A DNA stretch of 45,438 nucleotides, from positions 1 to 45,438 of the forward strand of contig JAGCDZ010000057.1 of NCBI GenBank assembly GCA_017650905.1. The letters are read 5' to 3'. Made by a program: the position numbers and the translations under genes. This stretch comes from Prevotella sp. (GTDB lineage: Bacteria; Bacteroidota; Bacteroidia; Bacteroidales; Bacteroidaceae). Positions within the stretch are counted from its first letter, which is position 1. Every line of letters starts with the position of its first letter. The notes under the pieces are model-generated. The model searched no databases, had not been told where the DNA came from, and saw only the letters and a list, made by a program, of their open reading frames with translations. Below are positions 1 to 45,438 of this stretch, one piece after another.

Positions 1-171
1 CGTACTTGTATTGATACATATGCAAACCATTTTGGCTGCAAAGATACAAAATCAAGTCCGTTGACTCAAAAAATCTCTGTAACTAACTATATTTCAATCA
101 TTTCAAAGAACGCTTAGCGATTTTTAGTGGACAGCAATGAAACCAGATTAATAATTATCAACCAACAACTT
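1..171. other. Upstream non-coding region with divergent promoter
   Basis: No gene is visible here. It holds a good minus-strand promoter at 39-70 for a gene beyond the left edge. It also has a weak plus-strand match (TATATTTC at 88-95, one mismatch to TAnnTTTG) that could serve the small exported protein starting at 172. Confidence 0.6.
39..70 (-). promoter_or_regulatory. Bacteroidetes-type promoter, gene off left edge
   Basis: On the minus strand TATCTTTG (39-46) is preceded by TTTG (67-70), with exactly 20 bp between the -7 element and the TTG. This is the consensus of the Bacteroidetes primary sigma factor. The gene it drives lies left of base 1. Confidence 0.7.
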
Positions 172-651
172 ATGAAGAAACAGTATCTACAACTGATTAT
201 CACCTTCTGCTCGATAGTCATAGCAATCGCAAGCATCATAAGGTGTCAAGAAAAAGAAGCAGCGGCCCCACCGGCAGAGATGATCGAAGCAGCCGAGGAA
301 GCCAACAGGCAAGTAATCGAGCAAGGACCGGCACCACAGATGAAGACGACGGCCGAAATGATGGCCGAAGAGCCCATGGACTCCGCACAGCAGGCCTACT
401 TCGAGCGCCAATACTTCGAGGCCCTAGTGAAGATAGCCGACGGCGGAAAAGTCTACCCCACCGACGCCGACGGCAAACGCAGCCAGAAAGCCTTCACGCA
501 TTTCGACGACTACCTGAAATTCATCGCCGACAACCCACAGTTCCCCAGGAACCACTACTCCTACGACGCCGGCGGCAAGCCCTACAACATCGCCTTCAAG
601 ACCTCACCGGATAAGGAAGGCTGGGAAATCCGCAACCACCCCGTCCGCTGA
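172..651 (+). CDS. Small exported protein of unknown function
   Basis: I do not recognise a family. The ATG at 172 is preferred to the in-frame GTG at 127 because it gives MKKQYLQLII followed by about 20 hydrophobic residues, a signal peptide or N-terminal anchor. A cysteine follows (SIIRC, about residue 25), but the residue before it is Arg, so lipoprotein processing is doubtful. The rest (about 159 residues in all) is an Ala/Glu/Gln-rich linker, then a more ordered C-terminal half with aromatic and charged residues (HFDDYLKFIADNPQFPRNHY). Codons in the second half strongly favour C in the third position compared with neighbours. It stands alone, followed by a possible structured RNA and then the protease promoter. 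Confidence 0.6.
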   Translation: MKKQYLQLIITFCSIVIAIASIIRCQEKEAAAPPAEMIEAAEEANRQVIEQGPAPQMKTTAEMMAEEPMDSAQQAYFERQYFEALVKIADGGKVYPTDADGKRSQKAFTHFDDYLKFIADNPQFPRNHYSYDAGGKPYNIAFKTSPDKEGWEIRNHPVR

Positions 652-659
652 GCCAATGC

Positions 660-766
660 AAATAGGGCGTAGCGCCGATGGAACGCAGGAAAGCCATCCA
701 GAAGCCGGAGGACGTCGGGCGCTACAGGTAGGCGGAAACCAAAGGGTCCCACGACCACGGCTACGG
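660..766 (+). ncRNA. Possible structured RNA (unrecognised)
   Basis: The non-coding stretch 652-794 is GC-rich compared with nearby intergenic DNA and can fold. GTAGCGCC at 669-676 pairs perfectly with GGCGCTAC at 718-725. Inside that stem GATGG (677-681) pairs with CCATC (694-698), and CCG/CGG at about 705-719 could form a third arm, giving a three-way junction. I could not match it to RNase P, SRP, 6S, tmRNA or a known riboswitch. Strand is uncertain. It may instead be the 3' region of the preceding transcript. Confidence 0.3.
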
Positions 767-794
767 TACTGACATATTAAATTCTGCGGAACAA

Positions 795-826
795 TTTGGT
801 AATTCCGACAGATATTCGTAACTTTG
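795..826 (+). promoter_or_regulatory. Promoter of the subtilisin-like protease
   Basis: TTTG at 795-798 and TAACTTTG at 819-826 are separated by 20 bp. Transcription should start near 831-833, only a few bases before the ATG at 835. The mRNA would be almost leaderless, and an upstream GTG start at 796 is excluded. Confidence 0.7.
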
Positions 827-834
827 CAGGCAGA

Positions 835-2298
835 ATGAAGCAGAAAACCATCATACCACTGATACTCGCATTTGCGGTGACACTCCTGGGCAGCGCGGCG
901 GTCAGGGCGGCAAGCAAAGTGAAGTATCCCGGAGGGAAATTCTACATTTGGCGATATACCCTCACCGACAAGCTGGGCTCGGACTATTCGCTCGAGCACC
1001 CAGGGCGATGGCTTTCCCATAAGTCTGTGGAGCGTCGAAGGCGACAAGGATTACAACTCGACTCCACTGACCTGCCCGTCAGTCATCAATATGTTAGGAA
1101 TATTGAAAAAACTGCCAACGGATTCATTCGTCAATATAAAAAATCTTCGATGGAGTGGACCATTATTGGTACCAGCCGATGGCAAAACACTGTTCTTGTG
1201 CGTTCAAACGATACAACGTTACTGCATTATTTGTCAACGCTCGACTTTGTTAAGACTTCACGTCAGGTGTGGGAATCGCCAGATTCCATTGAGCGCGGAC
1301 TTCTAAAAATAAAGGTGCATGAGAAATGGAATCCTTGGGACAGTATCAGAGGTGAATTTTATGGCAACGGCAGGGATCAGGTCGAAATGCTCAATGGCCA
1401 ACGTCTGCATAATATCGGACATAAAGGAAAAGGTATGACCATCGCCGTGCTCGACGGAGGTTTTCAGAATTGCGACCAGATACCAGCCATCCTACGAGCC
1501 AATATCCTTGGTGCAGAAGACTTTGTCTACCCCAAGAGCCAGCATTATTATCGCGAGACTGATCATGGTACAAAGGTTCTTTCAGCGATGGCTGCCAACG
1601 AGCCGCAGATACTTGTGGGAACAGCGCCCGAAGCCCGCTACTGGCTGTTGCGCTGCGAAGACCAGCAGACGGAGCAGCCCGTAGAGGAGGACTACTGGAC
1701 GATGGCAGCAGAATTTGCCGACTCAGCAGGCGTGGACATCATCAGTTCAAGCCTCGGCTACAACGAATACGACAATCACTTAGGCGATTACCGCCTGCGC
1801 GACCTCGACGGGAAAACGGCCTTCATCAGCCGTACGGCATCGATGCTGGCCGACAAAGGGATGATCCTGATCAACTCTGCAGGCAACCTCGGAATAGGTC
1901 CGTGGAAGAAAATCACATTCCCCGCAGACGCCACAGACATCCTGACGGTGGGCGCGGTCAATTACGACAGGAAGGCAGCTCCTTTCTGCGGCGTAGGTCC
2001 TACTCAAGACGGACGTATGAAGCCTGACGTGATGGCCCTAGGCAGTCCGGCCTCGCTGATTTCAGGAAGAGGATCCGTGATCAGGGATATGGGTACCTCA
2101 TTCTCAACTCCTGTTGTCGCCGGACTCGTGGCGTGTCTGTGGCAGGCACTGCCCGGCAAGACCGCCGTTGAAATCATCAACCTTGTACGCCAGACGAGCA
2201 GCCAGCACGAGGATCCTGACAATATCTACGGCTACGGTATTCCTAACTTCTGGCGGGCATATATGATTGGAAAAGCAGAGGGGAACGGTGAAAGGTGA
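835..2298 (+). CDS. Secreted subtilisin-like (S8) serine protease
   Basis: An exported S8 family protease of 487 residues. MKQKTIIPLILAFAVTLLGS... is a signal peptide. The catalytic triad is visible: Asp207 in AVLDGG, His244 in DHGTKV, Ser422 in GTSFSTPVVAG. The oxyanion Asn is in NSAGN (about 351). A prodomain-like segment of about 170 residues precedes the catalytic domain. The start at 835 is fixed by the promoter at 795-826. No C-terminal type IX secretion sorting domain is visible; the protein stops soon after the catalytic domain, so it is probably periplasmic or carried out some other way. Its stop codon and the start of xseA four bases later both fall inside a heptamer array (2285-2319). 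The natural substrate is unknown. Confidence 0.9.
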   Translation: MKQKTIIPLILAFAVTLLGSAAVRAASKVKYPGGKFYIWRYTLTDKLGSDYSLEHPGRWLSHKSVERRRRQGLQLDSTDLPVSHQYVRNIEKTANGFIRQYKKSSMEWTIIGTSRWQNTVLVRSNDTTLLHYLSTLDFVKTSRQVWESPDSIERGLLKIKVHEKWNPWDSIRGEFYGNGRDQVEMLNGQRLHNIGHKGKGMTIAVLDGGFQNCDQIPAILRANILGAEDFVYPKSQHYYRETDHGTKVLSAMAANEPQILVGTAPEARYWLLRCEDQQTEQPVEEDYWTMAAEFADSAGVDIISSSLGYNEYDNHLGDYRLRDLDGKTAFISRTASMLADKGMILINSAGNLGIGPWKKITFPADATDILTVGAVNYDRKAAPFCGVGPTQDGRMKPDVMALGSPASLISGRGSVIRDMGTSFSTPVVAGLVACLWQALPGKTAVEIINLVRQTSSQHEDPDNIYGYGIPNFWRAYMIGKAEGNGER

Positions 2299-2319
2299 GA
2301 TATGAATAGTGAGAAAAGA
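2285..2319. repeat. Heptamer array at the protease/xseA junction
   Basis: Five successive 7-base units follow one pattern, nnnGTGA-like: ACGGTGA, AAGGTGA, GATATGA, ATAGTGA, GAAAAGA. The TGA stop of the protease (2296-2298) and the ATG of xseA (2302-2304) are both made from array units. Confidence 0.65.
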
Positions 2320-3618
2320 CTGACGCTGTACGAACTCAACAGCCTCGTCCGTGAGGTATTGGAGTGCGAGATGCCCGGAGAATACTGGGTAGAGGCGGAA
2401 CTGTCGGATTGCAAGGAATCGAGAGGGCATTGCTATCTGGAACTCATCCAGAAGGACGAGCGGAATGCCACACCCATCGCCAGGGCCTCTGCCAGATGCT
2501 GGGCCTCGAAATGGATGCTCATACGGCCCTATTTCGAGCGCACCACAGGTCAGCAGCTACACGCTGGCATGAAAGTGCTGCTGAAAGTTTATGCGCAATT
2601 CCACGAGGCATACGGCTTTTCATGGATCGTTACTGACATTGATCCTACCTATACCCTCGGGGATATGGCCCGCAAACGGCAGGAGATTATCCGCCAGCTC
2701 AAGGAGGAAGGCGTGTTCGATCTGCAGAAAGGATTACAACTGCCGCTCTTCTGCCAGCGTATCGCCGTCATCAGCAGTGAGACAGCTGCAGGCTACGGTG
2801 ACTTCCGCAACCAACTGACAGACAATCCTTATGGTTTTCAGTTCCAGATACAGCTTTTCCCGGCTATCATGCAGGGCGAAGAGGTCGAACAAAGCATTAT
2901 AAATGCGCTGGAACATATCTATAATCATCAATTATCAGTTGCCAGCCATCAATTCGACGCTGTCGTCATCATCCGAGGTGGTGGCGCAACCAGCGATATG
3001 AGCGGATTTGACACGCTGGCACTTGCTGAAAACGTCGCTAATTTCCCATTGCCCATCATCACAGGCATCGGCCACGACCGCGACGAGAGCATCCTCGACA
3101 TGGTCTCGCACACGAGAGTGAAGACGCCTACCGCAGCTGCAGCGTTCCTCATCGACCACCTGAGGACCGTCATGGATATCCTCGACGACTCCCAGGAACA
3201 GATCGTGAGACTGGCGCAACAGAAACTTGCCTATTACAAGTCGCAGTTTGACACCATTGCGGAGCTGTTGCCCAGACTCTACTCCAATGTCAAGGTGCGT
3301 CAGGAGGCCCGCCTCGACCATCTCAATAGCAGACTCGCTCATCACGCCCAACAGAAAGTTGTCCATTATCAATTATCCGTTGTCAATTTGGAGAATCGGC
3401 TTCCCATACTTCTCGACCGTCGTTTGATGACAGAGAAGCATCGCCTGCAACTTGTCGAGGAGAAGGCCAAGAGCCTCGACCCCACTCTTCTGCTCACCCG
3501 CGGCTACAGCATCACCCTCAAGGACGGCAAAAGCATACGCGACGCCCGGCAACTTCACACAGGTGACGAAATCGAAACCCGCCTCGCCAACGGCACCGTC
3601 CACTCCACTGTGAAATAA
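2302..3618 (+). CDS. xseA: Exodeoxyribonuclease VII large subunit
   Basis: Catalytic subunit of exonuclease VII, which degrades single-stranded DNA from both ends and acts in mismatch and damage repair with XseB. The 438 residues show an N-terminal OB-fold (TLYELNSLVREVLE...YWVEAELSD), then the nuclease core with the conserved VVIIRGGGATSDMSGFD, TGIGHDRDESILDMVSHTRVKTPTAAA segments, a helical region, and a C-terminal LTRGYSITLKDG motif. xseB follows after 38 bases. Two stretches, about residues 207-218 and 353-361, are encoded by degenerate heptamer arrays and look like added sequence between conserved blocks. Confidence 0.96.
   Translation: MNSEKRLTLYELNSLVREVLECEMPGEYWVEAELSDCKESRGHCYLELIQKDERNATPIARASARCWASKWMLIRPYFERTTGQQLHAGMKVLLKVYAQFHEAYGFSWIVTDIDPTYTLGDMARKRQEIIRQLKEEGVFDLQKGLQLPLFCQRIAVISSETAAGYGDFRNQLTDNPYGFQFQIQLFPAIMQGEEVEQSIINALEHIYNHQLSVASHQFDAVVIIRGGGATSDMSGFDTLALAENVANFPLPIITGIGHDRDESILDMVSHTRVKTPTAAAAFLIDHLRTVMDILDDSQEQIVRLAQQKLAYYKSQFDTIAELLPRLYSNVKVRQEARLDHLNSRLAHHAQQKVVHYQLSVVNLENRLPILLDRRLMTEKHRLQLVEEKAKSLDPTLLLTRGYSITLKDGKSIRDARQLHTGDEIETRLANGTVHSTVK
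2922..2956. repeat. Heptamer array inside xseA (1)
   Basis: Five 7-base units, mostly beginning with CA: TAATCAT, CAATTAT, CAGTTGC, CAGCCAT, CAATTCG. It encodes NHQLSVASHQF just before the conserved VVIIRGGG block of XseA. Confidence 0.55.
3359..3386. repeat. Heptamer array inside xseA (2)
   Basis: Four 7-base units: TTGTCCA, TTATCAA, TTATCCG, TTGTCAA. It encodes VHYQLSVVN in the helical region of XseA. Both strand sense and wording (ATTATCAATTATC-like) match the array at 2922-2956. Confidence 0.6.
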
Positions 3619-3624
3619 TCATGC

Positions 3625-3640
3625 TATTATGTTATTATGT
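3625..3640. repeat. Octamer duplication between xseA and xseB
   Basis: TATTATGT occurs twice in direct tandem in the 38-base spacer between xseA and xseB. It resembles the heptamer arrays, but the unit is 8 bases. Confidence 0.4.
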
Positions 3641-3656
3641 CTAAAAAATAGTTCCT

Positions 3657-3851
3657 ATGTCTGAAGAAATGAAATACGAAGCCGCCTTTGCCCAGCTTCA
3701 GGACATCGTGCGCAAGATGGAAAGCGACGAGTATAGTATAGACGAAATCGCTGTGCAACTCAAGGAAGCACAGCGACTCATCAAGTTCTGCAAGGACAAA
3801 CTGACCAAGACGGAACAGGAAATTCAAAAGATTCAGGCTGAACGCGAATAA
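3657..3851 (+). CDS. xseB: Exodeoxyribonuclease VII small subunit
   Basis: A 64-residue, highly helical protein typical of XseB, which stabilises and regulates the XseA nuclease. The conserved N-terminal pattern YEAAFAQLQDIVRKMESDEYSIDEIAVQLKEAQRLIKFCKDKL is clear, with acidic helices and a short charged tail. It lies 38 bases downstream of xseA on the same strand, so the two are probably co-transcribed. It ends five bases before a convergent barrel protein, with no obvious terminator in between. Confidence 0.95.
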   Translation: MSEEMKYEAAFAQLQDIVRKMESDEYSIDEIAVQLKEAQRLIKFCKDKLTKTEQEIQKIQAERE

Positions 3852-3856
3852 TTGCT

Positions 3857-4573
3857 TTAGAAATAGAAACCAACGGCAAGTGACTTGAAGTCAACACCAC
3901 GGTCCTTCTTCAGCACGCTCATCGGAGAATACTTGCAATAAACAGCAAAGTCTCCGAAGTGCAGCATACCCAGCACATCGACCGTGAAGGGGCGCTCGCC
4001 GATCTTCTTCGTATATTCATCTGTCTCATAATCCCCCTGCTCATAGTAATTATTGATGCGGGCATAGAAATTCCAGTTCAGCTGGGCGCCCAGCGAAACG
4101 GCAAAGCTCTTGCTGAACTTCTGTTTGACGAGCAGAGGCATTGTCAGGGCCATCGTATGGATGTTTGAAGAAAGATTATCGACTTGTGATCCAATATCGC
4201 CTACACAAATCAAGTCATTAGCCTTATAGAATCCGTTCTTGTGTCCGCTCAGCGTATAGCTGCGCCAATTTAAGCCCAAGCCCGCAGAGAGCGTAGTATT
4301 CGCCTTACCGGGGGTATAGTCATACTGAACAACAGTCCAGTTGAATTCCCAAGAGCGGAAGGGAGCAAACTTCACATCATCAGGCGCACCTACAGGAATG
4401 TCAACACCAAAAGCAAAGTGCATCGACCAGCGGTCATCCTCATCCTTTCCCTTGCCAAGTTCAATACCTCCCTTGTTCTCAATCTGATCGTCATCATCGT
4501 TCGTAACGATGGTTTCGGCATTGGCCGTCATTCCTACTGCCAGAAATGCCAACAAAAGTAATTTTTTCATCAT
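3857..4573 (-). CDS. Outer-membrane beta-barrel protein, unknown role
   Basis: An exported protein of 238 residues: signal peptide MMKKLLLLAFLAVGMTANAE, a short acidic segment (TNDDDDQIENKGG), then alternating amphipathic strands ending in an aromatic residue (SLAVGFYF), typical of outer-membrane barrels of the porin/OmpW-like class in Bacteroidetes. Either of two adjacent ATGs (4573 or 4570) could start it. Promoter at 4595-4626. It converges on xseB. No substrate can be assigned. Confidence 0.75.
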   Translation of the reverse strand: MMKKLLLLAFLAVGMTANAETIVTNDDDDQIENKGGIELGKGKDEDDRWSMHFAFGVDIPVGAPDDVKFAPFRSWEFNWTVVQYDYTPGKANTTLSAGLGLNWRSYTLSGHKNGFYKANDLICVGDIGSQVDNLSSNIHTMALTMPLLVKQKFSKSFAVSLGAQLNWNFYARINNYYEQGDYETDEYTKKIGERPFTVDVLGMLHFGDFAVYCKYSPMSVLKKDRGVDFKSLAVGFYF

Positions 4574-4594
4574 TAATAATGTTTAAAAACGCGG

Positions 4595-4626
4595 CAAAGG
4601 TAGTGATTTTCGCGCTAACCGACAAA
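4595..4626 (-). promoter_or_regulatory. Promoter of the barrel protein
   Basis: Minus-strand TACCTTTG (4595-4602) with TTTG (4623-4626) 20 bp upstream, a full match to the Bacteroidetes consensus. Confidence 0.65.
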
Positions 4627-4662
4627 AAAAGGAAAGGAAAAGTGAATTTTCGTTCGATTTTG

Positions 4663-4693
4663 TTGCTTAAAAGCAAGATTTTGATTACTTTTG
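4663..4693 (+). promoter_or_regulatory. Promoter of ilvE
   Basis: TTG at 4663-4665 and TACTTTTG at 4686-4693, with a 20-bp spacer. The predicted leader to the ATG at 4736 is about 35-40 bases. I see no attenuator or leader peptide in it. Confidence 0.6.
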
Positions 4694-4735
4694 CAAGCAA
4701 ATATGCATAAATCACATTAAAAAAGATATTAGCAA

Positions 4736-5752
4736 ATGAAAAATTTAGACTGGGGTAGTCTGTCATTTGGCTACATGAAGACCGACTACAACGTACGTTG
4801 TTATTACCGCGATGGTAAATGGGGCGAAATCGAGGTTTGCTCCGATGAGTATCTGAATCTGCACATGGCTGCTACATGTCTGCACTATGGTCAGGAGGCC
4901 TTTGAGGGTTTGAAAGCCTATCGTTGTCCTGACGGCAAGGTGCGCATTTTCCGCGTCGACGAGAATGCTGCCCGTCTGCAGAGTACTTGTCGTGGTATCA
5001 TGATGCCTGAGGTAAGCACAGAGTTGTTTACAGAAATGGTGAAGAAGGTAGTACGCCTGAATCAGGAGTGGATTCCTACTTATGAGAGTGGTGCTACACT
5101 TTATATTCGTCCATTGCTTATCGGAACCAGTGCCCAAGTAGGTGTGCATCCTTCTAAGGAGTATTGCTTCCTGATCTTCGTCACGCCCGTAGGCCCATAC
5201 TTCAAGGGTGGTTTCGCTGCCAATCCTTACGTGATTATCCGCGACTACGACCGTTCGGCTCCTCTGGGAACAGGTAAATATAAGGTGGGTGGTAACTACG
5301 CTGCCTCTTTGTTCGCCAACAATCTGGCCCATGAGAAAGGCTACGCCTGCGAGTTCTACCTCGATGCCAAAGAGAAGAAATATATGGACGAGTGTGGTGC
5401 TGCCAACTTCTTCGGCATTAAGGACAATACCTACGTCACGCCGAAGTCAAGTTCTATCCTGCCATCTATCACCAACAAGTCGCTGATGCAGGTGGCTGAG
5501 GATCTAGGCATGAAGGTGGAGCGTCGCCCCATTCCCGAGGAGGAACTCGAGACCTTCGAGGAGGCTGGTGCTTGCGGAACAGCCGCTGTGATCAGCCCGA
5601 TTTCATATATCGACGACCTCGACACTGGCAAGCGCTACTCATTCGGTGAGAAGCCAGGTCCTGTCTCTAAGAAACTCTTCGACACCCTGCGTGGCATCCA
5701 GTACGGAGAGATTGAGGATAAGCATGGTTGGACAACAGTAGTAATTGAGTAA
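4736..5752 (+). CDS. ilvE: Branched-chain amino-acid aminotransferase
   Basis: Cytosolic PLP enzyme that transfers the amino group between glutamate and the 2-oxo acids of Leu, Ile and Val, the last step of their synthesis. The 338 residues match class IV aminotransferases of the eukaryote-like BCAT group. HYGQEAFEGLKAYR sits near residue 50, the PLP Schiff-base lysine is Lys183 in GTGKYKVGGNYA, and EEAGACGTAAVISPI provides the C-terminal cofactor and substrate contacts. It has its own promoter and is followed directly by a DUF805 gene, so read-through is likely. No other ilv or leu gene is nearby. Confidence 0.95.
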   Translation: MKNLDWGSLSFGYMKTDYNVRCYYRDGKWGEIEVCSDEYLNLHMAATCLHYGQEAFEGLKAYRCPDGKVRIFRVDENAARLQSTCRGIMMPEVSTELFTEMVKKVVRLNQEWIPTYESGATLYIRPLLIGTSAQVGVHPSKEYCFLIFVTPVGPYFKGGFAANPYVIIRDYDRSAPLGTGKYKVGGNYAASLFANNLAHEKGYACEFYLDAKEKKYMDECGAANFFGIKDNTYVTPKSSSILPSITNKSLMQVAEDLGMKVERRPIPEEELETFEEAGACGTAAVISPISYIDDLDTGKRYSFGEKPGPVSKKLFDTLRGIQYGEIEDKHGWTTVVIE

Positions 5753-5756
5753 GAAT

Positions 5757-6281
5757 ATGAGAGCATTACCTCAACTGGGCTTTGTAGAGGCTATCAAACT
5801 GGCCTCCAGCCGTATTTTGGATTTCAAGGGTCGTAGCCGCCGTTCAGAGTTCTGGTGGTGGATACCAATCATTTTAATTGCCAACTGGGTGCTTAGCTCA
5901 CTCACCAGCAATCTTCTGGTTAACGGCATTATCTCCACCATCACCATGTTCTTCGGTCTGTCCGCCACCGCGCGTCGTCTGCAGGATGCTGACAAGAGTG
6001 CATGGTGGGTGTACATCAGCTATGCTTTGGGCATTGTGAACACGGTTATGACAGCCACATCGTCCTCCATCAACAAATTGATGGAAGAAGCCTCGAGCGG
6101 TTCATTCGACCCAGATACCATTATGAAGATTTGGGGCCATAATGCAGGCGAGATGTTATTTTATACCATCGTTTCTTTCCTGTTCGTCATCTTTGCGCTC
6201 ATTGTCTTCATCATGTGTCTGAAGGACAGCGAACCGCAGACCACCGAGCATGGCGATTCACCCAAATACGTTGACGAATAA
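5757..6281 (+). CDS. DUF805 family inner-membrane protein
   Basis: About 174 residues. The ATG at 5757 is preferred to an in-frame TTG at 5745 that would overlap ilvE. The start region GRSRRSEFWWWIPIILIANWVLSSL is the DUF805 signature: a basic stretch followed by an aromatic first membrane segment. Further hydrophobic helices lie around residues 45-60, 75-95 and 140-165, the last ending in a charged tail. An S/T-D-rich loop of about 40 residues sits between the last two helices. DUF805 proteins have no established function. It begins four bases after the ilvE stop and ends seven bases before trmB, so it probably shares their transcript. Confidence 0.85.
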   Translation: MRALPQLGFVEAIKLASSRILDFKGRSRRSEFWWWIPIILIANWVLSSLTSNLLVNGIISTITMFFGLSATARRLQDADKSAWWVYISYALGIVNTVMTATSSSINKLMEEASSGSFDPDTIMKIWGHNAGEMLFYTIVSFLFVIFALIVFIMCLKDSEPQTTEHGDSPKYVDE

Positions 6282-6288
6282 ATAGCGC

Positions 6289-7059
6289 ATGGGAAAAGGC
6301 AAGCTGGCGAAATTCGCCGACATGGAGACCTACGAGAACGTGTTCCAGTACCCCTATTCAGTAGTGGAACACGTGCCCTTTGAGATGCAGGGCCACTGGC
6401 ATGAGAAGTATTTCCACAACCAGAACCCCATCGTACTGGAACTGGGCTGTGGCAAGGGTGAATATACGGTGGAACTGGCCAAACGCCATCCTGACATCAA
6501 CTTCATCGGCGTCGACATCAAGGGAGCCCGCATGTGGACAGGTGCCACCCAGGCCCTCAACGAAGGACTGAAGAACGTCGCCTTCCTCCGCACGAACATC
6601 GAGATTATCGAGCGTTTCTTCGCCGAGGACGAAGTGCAGGAAATCTGGCTGACGTTCAGCGACCCCCAGATGAAGAACCCCCGCAAGCGTCTCACGTCGA
6701 CTTATTTCATGCAGCGCTACCGCAAGTTCCTCGTCGACGGCGGCATCATCCACCTCAAGACTGACTCCAACTTCCTTTTCACCTACACCACCTATATGGT
6801 GGGGCACAACAATCTGCCTATCCTCCTAAGGACGACCGATCTATACGCAGAAGACTTAGAAGACTCCGACTTCTCCGAGGCCGCCTCCATCCAGACCTAC
6901 TACGAATCCATGTGGATTGCCCGTGGTCTGAACATCAAATATCTTAAATGGCAACTGCCTCGCAACGGTGAACTGTCAGAACCGGATGTCGAAATCGAGC
7001 TCGATGACTACCGCTCCTACCACCGTTCGAAGCGCAGCAGCCTTGACAAAGCGAGATAA
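6289..7059 (+). CDS. trmB: tRNA (guanine-N7-)-methyltransferase
   Basis: Forms 7-methylguanosine at position 46 of tRNA, using S-adenosylmethionine. The 256-residue protein has the SAM-binding loop [20 protein letters not shown] (about 49-68), the acidic ribose contact in [12 protein letters not shown], and the TrmB hallmark [19 protein letters not shown] (about 123-141), followed by [10 protein letters not shown]. The C-terminal extension of about 60 residues ends in a basic tail ([13 protein letters not shown]). It lies in a tightly packed plus-strand run after ilvE and the DUF805 gene. Confidence 0.95.
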
Positions 7060-7078
7060 ACCCCTAAAAAAATAGAAT

Positions 7079-8851
7079 ATGACAAACAATCGTTTAACTG
7101 CAAAAGTAATGGGATTGGCAAAAAGTGTTTTACCTTTTTTCCTTTTCATCCTTTTACCCTTATCTGTCTCTGCACAGATTTCAAAAAATGTAACAGTAGA
7201 TGCCGTTGGACAACTCTCGAAACAAATCCAAAACGACGAGAAGTTCAAAATCTCTGAGTTGAAAATCAGCGGCTCGCTCAACAGCGCCGATATCAAACTG
7301 CTGCAGCAGATTGTCTGTCGCAGTAAGGCCAACGAGAAAAAGGGCGAGTGCTTGGTCACCAGTGTCGACATTTCCGAAGCCGTCTTCACGGAAGGCAAAG
7401 ATGCCAAGGCCACCAACAAACTGCCCAATGGGCTTTTCGCTGGTGCCAAACAACTGTTGAAAGTCTCTCTACCAGAGGGCATCACCAACATCAGTAAGAG
7501 CTGTTTCAACAGTTGTGCCGCTCTGCCCGACATACATATCCCAGAGAGTGTGACTGCCATCGAAAATCAGGCCTTCGACGGTTGTGAGAGTCTGGCAAGC
7601 ATCTCGATTCCCAAGAATGTCACCACCATCGGCGATGAAGCCTTCGAGGACTGCACAGCCCTCACCAGCGTGGAGATTCCTGAGAATGTGAACGACCTAG
7701 GCTCACAGGTTTTCAACGGCTGTAAGGCCCTCACCAGTATCAATATCGTAGGTGATATCAAGAAGATAAACAGTGCCACATTCAAGGGCTGTGAGGCGCT
7801 CACCAGCGTCACATTCCCTGAGAGCGTAAAATACATAGGTAGCGACGCCTTCCGCGACTGCAAAAGCCTTGAAAGAATCGACCTCCCTGAAAATGTTGAA
7901 GAGATTGGCAATTCCGCCTTTGAAGACTGCGACAACCTCAGATCCATCGAGATGACTAAGGTTGGCAAGATCGGCAGCAATGCCTTCGAGGATTGTAAGA
8001 GCCTCGACGCCGTCACTCTCGACCAGATTTCGAAACTCGGCAGCGGCGTGTTCAAGAACTGTTCCGCCCTCAGCAGCGTCAGCCTCCAGGGAAGCCTCAG
8101 CGAGATCAACTCCAACACCTTCCTTGGCTGTACCAGCCTTAATAGCATTAGCATCCCCACGACTGTCAAATCCATTGGCAGTAGTGCTTTCGAGAAGTGC
8201 CGGAGTCTGGCTGATATAGATTTGCCTACTGCCCTGACGAAAATCGGTGACGACGCCTTCCTTGAGTGTTCCAGCCTGCGTCAGGTCATCATCCCCAATC
8301 TGGTGAAATCGCTTGGCAACAGTGCCTTCGAAGGCTGTTCCTCTCTCGACAGTGTGGTCGTCAATGGCTTCATTCCGGAGATTGAGAGCAAGACCTTCTA
8401 TAAATGCAATGCTCTGCGCACCATCAGCCTGCCCAACACCATCAAAAAGATAGGCACGAAGGCCTTTCAGGAGTGTACAGCCCTGCGCAGCATCGAACTC
8501 CCTGTGGCACTCACCAGCATTGGCGATGATGCCTTCGAGAAGTGCAGTTCCCTGGAGAGCATTAAGATTCCCATTGCTGTCACCAGCATCGGCGACGACG
8601 CTTTCCTCGAGTGTACGATGCTAAGCAAGGCAGAACTCCCTGTTTCCCTGAAGAAAATCGGCGGTTCAGCCTTCGCCAAATGTCCGTCGCTACGTGACGT
8701 CATCCTCAATTGTCCCACGCCTCCAGTCATCGCCAAAAGCACATTCAAGGATGTGGTAAGCTGCTCCTTCTGGCTCCCCAAGAACAGCAAGACGCTCTAT
8801 ATGGCCAACAAGGACTGGGTGAAGGTTTATGTGCTGAAGGAGAAGGAGTAA
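7079..8851 (+). CDS. BspA-like leucine-rich repeat surface protein
   Basis: An exported 590-residue protein. After an N-terminal basic stretch and hydrophobic signal (LPFFLFILLPLSVSAQ) comes a unique region of about 100 residues. About 18 LRR_5 (BspA/Treponema pallidum type) repeats of roughly 22-24 residues follow, with the pattern IPxxVxxIGxxAFxxCxxLxxV. Such repeats form an elongated beta-solenoid and are known in adhesins and host-binding proteins of oral and gut Bacteroidetes. No C-terminal sorting domain or cell-wall anchor is visible; the last 40 residues contain the capping sequence NCPTPPVIAKSTF common to this family. Binding partner unknown. It sits 19 bases after trmB. Confidence 0.88.
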   Translation: MTNNRLTAKVMGLAKSVLPFFLFILLPLSVSAQISKNVTVDAVGQLSKQIQNDEKFKISELKISGSLNSADIKLLQQIVCRSKANEKKGECLVTSVDISEAVFTEGKDAKATNKLPNGLFAGAKQLLKVSLPEGITNISKSCFNSCAALPDIHIPESVTAIENQAFDGCESLASISIPKNVTTIGDEAFEDCTALTSVEIPENVNDLGSQVFNGCKALTSINIVGDIKKINSATFKGCEALTSVTFPESVKYIGSDAFRDCKSLERIDLPENVEEIGNSAFEDCDNLRSIEMTKVGKIGSNAFEDCKSLDAVTLDQISKLGSGVFKNCSALSSVSLQGSLSEINSNTFLGCTSLNSISIPTTVKSIGSSAFEKCRSLADIDLPTALTKIGDDAFLECSSLRQVIIPNLVKSLGNSAFEGCSSLDSVVVNGFIPEIESKTFYKCNALRTISLPNTIKKIGTKAFQECTALRSIELPVALTSIGDDAFEKCSSLESIKIPIAVTSIGDDAFLECTMLSKAELPVSLKKIGGSAFAKCPSLRDVILNCPTPPVIAKSTFKDVVSCSFWLPKNSKTLYMANKDWVKVYVLKEKE

Positions 8852-8861
8852 ATTGGGTTTT

Positions 8862-8910
8862 GAATAGTTGATAGTTTAGAGTTTAAAGTTTAGAGTTTAG
8901 AGGTAAGATG
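8862..8910. repeat. Heptamer array before apbC
   Basis: Seven 7-base units in register, most ending in AGT: GAATAGT, TGATAGT, TTAGAGT, TTAAAGT, TTAGAGT, TTAGAGG, TAAGATG. The last unit supplies the ATG start codon of the next gene (8908-8910). Confidence 0.75.
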
Positions 8911-10026
8911 ACCTTATATCCCAAAATGATCATCGACGCGCTGGCGACGGTAATGTATGCCGGCACGAAGAAGAATCTCGTCGAGAGTGGTATGGTGGCC
9001 GATACACCGTCAGTTTCCGCCCCCTCAGCCGAGGGAGAGCCTTGGCGTATAAAAGTCGTGCTCGAATTTCCCCGCGATACCGACCCCTTTCTGAAATCCA
9101 CCGTCAAGGCCGCAGAGGCAGCTATCAAGTACCACTGCGGCCAGGACGTTGTGATCGATATCGTCAAAGAGTTCAAGTCGGCACCCCGTCCTGAAGTGGA
9201 GCACTTGCTGCCTGGCGTGAAAAATATCATTGCCATCAGCAGCGGCAAAGGTGGTGTCGGCAAAAGCACTGTCTCTGCCAACCTTGCCATCGCCCTCGCC
9301 CGCTTGGGCTATAAGGTAGGACTGCTCGATACCGATATCTTCGGCCCGTCGATGCCTAAGATGTTCAATGTCGAAGACGAGCGTCCTTACGCTGTCAAGA
9401 AAGACGGGCGTGACCTCATCTGTCCCATCGAGCAATACGGTGTCAAACTGCTGTCCATCGGCTTCTTTGTCTCCCCTACCACCGCCACCCTTTGGCGCGG
9501 CGGAATGGCCACGAGTGCCCTGAAACAGCTCATCGCTGATGCCGATTGGGGCGAACTCGATTATTTCATCCTCGACACCCCGCCAGGCACCTCCGACATC
9601 CATCTGACGCTCTTGCAGACGCTCCCCATCACAGGAGCTGTCATTGTCAGCACTCCACAACAGGTGGCCCTCGCTGACGCCCGCAAGGGCATCGATATGT
9701 ATCGCAACGACAAGGTGAACGTGCCCATCCTCGGCCTTATCGAGAATATGGCGTGGTTCACCCCTGCCGAACTACCTGAGAACAAATATTATATCTTCGG
9801 CAAGGAGGGTTGCAAGCAGTTGGCCGAAGAAATGAATGTTCCTCTGCTGGCTCAGATTCCGCTCGTACAGAGCATCTGCGACAATGGCGACAGCGGTACC
9901 CCTGCCGCCCTTAACAGCGACAGCGCTACCGGCCTCGCCTTTATCAATCTGGCCCAGGCTGTCGTCACCGTCGTCAACCGTCGCAACAAGGAACAGCCGC
10001 AGACCAAGATCGTCGGCACAAAATAA
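8908..10026 (+). CDS. apbC: Mrp/ApbC-family iron-sulfur carrier ATPase
   Basis: A P-loop ATPase of the Mrp/NBP35 family, which carries and delivers Fe-S clusters. The 372-residue protein has an N-terminal MIP18/DUF59-like domain (about 1-95), deviant Walker A SSGKGGVGKST (111-121), switch region LLDTDIFGPSMPKMF, and Walker B-like DYFILDTPPGTSDIHLTLLQ. The usual C-terminal CxxC pair that bridges a cluster between two subunits is missing. Where it is expected, after IENMAW, the sequence is FTPAELPENKYYIFGKEGC, with a single Cys. The start codon lies in a heptamer array. Function is therefore called from family, with the cluster site uncertain. Confidence 0.9.
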   Translation: MTLYPKMIIDALATVMYAGTKKNLVESGMVADTPSVSAPSAEGEPWRIKVVLEFPRDTDPFLKSTVKAAEAAIKYHCGQDVVIDIVKEFKSAPRPEVEHLLPGVKNIIAISSGKGGVGKSTVSANLAIALARLGYKVGLLDTDIFGPSMPKMFNVEDERPYAVKKDGRDLICPIEQYGVKLLSIGFFVSPTTATLWRGGMATSALKQLIADADWGELDYFILDTPPGTSDIHLTLLQTLPITGAVIVSTPQQVALADARKGIDMYRNDKVNVPILGLIENMAWFTPAELPENKYYIFGKEGCKQLAEEMNVPLLAQIPLVQSICDNGDSGTPAALNSDSATGLAFINLAQAVVTVVNRRNKEQPQTKIVGTK

Positions 10027-10046
10027 GAAACAAGTCAATGAGAATC

Positions 10047-10658
10047 TCATTCATAATGAATGTCCCATATCTCATATTCTACGGTGCCATCTACAGAATA
10101 GACGCATGAATGGTCAATGGCATCAAAGCAAAGATTGGAAATCCGTAGAGTCTTGTACGACTTGTCACCGACCTTACTTGTGCCAATTACAGTAAGCTTA
10201 CCGCTTAAGGCTGTGGTCTGAATCAATACGTCTTCCGGCCAGGTTGGAGTATAAGCAGCGGAAGCATGGAATTGGCTGCTGTCGAAAGTATCTCCTGCCT
10301 TCATATTGCTGAAACTCATCGGCTGACTGCTTGTAAAAGTGATATTGAGCATATCGAAGACATCGGATCCCTTGATATTAGTTCCAAAACTCATGTGGTA
10401 GAAAGTAAGTGGATTACCATCATTATACATGATTTCCTTACCTAAGTAGCAGTGAGGAGGATTATATACCTCACCGCTTTTATACAGAGCTCCTTTACTG
10501 ATTTGGCCGTTATCTGATCGAATCAGTAAGACATTAACCTCAGAACCAATAATATCGTCATAGATGTCTTGGTCATCATCATCATCATTACTGCACCCTG
10601 CCGAAATTGCAATCAGTAAGGTACTCATCAGAATATAGAGATACTTTTTCATACGCAT
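10047..10658 (-). CDS. Lipoprotein of unknown function
   Basis: A 203-residue exported lipoprotein. MRMKKYLYILMSTLLIAISAGC is a signal peptide with a lipobox (SAGC), followed by an acidic SNDDDDDQD linker typical of surface-exposed Bacteroidetes lipoproteins. The ATG at 10652 is an alternative start. The mature part is a beta-rich domain without motifs I can name. It loosely recalls NigD-like lipoproteins (acidic linker plus about 180-residue domain), but I cannot support that. It converges with apbC (20 bases) and follows another exported protein after a 190-base gap. Confidence 0.7.
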   Translation of the reverse strand: MRMKKYLYILMSTLLIAISAGCSNDDDDDQDIYDDIIGSEVNVLLIRSDNGQISKGALYKSGEVYNPPHCYLGKEIMYNDGNPLTFYHMSFGTNIKGSDVFDMLNITFTSSQPMSFSNMKAGDTFDSSQFHASAAYTPTWPEDVLIQTTALSGKLTVIGTSKVGDKSYKTLRISNLCFDAIDHSCVYSVDGTVEYEIWDIHYE

Positions 10659-10848
10659 TAAGCATTTTAAATTTTTCCAATGAAATTATAAATCCTCATA
10701 CATAAAACATAGAACTACCTCAAATACTGCACGAGAAGTCATTTATTTAACATTTTTTACCCCTATAATTAAGGGACGAAGCATTTATTACAAAAAAAGT
10801 CATACCATTGTTACACATTTGAGTTTTTCATAGGCCTTGGGCGTAATA
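10659..10848. other. AT-rich spacer
   Basis: A 190-base AT-rich gap between two minus-strand exported proteins. The only notable structure is a short CCCT/AGGG hairpin around 10760-10774. I see no convincing promoter or gene. Confidence 0.5.
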
Positions 10849-11553
10849 TCACTTCTTATAAAATGTGATCCAATTCGTCCTGAATTTATAGCTTGCTGCC
10901 ATTTTGCTCTCAGGGAAACACTCGACTACCTTTCCCGCTTTATCCCGATACCAGGCATAGTTCCATCCTCTGCCCATATCCAGATAGAGCGCATGAGTTA
11001 CCTTATAGTCGCTCAGACACTTTACGAAAAACTCGTATGTCATTGCCTTCTTCGACTCAGCAATGCACAACTTTCCATTCTTCTCGCATAGAGCCCGGTA
11101 GATATTCCTATTATTCTTCATTTTCGAGCCGATAGGTCTGGTCGTGCCGTTGAAGATAATTTGCAACTGACAGAAGCCCATGTTCCAGCCGTTTGCTTCA
11201 GTAGGGAAATTCGCTTTCCGCATGAACTTCCATTTGCCCTTTCCCCATACGAAGCCGCCTGTATTCGCCTTGCAACGATAGCCCTTCATCATTTTACCAT
11301 TGCAGATATGATTGTCGGCAATGTTCGAATGCCTGAATTCCGTCAGCAGTTCGCCTGTAAAAGCCGCCTCACAACAGAACTCCACATCCTTCTCTGCAGC
11401 CTTAGGCATCTGTTTACACATCAGGTCTACCCTCGAATAATCAGGATAGTAGATTGTAAGATTCTTCGTCGTTTCTACAGTCGTAGCATAACCGCTAATC
11501 GACAGCGTCAGCATAGCTACAATAAAACAACCAATTTTTATAACATTTCTCAT
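10849..11553 (-). CDS. Exported protein of unknown function, possible phosphodiester-glycosidase fold
   Basis: About 234 residues. The ATG at 11553 is preferred to an in-frame TTG at 11559. MRNVIKIGCFIVAMLTLSISGYAT is a signal peptide. The protein has many Cys (pairs such as EFCCEAAF) and a C-terminal stretch with IAESKKAMTYEFFVKCL followed by VTHALYLDMGRGWNYAWYR. That order, a helix and then a strand ending in LDMGxGW, vaguely resembles the catalytic end of NAGPA-type phosphodiester glycosidases (LDGGGSS), but the match is weak. It lies 49 bases downstream of the DUF554 gene on the same strand and may be the tail of that transcript. Confidence 0.6.
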   Translation of the reverse strand: MRNVIKIGCFIVAMLTLSISGYATTVETTKNLTIYYPDYSRVDLMCKQMPKAAEKDVEFCCEAAFTGELLTEFRHSNIADNHICNGKMMKGYRCKANTGGFVWGKGKWKFMRKANFPTEANGWNMGFCQLQIIFNGTTRPIGSKMKNNRNIYRALCEKNGKLCIAESKKAMTYEFFVKCLSDYKVTHALYLDMGRGWNYAWYRDKAGKVVECFPESKMAASYKFRTNWITFYKK

Positions 11554-11602
11554 ATTCAAATCTAATTGTTAATCATTCTTGCTGAGCGAACATATTTCAT
11601 GA

Positions 11603-12286
11603 TTACATTTTTATGAGGAACCATACGACGGGGACGAGTAACGATGGCAGCAGATTGAGGGTCTTGCAATCCTTGAGATTCAGGAGACCGAGGCCGCTGC
11701 CTGTAATCATCAGACCGCCCACAATCAGGAGTTCAGCCATGAGGGCCTCGCTGATGGCAGTGCTGGAAATCTGGGCGATCACGTAGAACATGCCCTGCCA
11801 GAGGAATAGCACAGGCGCAGCTAGCACCATGCCCAGTCCGTAGGTAGAGGCGAAGATGGTGCTGCTGACAAAATCGAGCGTCGCATTGGTAAAGAGAAAG
11901 GTATGGTCGGCCTTCAAGGCAGCGATGACGGGGCCCAACATGGAGAGGGGGCCGATGCAATAGAGCAGGATGGCAGCGCTGAGACCGTCGCCAAGCTTTG
12001 CCTCGCCCTTTCCTTTAGAACGATGGTTGACCAAACGTTTAAAGCGTCCGTCGATGTCGAGGGCAGTTCCAACAACACCACCAACGGCCAAAGCCACGAT
12101 GAAGAGTACGGGATACTGACTCTTGGGCAGGTTGGTAATGGTGGCATTTAGGCCGATGGCTAATGAGGCGAGGCCCAAACCGGTATACAGCGCCTCTTTG
12201 TATTGATCCTTGATACCCCGATTGAGCAGTGCGCCGATGAGGGAGCCTGCGATGATGGTACATGTATTGACAATGGTTCCTATCAT
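11603..12286 (-). CDS. DUF554 inner-membrane protein
   Basis: A 227-residue protein of the DUF554 (YdfK/YqgA) family. It opens with MIGTIVNTCTIIAGSLIGALL, the typical first membrane segment, and has about six or seven hydrophobic helices. Conserved GxGLASLAIGL and a short charged loop (HRSKGKGEAKLGDG) lie between helices. DUF554 proteins are proposed transporters of unknown substrate. The gene starts 15 bases after the TIGR03915 gene, so it is likely on the same transcript, though a functional link to DNA repair is not evident. Confidence 0.88.
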   Translation of the reverse strand: MIGTIVNTCTIIAGSLIGALLNRGIKDQYKEALYTGLGLASLAIGLNATITNLPKSQYPVLFIVALAVGGVVGTALDIDGRFKRLVNHRSKGKGEAKLGDGLSAAILLYCIGPLSMLGPVIAALKADHTFLFTNATLDFVSSTIFASTYGLGMVLAAPVLFLWQGMFYVIAQISSTAISEALMAELLIVGGLMITGSGLGLLNLKDCKTLNLLPSLLVPVVWFLIKM

Positions 12287-12301
12287 AATCTGTTTAGTTT
12301 T

Positions 12302-13072
12302 TTATTGTTTCTCTGTCATATATTTCCAATAGCGACGCGGCATGTCGCTGAGCTGTTTATGCGGATTCATGCGTTCCTTGATACAGATGGCCTTGAAATA
12401 GGTGCGCCACAGGTTCTGAAGGAGCTGGTCGTCGCTACTAATCACCTCTTCGTTCAGCTTGCCGTTGGCCAGATTGAAGGGTACGGAAGCCTCATCCTCA
12501 AAGGTGATGCGAATGACCGTCCGATTATGGTAATAAAAGCCATAATGCCGCTTGGCATCATAGATGAGCCAAGGCTGATCGTTGAAGCGATCGGTGAAAT
12601 GATCAGTGATGAGCGACAGCACATCGTGGTCGGGACTAACAACGGCGAGGTAGGTACCGTCTTTCGCCTTCTGGAAACGGATGAACTGCTTCATACGTAG
12701 CTGTTCGTGCAACACGCGACGGGCAATGTTGGTAACCATCAGCACATCGGAATCAGCGAAATTCCTGGAGACATCCCCCTGACGGAACACCTTGCAGACA
12801 TATTGGAACAGGGGTGTGGGGAGTTCCGGCAGTTCTGATAGCCAGCTGACATAGATAAGCCGCATCGCGTCACGCGTCAGCCGCTTCTCCAAGCCTGTCC
12901 AGACACGCTGCGCCTTCTCGTCGTCAGAAGTCACATGGTAAGTATGTTCGCAGAACAAGGGCAAAGGATCGCCTGTCCTCAGCAACTGTTCAGGTTGCTC
13001 ATGCAGGGAAAAGGCATCGAACACAGCGGTCAGAAGCCCATCCATCGTTCCGTCAAACGTATATACTGTCAT
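12302..13072 (-). CDS. TIGR03915-type putative DNA-repair protein
   Basis: A 256-residue cytosolic protein of the TIGR03915 (DUF4130) family, known from genomic context as the partner of the radical-SAM protein encoded just upstream. The start TVYTFDGTMDGLLTAVFDAF and the middle VTNIARRVLHEQLRMKQFIRFQ followed by DHFTDRFNDQPWLIYDAKRHYGFYY are characteristic. The family is often fused to, or next to, a uracil-DNA-glycosylase-like domain; here that domain is absent. The start codon overlaps the stop of the radical-SAM gene by four bases (13069-13072), so translational coupling is likely. Biochemical function is not known to me. Confidence 0.88.
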   Translation of the reverse strand: MTVYTFDGTMDGLLTAVFDAFSLHEQPEQLLRTGDPLPLFCEHTYHVTSDDEKAQRVWTGLEKRLTRDAMRLIYVSWLSELPELPTPLFQYVCKVFRQGDVSRNFADSDVLMVTNIARRVLHEQLRMKQFIRFQKAKDGTYLAVVSPDHDVLSLITDHFTDRFNDQPWLIYDAKRHYGFYYHNRTVIRITFEDEASVPFNLANGKLNEEVISSDDQLLQNLWRTYFKAICIKERMNPHKQLSDMPRRYWKYMTEKQ

Positions 13073-14358
13073 TCTCCGAAATCAAGTTTCAATTGCTGTT
13101 CTTCAGCAGCACGCTTCTGTTGGGCCTTGGAAATCAGCAGGGGACGAAGACGCTCAGGACGGAGTTCGTTGATGCCGACGATGGGGGTGGAATAGGTAGA
13201 GGCCAGTTCGTTACAGGTGATGAAATATTTTGCCTTTTTCATGACCACACCCATCTTCTTCAGGTCGAAGGATGTAAGACGGGTGAAACGTCGCGAATTG
13301 ACAATGAGCCATGCAGATTTGGTGCCAAGACCTGGCACGCGAAGCAACTGCTCATAGTCGGCCGTATTGATATCTACAGGGAAGGCCTCCGGATGGCGCA
13401 GGGCCCAGGCCAACTTAGGATCGACTTCCAAATCGAGGTTGGCATGCAGGTCGTCGACAATCTCGTCAACATTGAAATGATAGAAGCGCAGTAGCCAGTC
13501 GGCCTGATAGAGACGATTCTCACGCACCAGTGGCGGCTGTTTGAGCACAGGCAGACGAGGATCGTAGGTATTGACACTGATATAACCTGAATAATAGACA
13601 CGTCGCATGGTGGGCTGGCCGTAGAGCATCGACGACATCGTCAGGATGTCCTTATCCGTCTCTTTCGTAGCGCCTACAATCATCTGCGTAGACTGTCCGG
13701 CAGGTACGAAACGGGGGGCATGGCGGAATTTACGGCGATCTTCCTTGTTCTCCAACACCCCCTGCTGAATCAGCTTCATGGGCTGGAACACACTCTGATG
13801 GTCTTTCTCAGGCGCAAGCAGTTTCAGCGACTCCTCCTTGGGAATCTCGATGTTCACGCTCATACGATCGGCATAACGCCCTGCCTCGTTCAGCAGTTCC
13901 TGCGAACAGCCTGGGATGCTTTTCAGGTGAATATAGCCATTGAAGCGATGCACCAAGCGAAGATCGCGGGCGATGGCTGCCAGCCGCTCCATAGTATAGT
14001 CAGGATTGCGAACGACACCGCTACTGAGAAACAGCCCCTCGATATAGTTACGGCGGTAGAATTCCATCGTAATCTCCTCGAGCTCGCTGACAGAGAGTGT
14101 GGCACGCTTGATATCGTTCGAACGGCGGTTGATACAATAGGCGCAATCGTACATGCAATAATTGGTCAGCATGACCTTCAGCAATGAGATGCACCGTCCG
14201 TCGTCAGTAAAGGAGTGGCAGATGCCCACCCCACCGACGGTAGAACCCACCATGCCCTGCTTCCCCTTGCGCACAGTTCCACTCGACGAGCACGACACAT
14301 CGTACTTCGCCGACTCTGCGAGAATCCGCAGTTTCTCCATGGTTTTTTCAGTAAGCAT
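13069..14358 (-). CDS. Radical-SAM putative DNA modification/repair protein (TIGR03916)
   Basis: A 429-residue member of the TIGR03916 family, related in fold to spore photoproduct lyase. The 4Fe-4S cluster ligands are Cys68, Cys72 and Cys75 in NYCMYDCAYCINRR. The C-terminal part holds a helix-hairpin-helix DNA-binding motif, INTADYEQLLRVPGLGTKSA, and ends in a basic tail (ISKAQQKRAAEEQQLKLDFGE). Radical chemistry on DNA is the usual inference; the lesion or modification is not established. It starts 19 bases after the second ABC permease, so it may be transcribed from the efflux operon. ATG at 14358; an alternative ATG lies six codons in. Confidence 0.9.
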   Translation of the reverse strand: MLTEKTMEKLRILAESAKYDVSCSSSGTVRKGKQGMVGSTVGGVGICHSFTDDGRCISLLKVMLTNYCMYDCAYCINRRSNDIKRATLSVSELEEITMEFYRRNYIEGLFLSSGVVRNPDYTMERLAAIARDLRLVHRFNGYIHLKSIPGCSQELLNEAGRYADRMSVNIEIPKEESLKLLAPEKDHQSVFQPMKLIQQGVLENKEDRRKFRHAPRFVPAGQSTQMIVGATKETDKDILTMSSMLYGQPTMRRVYYSGYISVNTYDPRLPVLKQPPLVRENRLYQADWLLRFYHFNVDEIVDDLHANLDLEVDPKLAWALRHPEAFPVDINTADYEQLLRVPGLGTKSAWLIVNSRRFTRLTSFDLKKMGVVMKKAKYFITCNELASTYSTPIVGINELRPERLRPLLISKAQQKRAAEEQQLKLDFGE

Positions 14359-14377
14359 GGGGCAAAGACATTTGAAT

Positions 14378-15634
14378 TTATTGTCGTTTCTTCATAGCGA
14401 GGCGCACCTCACGCTTCTTGCGCAGAAAGTCGAGACGCTCGGCCGCATGACGCTGGGAGACACGGAGCTGATGGCCATAAACGAGACAAGCAGCACCAAA
14501 GTAGACAGCGGCCTGAATCCAGAGACAACGCAGTTCGAACGACACGTCGCCTATCGAACCGCCCATGCTGTTCAGACGGAGGTATGCCCTGACACCGAAA
14601 GTACTAGGAAAGAGCCAAGACACGCCCTGCAGATAGCCGGGAATAGAAGTCTGAGGCCAAGAGACACCTGTCAGGAATAGCAACGGCAAAGAGACGAACA
14701 CCATCAGCAGAATGACATTCTCACGATAACGCACCAGGCACGACACCGTCATACCGAAAAAAACGCAGGCCAACAAATATGGTATCATCAACTGCAACAG
14801 ATTCTGCCAGGGCGCTATGTGAATGAAATGGAAAAGCCTTGGCACCACAACAACCAGGTATGCGCTCATGACGGCATAAACCATCAGATAACAAATCGCC
14901 TTACCACTGATGACACGCCCGATTCCACCGTAACAGGGATGAATCGGTATCAGGTCACCATAACGGTTGCGCTCACGCGCCGTTCCTGCAGCAAGACCGA
15001 TACCGAGGGCGAGGGTCTGCTGGATAATCAGCATAAGTACGGCAGGCAGCACAGCGGTGCCATAGCCGCCCTGCGGATTGAACATCGCCACTTCCTCGAC
15101 ATCGAGGGGACTGGTAGTTATAATATCTTCACGGGCAGTATAGTTGCCTGAGAGTTTGGTCTGTATCTGGGCACCCATCTGCTGGCTGACGGCCATCGCC
15201 GTCGAGTAAATAGCTTTATAGGTGAGCATCAGCGCCATGTCGCAATACACGCTGATAGTGCCCTGCTCCATGCGATTGAGTTTAGTGGCAAAATCCTCTG
15301 GGATATAGTAGACGCCCTTCACCACCTGACGGCTCACAAGGCTCTGCGCATCGTCGAGGTCCTCAGCATAGCAGGCGACATGCACATCAGCCGAGGCGTC
15401 GCACATCCGTATGAACTGTCGCGACTGCTGGGAGTGGGACTTGTCGACCACCACCACAGGCACCTCATGGATATGTTCATTGTTGTATATCCACGAATAG
15501 AGCAATGGATAGACGAGGGGCACCACGATGCAGAACAACAACACGCCCTCATCGCGAAATACCTGCCGCAATTCAAAACGCCACACATACGCGGCATCGT
15601 CAAGCCATTTTATGATTTTACGGAATATAGACAT
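14378..15634 (-). CDS. ABC-2 type transporter permease (second of two)
   Basis: Integral-membrane subunit of an ABC-2 exporter, about 418 residues. Of the starts TTG 15667, ATG 15649 and ATG 15634, the last gives MSIFRKIIKWLDDAAYVWRFEL and a 17-base overlap with the upstream permease. One N-terminal membrane helix (VLLFCIVVPLVYPLLYSWIY), a large extracytoplasmic domain of about 150 residues (EVPVVVVDKSHSQQSRQFI...), then five C-terminal helices make the YhhJ/YbhR-like architecture. With the sister permease, HlyD-like and TolC-like proteins it would form a trans-envelope exporter, but no ATPase gene is in this operon. Confidence 0.88.
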   Translation of the reverse strand: MSIFRKIIKWLDDAAYVWRFELRQVFRDEGVLLFCIVVPLVYPLLYSWIYNNEHIHEVPVVVVDKSHSQQSRQFIRMCDASADVHVACYAEDLDDAQSLVSRQVVKGVYYIPEDFATKLNRMEQGTISVYCDMALMLTYKAIYSTAMAVSQQMGAQIQTKLSGNYTAREDIITTSPLDVEEVAMFNPQGGYGTAVLPAVLMLIIQQTLALGIGLAAGTARERNRYGDLIPIHPCYGGIGRVISGKAICYLMVYAVMSAYLVVVVPRLFHFIHIAPWQNLLQLMIPYLLACVFFGMTVSCLVRYRENVILLMVFVSLPLLFLTGVSWPQTSIPGYLQGVSWLFPSTFGVRAYLRLNSMGGSIGDVSFELRCLWIQAAVYFGAACLVYGHQLRVSQRHAAERLDFLRKKREVRLAMKKRQ

Positions 15635-16787
15635 ACGTGAGCATTGCATTTTTAATCTTATGGACAACGAACCACGGCAGTAGCGTAAAGCCTATGAGCG
15701 CCACCAGATGGAACCAGGCGTCGATGAGCGGAAAGCCGTTGAAGACGGTAATCTGATAAAGCATATAATAGTGACGCAATGGAAAAAGCCACGTCAGCGC
15801 CTGTATCGGCGTGTCCATACCCATCATGGGGAAAGCAGAGCCAGCCAGCGAGAAACTAAGCACGCCCCACAGCGAGCAGATACTCATGGACATACGCAAC
15901 GACGGCATGAGGCCGAAAATGAAGATGCCAAAGCCTATGGAGGCGATTACCTGAAGCAAGGCCAGCAGGACGATAGTCCACACACCCCCTTCGTGAGCGA
16001 AATGGAGCACGTTGTAAATATAGAACTCATAGAAGAAAATCAGCACAAGGAACACGAGCACGTGAGGCAGGAATTTCCCTAATATCGCAACAATGATATT
16101 GCTTTCGGCTTTCGCCATCCACTCCTTGCTGCGATTGAACTTCAGTTCCATACCGAGGGAATAGGCCGAGATGAGGAACATGAAGAGCATCATCACACCA
16201 GGAACGAAAACGGTAGAAAGATAAATGTTATAGTTGCTCCAGGGATTAGCAATCTGATGCAGGTCGATACGGACCGGTTGCAGAAAGGTCTGTATCTGCC
16301 CTGGCGTAAAGCCCTTGGCACGCATCGTAGCCTGTCCCACTGCCGCTGAACCCAGCGAGGCGATGGTCTTCAGATCCTTCATCACCATGGATCCTGCCGC
16401 CAGTGAGATATTACTATAATAGAAGGAGACCTTCGGACGACGGGCGGAAAGAAGTTTTTCAGTAGTACCTTTGGGAAAATAAAGAAATCCGTATATCTCA
16501 TTCTCCTGTATGGCGTGACGAGCCTCAGCGACGGAAGCATAATGTGCCACCACATGGGAGCTCTGGAAACCATCAAGACGACGAGCCAATGCCCGCGAAG
16601 TTGAGGTATTGTCGAGGTCGACCACTCCCACCGGTAACTCCTGAGGCACGCCTTCATCCAGCAGAGTGGTGAAGAACAGCATTGTCAATATAGGAAACAC
16701 GAGCATACAGCACAGATAGATAGGATTCTTAGTCAGAATCTTCATCTCGCGTTTCGCGATGGTCCATATATTACAAAGGTATCTCAC
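15618..16787 (-). CDS. ABC-2 type transporter permease (first of two)
   Basis: A 389-residue permease with the same architecture: AKREMKILTKNPIYLCCMLVFPILTMLFF as first helix, an extracytoplasmic domain with PVGVVDLDNTSTSRALARRL, and five or six C-terminal helices. The start is a GTG at 16787, the earliest possible codon because an in-frame stop lies just upstream. An ATG at 16745 would remove part of the first helix. The GTG lies inside a heptamer array that also supplies the stop of the preceding HlyD-like gene. Paired with the overlapping second permease. Confidence 0.88.
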   Translation of the reverse strand: MRYLCNIWTIAKREMKILTKNPIYLCCMLVFPILTMLFFTTLLDEGVPQELPVGVVDLDNTSTSRALARRLDGFQSSHVVAHYASVAEARHAIQENEIYGFLYFPKGTTEKLLSARRPKVSFYYSNISLAAGSMVMKDLKTIASLGSAAVGQATMRAKGFTPGQIQTFLQPVRIDLHQIANPWSNYNIYLSTVFVPGVMMLFMFLISAYSLGMELKFNRSKEWMAKAESNIIVAILGKFLPHVLVFLVLIFFYEFYIYNVLHFAHEGGVWTIVLLALLQVIASIGFGIFIFGLMPSLRMSMSICSLWGVLSFSLAGSAFPMMGMDTPIQALTWLFPLRHYYMLYQITVFNGFPLIDAWFHLVALIGFTLLPWFVVHKIKNAMLTYVYIP

Positions 16788-16831
16788 TTCTTACCTTTCA
16801 CCTCTCATTTCTCACCTCTCACTTCTTAATT
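16783..16831. repeat. Heptamer array at the HlyD/permease junction
   Basis: Seven 7-base units in register: CTCACTT, CTTACCT, TTCACCT, CTCATTT, CTCACCT, CTCACTT, CTTAATT. On the minus strand it forms the end of the HlyD-like protein (stop at 16819-16821) and the GTG start of the permease (16785-16787). Confidence 0.8.
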
Positions 16832-17805
16832 ATCAGCGACATGCCAGGACGCAAGCCATCGAGTGTCTCCACAGGACGAGCCTTCACCTCGAAGGTCTTC
16901 AGATCATACTGACCATTGGCCTTCGTGGCCTTCCAGACGGCATACGAGCCCTGATCCTTCAGATAGTAGACTTTCATCTTGATATCTTTATTAAAGGCGG
17001 GCACAAAAGCAGTAAACTCAGAACCGACCTTCATATCGCCCAACTGGTCCTCACGGACATTGAACGTGCCCCACATATCGTCCATCACGGCAATCGACAT
17101 AATGGGAGAGCCTGTGCCTACGAGTTCGCCCACCTTCGGATAGACATCGGCCACCTCACCCTCCTTCTGGGCAATCTGTACGGTCTCATGGATATATGAG
17201 TTGACTTCCTGAACAGCACCCCTGGCACGGCCTACCTGAGCGGCAGCGGCCATCTTATCCTCCATACGGGCACCGTTGACGGCCATATCATATTGACTCT
17301 GAGCAGCCTTCACCTGAGCCTCCATCGCCCTATAATTGGCATAGACCTCATCGCGCTTCTGGGCACTCACCACACCCTCGTCGAATAGACGCTGGATACG
17401 GTTGTACGACTTCTCGGCAATCTCGAAGCCGGCCTTCGCCTGCTGAAGCTGAGAGAAAGCACCCTGGATCTGCTCCTTGCGGGCACCATTCTGGGCCTTC
17501 AGTTCGAGGGCAGCTGCAGCATTCTCCGCACTACGGGCCTGCTCCATCTTGGCACGTACCTCAGGGGCATCGATGATGGCGAGGGTATCGCCGGCTTTCA
17601 CATAGTCGCCCTCTTTAACACGAATCTCAAGAATACGACCAGGCACCTTACTCGAAACACGGTATTCGGATACCTCCACCTGGCCCTGAATCACGTTCGG
17701 CTCACGGTCGAGGGCCAGGAAACCTATCAGAGCCACGATAATGATTACTGCAACAAATCCTGCAATGGCGAGCAGAATGTTGTTATGTTGACTTTTTTCT
17801 GACAT
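16819..17805 (-). CDS. HlyD/EmrA-type membrane-fusion protein
   Basis: Periplasmic adaptor linking an inner-membrane exporter to a TolC-type channel. The 328 residues have one N-terminal membrane anchor (ILLAIAGFVAVIIIVALIGFLAL), a biotinyl/lipoyl-like half (VPGRILEIRVKEGDYVKAGDTLAIID), a coiled-coil hairpin (about 75-190, rich in Ala, Gln and Glu), the second lipoyl half (VADVYPKVGELVGTGSPIMSI) and a beta-barrel domain. Its last codons lie in the heptamer array at 16783-16831. It starts 26 bases after the TolC-like gene. Confidence 0.92.
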   Translation of the reverse strand: MSEKSQHNNILLAIAGFVAVIIIVALIGFLALDREPNVIQGQVEVSEYRVSSKVPGRILEIRVKEGDYVKAGDTLAIIDAPEVRAKMEQARSAENAAAALELKAQNGARKEQIQGAFSQLQQAKAGFEIAEKSYNRIQRLFDEGVVSAQKRDEVYANYRAMEAQVKAAQSQYDMAVNGARMEDKMAAAAQVGRARGAVQEVNSYIHETVQIAQKEGEVADVYPKVGELVGTGSPIMSIAVMDDMWGTFNVREDQLGDMKVGSEFTAFVPAFNKDIKMKVYYLKDQGSYAVWKATKANGQYDLKTFEVKARPVETLDGLRPGMSLIIKK

Positions 17806-17811
17806 AATCTA

Positions 17812-17839
17812 TCTATAAACTAAACTATAAACTACTCTA
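17812..17839. repeat. Heptamer array at the TolC/HlyD junction
   Basis: Four 7-base units: TCTATAA, ACTAAAC, TATAAAC, TACTCTA. The stop codon of the TolC-like gene (17832-17834, minus strand) falls within it. The same words recur at 19335-19362 and 41204-41232. Confidence 0.6.
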
Positions 17840-19334
17840 ACACACCAAGGGATTTCTGAAGGTCGACTTGTGAGAGTTTCACATCAATCTCAGCATCAAT
17901 TTTCTGCGACTGTGCCTGAAGCCAGGCTGTCTGGGCCTCCATCACAGTGGTTGGCGTGATGACACCCTCTTTGAAACCAATGTTTGCCGTACGAAGATTC
18001 TCCTCAGCACAGGCGATATTGCTCTGGGCCATTGTGAGGGTCTTATAGGCCTCGCTCACACGGAAGGTGTTCTGATTCACCTGCAGTTCGATCTTCTCGC
18101 GGGCCTCCTGCAATTCAAGGTTGGCGATAGAGGTAGCACCCTTCGAGGCACGGACCTTATACATCACATCACCCCAGTTCCAGATGGGCACACGCACCAA
18201 CACTCCCACATTCCAGAAACCGCCGAACTTGCGCTGGAAACCGTTGAGCACATTGGGATTGCTCACAGCATAGCCTCCCGTCAGAGCAACCATTGGCAAA
18301 TTGCCGGCCTTCAACACATTCGTCAACTGACGCGACAGCTGCACGCCGTTCTCCAGCATCTTCAACTCAGGGCGGTTATACATTGCAGTGGTTTCATCGA
18401 ATATCTTGACTGTTTCTTCTAAAGCGATATTCTCAGCATCCTCATCAGCCAGAGTGATATCTTCCTTCACAGGCAGGCCGATCGTCTGGCAAAGCAGCAT
18501 CTTGGCGAGTACCAACCCGTCATTCACTTTCTGCAGCGTCATCTCGGCTTCATTGAGCTTCACGTCGACAGAGAGGCCGTCGCTACGAGTAGCCACACCC
18601 TCATCGATCATCTTATGCACATCGTCGTTCAACTTCTTCAGTAAGTCGAGATAACCTTCTGCCAACTTCTGTTTGTGCTTCAGCGACACTACCAGCCAGT
18701 AGGCTTTGTCGGTAGAATAAATGGTTGACTGACGGACGGCCTCAGCAGAATTACGCTGCATATCCTCGTTGATGTCTGCCATCTTATTCATGGCGATGAG
18801 ACTACCGCCTAGATAGACGGGCTGCACCAACATCACAGTACCTGCAAACAGATGACGGGTGTCCGTATCAAGGGCATCCACCAGCCCGTCGCCAAGCGAA
18901 TTGAGATTGGCAGCAAGACCTTGCAGTGTCTGACCTGACGCCATCTTCAGGGTCTCAAGACTGAGTCCCATCGCGCCCAATATGGCTCCTATATTCTCCA
19001 TTGGCAGGACAGACGTAGCCTTTGAGATGCCATTCTGGAAATCCGACATTGTCGTCGTTCCCAGATTGCTGAGCGTCGATTTCTGGTCATCGCTAAGGAG
19101 CTCAATCTGCCGGCTGGTATATTGATATGTACCAAGCGCACTCACGTGAGGCAGATATTTCGTCCGTGCCGACTTCCTGACGTTCATCGCCACATCCTGC
19201 TTCACCTTCGAGATGCCCACCTGCTTGTTGTTGCGCAATGCCATCGCACGGCAACTGTCGAGTGACAGCAGCCTTTGTGCACTGACAGGCATCACCGTTC
19301 CTGCAAGCAGAATTAATCCAACAAATCTATTCAT
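17832..19334 (-). CDS. TolC-family outer-membrane efflux channel
   Basis: A 500-residue outer-membrane factor. MNRFVGLILLAGTVMPVSAQ is a signal peptide. The mature start LLSLDSCRAMALRNNKQVGISKVKQD and the second-repeat motifs (LKMLENGVQLSRQLTNVLKAGNLPMVALTGGY and NIGFKEGVITPTTVMEAQTAWLQAQ) are typical of the OEP domain, which trimerises into a channel-tunnel. It should serve the HlyD-like and ABC-2 permease products encoded downstream. An Ala/Leu/Gly-rich insertion of about 60 residues in the first repeat (VLPMENIGAILGAMGLSLETL...) is longer than usual for TolC. Confidence 0.9.
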   Translation of the reverse strand: MNRFVGLILLAGTVMPVSAQRLLSLDSCRAMALRNNKQVGISKVKQDVAMNVRKSARTKYLPHVSALGTYQYTSRQIELLSDDQKSTLSNLGTTTMSDFQNGISKATSVLPMENIGAILGAMGLSLETLKMASGQTLQGLAANLNSLGDGLVDALDTDTRHLFAGTVMLVQPVYLGGSLIAMNKMADINEDMQRNSAEAVRQSTIYSTDKAYWLVVSLKHKQKLAEGYLDLLKKLNDDVHKMIDEGVATRSDGLSVDVKLNEAEMTLQKVNDGLVLAKMLLCQTIGLPVKEDITLADEDAENIALEETVKIFDETTAMYNRPELKMLENGVQLSRQLTNVLKAGNLPMVALTGGYAVSNPNVLNGFQRKFGGFWNVGVLVRVPIWNWGDVMYKVRASKGATSIANLELQEAREKIELQVNQNTFRVSEAYKTLTMAQSNIACAEENLRTANIGFKEGVITPTTVMEAQTAWLQAQSQKIDAEIDVKLSQVDLQKSLGVLE

Positions 19335-19362
19335 CTATAAACTGTAAACTATAAACTTACTC
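19335..19362. repeat. Heptamer array at the coiled-coil/TolC junction
   Basis: Four 7-base units: CTATAAA, CTGTAAA, CTATAAA, CTTACTC. The stop codon of the coiled-coil gene (19357-19359, minus strand) is inside the array, and the ATG of the TolC-like gene (19334) touches its edge. Confidence 0.65.
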
Positions 19363-20229
19363 AAAGTTAAACGTTCTTGATCCGATCATATTACCATCAG
19401 CAAAGATGGAAACACGGTACTGACCACCCTCGAGCATCTGGGAGACATTCCAGAACGTTGCCACGCTCACTTCCTCGCCAGAATACTCAATGGTCTTCTT
19501 CATAGAATACTCCAGATTGCGGTTCTCATAGGCGAACGATCCGCCGCCGCTGAGGGTATTACCACCAGGATTCTGGATGCGCACATAGATAGTTCGATTA
19601 CCATTCGATGCTGTCACATTCTTAGTGATGGTGAAGTTCACCTGCATCTTCTTGGTGTCCTTTAATTTCTTAGTTGGTTTGTCACGCTTATTCAGAAGTG
19701 AGAGGCTGATATTCGTCGCATCGAGCTGGGCAGCAATCGCCACTTTCTCCGATAGCGAAGCCTTCTCACTGCTCAGACCTGCAATCTGGGAGTTGCGCTC
19801 TTCGAGAACCGCATTTACACGGCTATTCTCCTTCTTCAGACTCTCATTCAAACGATTCAGGGAATCCACCTGGATAATATAGCTGCGGAGCACCTCACGC
19901 ACTGTAGCAAGTTCTTTCTTCAGACGGGTAATCTCACGAGCATCGTCAGCCTTCACCTTCTTCAATTCTTCAAGAAGTTTCTGAGTCTTCATCTGCTCCT
20001 GTGTCAACTGCTCCACGATAGAATCGTTGTTGATCTGGGTCTTCATCTCGCTATATTGCAGGGCAAAACGCTCGTATTCATTTTCCATCTCCTGCTTGTC
20101 GAGTTCTGCCAGTTCCTGCATATCGCGGTTTACCTGCTTCTGTTCCTCAAGGTTCTTGAAGAGGTAGGCCAAACCGCCTATCAGGGCCAGAATCACCAGA
20201 ATCAATGGTATTAAAATCTTCTTTTTCAT
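19357..20229 (-). CDS. Membrane-anchored coiled-coil protein, unknown function
   Basis: A 290-residue protein in three parts. A single N-terminal membrane helix (ILIPLILVILALIGGLAYLF) comes first. A long heptad-repeat coiled coil follows (about 28-165, rich in Glu, Lys, Leu and Gln). The C-terminal beta domain of about 100 residues (MQVNFTITKNVTASNGNRTIYVRIQNPGG...GGQYRVSIFADGNMIGSRTFNF) resembles an Ig-like/fibronectin fold. It is encoded between the STAS protein and the TolC-like channel on one strand, so it may organise or sense the exporter, but I know no characterised relative. Confidence 0.7.
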   Translation of the reverse strand: MKKKILIPLILVILALIGGLAYLFKNLEEQKQVNRDMQELAELDKQEMENEYERFALQYSEMKTQINNDSIVEQLTQEQMKTQKLLEELKKVKADDAREITRLKKELATVREVLRSYIIQVDSLNRLNESLKKENSRVNAVLEERNSQIAGLSSEKASLSEKVAIAAQLDATNISLSLLNKRDKPTKKLKDTKKMQVNFTITKNVTASNGNRTIYVRIQNPGGNTLSGGGSFAYENRNLEYSMKKTIEYSGEEVSVATFWNVSQMLEGGQYRVSIFADGNMIGSRTFNFE

Positions 20230-20314
20230 GCTGAATGCTTATTATCATGCAAAATTTGTCCGGATGCCGACAATCGCCACCAAGACAAAGCTAAAGGGTA
20301 TCAATGAAGTTATC

Positions 20315-20620
20315 TTACTTGAATTCAAAAAGACTCGTAAAGCCAGTTATCGTAAACACATCTTTCAACTCATTGCTCATACCTGTGATACAAACCTTGC
20401 TTCCCTTTGGCTTGGCAGCTTTCAGGACACCCAAGAACAGGCGCAGACCACTCGAAGAGATAAAATCCAGCTTCGAGCAGTCGAAAACAATATTTTTGCC
20501 TTCACAATCGTAGAGTGGTTGCAACTCTTTTTCCGTCACCGCAGCAGCGGCTGTATCAAGACGTCCCTCCAATACGGCAACTAAGTTGCCGTCTTGCTGT
20601 AGAATGGTAGTTTTCATCAT
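20315..20620 (-). CDS. STAS-domain anti-sigma-factor antagonist-like protein
   Basis: A 101-residue single STAS domain like SpoIIAA/RsbV. These proteins bind an anti-sigma (or other) kinase when unphosphorylated and are released when a conserved Ser is phosphorylated. That site is Ser56 in LDFISSSGLRLFLG. The start has two adjacent ATGs (20620, 20617). A -7-like TAACTTTG lies at 20652-20659. It opens the minus-strand run leading into the exporter operon and is divergent from the ABCG-like gene. An RsbW-like kinase lies 4 kb away (24567-24980), so a partner-switching pair is plausible. Confidence 0.88.
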   Translation of the reverse strand: MMKTTILQQDGNLVAVLEGRLDTAAAAVTEKELQPLYDCEGKNIVFDCSKLDFISSSGLRLFLGVLKAAKPKGSKVCITGMSNELKDVFTITGFTSLFEFK

Positions 20621-20651
20621 ATTTTCACAATAATTTCTTCTATTTTTGCTG

Positions 20652-20659
20652 CAAAGTTA
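20652..20659 (-). promoter_or_regulatory. -7 element of the STAS gene
   Basis: TAACTTTG on the minus strand fits TAnnTTTG. I find no good TTTG at the right distance upstream. Confidence 0.4.
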
Positions 20660-20744
20660 GGAAAAATACAGCATGTTATTCCATTGTTCAAAAACAATTA
20701 TTGTTTTTTAACTTACATTTAAGAACAACTTTCGATTTATTTCG

Positions 20745-20752
20745 TATCTTTG
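20745..20752 (+). promoter_or_regulatory. -7 element of the ABCG-like transporter gene
   Basis: TATCTTTG at 20745-20752, 18 bases before the ATG. The -33 TTTG is not evident, so the promoter may need an activator. Confidence 0.5.
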
Positions 20753-20770
20753 CAACCAATTTAAACGAAG

Positions 20771-23668
20771 ATGACAGACATCATACTTTCCAGTTTCCTT
20801 AGCTTATTCGCATTGTTTGGCAAGGAGGAAAAGGTCGATGAAGCTCGGGCAAGGAATCTGCTCGAGGATTATCTTCGTCATCATTTCGGTATCCGAAAGA
20901 TCAACACCTACCTCGGCCTTTATCTCGATATGCGAGGGGTTTACGAGATGAGCGACGACCTGGATACTGAGACCATCGTGGCTTCTATCTGCGACAATCT
21001 GCATGGCAAGATCCGCGCCTCAGAAGAAGCGATGCTGTTGTTGCGCATCATGGAGTTCTGTGGTGCCAAAGGTGACAATATCCACTCCATGTTCAAAATC
21101 ATGGCCGAGAAGTTCAATGTGCCTCAGACACTGTTCAACGACTTTGTCGACTTTGTCAGCGACAAGGCTTCCGACCGTGTGATGCTGCTCCAGCCCGAAG
21201 GTTTCGACGGACAGCTCAAGACCATGCTTCTTTCCACGACAGGCACGCTGATCTTCACCTATAACGGCGACGACAAAGTGCTGCTCAACGATGTACCGGT
21301 TCTCCCAGGTGCTTATCAGGTATGGCTGCAAAGCAGTGTGCTAAAAGGAAAGAACGGTCATCCAGTTTACTACTCCTCTATCCTGGCTGAATACAACAAA
21401 AAGAACGGCAAGGGCGAGGAAGACAGTCGGCAGGTGGAGTTCAGCGGTAGGAATATCAATTTCCGCTTCCCCAACAGCGACAATGGTATGCACAACCTGA
21501 ATTTCACCCTGCACAGTGGCGAACTGCTGGCCATTATGGGCGGCTCAGGTACAGGCAAGACCACCCTGCTCTCCATCCTCAATGGCAGTCTGATTCCCCA
21601 GGAGGGGCATATCACCATCAACGGCCACGACATTTCTGAGCAGAAGGCCAAGGACCTGATAGGCTTTGTGCCTCAGGACGATCTGCTGATAGAGGAACTG
21701 ACGGTTTATCAGAACCTATACTATACAGCCAAACTCTGTTTCGCCAGTCTTTCTGAGGAACAGATTGACCGTCGTGTCATGAAAATCCTCAAGGACCTCG
21801 GTCTCGATGCATCCAAGGATCTCAAGGTGGGTTCAGCCATCAACAAATATATCTCCGGCGGTCAGCGCAAACGACTCAACATCGCTTTGGAACTGATTCG
21901 CGAACCTGCTGTTCTTTTCCTCGATGAACCCACATCCGGTTTGTCATCTGCAGATACGGAGAAGGTCATCAACCTGTTGAAGGAGCAGACCTACAAGGGC
22001 AAACTGGTGGTGGTCAACATCCACCAACCATCCAGCGATGTCTATAAGCTCTTCGACCGTCTGTGGCTGTTGGACAAGGGCGGTTATCCTGTCTTCGACG
22101 GCAACCCCATCGATGCCATCACCTACTTTAAAAGTGCAGCCAACTATGCCGATGCAGAGACGAGTGCCTGTCCAACCTGTGGCAATGTCAATCCTGAGAT
22201 TGTGTTGAACATCATCGACGAAAAGGCCATCAACAATACAGGTGAAACGTCTGATGCCCGCAAGATGACGCCCCAAGAATGGCATGAGCTTTATCTGAAG
22301 CACCAGCCAAAGTTCTCAAAGCCTAACGTTAGCGAAGTGCCTGCCTCCGACCTGAAGAAGCCTGACAAGCTTACTCAGTTCATCATCTTCCTGTGCCGTA
22401 ACTTCAAAACAAAGATTACCAACATACAGTATCTTTGCATCGCGCTTTTGGAAGCCCCTGTGCTGGCCATCATCTGCGCATTGCTCACCCGCTATGCCCC
22501 ACCAGAGGGCTACACCGTTATGGACAACAAGAATCTGGTGAGCTATTTCTTTATGGCTGTTATCGTGGCCACCTTCATCGGCATGAGCGGCAGTGCTGAG
22601 GAAATCATCAAGGACCGTGCCCTTCTGAAGCGCGAAAAGTTCCTCCAGCTCTCCTACGGCAGTTATATCTGGTCAAAGATTGTATTTATGGCAGGGGTGT
22701 CGCTGATACAGACCTTCCTGTTTATCCTGATAGGCAACTCTATTATGGGACTGGGGCTCTTCGGCACCTGGTGGCTCATCCTTTTTGCTACCGCATTCCT
22801 GGCCAATCTCACAGGACTGCTCCTATCGCAATGTCTCAGCTCAATCGTGTCCATCTACATCAGCATCCCCATTTTGTTGATCCCACAGATTCTGCTCTGC
22901 GGACTGGTGGTGAGCTTCTCTGACCTGACACCTAAGAGCACTACTGGCAATGTGCCGTTTATAGGCGATCTGATTCCCTCACGCTGGAGCTATGAGGCAC
23001 TGGCTGTGACATCGTTCACAGATAATAAGTATGAGAAGCCCTTCTTCAAACTCGACAAGGCCAGACAGGAAAATCAGCTCTACAATCTCGGTTTCCTCTA
23101 TGAGCTGCAATCGCAATTGCAGACCATGAACGATGAGAAGAAACAGGGCAAGGAGGTTAATCCGGCTCACCTTAGCATCATCAACACCAACCTGCCCGTG
23201 CTCTCTGAATTCTGTGGCATGGCGCCTTATACCGGCGATGGCTCCTATCAGTCCTTATATGACTATATGAAGGAGGCCGAGAAGATCTTGGGCAAACGAG
23301 GCAATGATTTCACCCTCCAGAAGGATGCTATGATTTCCACAATCGTCAAGGCACAAGGCAAGGACGACTTCCTGGAACTGAAGAAGAACAACTACAATAT
23401 CAAGTTGGAGGAGTTCGTGACAGGCGCAGACCAGCGACGGATGGTAGACATCGTCGACAACTATCTGGTACCTCGCACTGGCATCATTTATCTGACGCCA
23501 CACAACAAATTGGGGCGTGCTCCGTTCTATAGTAGTGAAAAGGTCTTCGGCAGCTGGCATATCAAGACCCTCTGGTTCAATCTGGGTGTCATACTCCTGA
23601 TGAGTATCATCGCCATTATCCTGCTACTGACAGACTGTCCAGGGAAATATATGAGAAAAGAACAGTGA
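20771..23668 (+). CDS. ABCG-type half transporter with N-terminal accessory domain
   Basis: A 965-residue protein with ATPase before membrane domain, the ABCG order. Residues 1-130 are an all-helical acidic domain, possibly TerB-like (FCGAKGDNIHSMFKIMAEKF); 140-215 a small beta domain. The ABC domain follows: Walker A GGSGTGKTT (257-265), signature ISGGQRKR (361-368), Walker B VLFLDEPTSG (381-390), H-loop His418. A CPTCGN segment (467-472) may bind metal. Membrane helices cluster at about 560-760, interrupted by a long C-terminal hydrophilic region (about 765-925), and one last helix precedes the end. Substrate unknown. The gene is flanked by a STAS protein and an RsbW-like kinase on the other strand. 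Confidence 0.85.
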   Translation: MTDIILSSFLSLFALFGKEEKVDEARARNLLEDYLRHHFGIRKINTYLGLYLDMRGVYEMSDDLDTETIVASICDNLHGKIRASEEAMLLLRIMEFCGAKGDNIHSMFKIMAEKFNVPQTLFNDFVDFVSDKASDRVMLLQPEGFDGQLKTMLLSTTGTLIFTYNGDDKVLLNDVPVLPGAYQVWLQSSVLKGKNGHPVYYSSILAEYNKKNGKGEEDSRQVEFSGRNINFRFPNSDNGMHNLNFTLHSGELLAIMGGSGTGKTTLLSILNGSLIPQEGHITINGHDISEQKAKDLIGFVPQDDLLIEELTVYQNLYYTAKLCFASLSEEQIDRRVMKILKDLGLDASKDLKVGSAINKYISGGQRKRLNIALELIREPAVLFLDEPTSGLSSADTEKVINLLKEQTYKGKLVVVNIHQPSSDVYKLFDRLWLLDKGGYPVFDGNPIDAITYFKSAANYADAETSACPTCGNVNPEIVLNIIDEKAINNTGETSDARKMTPQEWHELYLKHQPKFSKPNVSEVPASDLKKPDKLTQFIIFLCRNFKTKITNIQYLCIALLEAPVLAIICALLTRYAPPEGYTVMDNKNLVSYFFMAVIVATFIGMSGSAEEIIKDRALLKREKFLQLSYGSYIWSKIVFMAGVSLIQTFLFILIGNSIMGLGLFGTWWLILFATAFLANLTGLLLSQCLSSIVSIYISIPILLIPQILLCGLVVSFSDLTPKSTTGNVPFIGDLIPSRWSYEALAVTSFTDNKYEKPFFKLDKARQENQLYNLGFLYELQSQLQTMNDEKKQGKEVNPAHLSIINTNLPVLSEFCGMAPYTGDGSYQSLYDYMKEAEKILGKRGNDFTLQKDAMISTIVKAQGKDDFLELKKNNYNIKLEEFVTGADQRRMVDIVDNYLVPRTGIIYLTPHNKLGRAPFYSSEKVFGSWHIKTLWFNLGVILLMSIIAIILLLTDCPGKYMRKEQ

Positions 23669-23712
23669 TCATTATACAATTTTATTAATAACAAACAAAA
23701 CAAAAAAACAAA

Positions 23713-24516
23713 ATGAAGAAAATTACATTTTTCGCTGTAGTAATTGCAGCAATGGCTTTCACCGCATGTGGAGGAAACAAGAGTGCACAACCCGCAGAAG
23801 AAGTCGATTCTATCAAGGTTTTCGAGCAGGAGCAAGTTGAGGCAAAGATCAAGTTGGAGCTTGACAGCCTCGCCGCTGAAGTAGGCAGACTGAAGAATCT
23901 GCCCATCGTGCAGTCTGGAGAGAATGGTGTTCAGCTGACCGCTGAGGAGAAGCAGGTTAAGCCCGACTATCTGCTGGCTCCCGCTGTAGCCGAGGATGCT
24001 GCCACCCTGGCTGAGAAGTATCGTATTCTGAGCGCCCTGAGCGTTGACAAGAGCATTGCAAAGCTGTATGAGATGCCTACAGAGGAGTATGAGGCTGCCA
24101 TTACTAAGCTGGCTGCTGACATCGACGATCCTTCGTTCAAGGTTCTCGACGACACATCTACCATCTATGAGACTGGTCAGAAGCTCTATGACGCCATGAA
24201 TGAGAATGGCCGCATCAACTACTTCTGGCAGATTGTGGCTTCTTCACTCGTGGAGGAGATCTACGTTATCTCTCAGAACACCGACAAGTTCATCACCGCT
24301 TTCGACGATGACTCTGCTGCCAACGTTACTTTCCGTATCGTGCTGCTGTCTGACGCCGTATCTCGTCTGGCCAATTATGACCCCGAGTTTGAGCCTGTTG
24401 CCAACGCCGTCGAGGCTCTGTCTCCGCTGAATGCTATTTCTGTCGACCAGCTGAAGTCTCAGTTGGAAGAGGCTAAGGAGAAGATTGCCGAGGCTCGTGC
24501 AAATCTGCTGAAATAA
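23713..24516 (+). CDS. Lipoprotein of unknown function
   Basis: A 267-residue lipoprotein. MKKITFFAVVIAAMAFTAC ends in a lipobox (FTAC), followed by GGNKSAQPAEEVDS. The mature protein is mostly helical and acidic with few aromatics (for example EEYEAAITKLAADIDD, LSPLNAISVDQLKSQLEEAKEKIAEARANL), suggesting a helical bundle or coiled coil. The codons look highly optimised (GCT, AAG, GAG, CTG), often a sign of strong expression. It follows the ABCG-like gene by 44 bases and is closed by a strong terminator. I do not recognise the family. Confidence 0.75.
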   Translation: MKKITFFAVVIAAMAFTACGGNKSAQPAEEVDSIKVFEQEQVEAKIKLELDSLAAEVGRLKNLPIVQSGENGVQLTAEEKQVKPDYLLAPAVAEDAATLAEKYRILSALSVDKSIAKLYEMPTEEYEAAITKLAADIDDPSFKVLDDTSTIYETGQKLYDAMNENGRINYFWQIVASSLVEEIYVISQNTDKFITAFDDDSAANVTFRIVLLSDAVSRLANYDPEFEPVANAVEALSPLNAISVDQLKSQLEEAKEKIAEARANLLK

Positions 24517-24532
24517 GAAAAGCAATTCCCCA

Positions 24533-24564
24533 AAAAATCCCTCGCCGATTGGCGGGGGATTTTT
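24533..24564. terminator. Bidirectional intrinsic terminator
   Basis: A-tract, stem AATCCCTCGCC / GGCGGGGGATT with a GATT loop, then a T-run. It lies between convergent genes (lipoprotein and RsbW-like kinase) and can serve both. Confidence 0.9.
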
Positions 24565-24566
24565 TT

Positions 24567-24980
24567 TCATTTCAGGTTCTTGCGAAGTGTCAGGACGTTC
24601 TGTCCGTCCACATATTTATATTTAACCTTATCCATGTAGTGCTTTACCAGAAAGATGCCCAAGCCGCCGATATCGCGTTCCTCCACCGAGAGGGTAGTAT
24701 CCGCATCCTTCACTTCCGTCGGATTGAAAGGCTTGCCGTCGTCGCTGATTACAAACTCCACATAGCCTTCATGCGCCTTGGCCTCGATGCGCACTTCGCC
24801 CTTGGTGCCTGAGGGATAAGCATAGTTCATCACATTGACCACAGCCTCCTCAATGGCGAGATTCATCTTCATGGCCGAGGACATGTCTATACCAACGGCT
24901 TCACAAATCTCGTCAACGAAGGCAGCCAATTTCGGCACCTCCTGCACATCATTTGGCAATGTGAGATTCTTTGTATCCAT
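24567..24980 (-). CDS. RsbW/SpoIIAB-like serine kinase or ATP-binding switch protein
   Basis: A 137-residue GHKL ATPase; the ATG at 24980 is preferred to an in-frame TTG at 24995. The N-box is NLAIEEAVVNVMNYAYPSG (Glu44, Asn49, Asn52), the G1 box SDDGKPFNP, and the G2 box ERDIGGLGIFLVKHYMD. Proteins of this kind phosphorylate a STAS partner and sequester a sigma factor or another target. A cognate STAS protein is encoded at 20315-20620. No SpoIIE/RsbU-type phosphatase and no alternative sigma factor is in the window. Own promoter at 25015-25045, divergent from the cyd operon. Confidence 0.88.
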   Translation of the reverse strand: MDTKNLTLPNDVQEVPKLAAFVDEICEAVGIDMSSAMKMNLAIEEAVVNVMNYAYPSGTKGEVRIEAKAHEGYVEFVISDDGKPFNPTEVKDADTTLSVEERDIGGLGIFLVKHYMDKVKYKYVDGQNVLTLRKNLK

Positions 24981-25014
24981 CTTCTTTGCTAGCAATCTTC
25001 AATAGATTCCGCTG

Positions 25015-25045
25015 CAAAGATACAAAAAAGAATAGAACCACCCAA
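25015..25045 (-). promoter_or_regulatory. Promoter of the RsbW-like gene
   Basis: Minus-strand TATCTTTG (25015-25022) with TTG (25043-25045) 20 bp upstream. Confidence 0.65.
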
Positions 25046-25061
25046 GAATTTTTGCATTTTG

Positions 25062-25093
25062 TTTGGAAGTTCTGTTCTTTTTTCCTATATTTG
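25062..25093 (+). promoter_or_regulatory. Promoter of the cytochrome bd operon
   Basis: TTTG at 25062-25065 and TATATTTG at 25086-25093 with a 20-bp spacer. It is divergent from, and 17 bp apart from, the RsbW-like promoter. Confidence 0.75.
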
Positions 25094-25117
25094 CAAAATC
25101 AAAGATGACTACTGCCT

Positions 25118-25339
25118 ATGCGAAAGGACAACTTTCTCTATCGGGTCTACGACCTCTACGTCGATGGTTTCAGGCACATGCGCCTGGGTAAGACGCTATG
25201 GGCCATCATCCTCATCAAGTTGTTCATCATCTTTGTGATTCTGAAGATTTTCTTCTTTCCCAACTTCCTGAAGCAGCACGCCGAGGGTGACGAATCGTCG
25301 TTCGTTGCCAACGAGCTCGTTGAGCGAGCCTCCCCATAA
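25118..25339 (+). CDS. DUF4492 small membrane protein of the cyd operon
   Basis: A 73-residue protein: basic N-terminus (MRKDNFLYRVYDLYVDGFRHMRLGKTLW) followed by one membrane helix (AIILIKLFIIFVILKIFFF) and a short acidic tail. This is DUF4492, found just upstream of cydA in Bacteroidetes. Its position suggests a role in assembly or stability of the bd oxidase, like the small CydX subunit in other bacteria, but this is inference from context. It is the first gene behind the promoter at 25062-25093. Confidence 0.85.
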   Translation: MRKDNFLYRVYDLYVDGFRHMRLGKTLWAIILIKLFIIFVILKIFFFPNFLKQHAEGDESSFVANELVERASP

Positions 25340-25340
25340 T

Positions 25341-25356
25341 ATCAGATTATCAGATT
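25341..25356. repeat. Octamer duplication before cydA
   Basis: ATCAGATT occurs twice in tandem in the 32-base gap between the DUF4492 gene and cydA. It resembles the heptamer arrays in placement but has an 8-base unit. Confidence 0.4.
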
Positions 25357-25371
25357 AAAAACCAATAATTT

Positions 25372-27015
25372 ATGTTCAACAATCTTTTTCTAAACATTGA
25401 TGCCGGAACCATTGACTGGTCGAGAGCGCAATTCGCCCTCACGGCAATCTATCACTGGCTCTTCGTGCCCTTGACCCTCGGACTGGCGGTCATCATGGGT
25501 ATCGTCGAGACCAAGTACTATCGCACTAAAGATGAATTCTGGAAGACGGCTGCCAAGTTCTGGCAGAAGCTCTTCGGCATCAACTTCGCCATGGGTGTGG
25601 CTACGGGCATCATCCTCGAGTTCGAGTTCGGTACCAACTGGTCTAACTACTCTTGGTTCGTGGGCGACATCTTCGGTGCCCCGCTGGCCGTTGAGGGCAT
25701 TGTCGCCTTCTTCATGGAATCGACTTTCGTGGCTGTCATGTTTTTCGGTTGGAAGAAAGTATCGCCAGGCTTCCACCTCGCCTCCACTTGGCTCACAGGC
25801 TTAGGCGCTACGATTTCTGCCTGGTGGATCCTCGTTGCCAACGCATGGATGCAATATCCCGTAGGTTGCGAGTTCAATCCCGACACCATGCGCAACGAAA
25901 TGGTATCGTTTGCCGAAGTGGCCCTCTCGCCCTTTGCCATCGACAAATTCTGTCACACCGTCATCTCCTCTTGGATTATCGGTGCTATCTTCTGTGTGGC
26001 TGTCTGCTGCTGGTATCTCATGAAAAAACGTCATATAAAGCTCGCCACAGAGAGCATGAAGATTGGTGTGTGGGTAGGTTTCATAGCCGCCTTATTGGCT
26101 GGTGCCACTGGTCATAAGTCGGCCCAGAGCGTAGGCGAGGTACAGCCAATGAAGCTTGCCGCTATGGAAGCCCTTTATGATGGTGGAACCGACGTAGGCC
26201 TGACGGCTGTGGCTTGGGTGAATCCCTTCTGTCAGCCTGACTACAAATGGGATAGCGAGCCCCCGCTGAAGATCGAGATACCTTATGCCCTCTCGTTCAT
26301 GGCCACCAACGATATCCACGGTTATGTGCCTGGCATCAACGACATCCTCAACGGCTACACCAAGCCTGACGGCACAGTGGAACCCTCCGTTGACGAGAAG
26401 ATTACCCGAGGCAAGAAAGCTATCGAAGCCCTCGCAGCCTATCGCGCAGCTAAGGCCGAAGGTGCCGACGAGGCAACTCTCGCCTCCCACCTCTCACTTC
26501 TCAACGAAAACATGAAGTATTTCGGCTACGGCTATATCAAGGATAAGAACGACATTGTGCCCTACATCCCCATCAACTTCTGGTCCTTCCGCATCATGGT
26601 AGGCTTGGGTTGCGTGTTCATCCTCTACTTCCTCGTACTGCTGCTGCTCATCTACGACATACCGTTCCTGTCGGTCTTCACACGCCGGTTGCTAGCCTCC
26701 ATCGGTCTGTTGCCTGAGACCTTGGCCGATGCACCGAAACGGCTCACAGGTCTGCCGTCGTGGCACTACTGGGCAGCCATTGTCCTCGTGCCTTTGGCCT
26801 ATATAGCCTCTGAGTGCGGTTGGCTCGTGGCCGAGTTCGGACGTCAGCCTTGGACCATTCAGGATATGCTGCCCACGTGGGCTGCTGTTTCCGACCTCAA
26901 CGCCGGCAGCGTCGCCCTCACGTTCATCCTCTTCCTCATCCTCTTCACCACAATGCTCGCCGTCGAGATTAACATCCTGCTGAAGCAGATCGCCAAAGGA
27001 CCAGACCAAGAATAA
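25372..27015 (+). CDS. cydA: Cytochrome bd ubiquinol oxidase subunit I
   Basis: Haem-bearing subunit of cytochrome bd, which oxidises quinol and reduces oxygen with high affinity. The 547-residue membrane protein has the N-terminal WSRAQFALTAIYHWLFVPLTLGL with His28 as the likely haem b595/d axial ligand, GINFAMGVATGIILEFEFGTNW with the conserved proton-path glutamates, the DKFCHTVISSWIIGA haem b558 His, and the C-terminal EFGRQPWTIQDMLPT. A long hydrophilic Q-loop region of about 100 residues (about 300-405) carries a peptide ATLASHLSLLNEN encoded by a heptamer array (26479-26506). Confidence 0.97.
   Translation: MFNNLFLNIDAGTIDWSRAQFALTAIYHWLFVPLTLGLAVIMGIVETKYYRTKDEFWKTAAKFWQKLFGINFAMGVATGIILEFEFGTNWSNYSWFVGDIFGAPLAVEGIVAFFMESTFVAVMFFGWKKVSPGFHLASTWLTGLGATISAWWILVANAWMQYPVGCEFNPDTMRNEMVSFAEVALSPFAIDKFCHTVISSWIIGAIFCVAVCCWYLMKKRHIKLATESMKIGVWVGFIAALLAGATGHKSAQSVGEVQPMKLAAMEALYDGGTDVGLTAVAWVNPFCQPDYKWDSEPPLKIEIPYALSFMATNDIHGYVPGINDILNGYTKPDGTVEPSVDEKITRGKKAIEALAAYRAAKAEGADEATLASHLSLLNENMKYFGYGYIKDKNDIVPYIPINFWSFRIMVGLGCVFILYFLVLLLLIYDIPFLSVFTRRLLASIGLLPETLADAPKRLTGLPSWHYWAAIVLVPLAYIASECGWLVAEFGRQPWTIQDMLPTWAAVSDLNAGSVALTFILFLILFTTMLAVEINILLKQIAKGPDQE
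26479..26506. repeat. Heptamer array inside cydA
   Basis: Four 7-base units: CTCGCCT, CCCACCT, CTCACTT, CTCAACG. The wording matches the array at 16783-16831 and the complement of that at 34063-34097. It encodes part of LASHLSLLN in the variable quinol-loop region. Confidence 0.55.
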
Positions 27016-27029
27016 AAAAAGAACAGATT

Positions 27030-28178
27030 ATGACATACGAATTTTTACAGCACTATTGGTGTTTCATCGTATCACTATTAGGTGCGATATTAGTGTTCCT
27101 GTTGTTCGTGCAGGGTGCCAACTCCGTAGCCAGCAGTCTGGGTTGGACAGAAGAAGGCAAACGCCTTGTCTACAACTCCACAGGTCGTAAGTGGGAGTTT
27201 ACCTTCACCACCCTCGTTACCTTCGGAGGTGCTTTTTTTGCCTCCTTCCCCCTCTTCTACTCTACCAGCTTCGGCGGGGCATATTGGTTGTGGATGCTCA
27301 TCCTCTTCTCCTTCGTGCTTCAGGCCGTCAGCTATGAGTTCCAAAACAAGATCGGCAATTTCCTCGGCCCAAAGACCTTCCAGTTCTTCCTGACGTTGAA
27401 CGGCATTTTAGGTCCGGTGCTCCTAGGAGGTGCTGTCGCCACCTTCTTCGAAGGTTCGAACTTCATCATCGAGAAGAACAACCTCATCGACATGGGAGCC
27501 CTTACGCCCATCATAAGCCGTTGGGCCAATGCCTCTCACGGTCTCGATGCCCTGCTCAATCCATGGGTGCTCGTTTTCGGCTTCGCCGTTTTCTTCCTAG
27601 CCCGTGTGCTCGGTATCCTCTACGTCATGAACAATGTCAACGACGAGGATATCCGTTCGCGTGGCAGTGTGCGCCTCATCGGTGCCGCCGTGCCTTTCGT
27701 CATTCTCTTCGTGGCTTACCTCATCCACCTGTTGCTGAAGGATGGCTTCGCTGTCGATCCGTCTACGGGCGGCATCTTCATGGAGCCCTACAAGTATCTC
27801 AACAACTTCATCTCGATGTGGTATCTCCTTATTATATTATTAATAGGTGTAGTGCTGGTGCTCTTCGGCATCGGCAAGACCATCGTCTCGAAGGATTACG
27901 TGAGTGGAATATGGCCTGCAGGCATCGGCACCGTCCTCACTGTGCTCGCCCTGCTGCTCTGTTCCGCATGGAACAACACCGCCTACTATCCTTCTACGGC
28001 CGACCTCCAGTCGTCGCTGACGCTCCAGAACTCCTGCTCCAGTGAGTTCACACTCACCACGATGTTCTACGTCTCGCTGCTTGTGCCCTTCGTGCTGGCA
28101 TACATCGTCTACGCCTGGCGCGCCATCGATGCCAAGAAGCTCGACAAGGACGAAATCAAAACCGACCACGCGTACTAA
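27030..28178 (+). CDS. cydB: Cytochrome bd ubiquinol oxidase subunit II
   Basis: Partner membrane subunit of cytochrome bd, 382 residues. The N-terminus YEFLQHYWCFIVSLLGAILVFLLFVQGANS carries the conserved first helix and QGAN, followed by about eight further membrane helices; FARVLGILYVMNNVND and WPAGIGTVLTVLALL are recognisable. It follows cydA by 14 bases and is closed by a strong terminator, so the operon is DUF4492-cydA-cydB. No cydC/cydD assembly transporter is in the window. Confidence 0.95.
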   Translation: MTYEFLQHYWCFIVSLLGAILVFLLFVQGANSVASSLGWTEEGKRLVYNSTGRKWEFTFTTLVTFGGAFFASFPLFYSTSFGGAYWLWMLILFSFVLQAVSYEFQNKIGNFLGPKTFQFFLTLNGILGPVLLGGAVATFFEGSNFIIEKNNLIDMGALTPIISRWANASHGLDALLNPWVLVFGFAVFFLARVLGILYVMNNVNDEDIRSRGSVRLIGAAVPFVILFVAYLIHLLLKDGFAVDPSTGGIFMEPYKYLNNFISMWYLLIILLIGVVLVLFGIGKTIVSKDYVSGIWPAGIGTVLTVLALLLCSAWNNTAYYPSTADLQSSLTLQNSCSSEFTLTTMFYVSLLVPFVLAYIVYAWRAIDAKKLDKDEIKTDHAY

Positions 28179-28184
28179 CAACAG

Positions 28185-28214
28185 AAAAGCCCTCGCTCAA
28201 GCGGGGGCTTCTTT
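28185..28214 (+). terminator. Intrinsic terminator of the cyd operon
   Basis: Stem GCCCTCGCT / AGCGGGGGC (one T-G pair) flanked by an A-tract and a T-tract. It lies between cydB and the convergent epimerase gene and may work in both directions. Confidence 0.9.
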
Positions 28215-28215
28215 T

Positions 28216-29070
28216 TTATCCTATTGTAATCGTATACCTGCTCATAAACGAGGCACCAGGCTGCAGATGGTTCATCAGGGGTTTGTCCTTAAACTCGCCC
28301 TTGAAATCTCTGGGATCACCAAGGCCGTACCAAGGCTCTATGCAGACAAAAGGTGCCTGCTTGCCGTATGGACTCCAGAAGGCACAGACCGGAGTCTTGT
28401 AATCCACTGTCACAGCCGGCTCGCCGTTGGTATCCATCAGCATGGCACGATGCGTCTGGCACTTGTGGATCTTCACCGAGTCGTTGCGGAAGAAGTTGTC
28501 GCAGATCTCAATCACACCCTGATCGGCCTCTAAGGGCTCCTCCACCATGTCGTGACTTCCGTCGATATAACTCTTCAGTACATCCATCGGTTCCTCATTA
28601 TCCAGTTTGATCTGTCCTTCCAGCTTCCCGCCAGGTACGTTGAAGGCAGGATGTCCACCTATCTGGAAATGAATCTCCCGCTGGTCTGTATTCTCCACAT
28701 GCCAAATCACGTGAATCCGATTACCCTCCAGACGATAGGTGATAGCGAGGTTGAAACAATAGGGGTACACCTTCAACGACTCCTCCGACTCATGCAGCGC
28801 CAAAGTCACCTTATCCTCCGACTGGCTCACAACGGTAAACGCCGTATCCCGCGCAAAACCATGGCGCGGCAGGTGATATTCCTGGCCGTCCACCACATAA
28901 GTATCATTGTTTACACTGCAGACAATCGGAAACAGGATGGGTGAATGTCTCGGCCACTTCTCGCCAGCCTGCCACATATACTCCCTACCCTCACGATCCT
29001 TCACACTCTGGAGCTCAGCTCCCATCTCAGCGACCTGAATCGCCAACTGCTCGTTCTTCAGTTCTATCAT
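28216..29070 (-). CDS. Aldose 1-epimerase-like (galactose mutarotase fold) protein
   Basis: A 284-residue cytosolic protein of the aldose 1-epimerase / LacX-like group, which interconverts anomers of free or phosphorylated sugars. ELKNEQLAIQVAEMGAELQSVKD begins the beta-sandwich; PILFPIVCSVNNDTYVVDGQEYHLPRHGFARD carries the substrate-binding Arg/His pair; HFQIGGHPAFNVPG carries the second His; EPWYGLGD carries an acidic residue of the active site. The exact sugar is not predictable. Promoter at 29098-29127. It converges with cydB. Confidence 0.88.
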   Translation of the reverse strand: MIELKNEQLAIQVAEMGAELQSVKDREGREYMWQAGEKWPRHSPILFPIVCSVNNDTYVVDGQEYHLPRHGFARDTAFTVVSQSEDKVTLALHESEESLKVYPYCFNLAITYRLEGNRIHVIWHVENTDQREIHFQIGGHPAFNVPGGKLEGQIKLDNEEPMDVLKSYIDGSHDMVEEPLEADQGVIEICDNFFRNDSVKIHKCQTHRAMLMDTNGEPAVTVDYKTPVCAFWSPYGKQAPFVCIEPWYGLGDPRDFKGEFKDKPLMNHLQPGASFMSRYTITIG

Positions 29071-29097
29071 AGTTATTCAATATTACGTTTGTGATTG

Positions 29098-29127
29098 CAA
29101 AGATACGCATTTTTCCGAAACCACCAA
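29098..29127 (-). promoter_or_regulatory. Promoter of the aldose epimerase-like gene
   Basis: Minus-strand TATCTTTG (29098-29105) with TTG (29125-29127) 19 bp upstream. Confidence 0.6.
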
Positions 29128-29158
29128 GTTATTTCCGGAATAATTACGTTATATACAC

Positions 29159-29193
29159 AAAAAAAGTCGCGCGATTCTCACGAACAGTGCGAC
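29159..29193 (-). terminator. Possible weak terminator
   Basis: On the minus strand GTCGC (29189-29193) pairs with GCGAC (29166-29170), followed by seven T. The stem is short and lies about 145 bases after the stop of the exported protein at 29336. Confidence 0.4.
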
Positions 29194-29335
29194 ATTCTAA
29201 AACAATCTATTAACCTTTTGACACTGCAAAATTACACCTAATTATGATATCTACCAAATCAAATAGCCGATTATTGTTTTTTAATAGACAAACAGTAGGC
29301 TCTGCCATATAAAGGCTATTTGAAGCATTCTTTTT

Positions 29336-29743
29336 TTACTTCATTTTCTCCAACAACTGCACAAGGTTCTCGAGGTCGCGGGCATCTACTTTCAGGTCGA
29401 GCTTGCCGTCCTTGTCTGTCTGCAAATGCATGTTCAGCTCGATGCCGTCGGCCGATACAAGGGTGTAGCGCTGCTCACCCACCTTCAGATAGGTGTCGCC
29501 GGCAAACTGGAACCAGTAATCGTCGCGCTCAGAACCGGGACGCTGCCGGGCTGTAATATACACCACGGTCTCTGCATCCTTCAGTTCCACCTTCGTCACG
29601 TCGAGGGTCAGGTTAAAGTAGCCGTCGCCGTTACACGTTCCATACTCAATGGTGGGGTTCTCCCACACCTGTACTTTCTCTTTTGCCTGTCCCGCCAGTG
29701 TAATAATAGCGAGTAATGCGGTGATTATTGTTTTCTTATTCAT
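29336..29743 (-). CDS. Short exported beta-rich protein, unknown function
   Basis: A 135-residue protein with signal peptide MNKKTIITALLAIITLAGQA and a mature domain VQVWENPTIEYGTCNGDGYFNLTLDVTKVELKDAETVVYITARQRP. From memory, this domain (VWExPxxEYGTxxGDGYF...LDVTxVEL...VYITARQ) occurs at the N-terminus of longer TlpA-like thioredoxin proteins in Prevotella and Bacteroides. If so, this is a stand-alone or truncated form that lacks the thioredoxin part. The C-terminus is a short helix (ARDLENLVQLLEKMK). A -7 TATCTTTG lies at 29763-29770. Confidence 0.65.
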   Translation of the reverse strand: MNKKTIITALLAIITLAGQAKEKVQVWENPTIEYGTCNGDGYFNLTLDVTKVELKDAETVVYITARQRPGSERDDYWFQFAGDTYLKVGEQRYTLVSADGIELNMHLQTDKDGKLDLKVDARDLENLVQLLEKMK

Positions 29744-29762
29744 ATGATTTGTTTATTAGGTG

Positions 29763-29770
29763 CAAAGATA
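29763..29770 (-). promoter_or_regulatory. -7 element of the short exported protein gene
   Basis: TATCTTTG on the minus strand, 20 bases before the start codon. The -33 element is unclear. Confidence 0.45.
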
Positions 29771-29809
29771 ATAAAAAACCAGCAAATAAAGATGGTTTTC
29801 ATACAAAGA

Positions 29810-30205
29810 TTATTGGTTACCTTTGATCAGATTATTAACCACAATCAAATCTGCAGGTAGCCAATCTACAGAATAGAGTTGCTCAGGGCTAAGCCAACAA
29901 GCAGCCTCATGCTCCTTCAGAATAAGACCCCCACCCTCGATGTGGCACCAGAAACAATGCATTTTAAGATGGAATTTAGGATAGTCGTACTCAACAGTCT
30001 GTACCAGACGTTCTATGTCTATCTTAGTTTCAAGTTCTTCCCAAATCTCACGCCTCAATGCTTCCTCCGGGCTTTCCTCTGGTTCCATTTTGCCACCAGG
30101 GAACTCCCAACCATCCTTATAGTCACCATACCCACGCTGCGTGGCGAAGATACGACCTTCATCATCGTGTATGATAGCTACTACAACTTCTATCTGTTTT
30201 GTCAT
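29810..30205 (-). CDS. Nudix hydrolase, MutT-like
   Basis: A 131-residue Nudix pyrophosphohydrolase; candidates are 8-oxo-dGTP or other damaged or canonical nucleotides. The Nudix box fits: Gly38, Glu44, Arg52-Glu53, Glu56-Glu57 in GGKMEPEESPEEALRREIWEE, except that the final conserved Gly is Glu59. The upstream FATQRGYGDYKDGWEFPGGK and the small size match MutT. A -7 TATCTTTG lies at 30245-30252. It stands alone. Confidence 0.9.
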   Translation of the reverse strand: MTKQIEVVVAIIHDDEGRIFATQRGYGDYKDGWEFPGGKMEPEESPEEALRREIWEELETKIDIERLVQTVEYDYPKFHLKMHCFWCHIEGGGLILKEHEAACWLSPEQLYSVDWLPADLIVVNNLIKGNQ

Positions 30206-30389
30206 TTACAGCCTTTGCGCACATTGTCAGTTTTAAAACGTTTGCAAAGATACATAATTCTTTTGAAACATCATCTTTTACTGAATATTCTTTTTTAAAA
30301 AGAATTGCTTGGAAACCTAATGATGTCAGTCTTTTTACCCCTCTTATTTCCGAAATATCACAATATTACACATCAAACGCAGGTATTAA
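30206..30389. other. Intergenic region with a Nudix-gene -7 element
   Basis: The only recognisable element is TATCTTTG at 30245-30252 (minus strand), 40 bases from the Nudix start. The rest is AT-rich with nothing visible. Confidence 0.5.
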
Positions 30390-31274
30390 CTATTTCCTGA
30401 CTTTATTGCAAAGATACATGCCCATGAGGATGAGCAGGGTGCCGAGGAGGAAATAGATGGTGATGCGCTCGGACAGGATGAGCCAGGCGAAGATGACCGT
30501 GGTAACGGGATTGAAATAGACGTAGTTGGTGACGATGACGGCTCCCAGTTTCTTGATGACCCAGTTCCACGCCAGGAAACAGGCCATAGAGGCGACACAG
30601 CCCAGAAACAGCAGATTAGCCAGGATGTCAGGACGCAAGACCACACTGAGCGGGGGCATGTCTGGCCAGATCAGGAAGTAGGGAATCATGGATAGCAAGC
30701 CATAGAAAAACACTTTTCGGGTGATGAACACTGTGTCGTAACGCTGACCTGCAGGAATCATAAGCAAGCTATAGAACGCCCAGCAGAGGCAGGCCCCGAA
30801 GGCAAGAGAGTCGCCCAAGGGTGACAGATGGAGCACGAAATGGCCATTGAGCACCACCACGATGACACCTATAGCCGCCATCACGGTGCCCACAATCTGA
30901 ATGCCATGCAGACGCAAGGAACGGAAAAACAGGGCGACAAGCAGGGCGGCAAACAGTGGACAGAGACAGACGATGAGAGAAGTATTCGTGGTGGTAGTAT
31001 AGATCATCGCGCTGTTTTCCGTGAGGAAATAGAGGGAGCCGCCTGTCACACCCAACGCCACCATCAGCAATTCGTCCTGCCACGACGAGGCGAACAGGCG
31101 GAATTGCTTACGGGCGAGGGTATAGACAAGAAGCAATAGGTAGGCCACGATGAACCGCAGCACAAAAATCTGTGCTGCCGTCAGTCCGGCGATAAGCAGC
31201 AGTTTGGTGAAGACAAATGTCACACCCCAAATGGCCACCACCAGGAAGGCTACCAGATGATATAGCATTCTCAT
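30390..31274 (-). CDS. EamA/DMT-family membrane transporter
   Basis: A 294-residue protein with two EamA repeats of about five helices each, the drug/metabolite transporter superfamily. Repeat one begins LVAFLVVAIWGVTFVFTKLLL; repeat two begins LSPLGDSLAFGACLCWAFYSLLM. Substrates of such proteins range from amino acids to nucleotides and cannot be predicted here. It starts 20 bases after the esterase stop on the same strand, so the two are likely one operon. Confidence 0.9.
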   Translation of the reverse strand: MRMLYHLVAFLVVAIWGVTFVFTKLLLIAGLTAAQIFVLRFIVAYLLLLVYTLARKQFRLFASSWQDELLMVALGVTGGSLYFLTENSAMIYTTTTNTSLIVCLCPLFAALLVALFFRSLRLHGIQIVGTVMAAIGVIVVVLNGHFVLHLSPLGDSLAFGACLCWAFYSLLMIPAGQRYDTVFITRKVFFYGLLSMIPYFLIWPDMPPLSVVLRPDILANLLFLGCVASMACFLAWNWVIKKLGAVIVTNYVYFNPVTTVIFAWLILSERITIYFLLGTLLILMGMYLCNKVRK

Positions 31275-31294
31275 GGACGAGAATGGTCGTTATG

Positions 31295-32953
31295 TTATTT
31301 CCTGCTTCTGTAGAATTTTTCGAGCGTACAGTAGGCATTCTCCTTTTCAGGGGAAGCAGCCTCAGCCGACTCGACGTCGATGATCATGACAGGCGCACTG
31401 TCGAGGTTATCCTTAGTGATGGCTGTCCACTGAGGAAGACCTTCGCCATTGGGATTGCCTGTCTTGCAGAAATTAGCATAGTAAGACAGGAACAACTTGG
31501 AGATGGCATAGTCGGCCTCCTGCCAGTCATAGAACTCGTTGGTGTCGAGGGTACCCATGGCATACTCGATGTCGGCGGAATGCACAGCGCCTGGGGCAAT
31601 GGCCGGCTGCTGGGCTTTCTTCTCCTCTTCGGTCTTCGCACGTACTCCACCTGCAAGACCACCAGTCATGTCACCCATCTTGGCGGATACCTGAGGACGG
31701 GGGTGCATATAGTGGTAGCGATAAACGGGCTGGCTGGTGGTTTTGACGTGGTAGTCACAGACCTTCCATGTGGGGAAGCCAGTGAAGAGGTCGGAGGCAA
31801 GGTCAAAGCCTTTCTGACTCACAACATCCTCGTCGGCAACGATGCCATAGGCATTGAAGATCTCGTCGGTCGCATCGCCGAACTGCGCCTTCATGGCATT
31901 CTTATAGTTCTGCAGCGTGGGCGCCTGGTCGCGGAGCATCTGCATGGGCGTTCCCTCCAATGAGTTCCAACCTGCGAGGAGCGGCACCTGAGCCTGCTCA
32001 CCCTTCTCGAACACAGCATCTGCGCTCTCAGTCATAAAGTAGCCGTCAATTACTACACGGGACATGCCTCTGGGAGGCAGGATCTTCTGCAGTGAGTCGG
32101 CATCGATGGCCATTGCATCAGCCAAGCTGGCAATACCTGCTTTCTGGAGCATCTCAGCACCCGCAGCATCAGCATCGGCCTGTGAGGCAGGCTCATTGGG
32201 CAGCACCTCGGCTCCTGAAGAGAGCATAGCACCGGCAATAAGGTTCTTGGAGAGAGGCGAGCACATGAGGAGGGAAACGGAGAAGGAGCCTGCCGACTCA
32301 CCGACGATAGTGATACGGGCAGGATCGCCACCGAAGGCCTCGATATTCTCCTTCACCCACTGAATGGCTGCCACCTGATCGAGGAAGCCGTAGTTGCCGC
32401 TTCCCTTATAGTCGGAAGCCGCCGTAAGATCGGGATGGGAGAAGTAACCGAACACGCCCTCACGGTAGTTGGCCGTCACGCCAATGACACCCTCCTTGGC
32501 AATAGAGGAGCCATCGTAGCGGGGCTCACTACCCGAACCAGCCATCAGTCCGCCACCATTGAAATAAATCAATACGGGAAGAGCATCGGCGGTGGTAGTA
32601 GCTGTTGTCCAAATGTTGAGATAGAGACAGTCCTCGCTGCGGCCAGCACCACGGAACTGCATGTCGCCGAAGATGTTGAGCTGCATGGGGTCGTTGCCAA
32701 ATGCCTTGGCCGGACGCACGCCCTCCCATGCCTGTAAAGGCTGCGGGGCCTTCCAACGGAGATCGCCCACAGGCGCCTGTGCGAAGGGAACACCGAGGAA
32801 CTTCTTCACACCGTCTTCCTCGATGCCTTCCAAAATACCATACTTGGTTTCCACCTGAAGGGTGACTTCCTTGCCCTGCTTCTTCGAGCAGGCACTCAAG
32901 ATTGCGAGACTGGCAATGGCAAGCATCGCAATTGTTCTGATCGTTTTATTCAT
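31295..32953 (-). CDS. Carboxylesterase type B lipoprotein
   Basis: A 552-residue exported alpha/beta-hydrolase of the type-B carboxylesterase family. MNKTIRTIAMLAIASLAILSAC is a lipoprotein signal with the lipid-anchored Cys22. The N-terminal GVPFAQAPVGDLRWKAPQP and EDCLYLNIW are family hallmarks. FNGGGLMAGSG is the oxyanion region, and the nucleophile Ser220 sits in IVGESAGSFS. The catalytic His is likely in YHYMHPRP or nearby. It probably removes acyl groups from polysaccharides or plant phenolics, judging from its cell location. Promoter at 32991-33020. Operon with an EamA transporter. Confidence 0.88.
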   Translation of the reverse strand: MNKTIRTIAMLAIASLAILSACSKKQGKEVTLQVETKYGILEGIEEDGVKKFLGVPFAQAPVGDLRWKAPQPLQAWEGVRPAKAFGNDPMQLNIFGDMQFRGAGRSEDCLYLNIWTTATTTADALPVLIYFNGGGLMAGSGSEPRYDGSSIAKEGVIGVTANYREGVFGYFSHPDLTAASDYKGSGNYGFLDQVAAIQWVKENIEAFGGDPARITIVGESAGSFSVSLLMCSPLSKNLIAGAMLSSGAEVLPNEPASQADADAAGAEMLQKAGIASLADAMAIDADSLQKILPPRGMSRVVIDGYFMTESADAVFEKGEQAQVPLLAGWNSLEGTPMQMLRDQAPTLQNYKNAMKAQFGDATDEIFNAYGIVADEDVVSQKGFDLASDLFTGFPTWKVCDYHVKTTSQPVYRYHYMHPRPQVSAKMGDMTGGLAGGVRAKTEEEKKAQQPAIAPGAVHSADIEYAMGTLDTNEFYDWQEADYAISKLFLSYYANFCKTGNPNGEGLPQWTAITKDNLDSAPVMIIDVESAEAASPEKENAYCTLEKFYRSRK

Positions 32954-32990
32954 AATTGATGATGTAAAAAATGTTTTCGATTGGACGGCA

Positions 32991-33020
32991 CAAAGTTAGG
33001 GAAAATCCTTGAGAAAACAA
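32991..33020 (-). promoter_or_regulatory. Promoter of the esterase-EamA operon
   Basis: Minus-strand TAACTTTG (32991-32998) with TTG (33018-33020) 19 bp upstream. Confidence 0.6.
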
Positions 33021-33033
33021 AATTTTCGTGCAT

Positions 33034-33699
33034 TTATTTCTGGCGGATGATGGCGATGTATTCGTCGTAGGGGATGTAGCGGCCACCCATGCTGCGGAGG
33101 TGAGGCGTCTCAAACTGACAGTCGATCATGCGGCCTCCGAGGCTCTCGAACAGACGAGCCAGATGGATGAGGGCCAGCTTCGAGGCATTGGGTACCAGCG
33201 AGAACATGCTCTCGCCGAAAAACGATGCCCCCAGATTGACACCATAGAGTCCACCCACCAGACGTTCGTCATCAGCCTGTTTTTCCCACACCTCAACACT
33301 CGCTGCAAAGCCCTGGTGATGGAGTTCGGTATAAGCTTTGATGATATCAGGGCCAAGCCATGCGCCTTCCTCTATATCACGGTTTTGCGCAGTAGCACAA
33401 CCACGGATTACACCATCGAAATCCTTGTTTATAGTGAGTTCGTAGCGATGCTGATTGATGAGCTGATGCATGGAGTGACTGACATGGATTTCGTTGGGGA
33501 AGATGACAAAGCGCTGCATAGGACAATACCACCAGGGTTCCTTGCGATGGCGGAACGAGAACCAAGGGAAGAAGCCATTGGAATAGGCTAGCAACAGACG
33601 GTCGATAGAGAGGTCGCCACCCACAGCCACCAGTCCGTCATCCTCGCCTAAGCTTGGGTCAGGAAACCAGAGTTTATCATCTAATTGAAATACGGCCAT
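33034..33699 (-). CDS. aat: Leucyl/phenylalanyl-tRNA-protein transferase
   Basis: Transfers Leu or Phe from tRNA to proteins with N-terminal Arg or Lys, marking them for ClpAP (N-degron pathway). The 221 residues show all hallmarks: WFPDPSLGEDDGLVAVGGDLSIDRLLLAYSNGFFPWF at the start, PWWYCPMQRFVIF, GAWLGPDIIKAYTELHHQGFAASVEVW, and the C-terminal LGGRMIDCQFETPHLRSMGGRYI. It begins 12 bases after the P-type ATPase stop and is probably co-transcribed with it, though no functional link is known. Confidence 0.95.
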   Translation of the reverse strand: MAVFQLDDKLWFPDPSLGEDDGLVAVGGDLSIDRLLLAYSNGFFPWFSFRHRKEPWWYCPMQRFVIFPNEIHVSHSMHQLINQHRYELTINKDFDGVIRGCATAQNRDIEEGAWLGPDIIKAYTELHHQGFAASVEVWEKQADDERLVGGLYGVNLGASFFGESMFSLVPNASKLALIHLARLFESLGGRMIDCQFETPHLRSMGGRYIPYDEYIAIIRQK

Positions 33700-33711
33700 T
33701 GTGTTCTGATA

Positions 33712-35718
33712 TTATGAAGTGATAGGACAGGCTTTCAGGGCGCGCATGGCGTTGAGCACAGCGAGAACGGTGACACCCACGTCGGCAAAGACGGCGAGCC
33801 ACAGAGTTGCTAGACCAAAGGTAGCAAGGATGAGGACGGCCACCTTGACACCAATGGCGAACCACACATTCTGACGGGCGATGGAGAGGGTGCGACGGGC
33901 AATGCGGATGGCAAGGGCAATCTTAGAGGGCTTGTCGTCCATGAGCACTACATCAGCGGCTTCGATGGCAGCATCAGAGCCAAGGCCTCCCATAGCGATG
34001 CCCACATCAGCACGAGCCAGGACTGGGGCATCGTTGATGCCATCGCCTACGAAAGCAGTTTTAGAGGTAAGAGGTGAGAGGTGAGAGGTGAGAGATGTGC
34101 CCGTTCCTGTGAGCTGTTCGATGTATTTCACTTTGTCGGCGGGGAGTAATTCTGCATGATATTCAGAGAGGCCTAAGGTCTGAGCCACATGGTCGGCCAC
34201 CTCCTTACGGTCGCCAGTAAGCATGACGGTCTTCTTCACACCCAACTGCTGAAGGGCGGCGATAGCCTCAGCACTATCGGACTTGATCTGGTCGCTGATG
34301 ACTATATGACCAGCATATTGGCCATCAATGGCAACGTGGATGATGGTGCCCACATGATGACAGTCGTGCCACTTGACACCAATGCTGTCCATCATCTTTG
34401 TGTTGCCCACGCAAACAACCTGATCCCCTACCCTCGCACGAATACCATGACCAGCAATTTCCTCGACATCGCTCACCTGACAGCCATCGGTAGCCTCATC
34501 CGGGAAAGCATCACGCAGGGCTGCGCCGATGGGATGGGTGGAGAAGTGCTCGACATGAGCAGCGAGATGCAAAAGCTGATGCTCATCACAAGTGTCTGGA
34601 TGAACAGCCTCAACAGCAAACTGGCCATGCGTGAGTGTGCCGGTTTTGTCGAAGACAACGGTATCAACCTTCGCCAGTACATCCATATAGTTAGCGCCCT
34701 TGATAAGGATACCCTTGCGCGAGGCTCCGCCAATGCCACCAAAGAACGTAAGGGGCACGCTGATAACCAATGCACAGGGGCAAGAAACCACCAGGAACAT
34801 CAGTGCTCGATACAACCACGTGGCAAAGTTACCACCAAAGAGCGTGGGGATAACTGCCAAAGCCAAAGCGGCGAAAACCACAATGGGTGTATAGATACGG
34901 GCAAAACGGGTAATGAAGGTCTCGCTCTGTGACTTGCGCTCACCAGCATTCTCCACCAGACTGATAATCTTCGAGACAGTACTCTCGCCAAAGGCCTTCG
35001 TGGTACGGACGCAGAGGACGCCAGAGAGGTTGACGCAGCCTGAAATGACCTCGTCGCCCACATTGACATCGCGGGGCAGTGACTCACCAGTCAGAGCAAC
35101 AGTATTCAAGGCGCTGCTACCCTCGATAATCACACCATCCAAAGGCACCTTCTCGCCAGGACGGATCACGATGATGGAACCCACCGCCACCTCATCAGGA
35201 CTCACGTCTTTTACATCATCCATCTTACATCTTACATCATCCATCACATGGGCCACATCTGGCCTGATATCCATCAGATGGGCAATGCTCTCGCGGCTCT
35301 TGCCCTCGGCATAGCCCTCGAAGAGTTCACCTATCTGGAAAAAAAGCATGACGAAGACGGCCTCAGGAAATTCCGTCTCAGCCCCAGGCAGGAAACCGAT
35401 GCAGAGTGCCCCGATGGTGGCGACGGACATGAGGAAATGCTCGTTGAAAGCCTCGCCTTTCATAATGCCCTCCCAAGCCTCGTGCAGCGTCTCGTGGCCT
35501 ATTAATAAATAAGGTACGAGATAAACAAGCAGCAACTGCCAAGTTGTGAGGTTCAGGTTTTTCTCCACCAATACAGCGGCTATCAGCAACACGATGGTGA
35601 TGCCAATAAGCAAAATTTGCTTCTTCAGCGAATGCTCGTGATGATGTTCGTGTTCATGATGATGCTCATGCTCGTGCGAGCAACTTTCACAATGATTATG
35701 TTCATGAGAATGTGCCAT
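33712..35718 (-). CDS. Zinc/cadmium/lead-type P1B ATPase
   Basis: Exports divalent soft metal ions with ATP. The ATG at 35718 is preferred to a GTG at 35760, which lies upstream of the -7 box. The 668 residues open with a His/Cys-rich metal-binding tail (residues 3-29: HSHEHNHCESCSHEHEH...) instead of a ferredoxin-like HMA domain. Further on: CPC (313-315) in the membrane, phosphorylated Asp357 in DKTGTLT, the HP motif THPIGAAL, GDGINDAP (558-565). Two peptides, MDDVRCKMDDVKD (159-171) and TSLTSHLSPLTSK (541-553), are encoded by heptamer arrays and look like insertions. It leads an operon with aat and faces a BlaI/BlaR1 pair. Confidence 0.93.
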   Translation of the reverse strand: MAHSHEHNHCESCSHEHEHHHEHEHHHEHSLKKQILLIGITIVLLIAAVLVEKNLNLTTWQLLLVYLVPYLLIGHETLHEAWEGIMKGEAFNEHFLMSVATIGALCIGFLPGAETEFPEAVFVMLFFQIGELFEGYAEGKSRESIAHLMDIRPDVAHVMDDVRCKMDDVKDVSPDEVAVGSIIVIRPGEKVPLDGVIIEGSSALNTVALTGESLPRDVNVGDEVISGCVNLSGVLCVRTTKAFGESTVSKIISLVENAGERKSQSETFITRFARIYTPIVVFAALALAVIPTLFGGNFATWLYRALMFLVVSCPCALVISVPLTFFGGIGGASRKGILIKGANYMDVLAKVDTVVFDKTGTLTHGQFAVEAVHPDTCDEHQLLHLAAHVEHFSTHPIGAALRDAFPDEATDGCQVSDVEEIAGHGIRARVGDQVVCVGNTKMMDSIGVKWHDCHHVGTIIHVAIDGQYAGHIVISDQIKSDSAEAIAALQQLGVKKTVMLTGDRKEVADHVAQTLGLSEYHAELLPADKVKYIEQLTGTGTSLTSHLSPLTSKTAFVGDGINDAPVLARADVGIAMGGLGSDAAIEAADVVLMDDKPSKIALAIRIARRTLSIARQNVWFAIGVKVAVLILATFGLATLWLAVFADVGVTVLAVLNAMRALKACPITS
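34063..34097. repeat. Heptamer array inside the P-type ATPase gene (1)
   Basis: Five tandem 7-base units on the plus strand: AGAGGTA, then AGAGGTG three times, then AGAGATG. This is the cleanest array in the window. It encodes (minus strand) about LTSHLSPLTS between KYIEQL and AFVGDGINDAP. Confidence 0.9.
35211..35245. repeat. Heptamer array inside the P-type ATPase gene (2)
   Basis: Five tandem 7-base units: TTACATC, ATCCATC, TTACATC, TTACATC, ATCCATC. It encodes (minus strand) the internally repeated MDDVRCKMDDV, in the segment before the actuator-domain motif RPGEKVPLDG. Confidence 0.88.
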
Positions 35719-35746
35719 ATCTTTGCTTTTATTTCCTTTTCGGCTG

Positions 35747-35754
35747 CAAAGATA
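35747..35754 (-). promoter_or_regulatory. -7 element of the P-type ATPase operon
   Basis: TATCTTTG on the minus strand, 29 bases before the chosen ATG. No clear -33 TTTG at 19-21 bp, so metal-responsive activation is possible but not shown. Confidence 0.5.
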
Positions 35755-35856
35755 CGGCACATTTTCTGCAACTTGGTTGCAAAGTTTAAGATTCTGTTAA
35801 GTGAGGTGAACAACTATTTAAAGAGTCTAATGGAAATACATAACTACAAAAAATAG

Positions 35857-35887
35857 TTGCCTGCTTCGCTTTTTATAGTTATCTTTG
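35857..35887 (+). promoter_or_regulatory. Promoter of the BlaI/BlaR1 pair
   Basis: TTG (35857-35859) and TATCTTTG (35880-35887) separated by 20 bp. The region around it (35846-35880, AAATAGTTGCC...TTTATAGTT) may hold the BlaI operator, since these repressors usually control their own promoter and often recognise TACA/TGTA-type half sites. I see TAACTACAAAAAATAGTT nearby (35841-35858). Confidence 0.65.
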
Positions 35888-35938
35888 CCGCCAGATACTG
35901 AGAACGTCATTGAAATAAAACGAACAAACAGAAAAGAA

Positions 35939-36310
35939 ATGAAGAAACTAACAAATAAAGAACGGGAAGTAATGGAGTTATTCTGGCAGCATGGACCGAT
36001 GTTTGTCAGGGAATTGCTCGAGCACTACGAAGAGCCTCGTCCACATTTCAACACCCTGTCTACCATTGTGCGCAGACTGGAGCGTGACGGTTATATCGGC
36101 CATAAGCAGTATGGCTCTACTTACCAATACCATGCGCTTATTTCAGAACAGGACTATGCGAAGAAAAACATTTTCCGATTGGTTGACGACTACATCGAGG
36201 ATTCCTACAAGGGTTTGGTATCAACCTTCCTGAAGGAAGAAAAGCTCTCTATCGATGAACTCCGCGACCTGATTTCCCAAATTGAAGCATACAAAGAATC
36301 TAAGCAATGA
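35939..36310 (+). CDS. BlaI/MecI/CopY-family transcriptional repressor
   Basis: A 123-residue winged-helix repressor; the ATG at 35939 is preferred to an in-frame TTG at 35885, which lies inside the -7 box. LTNKEREVMELFWQHGPMFVRELLEHY and HFNTLSTIVRRLERDGYIGHKQYGSTYQYH are the recognition and wing regions. The C-terminal helical part (FRLVDDYIEDSYKGLVSTFLKEEKLS) dimerises. Such proteins are inactivated by cleavage when their M56 sensor protease is triggered. The stop overlaps the start of the sensor gene by four bases. In other bacteria targets are beta-lactamase or copper genes; here the target is unknown. Confidence 0.93.
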   Translation: MKKLTNKEREVMELFWQHGPMFVRELLEHYEEPRPHFNTLSTIVRRLERDGYIGHKQYGSTYQYHALISEQDYAKKNIFRLVDDYIEDSYKGLVSTFLKEEKLSIDELRDLISQIEAYKESKQ

Positions 36311-38139
36311 TGATCCCGTTTTTCACATACGAACTGAAAGTGGCTGTGCTGATAGCCGCATTCTACATCTTTTGGAGGCTATTAGTTGCCAACGAGACGT
36401 GGCATCGGCTGAATCGCATCGTTTTGCTGTCTACAGCTGTTGCGTCGTTTGTATTACCACTATGTGTGATCACCATTCACCAGACGGTAGAGGTGATGCC
36501 CACTGTGGCAGATACGCTCCCTTTGCCGACAGAAGAGAAGGCTATGCCTATGGAGTCAGCCCCTGCAGTGACAAATGCTGAAACAGTACAGTCTTTTAAC
36601 TGGCAACTGCCACTGACCATTATATATATAATAGGTGTGCTGACAGTGCTGTCGAAGATGCTGTTATCGCTATGGCGGCTATACAAAATGATGGCCGAAA
36701 GCGAGATTCATCCGTTGTCGGATGGGTATCGGATAGCCATCTGCAAAAAGGCAAAGACGCCTTTCAGTTGGTGGAAAACAGTATTCTTGAATCATCAGGA
36801 TTTTGAAGAAGGGACCACTGCCCTCCTAACACATGAACTGGGACACCTCCGGTTGCATCACTCAGCCGATGTACTCCTGGTGGAACTGCTTACTGCCCTG
36901 CAATGGTTTAACCCCGCTATGTGGATGCTCCGTGCCGACCTGCGCACCATCCACGAGTATGAGGCTGACCAGCAGGTAATCTCTCACGGATTCAATGACA
37001 TTCAGTATCTACAGCTTTTAATCCGTAAGGCTGCAGGTCAGAGCGGGTACTCTCTGGCCAATGGTATCAGTAACAGTGCCCTCAAAAAACGCGTAACAAT
37101 GGTTATGAAACCAAAAACAAGCCATTGGCAATGGCTCCGCTTTACCTATCTGCTGCCCATCATAGCCGTCTCACTCTATGCATCATGCAAAATAAAGACA
37201 GATTACCAGACCAAGGAAGAGTCTGCCATTATTCTCAAAGCTAATGACGGAAAAGACTGTTTTGCCGTGAAAGCACCTGTAGGAGCCTTCTATTCGTGGA
37301 TTGTAAATGGGAAACTTGCAGAAAGAGGTGTCGTTGAGGAAGACGGCAGATGGAACGTATACACCTCATCACCGATAGATGAATGTGCATTTACGCTTGA
37401 CGGCAAGGATATCAGTAAGGATGATATCCCGTATGTGCCATTGAGCAGTATTAAAGAATTGAAGTTTATTCAAGGTGAACAGCCCCGTCGCATTGAACTC
37501 TATACGAGCTATGTATCTGGATTCCAGCGTGACAACGTCCCCCAATGGTCCGAGGAATATAAGGAGAAGACTAAAGCCTGGATGTTCTTCCGTGTGGAGG
37601 ATGCTGCTACAGGCAGACAAATCAAGGGTGCAGAGGTGTCAATTGAAGGGACTGACCAGAAAGCACTGACCAACAATGAAGGCTGGTGTGAAATGAAAGT
37701 ACCCCTTGGCGCGAAGGTTAAAGCGTCATACAAAGGACTGGAGAGTCAGACTCTGGCAATTGACCATCAGAGCGGAAGTCAAGTCCAAGGGCGATCTTTC
37801 TTGCTCTACAAACCAGGTCATCCCATATACCAGACCTATCAGCTGTCTCGAGAGCAGGAACCTGTGTTTCCAGGTGACAAGGAAAAGTGGATAGCCGAGC
37901 ATATACAATTACCCGATATGATTAAGAAGGATGGATTCTTGGGGAGTGTGACTGTAGGGCTTGTCATTAATGAAGATGGCACCGTCAGTGGTGTGCGACT
38001 TCATCAGGGCATCAGACGTGAACTCAACGAAGAGGCCCTTCGGGTTGTTGGCGCCATGCCTCGTTGGAAACCAGCCAAGAAAGATGGCAAACCTGTGAAA
38101 TGCCTCATGCTTATAAGGGTTTCATTCAAAAATGTGTAG
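36307..38139 (+). CDS. BlaR1-like M56 metallopeptidase with TonB C-terminal domain
   Basis: A 610-residue membrane sensor protease. It has N-terminal membrane helices (about 11-58 and 101-125), the zinc motif THELGHLRLHH with His176, Glu177 and His180, and the third ligand in HEYEADQQV (Glu219). A last membrane helix lies at about 283-297 (YLLPIIAVSLYASC). Instead of a penicillin-binding sensor, the extracellular part carries a beta-rich segment (about 430-495, resembling a CarboxypepD_reg/SusC plug repeat: GRQIKGAEVSIEGTDQKALTNNEGW) and a TonB C-terminal domain (about 535-608, GSVTVGLVINEDGTVSGVRL). This M56-TonB layout is common in Bacteroidetes. Coupled to the upstream repressor by a four-base overlap. 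Confidence 0.9.
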   Translation: MMIPFFTYELKVAVLIAAFYIFWRLLVANETWHRLNRIVLLSTAVASFVLPLCVITIHQTVEVMPTVADTLPLPTEEKAMPMESAPAVTNAETVQSFNWQLPLTIIYIIGVLTVLSKMLLSLWRLYKMMAESEIHPLSDGYRIAICKKAKTPFSWWKTVFLNHQDFEEGTTALLTHELGHLRLHHSADVLLVELLTALQWFNPAMWMLRADLRTIHEYEADQQVISHGFNDIQYLQLLIRKAAGQSGYSLANGISNSALKKRVTMVMKPKTSHWQWLRFTYLLPIIAVSLYASCKIKTDYQTKEESAIILKANDGKDCFAVKAPVGAFYSWIVNGKLAERGVVEEDGRWNVYTSSPIDECAFTLDGKDISKDDIPYVPLSSIKELKFIQGEQPRRIELYTSYVSGFQRDNVPQWSEEYKEKTKAWMFFRVEDAATGRQIKGAEVSIEGTDQKALTNNEGWCEMKVPLGAKVKASYKGLESQTLAIDHQSGSQVQGRSFLLYKPGHPIYQTYQLSREQEPVFPGDKEKWIAEHIQLPDMIKKDGFLGSVTVGLVINEDGTVSGVRLHQGIRRELNEEALRVVGAMPRWKPAKKDGKPVKCLMLIRVSFKNV

Positions 38140-38516
38140 CAGGCCCTCATATCGTGATGACGGGGTGTGCTCAGAATGGCCAACCCAAGAAAATCATCAT
38201 CAATACAAAAAAGAAACTGTAAGTTTCGTGACGTTACCTTCTGAAGGACCATTTCTTGAGTTTTTAGTAATAGTATATTTTTTTGCAGCCTTCCGTCGTG
38301 ATGACGGGGGGCCTGCCCTTATTATAAGATTACATCACACCACTCCTGACCCCGTGGGCGATATATTATAATCAAGAACAAGGTTCCAAAAATGAATAAT
38401 CGATTATTGATAAAACTTTGTTAAATAATTGGCTTATTACGCAGTATTTTTGCTTATTCTGAGTTATAAATAAATAAAAAGTGTATCTTTGCAATTGAAA
38501 AATAAACTCAGTACGT
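38140..38516. other. Intergenic region with a 14-base direct repeat
   Basis: A 377-base gap with no convincing gene. TCGTGATGACGGGG occurs at 38152-38165 and again at 38296-38309. A short open stretch ending KKIIINTKKKL at about 38216 may be the remnant of a gene end. The promoter of the next gene is at 38484-38491. Confidence 0.5.
38484..38491 (+). promoter_or_regulatory. -7 element of the barrel protein gene
   Basis: TATCTTTG, 25 bases before the start codon. No good TTTG at the consensus distance. Confidence 0.5.
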
Positions 38517-39131
38517 ATGAAGAAAAGTATTATTGTATTAACAGCATTGCTGTTTTCTGTGAGTGCAAATGCTCAGAACGCCGTTGGCAGTTGGAGTCTT
38601 ATGCCAAAGGCCGGTATTAACATCGCTACGATGACGAACGATGATGATGCAAAGACTCGTGTCGGACTCGTGGCAGGAGCCGAAGTGGATTATCAGGCAA
38701 CACCTTTGCTTTCTGTTTCTGCAGGCGCCCTTTATTCTCAGCAGGGATCCAAAGCAAAAGTTGAGGGCATCGACGGAACCCTCAAGATGGATTACATAAA
38801 CATACCGATATTGGCAAACTTCCATGTAGCTCCGGGATTGGCTTTCAAAGTGGGTATACAACCAGGCTTCCTCGTCAATGATGAGGTTGAAGTGTCGGTT
38901 AATGGTGTTTCTGCTTCGGTAAGCCTAAAGGAATCCTATCGTTCGATGGGCGTTGATGCTGACATCTCTTCTGTGGACTTCGCAATACCGCTTGGTTTGT
39001 CCTATGAATTTAGTCATGTCGTTCTGGAAGCTCGTTATAACCTCGGTCTTACGAAAGCCATATCCATCTTAAGCGAATCCACCAAGCACAGCGTGTTCCA
39101 GATAACCCTTGGCTATAAGTTTGGATTATAA
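38517..39131 (+). CDS. Outer-membrane beta-barrel protein (PorT/OMP_b-brl type)
   Basis: A 204-residue exported barrel protein: signal peptide MKKSIIVLTALLFSVSANAQ, then WSLMPKAGINIATMTNDDDAKTRVGLVAGAEVDYQATPLLSVSAGALYSQQGSK, typical of the eight-stranded PF13568-type barrels, which end in a hydrophobic C-terminal strand (FQITLGYKFGL). Function of such barrels is mostly unknown. It is encoded downstream of the BlaI/BlaR1 pair with its own promoter, and faces the repeat-rich convergent region. Confidence 0.85.
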   Translation: MKKSIIVLTALLFSVSANAQNAVGSWSLMPKAGINIATMTNDDDAKTRVGLVAGAEVDYQATPLLSVSAGALYSQQGSKAKVEGIDGTLKMDYINIPILANFHVAPGLAFKVGIQPGFLVNDEVEVSVNGVSASVSLKESYRSMGVDADISSVDFAIPLGLSYEFSHVVLEARYNLGLTKAISILSESTKHSVFQITLGYKFGL

Positions 39132-39198
39132 CGTGACAAAAAGACGGAGTGAATTGTCGTGGGCTTAGTTAAGTGAGGACAGAATGATTTGATAGTAT

Positions 39199-39259
39199 AT
39201 TCCCAGGCTGGGAATTTTTTGTTCCCAGTGTGGGAACATTTCATTCCCACGGTGGGAAT
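39199..39259. repeat. Three 17-bp palindromes at 22-bp steps
   Basis: ATTCCCAGGCTGGGAAT (39199-39215), GTTCCCAGTGTGGGAAC (39221-39237) and ATTCCCACGGTGGGAAT (39243-39259). Starts are exactly 22 bp apart, with 5-bp spacers. The outer base pair changes together (A/T versus G/C), and so does the inner one in copies one and three (G/C versus C/G). Confidence 0.9.
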
Positions 39260-39280
39260 AAATAGTAGGTCTTAAGGGCA

Positions 39281-39348
39281 AAATAAGACGGGCTTATTTG
39301 GCAATAAGAGGCATCTTATGATAAAAAAGAGCATCTTATCGCAGATAA
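39281..39348. repeat. Overlapping ATAAG/CTTAT palindromes
   Basis: AAATAAG...CTTATTT (39281-39299), ATAAG...CTTAT (39304-39319) and TTATCGCAGATAA (39336-39348), with GCATCTTAT repeated at 39311 and 39331. Confidence 0.6.
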
Positions 39349-39355
39349 TCCCTCA

Positions 39356-39564
39356 TCCCTCACATAATCTTCGGAAACGCCTTTGTACAAAGGGGTTGTG
39401 GCATGTGAGGGGTGTTTTGAATCCCTCACAAATCCCTCACTTAACCCTCACATCCGAATCAACATAAAGATTAACCATGTGAGGGAAGATGTGAGGGATT
39501 TGTGAGGGATGAAATCTCTGAGATTCCTTTATTTAAAGGGATTGCGGAAGATTTATGTGAGGGA
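39356..39564. repeat. Long imperfect inverted repeat of CCCTCACA/TGTGAGGG words with two cores
   Basis: Left arm 39356-39453, right arm 39477-39564, loop of 23 bases. The central part is near perfect: 20 bases at 39421-39440 pair with 39491-39510, and CCCTCACAT (39445-39453) pairs with ATGTGAGGG (39477-39485). Further out, each arm contains a palindromic core in opposite orientation: CCTTTGTACAAAGG (39380-39393) in CGGAAA...AAAGG, and CCTTTATTTAAAGG (39526-39539). TCCCTCACAT (39356) and ATGTGAGGGA (39555-39564) close the ends. Confidence 0.85.
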
Positions 39565-39605
39565 TTGAGACATTTTCGTAAAAACGCATTGTTCCCAGAG
39601 TGCTA

Positions 39606-39671
39606 TAGTATGACACTAAACGCCCTCTAGTATGACACCAAAGGGCGTTTAATATGATAGTAGAAGGGTTG
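39606..39671. repeat. TAGTATGACAC repeats at 22-bp steps, with a stem-loop
   Basis: TAGTATGACAC at 39606 and 39628, and the weaker TAATATGATAG at 39650: starts exactly 22 bp apart. TAAACGCCCT (39617-39626) pairs perfectly with AGGGCGTTTA (39642-39651). The stem-loop lies 24 bases past the symporter stop and may also act as its terminator. Confidence 0.75.
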
Positions 39672-39674
39672 TGG

Positions 39675-41198
39675 CTACTTATAGCACTCGAAGATTGTAT
39701 CGACGGTCTGCTTGGGAAGTTTCTTTGTCAAGAGGCTGACAATCCAGACTACTGGGAAGCCACCCATCATCGCGATAGCACCGCAGTTGATGGGGTTGAT
39801 GGGATTGCCAGCGAGCATATTGATAACCGTCAGTCCTACGCCCCAGATGAAGCAAGCCCAGACAGAGGCTGTTGTGACACCACGCCAGTAAAGACCCAGC
39901 ATGAACGGTGCGAGGAAAGCACCAGCCAACGCACCCCAAGAGATACCCATGAGCTGGGCAATGAACGTCGGCGGATTCAGGGCGATGAGCAAGGAGATGA
40001 CGATGAAGAACATGATAAGCACGCGCATCACCACCACCTTTCGACGCTCAATCTTCTCAGCCACGATATCGTCGATAGTTCCATCCTCCACTTCGCCAGG
40101 CAACGACTTCTTGTCGCGATAGATAAGGTCGAGTGTCATCGTTGACGAAGAGGTGAGCACCAGTGAGGCCAGCGTCGACATAGAAGCTGAAAGCACCAGC
40201 AGCACCACTAGGGCGATGAGCACATCAGGCAGGGTGACGAGCATAGCAGGCACAATCGAGTCGTAAGCGATCTTGCCTGTAGCCTCATTGATGACGGGTT
40301 CGTAGAGACGGCCGAAGCCACCCAGGAAATAACAGCCACCAGCCACGATGAAAGCGAATATCGTAGAAATGACCGTACCACGCTTGATGGCACTCTCGTC
40401 GGTAATCGAGTAGAACTTACCTACCATCTGGGGCAAGCCCATCGTACCTAACGACGTCAGAATGACCACACCCAACAGTCCCCACGGATCAGGACCGAAC
40501 CACGAGGCAAAGCCACCATTCACAGAAGGATCGGCATCAGAGGGAATGACTGCAAGTTTGTCGATAGCAGCCGTCAGACCACCCTGCGCATTCAGCACGG
40601 CGAGAATCACGGCCACAATACCGAAGAGCATGATAATGCCCTGAATGAAGTCGTTCATGGCCGTTGCCTTGTAACCGCCGATGATGACATAGACGGCTGT
40701 AAGGATAGACATGATGATGACACAATACTCATAGGGGATATCAAAGCCCATCTCAAAAAGACGGGAGATGCCGCTATAGACACCAGCGGTGTAAGGAATC
40801 AGGAACACGAAGGCGATGACGGAAGCCACAACACGCAGACCCTGATCGCTGAAACGAGTGCCGAAGAAATCTGGCATCGTACGCGACTCGATATGCTGCG
40901 TCATCAGTTTGGTGCGACGACCAAGGATGATCCAAGCCAAAAGAGAACCGATGATGGCATTGCCGATACCAATCCAGGCACTCGACATACCGTATTTCCA
41001 TCCGAACTGTCCGGCATAGCCCACGAAGACAACAGCCGAGAAATAAGAAGTACCAAAGGCAAAGGCCGTGAGCCATGGGCCTACAGCACGTCCACCCAAT
41101 ACGAATCCGTCAACACTTCTGGCCTGCTTACGTGAGTAAATTCCCACACCTACCATCACGACCAGGAAAATTATCGTCAATAAAACCTTAATAATCAT
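39675..41198 (-). CDS. Sodium:solute symporter (SSS family)
   Basis: A 507-residue membrane protein with about 13 helices, LeuT-like fold. IYSRKQARSVDGFVLGGRAVGPWLTAFAFGTSYFSAVVFVGYAGQFGWKYGMSSAWIGIGN is the typical N-terminal substrate/sodium region; GGYKATAMNDFIQGIIMLFG and SASMSTLASLVLTSSSTMTLDLIYR (with the sodium-site Ser/Thr) follow. Relatives transport proline, pantothenate, sugars or organic acids; the substrate is not predictable. It follows the porin gene by 31 bases on the same strand, so the pair probably takes the same nutrient across both membranes. Confidence 0.92.
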   Translation of the reverse strand: MIIKVLLTIIFLVVMVGVGIYSRKQARSVDGFVLGGRAVGPWLTAFAFGTSYFSAVVFVGYAGQFGWKYGMSSAWIGIGNAIIGSLLAWIILGRRTKLMTQHIESRTMPDFFGTRFSDQGLRVVASVIAFVFLIPYTAGVYSGISRLFEMGFDIPYEYCVIIMSILTAVYVIIGGYKATAMNDFIQGIIMLFGIVAVILAVLNAQGGLTAAIDKLAVIPSDADPSVNGGFASWFGPDPWGLLGVVILTSLGTMGLPQMVGKFYSITDESAIKRGTVISTIFAFIVAGGCYFLGGFGRLYEPVINEATGKIAYDSIVPAMLVTLPDVLIALVVLLVLSASMSTLASLVLTSSSTMTLDLIYRDKKSLPGEVEDGTIDDIVAEKIERRKVVVMRVLIMFFIVISLLIALNPPTFIAQLMGISWGALAGAFLAPFMLGLYWRGVTTASVWACFIWGVGLTVINMLAGNPINPINCGAIAMMGGFPVVWIVSLLTKKLPKQTVDTIFECYK

Positions 41199-41203
41199 AT
41201 CAT

Positions 41204-41232
41204 CTATAAACTATAAATTCAACTATAAACTA
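41204..41232. repeat. Heptamer array at the porin/symporter junction
   Basis: CTATAAA at 41204, 41211 and 41223, with TTCAA between and CTAAA after: the same words as at 17812 and 19335. The porin stop codon (41230-41232, minus strand) is in it. Confidence 0.6.
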
Positions 41233-42318
41233 AAACGCCACTTGTACTTGTGCCTGGAGCCAGTTGTAATCCTGGCTGCTGATATTCTCGCCACAGAGAC
41301 AACGGGTGTACTGCAGCTGCAAACGGCACTTCTTATAGAACCAGTATTGCAGGCCAACAGTCAGATTGGTCTGATCCCAGCCATCGACTGAAGTGTTGCG
41401 ATCGTAAGTCTCGCCAGAGGCTATGACATCGAGGGCACCCACCACAGGGATACTGGTGGTGACATAACCACCACGGGAGCCAACCTCGCCATCTTCACCA
41501 CCGAGCCACTCGGCACGGATGCTGGCAGGACGGGCCTCCTTGTACTGACCAGGAGAATAGGGTTGTGTCTTGTATTCCGCACCCACGCTGTAGCGGTTGC
41601 GCTTATAGTTGTCGCCTACCTGAATGCCTGGGTTCCATGCGGCCTTTCCCACAGCACAGCCTGTGCCGAGATAGCCAGAGCCCACGATGCGAAGACCGTC
41701 GAAGGGCTTCACTTCGAGTTTGGCGATAAAGTCTTTCTGATTGTTCAAATCCTTACGGTTGATACCCTGTCCGCTCATCAGTGCGAGGTCATAGTGCAGG
41801 AAGCCATTGAACAGGTCACCGTAAACATTAACACCCATGTCACGTCCATAATTCACACCATTCAGCGGATCGGGACCTTCGCCAGCCAGATAGAGCACGG
41901 CCTGCGAATAGACGTCGATCAATTCGAGCTGTGTCGGCGACATGGGATTCTCCATCGTATAAGAGTGCTTGAACTGTCCGATGCGGACGGTCAAGGACTT
42001 GTCGTTGGAGATGCGATAATCGGTGTAATACTCCTGAACCACGCTGGAGAAATCGTGCATAAACATAAATGACCAGCGGTCAGTGATGCGGGCCTTGGCC
42101 CATAGTAGTGTGCGTTTAAGGTTGTAAGAGTTGGTTTTGTTGCCGTTAGGATCCTGATAACTCCAGCCTCCCTGTGCGTAACCGTTAAATGTGATACGAC
42201 TTGTGAAATCCTTCATCCAGTCTGTTTCAGAACTCTTTTGTTGGCCCATTGCAGCCACACTACTGAACACTGCCAGCGCTACTGCCAGTGTTCGCCACAT
42301 AAAACTTTGTTTTCTCAT
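41230..42318 (-). CDS. Phosphate-selective porin O/P-like outer-membrane porin
   Basis: A 362-residue outer-membrane protein of the OprO/OprP-like family (Porin_O_P). A signal peptide (MWRTLAVALAVFSSVAAMGQ within the first 26 residues) precedes a barrel with NGYAQGGWSYQDPNGNKTNSYNLKRTLLWAKARITDRW, VRIGQFKHSYTMENPMSPTQLELIDVYSQA and a final strand ending in VAF. Despite the family name, members in Bacteroidetes may pass other anions. Co-transcribed with the sodium symporter. A TAATTTTG -7 element lies at 42359-42366. Confidence 0.88.
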   Translation of the reverse strand: MRKQSFMWRTLAVALAVFSSVAAMGQQKSSETDWMKDFTSRITFNGYAQGGWSYQDPNGNKTNSYNLKRTLLWAKARITDRWSFMFMHDFSSVVQEYYTDYRISNDKSLTVRIGQFKHSYTMENPMSPTQLELIDVYSQAVLYLAGEGPDPLNGVNYGRDMGVNVYGDLFNGFLHYDLALMSGQGINRKDLNNQKDFIAKLEVKPFDGLRIVGSGYLGTGCAVGKAAWNPGIQVGDNYKRNRYSVGAEYKTQPYSPGQYKEARPASIRAEWLGGEDGEVGSRGGYVTTSIPVVGALDVIASGETYDRNTSVDGWDQTNLTVGLQYWFYKKCRLQLQYTRCLCGENISSQDYNWLQAQVQVAF

Positions 42319-42358
42319 TTTGTCATTTGTTTGAAGTAATGTTAAGTTTATGCGCGTG

Positions 42359-42366
42359 CAAAATTA
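42359..42366 (-). promoter_or_regulatory. -7 element of the porin-symporter operon
   Basis: TAATTTTG on the minus strand matches TAnnTTTG. No TTTG at the usual 19-21 bp, so the call is weak. Confidence 0.4.
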
Positions 42367-42446
42367 CAACATTTCTTTCAAACAAACGACAAAAAGATAG
42401 AAAAACTTTAAAATAAGTTACAATTCGTCAACCGCACACCCTGAAA

Positions 42447-44918
42447 TCAGATATTCGGAGTGTCCCATACCTTGGTCTTAGTGCACTTCACGCCTTGCTT
42501 CTGTCTGTCAATCTTCAGTTCGAAATCACCCTCTTCGAGCGTCCACTTTCCATCAGCATTGACAAATGCGAGATTCTTGGCAGGAAGTTTGAAAGTGACG
42601 GTCTTCTGCTCTCCTGGCTGCAGTTCGATCTTCGTGAAGTCACGCAGACGCTTGTTGTCAGGCACAATCGAGGCCACAATATCACTGCTATAGAGCAGAA
42701 CAGCCTCCTTACCCACACGGCTACCCGTATTCTTCACATCGACACTCACCGTCAGAATATCATCAGCAGTGAAGGATGCCTTATCAACCTTCAGGTTTGA
42801 ATACGCGAAGGTGGTATAGCTCAGTCCATAACCGAAAGGCCACTGCAGACTGACTTTCGCATCGTAGTTATAAGCACCCGACATCGTGCCCACCTCTTCG
42901 CTGACCTTATAGTCATAAGTATTAAGAGAATTGATCTCACGCGGATAGGTGTAAGGCAACTTTGCAGAGAAGTTGACATCGCCTGCCAGAAGATTGGCAA
43001 GTGCATCGCCACCATAGTTGCCAGGAATGAGGATATCCACCACAGCCTTGGCCAGAGGCTCAATGTCAGCTATCAGACGCGGACGGCCCTCGTTGAGCAC
43101 AAGGATGATGGGCTTGCCGGTCTTCGCCAGTTCCTTCACGAGATTGCGCTGGTTCTCAGAGAGCCAGAGGTCTGTAAGGTTTCCTGGTGTCTCTGTGTAA
43201 GAGTTCTCACCAATGCAGGCGATGATGACATCGGCATTGGAAGCAGCATTGACAGCCTTATCGATTTCAGGTGCATTCTCATCGTAGTAGGCACCATTCT
43301 CATTATAGGTCACGCCCTGCTCCAAGATGATGTTCTGTTTACCATATTTATTACAGAGGGCTTCATAGATGGTGTTGTATTTCTCAGAAAGGTCTTCAGC
43401 CTTCGAACCCTGCCAGGTATAGCTCCAGCCACCATGCAGACAGCGCATCTGGTTGGCGTTAGGGCCTGTGAGCAGAATCTTCTTTCCCTTAGCCAGAGGC
43501 AGAACGCCCTCATTCTTCAACAGCACTTCACTCTCCTGGGCGGCCAGCAAAGCCTTCTGGGCAAATTCGTCGCTTCCGAACTTCTCATAGCCTTTACCAC
43601 CAGTATTGGGTTTCTCAAAGAGTCCCAGACGATATTTGGCACGGAGAATACGACGCACGGCATCGTCGATACGCGACATCTTCACCTTACCCTCGTTCAC
43701 CAGTTCTTTCAACAGAATGCAGAACTCCACACTATAGGGATCCATCGACATGTCGATACCTGCATTGATGGCAATACGGATGGCATCTTTCTTGTCCTTG
43801 GCCACCCGCTCACGAGAGAACAGATTATTGATATCTGCCCAGTCTGTCACCAGGAATCCATCCCACTGCAGGTCTTCCTTCAGCCACTTGGTCATATATT
43901 CATAGCTGGCATGAAGTGGTACACCATTGACAGAGGCCGAATTGACCATCATCGTCAGCGTACCAGCAAGTGCAGCCTGCTTGAAAGGCTCGAAATACTT
44001 CTCACGGATCATCTGAGGCGACAGATAGGCAGGGGTACGGTCCTTACCACTCCAGGGGGCGCCGTAAGCGAAGTAGTGCTTGGTACTGGTGCCTACGTGA
44101 TACTGATCGATGTGGTTGGGGTCATCGCCCTGATAGCCCTTAATCTCTGCCACCACCATCTTCGAGTTCAAGATGGCATCCTCACCAAAACTCTCATAGA
44201 CACGGGGCCAGCGCGGATCGCGGCTTAGGTCTACCACAGGGTTATATACCCAAGGGCAATTGGAGGCACGACTCTCGTAGGCAGTAATCTCAGCACCCGA
44301 GAAAGCCAGGTCGGTATTGAACGAAGCACCGATATTGATTGGCTGCGGGAAGAGGATTCCGCCCGCCGTGTAGGTCACACCATGGTTATGGTCGAGGCCG
44401 TAGATATCAGGGATACCAAGATACTTCATCGACTTCTCCTGAATCAGACCAATCCACTTCTGCCACTGGTCCACACTTGGGGCACGGGTACCAGGCGCAT
44501 TCAGGATTGAGCCCACCTTCCACTTCGAGATGAGGGTATCGAGCATCGTCTCATTGAGTTTCCAGACGCGTTTGGTGTCACCCTGATAGATGTCCACAGG
44601 AAAAGCGCCCAACTGGTCGATAATCTGCTGGTCTGTCTTTTTCAATACAGCATCCACTTCTTCTTTCGACCTGCCATATTGCTGCAGCACACTACGGACC
44701 TTCTCACGATCCACCTTAGCGTTCTCGACGGCCGTCTTACCCATCACGTCGAGATTCAGTTCGAGCATCTGGCCGATCTTCTCATCGAGTGTCATCTTGG
44801 CAAGTGTTTTCTCTACTTTCGCCTCTAAGGCAGCATCACGGGGGATTGCAGGTTTTACCTGTGCCATCACACTCATCGCGGCACAAGCCATTACCATCGT
44901 CATCAATACTTTTTTCAT
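42447..44918 (-). CDS. bglX: Glycoside hydrolase family 3 beta-glucosidase-like
   Basis: Exported 823-residue enzyme of GH3, probably a periplasmic beta-glucosidase acting on oligosaccharides from plant beta-glucans. Signal peptide [20 protein letters not shown]. The TIM-barrel domain holds [28 protein letters not shown], the substrate motif STKHYFAYG (Lys280-His281) and the nucleophile Asp359 in FLVTDWADI. An alpha/beta sandwich (about 470-640, with [20 protein letters not shown] and [14 protein letters not shown]) and a C-terminal fibronectin-III-like domain follow. Beta-glucosidase is the best match for this layout, but xylosidase or other exo-activity cannot be excluded. Promoter at 45010-45041. 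Confidence 0.92.
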
Positions 44919-45009
44919 TGTCTTATTTGTTGTTAGTTAAAATGCGATTTTTATGTTAGAAGAACATCGACGTATGCCCTCTCCTCTATATTCTCTTCGA
45001 ACACCGCTG

Positions 45010-45041
45010 CAAAGATAGTGCAAATCGAATGAAAAACCAAA
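45010..45041 (-). promoter_or_regulatory. Promoter of the GH3 gene
   Basis: Minus-strand TATCTTTG (45010-45017) with TTTG (45038-45041) 20 bp upstream. A full consensus match, giving a leader of about 85 bases. Confidence 0.7.
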
Positions 45042-45270
45042 TTTATTTGGATTTTTCTGAGATGAAGCCTGTCTTCGATGAGAGCTGCGTTATGGTCTGT
45101 CTCATCGTGGATCGGACACAATACAGCTTGCTTTCTGACATAGGAAAAGACAAAAATATACTGAAAATGTGATTTTTTATTGTATTTTTGTTCCGAAAAT
45201 GTGATTTCCGCAAAATGGCCCAAATACTCAACCATCTTTATTAGTATTGCAAGTACAAAAATATCTTTAG

Positions 45271-45412
45271 TCCGCTTAAAATTCCGCTTAAAGTCGCTTA
45301 AATTTTCTCAGCGGAAATGCCCTATACAAAGGACTTTCCAAAGATTCTCGCTTAAAAGCCCACTTAAAGTCGCTTAAATTCTCGCTTAAAGTCACTTAAT
45401 TCTCACTTAAAT
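45271..45412. repeat. CGCTTAAA repeat array with a palindromic core
   Basis: About nine copies of (C/A)(G/A)CTTAAA: three to the left (45271-45303) and six to the right (45348-45412) of a core CGGAAATGCCC...TACAAAGG at 45312-45332. The right side has a 21-base period (ACTTAAAGTCGCTTAAATTC at 45362, again at 45383 and partly at 45404). GGAAA (45313-45317) can pair with TTTCC (45335-45339), and CCT with AGG inside. Confidence 0.75.
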
Positions 45413-45438
45413 GCCATAGCCGTTTCTCGTCAGTATAA

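Follow-up and report, generated by a model that had tools for sequence, protein, structure and literature searches.

A gene-less Prevotella hairpin as a probable reduced form of a little-known mobile element

The hairpin that lies between two genes of a Prevotella genome is genuine and stands well above chance level, and it looks like the stripped-down, gene-less copy of a little-known mobile element. The reading that we favor, with a probability of roughly 0.6, is that it is a MITE-like copy of a Prevotella element whose VapE protein binds the element's own arrays of short repeated words and uses gene-less copies in trans. The analysis established a family of such elements, their gene content, the matching of words from end to end of an element, the joint change of the word with two VapE residues, and the occurrence of copies at more than one site in a genome. 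From the sequence comparisons, each helicase seems to have a tail that is tuned to the word of its own element.

The window, that is, the whole stretch of 45,438 nucleotides that was analyzed, contains the element at 39355-39566, where two word-core-word units are combined with a central hairpin. The repeated word is ATCCCTCACA. The outer left word (ATCCCTCACATAA, 39355-39367) and its reverse complement, the outer right word (39553-39565), are 100% complementary over 13 nt. The conserved core AATCTTCGGAAACGCCTTTGTACAAAGGGGTTGTGGCA lies on the plus strand at 39366-39403, with its center CCTTTGTACAAAGG at 39380-39393, and is the best match of the core model R1 (55 bits, 6.4e-9), which was built with the window sequence included. 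A reverse-complement word at 39403-39414 closes the left core hairpin by inverted-repeat pairing. It is followed by an inner left array of three words with a period of about 11 bp (39421-39454), a short loop (39455-39476) that corresponds, by the fold and by comparison with long relatives, to the site of the gene in those relatives, and an inner right array (39477-39510) that is the reverse complement of the left one. A second, diverged core, CCTTTATTTAAAGG, is found on the minus strand at 39526-39539; it is weak (18.4 bits read on the plus strand) and has one mismatch to CCTTTNTANAAAGG. The words start 74, 12, 11 and 55 nt apart and are all of the CTCAC form (four on the plus and five on the minus strand), CTCCC, CTAAC and CTACC being absent.

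A sequence-only reading of this DNA had described a near-perfect central hairpin with a 20-bp outer and a 9-bp inner stem, and this holds: the 20-nt arms 39421-39440 and 39491-39510 are 100% complementary, and the inner 9-bp stem is present in the predicted fold. The folding check that it proposed was run, and RNA of 39340-39580 reached -108.7 kcal/mol, compared to -63.6 +/- 5.1 for 200 dinucleotide shuffles (z -8.9; 0/200 as good). The two mirrored arms that it had noticed align with a local score of 44, against a top score of 24 for 1000 shuffled arms. It was also right that the element lacks coding capacity (there is no listed ORF of at least 60 aa within 39131-39654) and that it is located between convergent genes. 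These are a PorT-like outer-membrane ORF (38517-39131, plus strand) and a sodium:solute-symporter-like ORF (39675-41198, minus strand), both named from their translations rather than by family search. Beside the element, 39603-39662 holds a further repeat, with TAGTATGACACTA-type copies and partial inverted symmetry; relatives of this type occur to the left of the copy on contig C5 described below (L016) and several in a row in another genome (L154, G048).

In the genome assembly that contains the window (2.9 Mb in 110 contigs, 71.6% complete), a single further clear copy was found, on contig C5, at first as a 69% match (E 6.7e-26). The two copies agree over 39196-39582 in a local alignment with 72.7% identity over 403 columns, and the flanks differ on both sides. 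The unit thus takes in, on its left, a triple palindrome (TTCCCAnnnTGGGAA, three times) at 39199-39259, of the same kind as is found upstream of many vapE genes. The repeat structure of the roughly 210-bp element first outlined (39356..39564) stands, but its limits do not. In the C5 copy, CCCTCAC and CCCTCCC words are mixed. Weaker matches have only the core CCTTTGTACAAAGG in common with the window copy, yet show the same layout with another word. Across the family, the words include AACTCCTAACC, ATCTCTCCC, AACCTCACTTG, ACACCTACC, ACCTCCCGTC and AACATATACC; the word varies among copies but agrees at both ends of one element.

How widespread is the family? When 150 same-genus genomes were scanned with a pattern, there were 41 matches, compared to 11 for the reversed control pattern, with about nine of the inspected contexts resembling chance matches inside genes. 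An exact 20-mer of the conserved core occurred in five stretches of the genome_contigs collection, all from Prevotella or Prevotellaceae. From 23 sequences, a covariance model was made of the 38-nt core; it matched 132/398 same-genus genomes at E<=0.1 (54/175 among those at least 90% complete), a threshold at which about 40 genomes are expected by chance, and 78/398 at E<1e-3. The expectation of an inverted-repeat family with many copies in Prevotellaceae was thus borne out, and the family is, as had been supposed, apparently undescribed. The DNA of the window element had no match in phage and plasmid collections at E<=1e-5, and a known RNA family was rejected, since the best Rfam hits in 38900-40000, to miRNA models, scored no more than 31 bits where the gathering score is 75. 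A literature search, chiefly beyond subscription titles, found no publication on such elements. Two further loci of the same genome (L028 on C44 and L034 on C107) have a CTTTGTATAAAGGCAGTCTGGGG stretch and more around it in common, perhaps a further repeat family. In two other genomes, element cores lie at contig ends (L272 and L274 in G083, L275 and L276 in G205), as if copies break assemblies.

In the longer relatives, inverted core pairs 1.2-1.7 kb apart enclose a gene, and the elements reach 1.2-2.3 kb. Four of the five long relatives that were read closely have a gene for a VapE-type AAA+ helicase between the arrays (L101, where it is shortened, L102, L103 and L104). VapE (PF05272) was matched with E 1.6e-35 in L102, 2e-37 in L103 and 1.6e-12 in the shortened L101, and the protein of L104 was identified only by its similarity (64%) to that of L103. 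These three proteins also have a C-terminal DUF3874 (PF12990), whose best match is in L101 (6.3e-10) and which falls below the curated cut-off in L102; a scan of the three gave no match to a transposase domain. The fifth relative (L100, 568-1810, G167:C3) has a frameshifted Rpn/PDDEXK_2 gene (PF12784, 1.4e-34) instead of vapE. Among 90 distinct VapE proteins of the subfamily that were fetched, C187, G188 and K189 of a Walker-A-like stretch are invariant. Among solved structures, sequence comparison found a single relative, 7pds ('Similar to D. nodosus vapE'; E 3.4e-13), which aligns over profile positions 81-280 and does not convincingly match the C-terminal region.

The full element consists of a word array, often with a core palindrome, then vapE, then a second word array, again often with a core palindrome; a triple palindrome often precedes the whole, and DUF6078 sometimes follows. 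DUF6078 (PF19555) was present in 36/90 fetched stretches, many of which end before it could show. Upstream of 86 vapE genes there were on average 4.2 hairpins, word hairpins counted in, against 1.0 in shuffled sequence. The triple palindromes upstream of vapE are of two recurrent kinds, TTCCCAnnnTGGGAA and AGTCCGnnnCGGACT. The TTCCC kind was found with DUF6078 type A in 12 cases and with none in 3, the GTCCG kind with type B in 11 and with none in 3, and other stretches with A in 8, B in 5 and none in 48. This pairing without crossover may reflect plain lineage and is not claimed as recognition.

Several elements of intermediate length have no ORF of at least 80 aa (L036, 811 bp; L083, 417 bp; L105, 489 bp). 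By reading, the spacers of several short elements seem to resemble the 3' end of vapE (for example, TCATGCAGCCTTC in L060), which suggests that the short forms arise by internal deletion. Gene-less copies had seemed to follow the 3' end of a single conserved gene; this proved wrong, because that gene is the vapE inside the element. At one locus (L043/L191, G047:C72), a metB-like gene apparently takes its final codons and stop codon (ending SLT*) from an element word.

A VapE search at E<=1e-20 found 164/249 genomes of the genus, a count that includes a longer type, about 38% identical; the subfamily itself, at E<=1e-90, was present in 116/398 same-genus genomes. Order-wide, 3/295 genomes had a VapE at E<=1e-40, one of them the genome of the window (G000), and all were 30-37% identical. 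In the phage and plasmid collections, VapE relatives occurred in 449 phage and 87 plasmid records and were all less than 60% identical. The window's own genome had no VapE of this subfamily at E<=1e-90, its best VapE-like proteins being 33-35% identical, so that, as far as this assembly (71.6% complete) shows, the window copy is an orphan.

For 84 vapE loci with enough flank, the median inverted-repeat score between upstream and downstream sides was 86.5, compared to 20 between different loci and a maximum of 25 for shuffled flanks. The score of a locus with its own flank exceeded the 95th percentile of non-self comparisons in 72/84 loci and did not in 12/84. The own partner was the best of all in 52/84, related loci sharing words.

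What are the words for? The sequence-only reading supposed that the element grew by copying a small unit. The repeats are there, but copying can be only part of the story, since the words are common to both ends and change together with residues of the element's own VapE, which suggests that they are putative binding sites rather than products of passive duplication. Word similarity correlated with protein identity (r 0.46; 70 of the 90 proteins had a usable word profile). With global identity removed, the partial correlation was 0.13 for residues 361-390, 0.11 for 381-410 and 0.26 for 401-430, at most 0.07 elsewhere along VapE, and -0.04 in the last, 4-residue window. The strongest single column was 412, followed by 155 and 409, and 12 of the 20 strongest fell within 330-424, a region that makes up 87 of the 304 columns tested.

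The word was called blind, by rule, as CTxyC, and 58/90 loci were callable (32/90 were not). Where x is C, residue 412 is H in 37, R in 3 and N in 1; where x is A, it is N in 15 and H in 2. Where y is A, residue 409 is D in 17, E in 2 and another residue in 9; where y is C, it is E in 25, D in none and another residue in 5. In the putative code, the base at x is C with His412 and A with Asn412, and, less strictly, the base at y is A with Asp409 and C with Glu409. The y rule is silent where residue 409 is neither D nor E, as in 14/58 of this first set and 11/35 of the held-out set described below. Fisher tests gave 1.7e-10 and 2.5e-10 for the residue-word tables, with R and other residues left out and kinship ignored. 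Because these values ignore relatedness, independent pairs were taken on a tree of VapE residues 1-330. For y there were ten such pairs, six with D or E on both sides, and all six agree. For x, five of seven agree, one is unchanged (L237/L260) and one is opposite (L144/L235); in the opposite pair the word was apparently miscalled, as L235 repeats TTTCCCGTA.

The rule, fixed beforehand, was then applied to 54 new loci, which gave 53 proteins after one identical one was dropped; 35/53 were callable and 18/53 were not. With H or N at residue 412 in 34 of them, the base at x was predicted correctly in 32/34. The prediction for y, possible in the 24 that have D or E at residue 409, was correct in 20/24, all four misses being E with y=A. 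Always guessing the commoner base would have given 21/35 for x and 16/24 for y. The held-out proteins are related to the training ones, so the test lends support rather than proof.

L235 and L257, from one genome, share 93% identity over 1501 bp. Compared in 60-nt steps, their vapE genes keep 90-100% DNA identity in most steps (83% in one) as far as about codon 360; from there to the gene end and across the downstream array it drops to 75, 60 and 55%, and the upstream array has been replaced too. Protein identity is 96.7% over residues 1-330, 90.0% over 331-400 and 50.0% over 401-424, and from L235 to L257 His412 becomes Asn as the word changes from TTTCCCGTA to CATCTAACC. In L123 and L124, the last 24 residues differ only at 409 (D/E), and the word changes from CTCAC to CTCCC.

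Whole units also recur at different sites of one genome. L223 and L224 are 97% identical over 1992 bp, from the triple palindrome through vapE to the DUF6078 stop, and the duplicated unit holds vapE and DUF6078 only, without integrase, packaging or capture genes. L283 and L284 are 83% identical over 653 bp, with limits read by eye. As the sequence-only reading had it, no target-site duplication (TSD) is recognizable: none was seen by eye in these two pairs or in the pair formed by the window and C5 copies, and none of 71 vapE elements had one at k=7. At k=5-6, 3/71 had a TSD-like match, against 0.76 and 0.35 in permuted data; the three (L223, L224 and L226) are related to one another, and the letters that match are the same in all and lie within the duplicated unit; a TSD is unsupported. 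No empty site could be aligned at the window locus, where gene order is not conserved and 0/20 other symporter loci had a core of at least 20 bits, nor at the metB-like 3' end or in the UbiA-like neighborhood. Of 25 short elements tried, 22 had a fetched vapE in the same genome, and six of these clearly share its word (L046, L047, L061, L106, L283 and L284; scores of 100 or more, ranked first or second among 143); the other 16 had no clear word match to a fetched vapE of the same genome.

How would such an element spread? In the favored reading, the C-terminal domain of VapE would bind the word arrays of its own element, as an initiator binds iterons, and the AAA+ helicase domain would then open or extrude the hairpins, leading to copying of the element. 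A VapE with the matching specificity would act in trans on gene-less copies such as that in the window. As the window word is CTCAC, the cognate VapE is predicted to have Asp409 and His412. Candidates for the cutting and joining of the element DNA are DUF6078 and a host or helper enzyme.

A more far-reaching proposal, which we put forward only tentatively, is that these are a new class of mobile element without a transposase of known type. The C-terminal domain of VapE would read the arrays at both ends through the residue-to-base code at 409 and 412, the domain and both arrays would be replaced together, giving rise to private lineages, and gene-less orphans would be used in trans.

It is rather unlikely that the arrays are simply operators, vapE being an ordinary self-regulating accessory gene and the gene-less copies inert remnants of recombination. 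A link between word and residue is expected from any specific binding, and the three scanned VapE proteins had no matched transposase domain; however, the matched arrays lie both downstream and upstream of the gene, the gene-less window copy retains both arrays and both cores, and whole units recur at different sites of one genome. An RNA-level role, as a bidirectional terminator or an mRNA 3'-end stabilizer between convergent genes whose sequence drifts freely as long as the stem pairs, is improbable. It fits the very stable fold, the convergent neighbors and the A-tract...T-tract ends of L100 and L101, but pairing alone would explain neither the correlation of the word with residues of the VapE domain nor the presence of the same word in arrays 1.2-1.7 kb apart, and a long T-tract is missing from the window copy. 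Similarly improbable is a conventional MITE that an insertion sequence transposase, for example of the PDDEXK_2/Rpn type, moves in trans: the terminal inverted repeats and the frameshifted gene of L100 would suit it, but VapE is present in four of the five long elements read closely and Rpn in one, and the TSD counts (0/71 at k=7, and 3/71 at k=5-6 that are related elements) speak against it. A local accident of duplication and inversion, with no family behind it, is ruled out by the second genomic copy and the family-wide core, and nothing in its favor is left after the searches.

If the association of word and residue does reflect binding, small intergenic hairpins in these bacteria of gut and rumen could be not terminators but parasites that depend on a mobile helicase. 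Prevotella genomes would then offer many DNA-binding domains naturally paired with private targets, the evolution of initiator specificity would be directly testable (for example, with L123/L124), and there would be a first function for DUF3874 and a lead on DUF6078. Neither DUF name was found in the literature searched, and the publications listed for VapE with Prevotella deal, by their titles and abstract openings, with other topics.

Among known elements, the BrickBuilt MITE of Porphyromonas gingivalis is also intergenic, with internal repeats, in a related anaerobe; it is built of a 23-nt unit repeated in tandem with no spacers, and its inverted ends are small (PMC4596501). The present elements differ in having words of about 11 bp in inverted arrays, core palindromes and vapE-carrying relatives, and the window element, judged on its word spacings of 74, 12, 11 and 55, has no 23-nt tandem unit. 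Conventional MITEs of DDE insertion sequences are gene-less internal-deletion derivatives with terminal inverted repeats. Terminal inverted repeats and gene-less copies, apparently derived by internal deletion, are seen here too, but no TSD was found, and a parent of VapE type, as in four of the five long elements read closely, would have no transposase; the fifth carries PDDEXK_2. REP/BIME elements, which are linked with RAYT, are likewise palindromic, intergenic and multi-copy, and the sequence-only reading had likened the window element to them. The likeness did not survive: REPs are 20-40 bp and fall mostly into GTAG- or CGTC-tagged groups (PMC3733652), whereas, judged by length, the shared unit here is 387 bp, with helicase-carrying relatives of 1.2-2.3 kb. 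Y1/RAYT (Y1_Tnp, PF01797) had no match in the window's own genome, an uncertain absence since the assembly is 71.6% complete, compared to a match in 5/14 control genomes.

The closest parallels are perhaps the replication systems of staphylococcal pathogenicity islands (SaPIs; Rep/ori) and phage P4 (alpha/ori-crr), in which a VapE- or primase-type AAA+ helicase with a sequence-specific C-terminal domain recognizes short iterons. The long relatives have a VapE-type AAA+ helicase as well, although the window copy itself is gene-less, and the association of word with C-terminal residues may reflect an initiator-iteron specificity of this kind. Unlike in SaPIs and P4, no integrase, packaging or capsid genes were seen in the element units that were read, those besides the L223/L224 unit being surveyed through the ORF lists of their neighborhoods. 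Here, the gene lies between two inverted arrays in a unit of 1.2-2.3 kb, and many different words are found within one genus.
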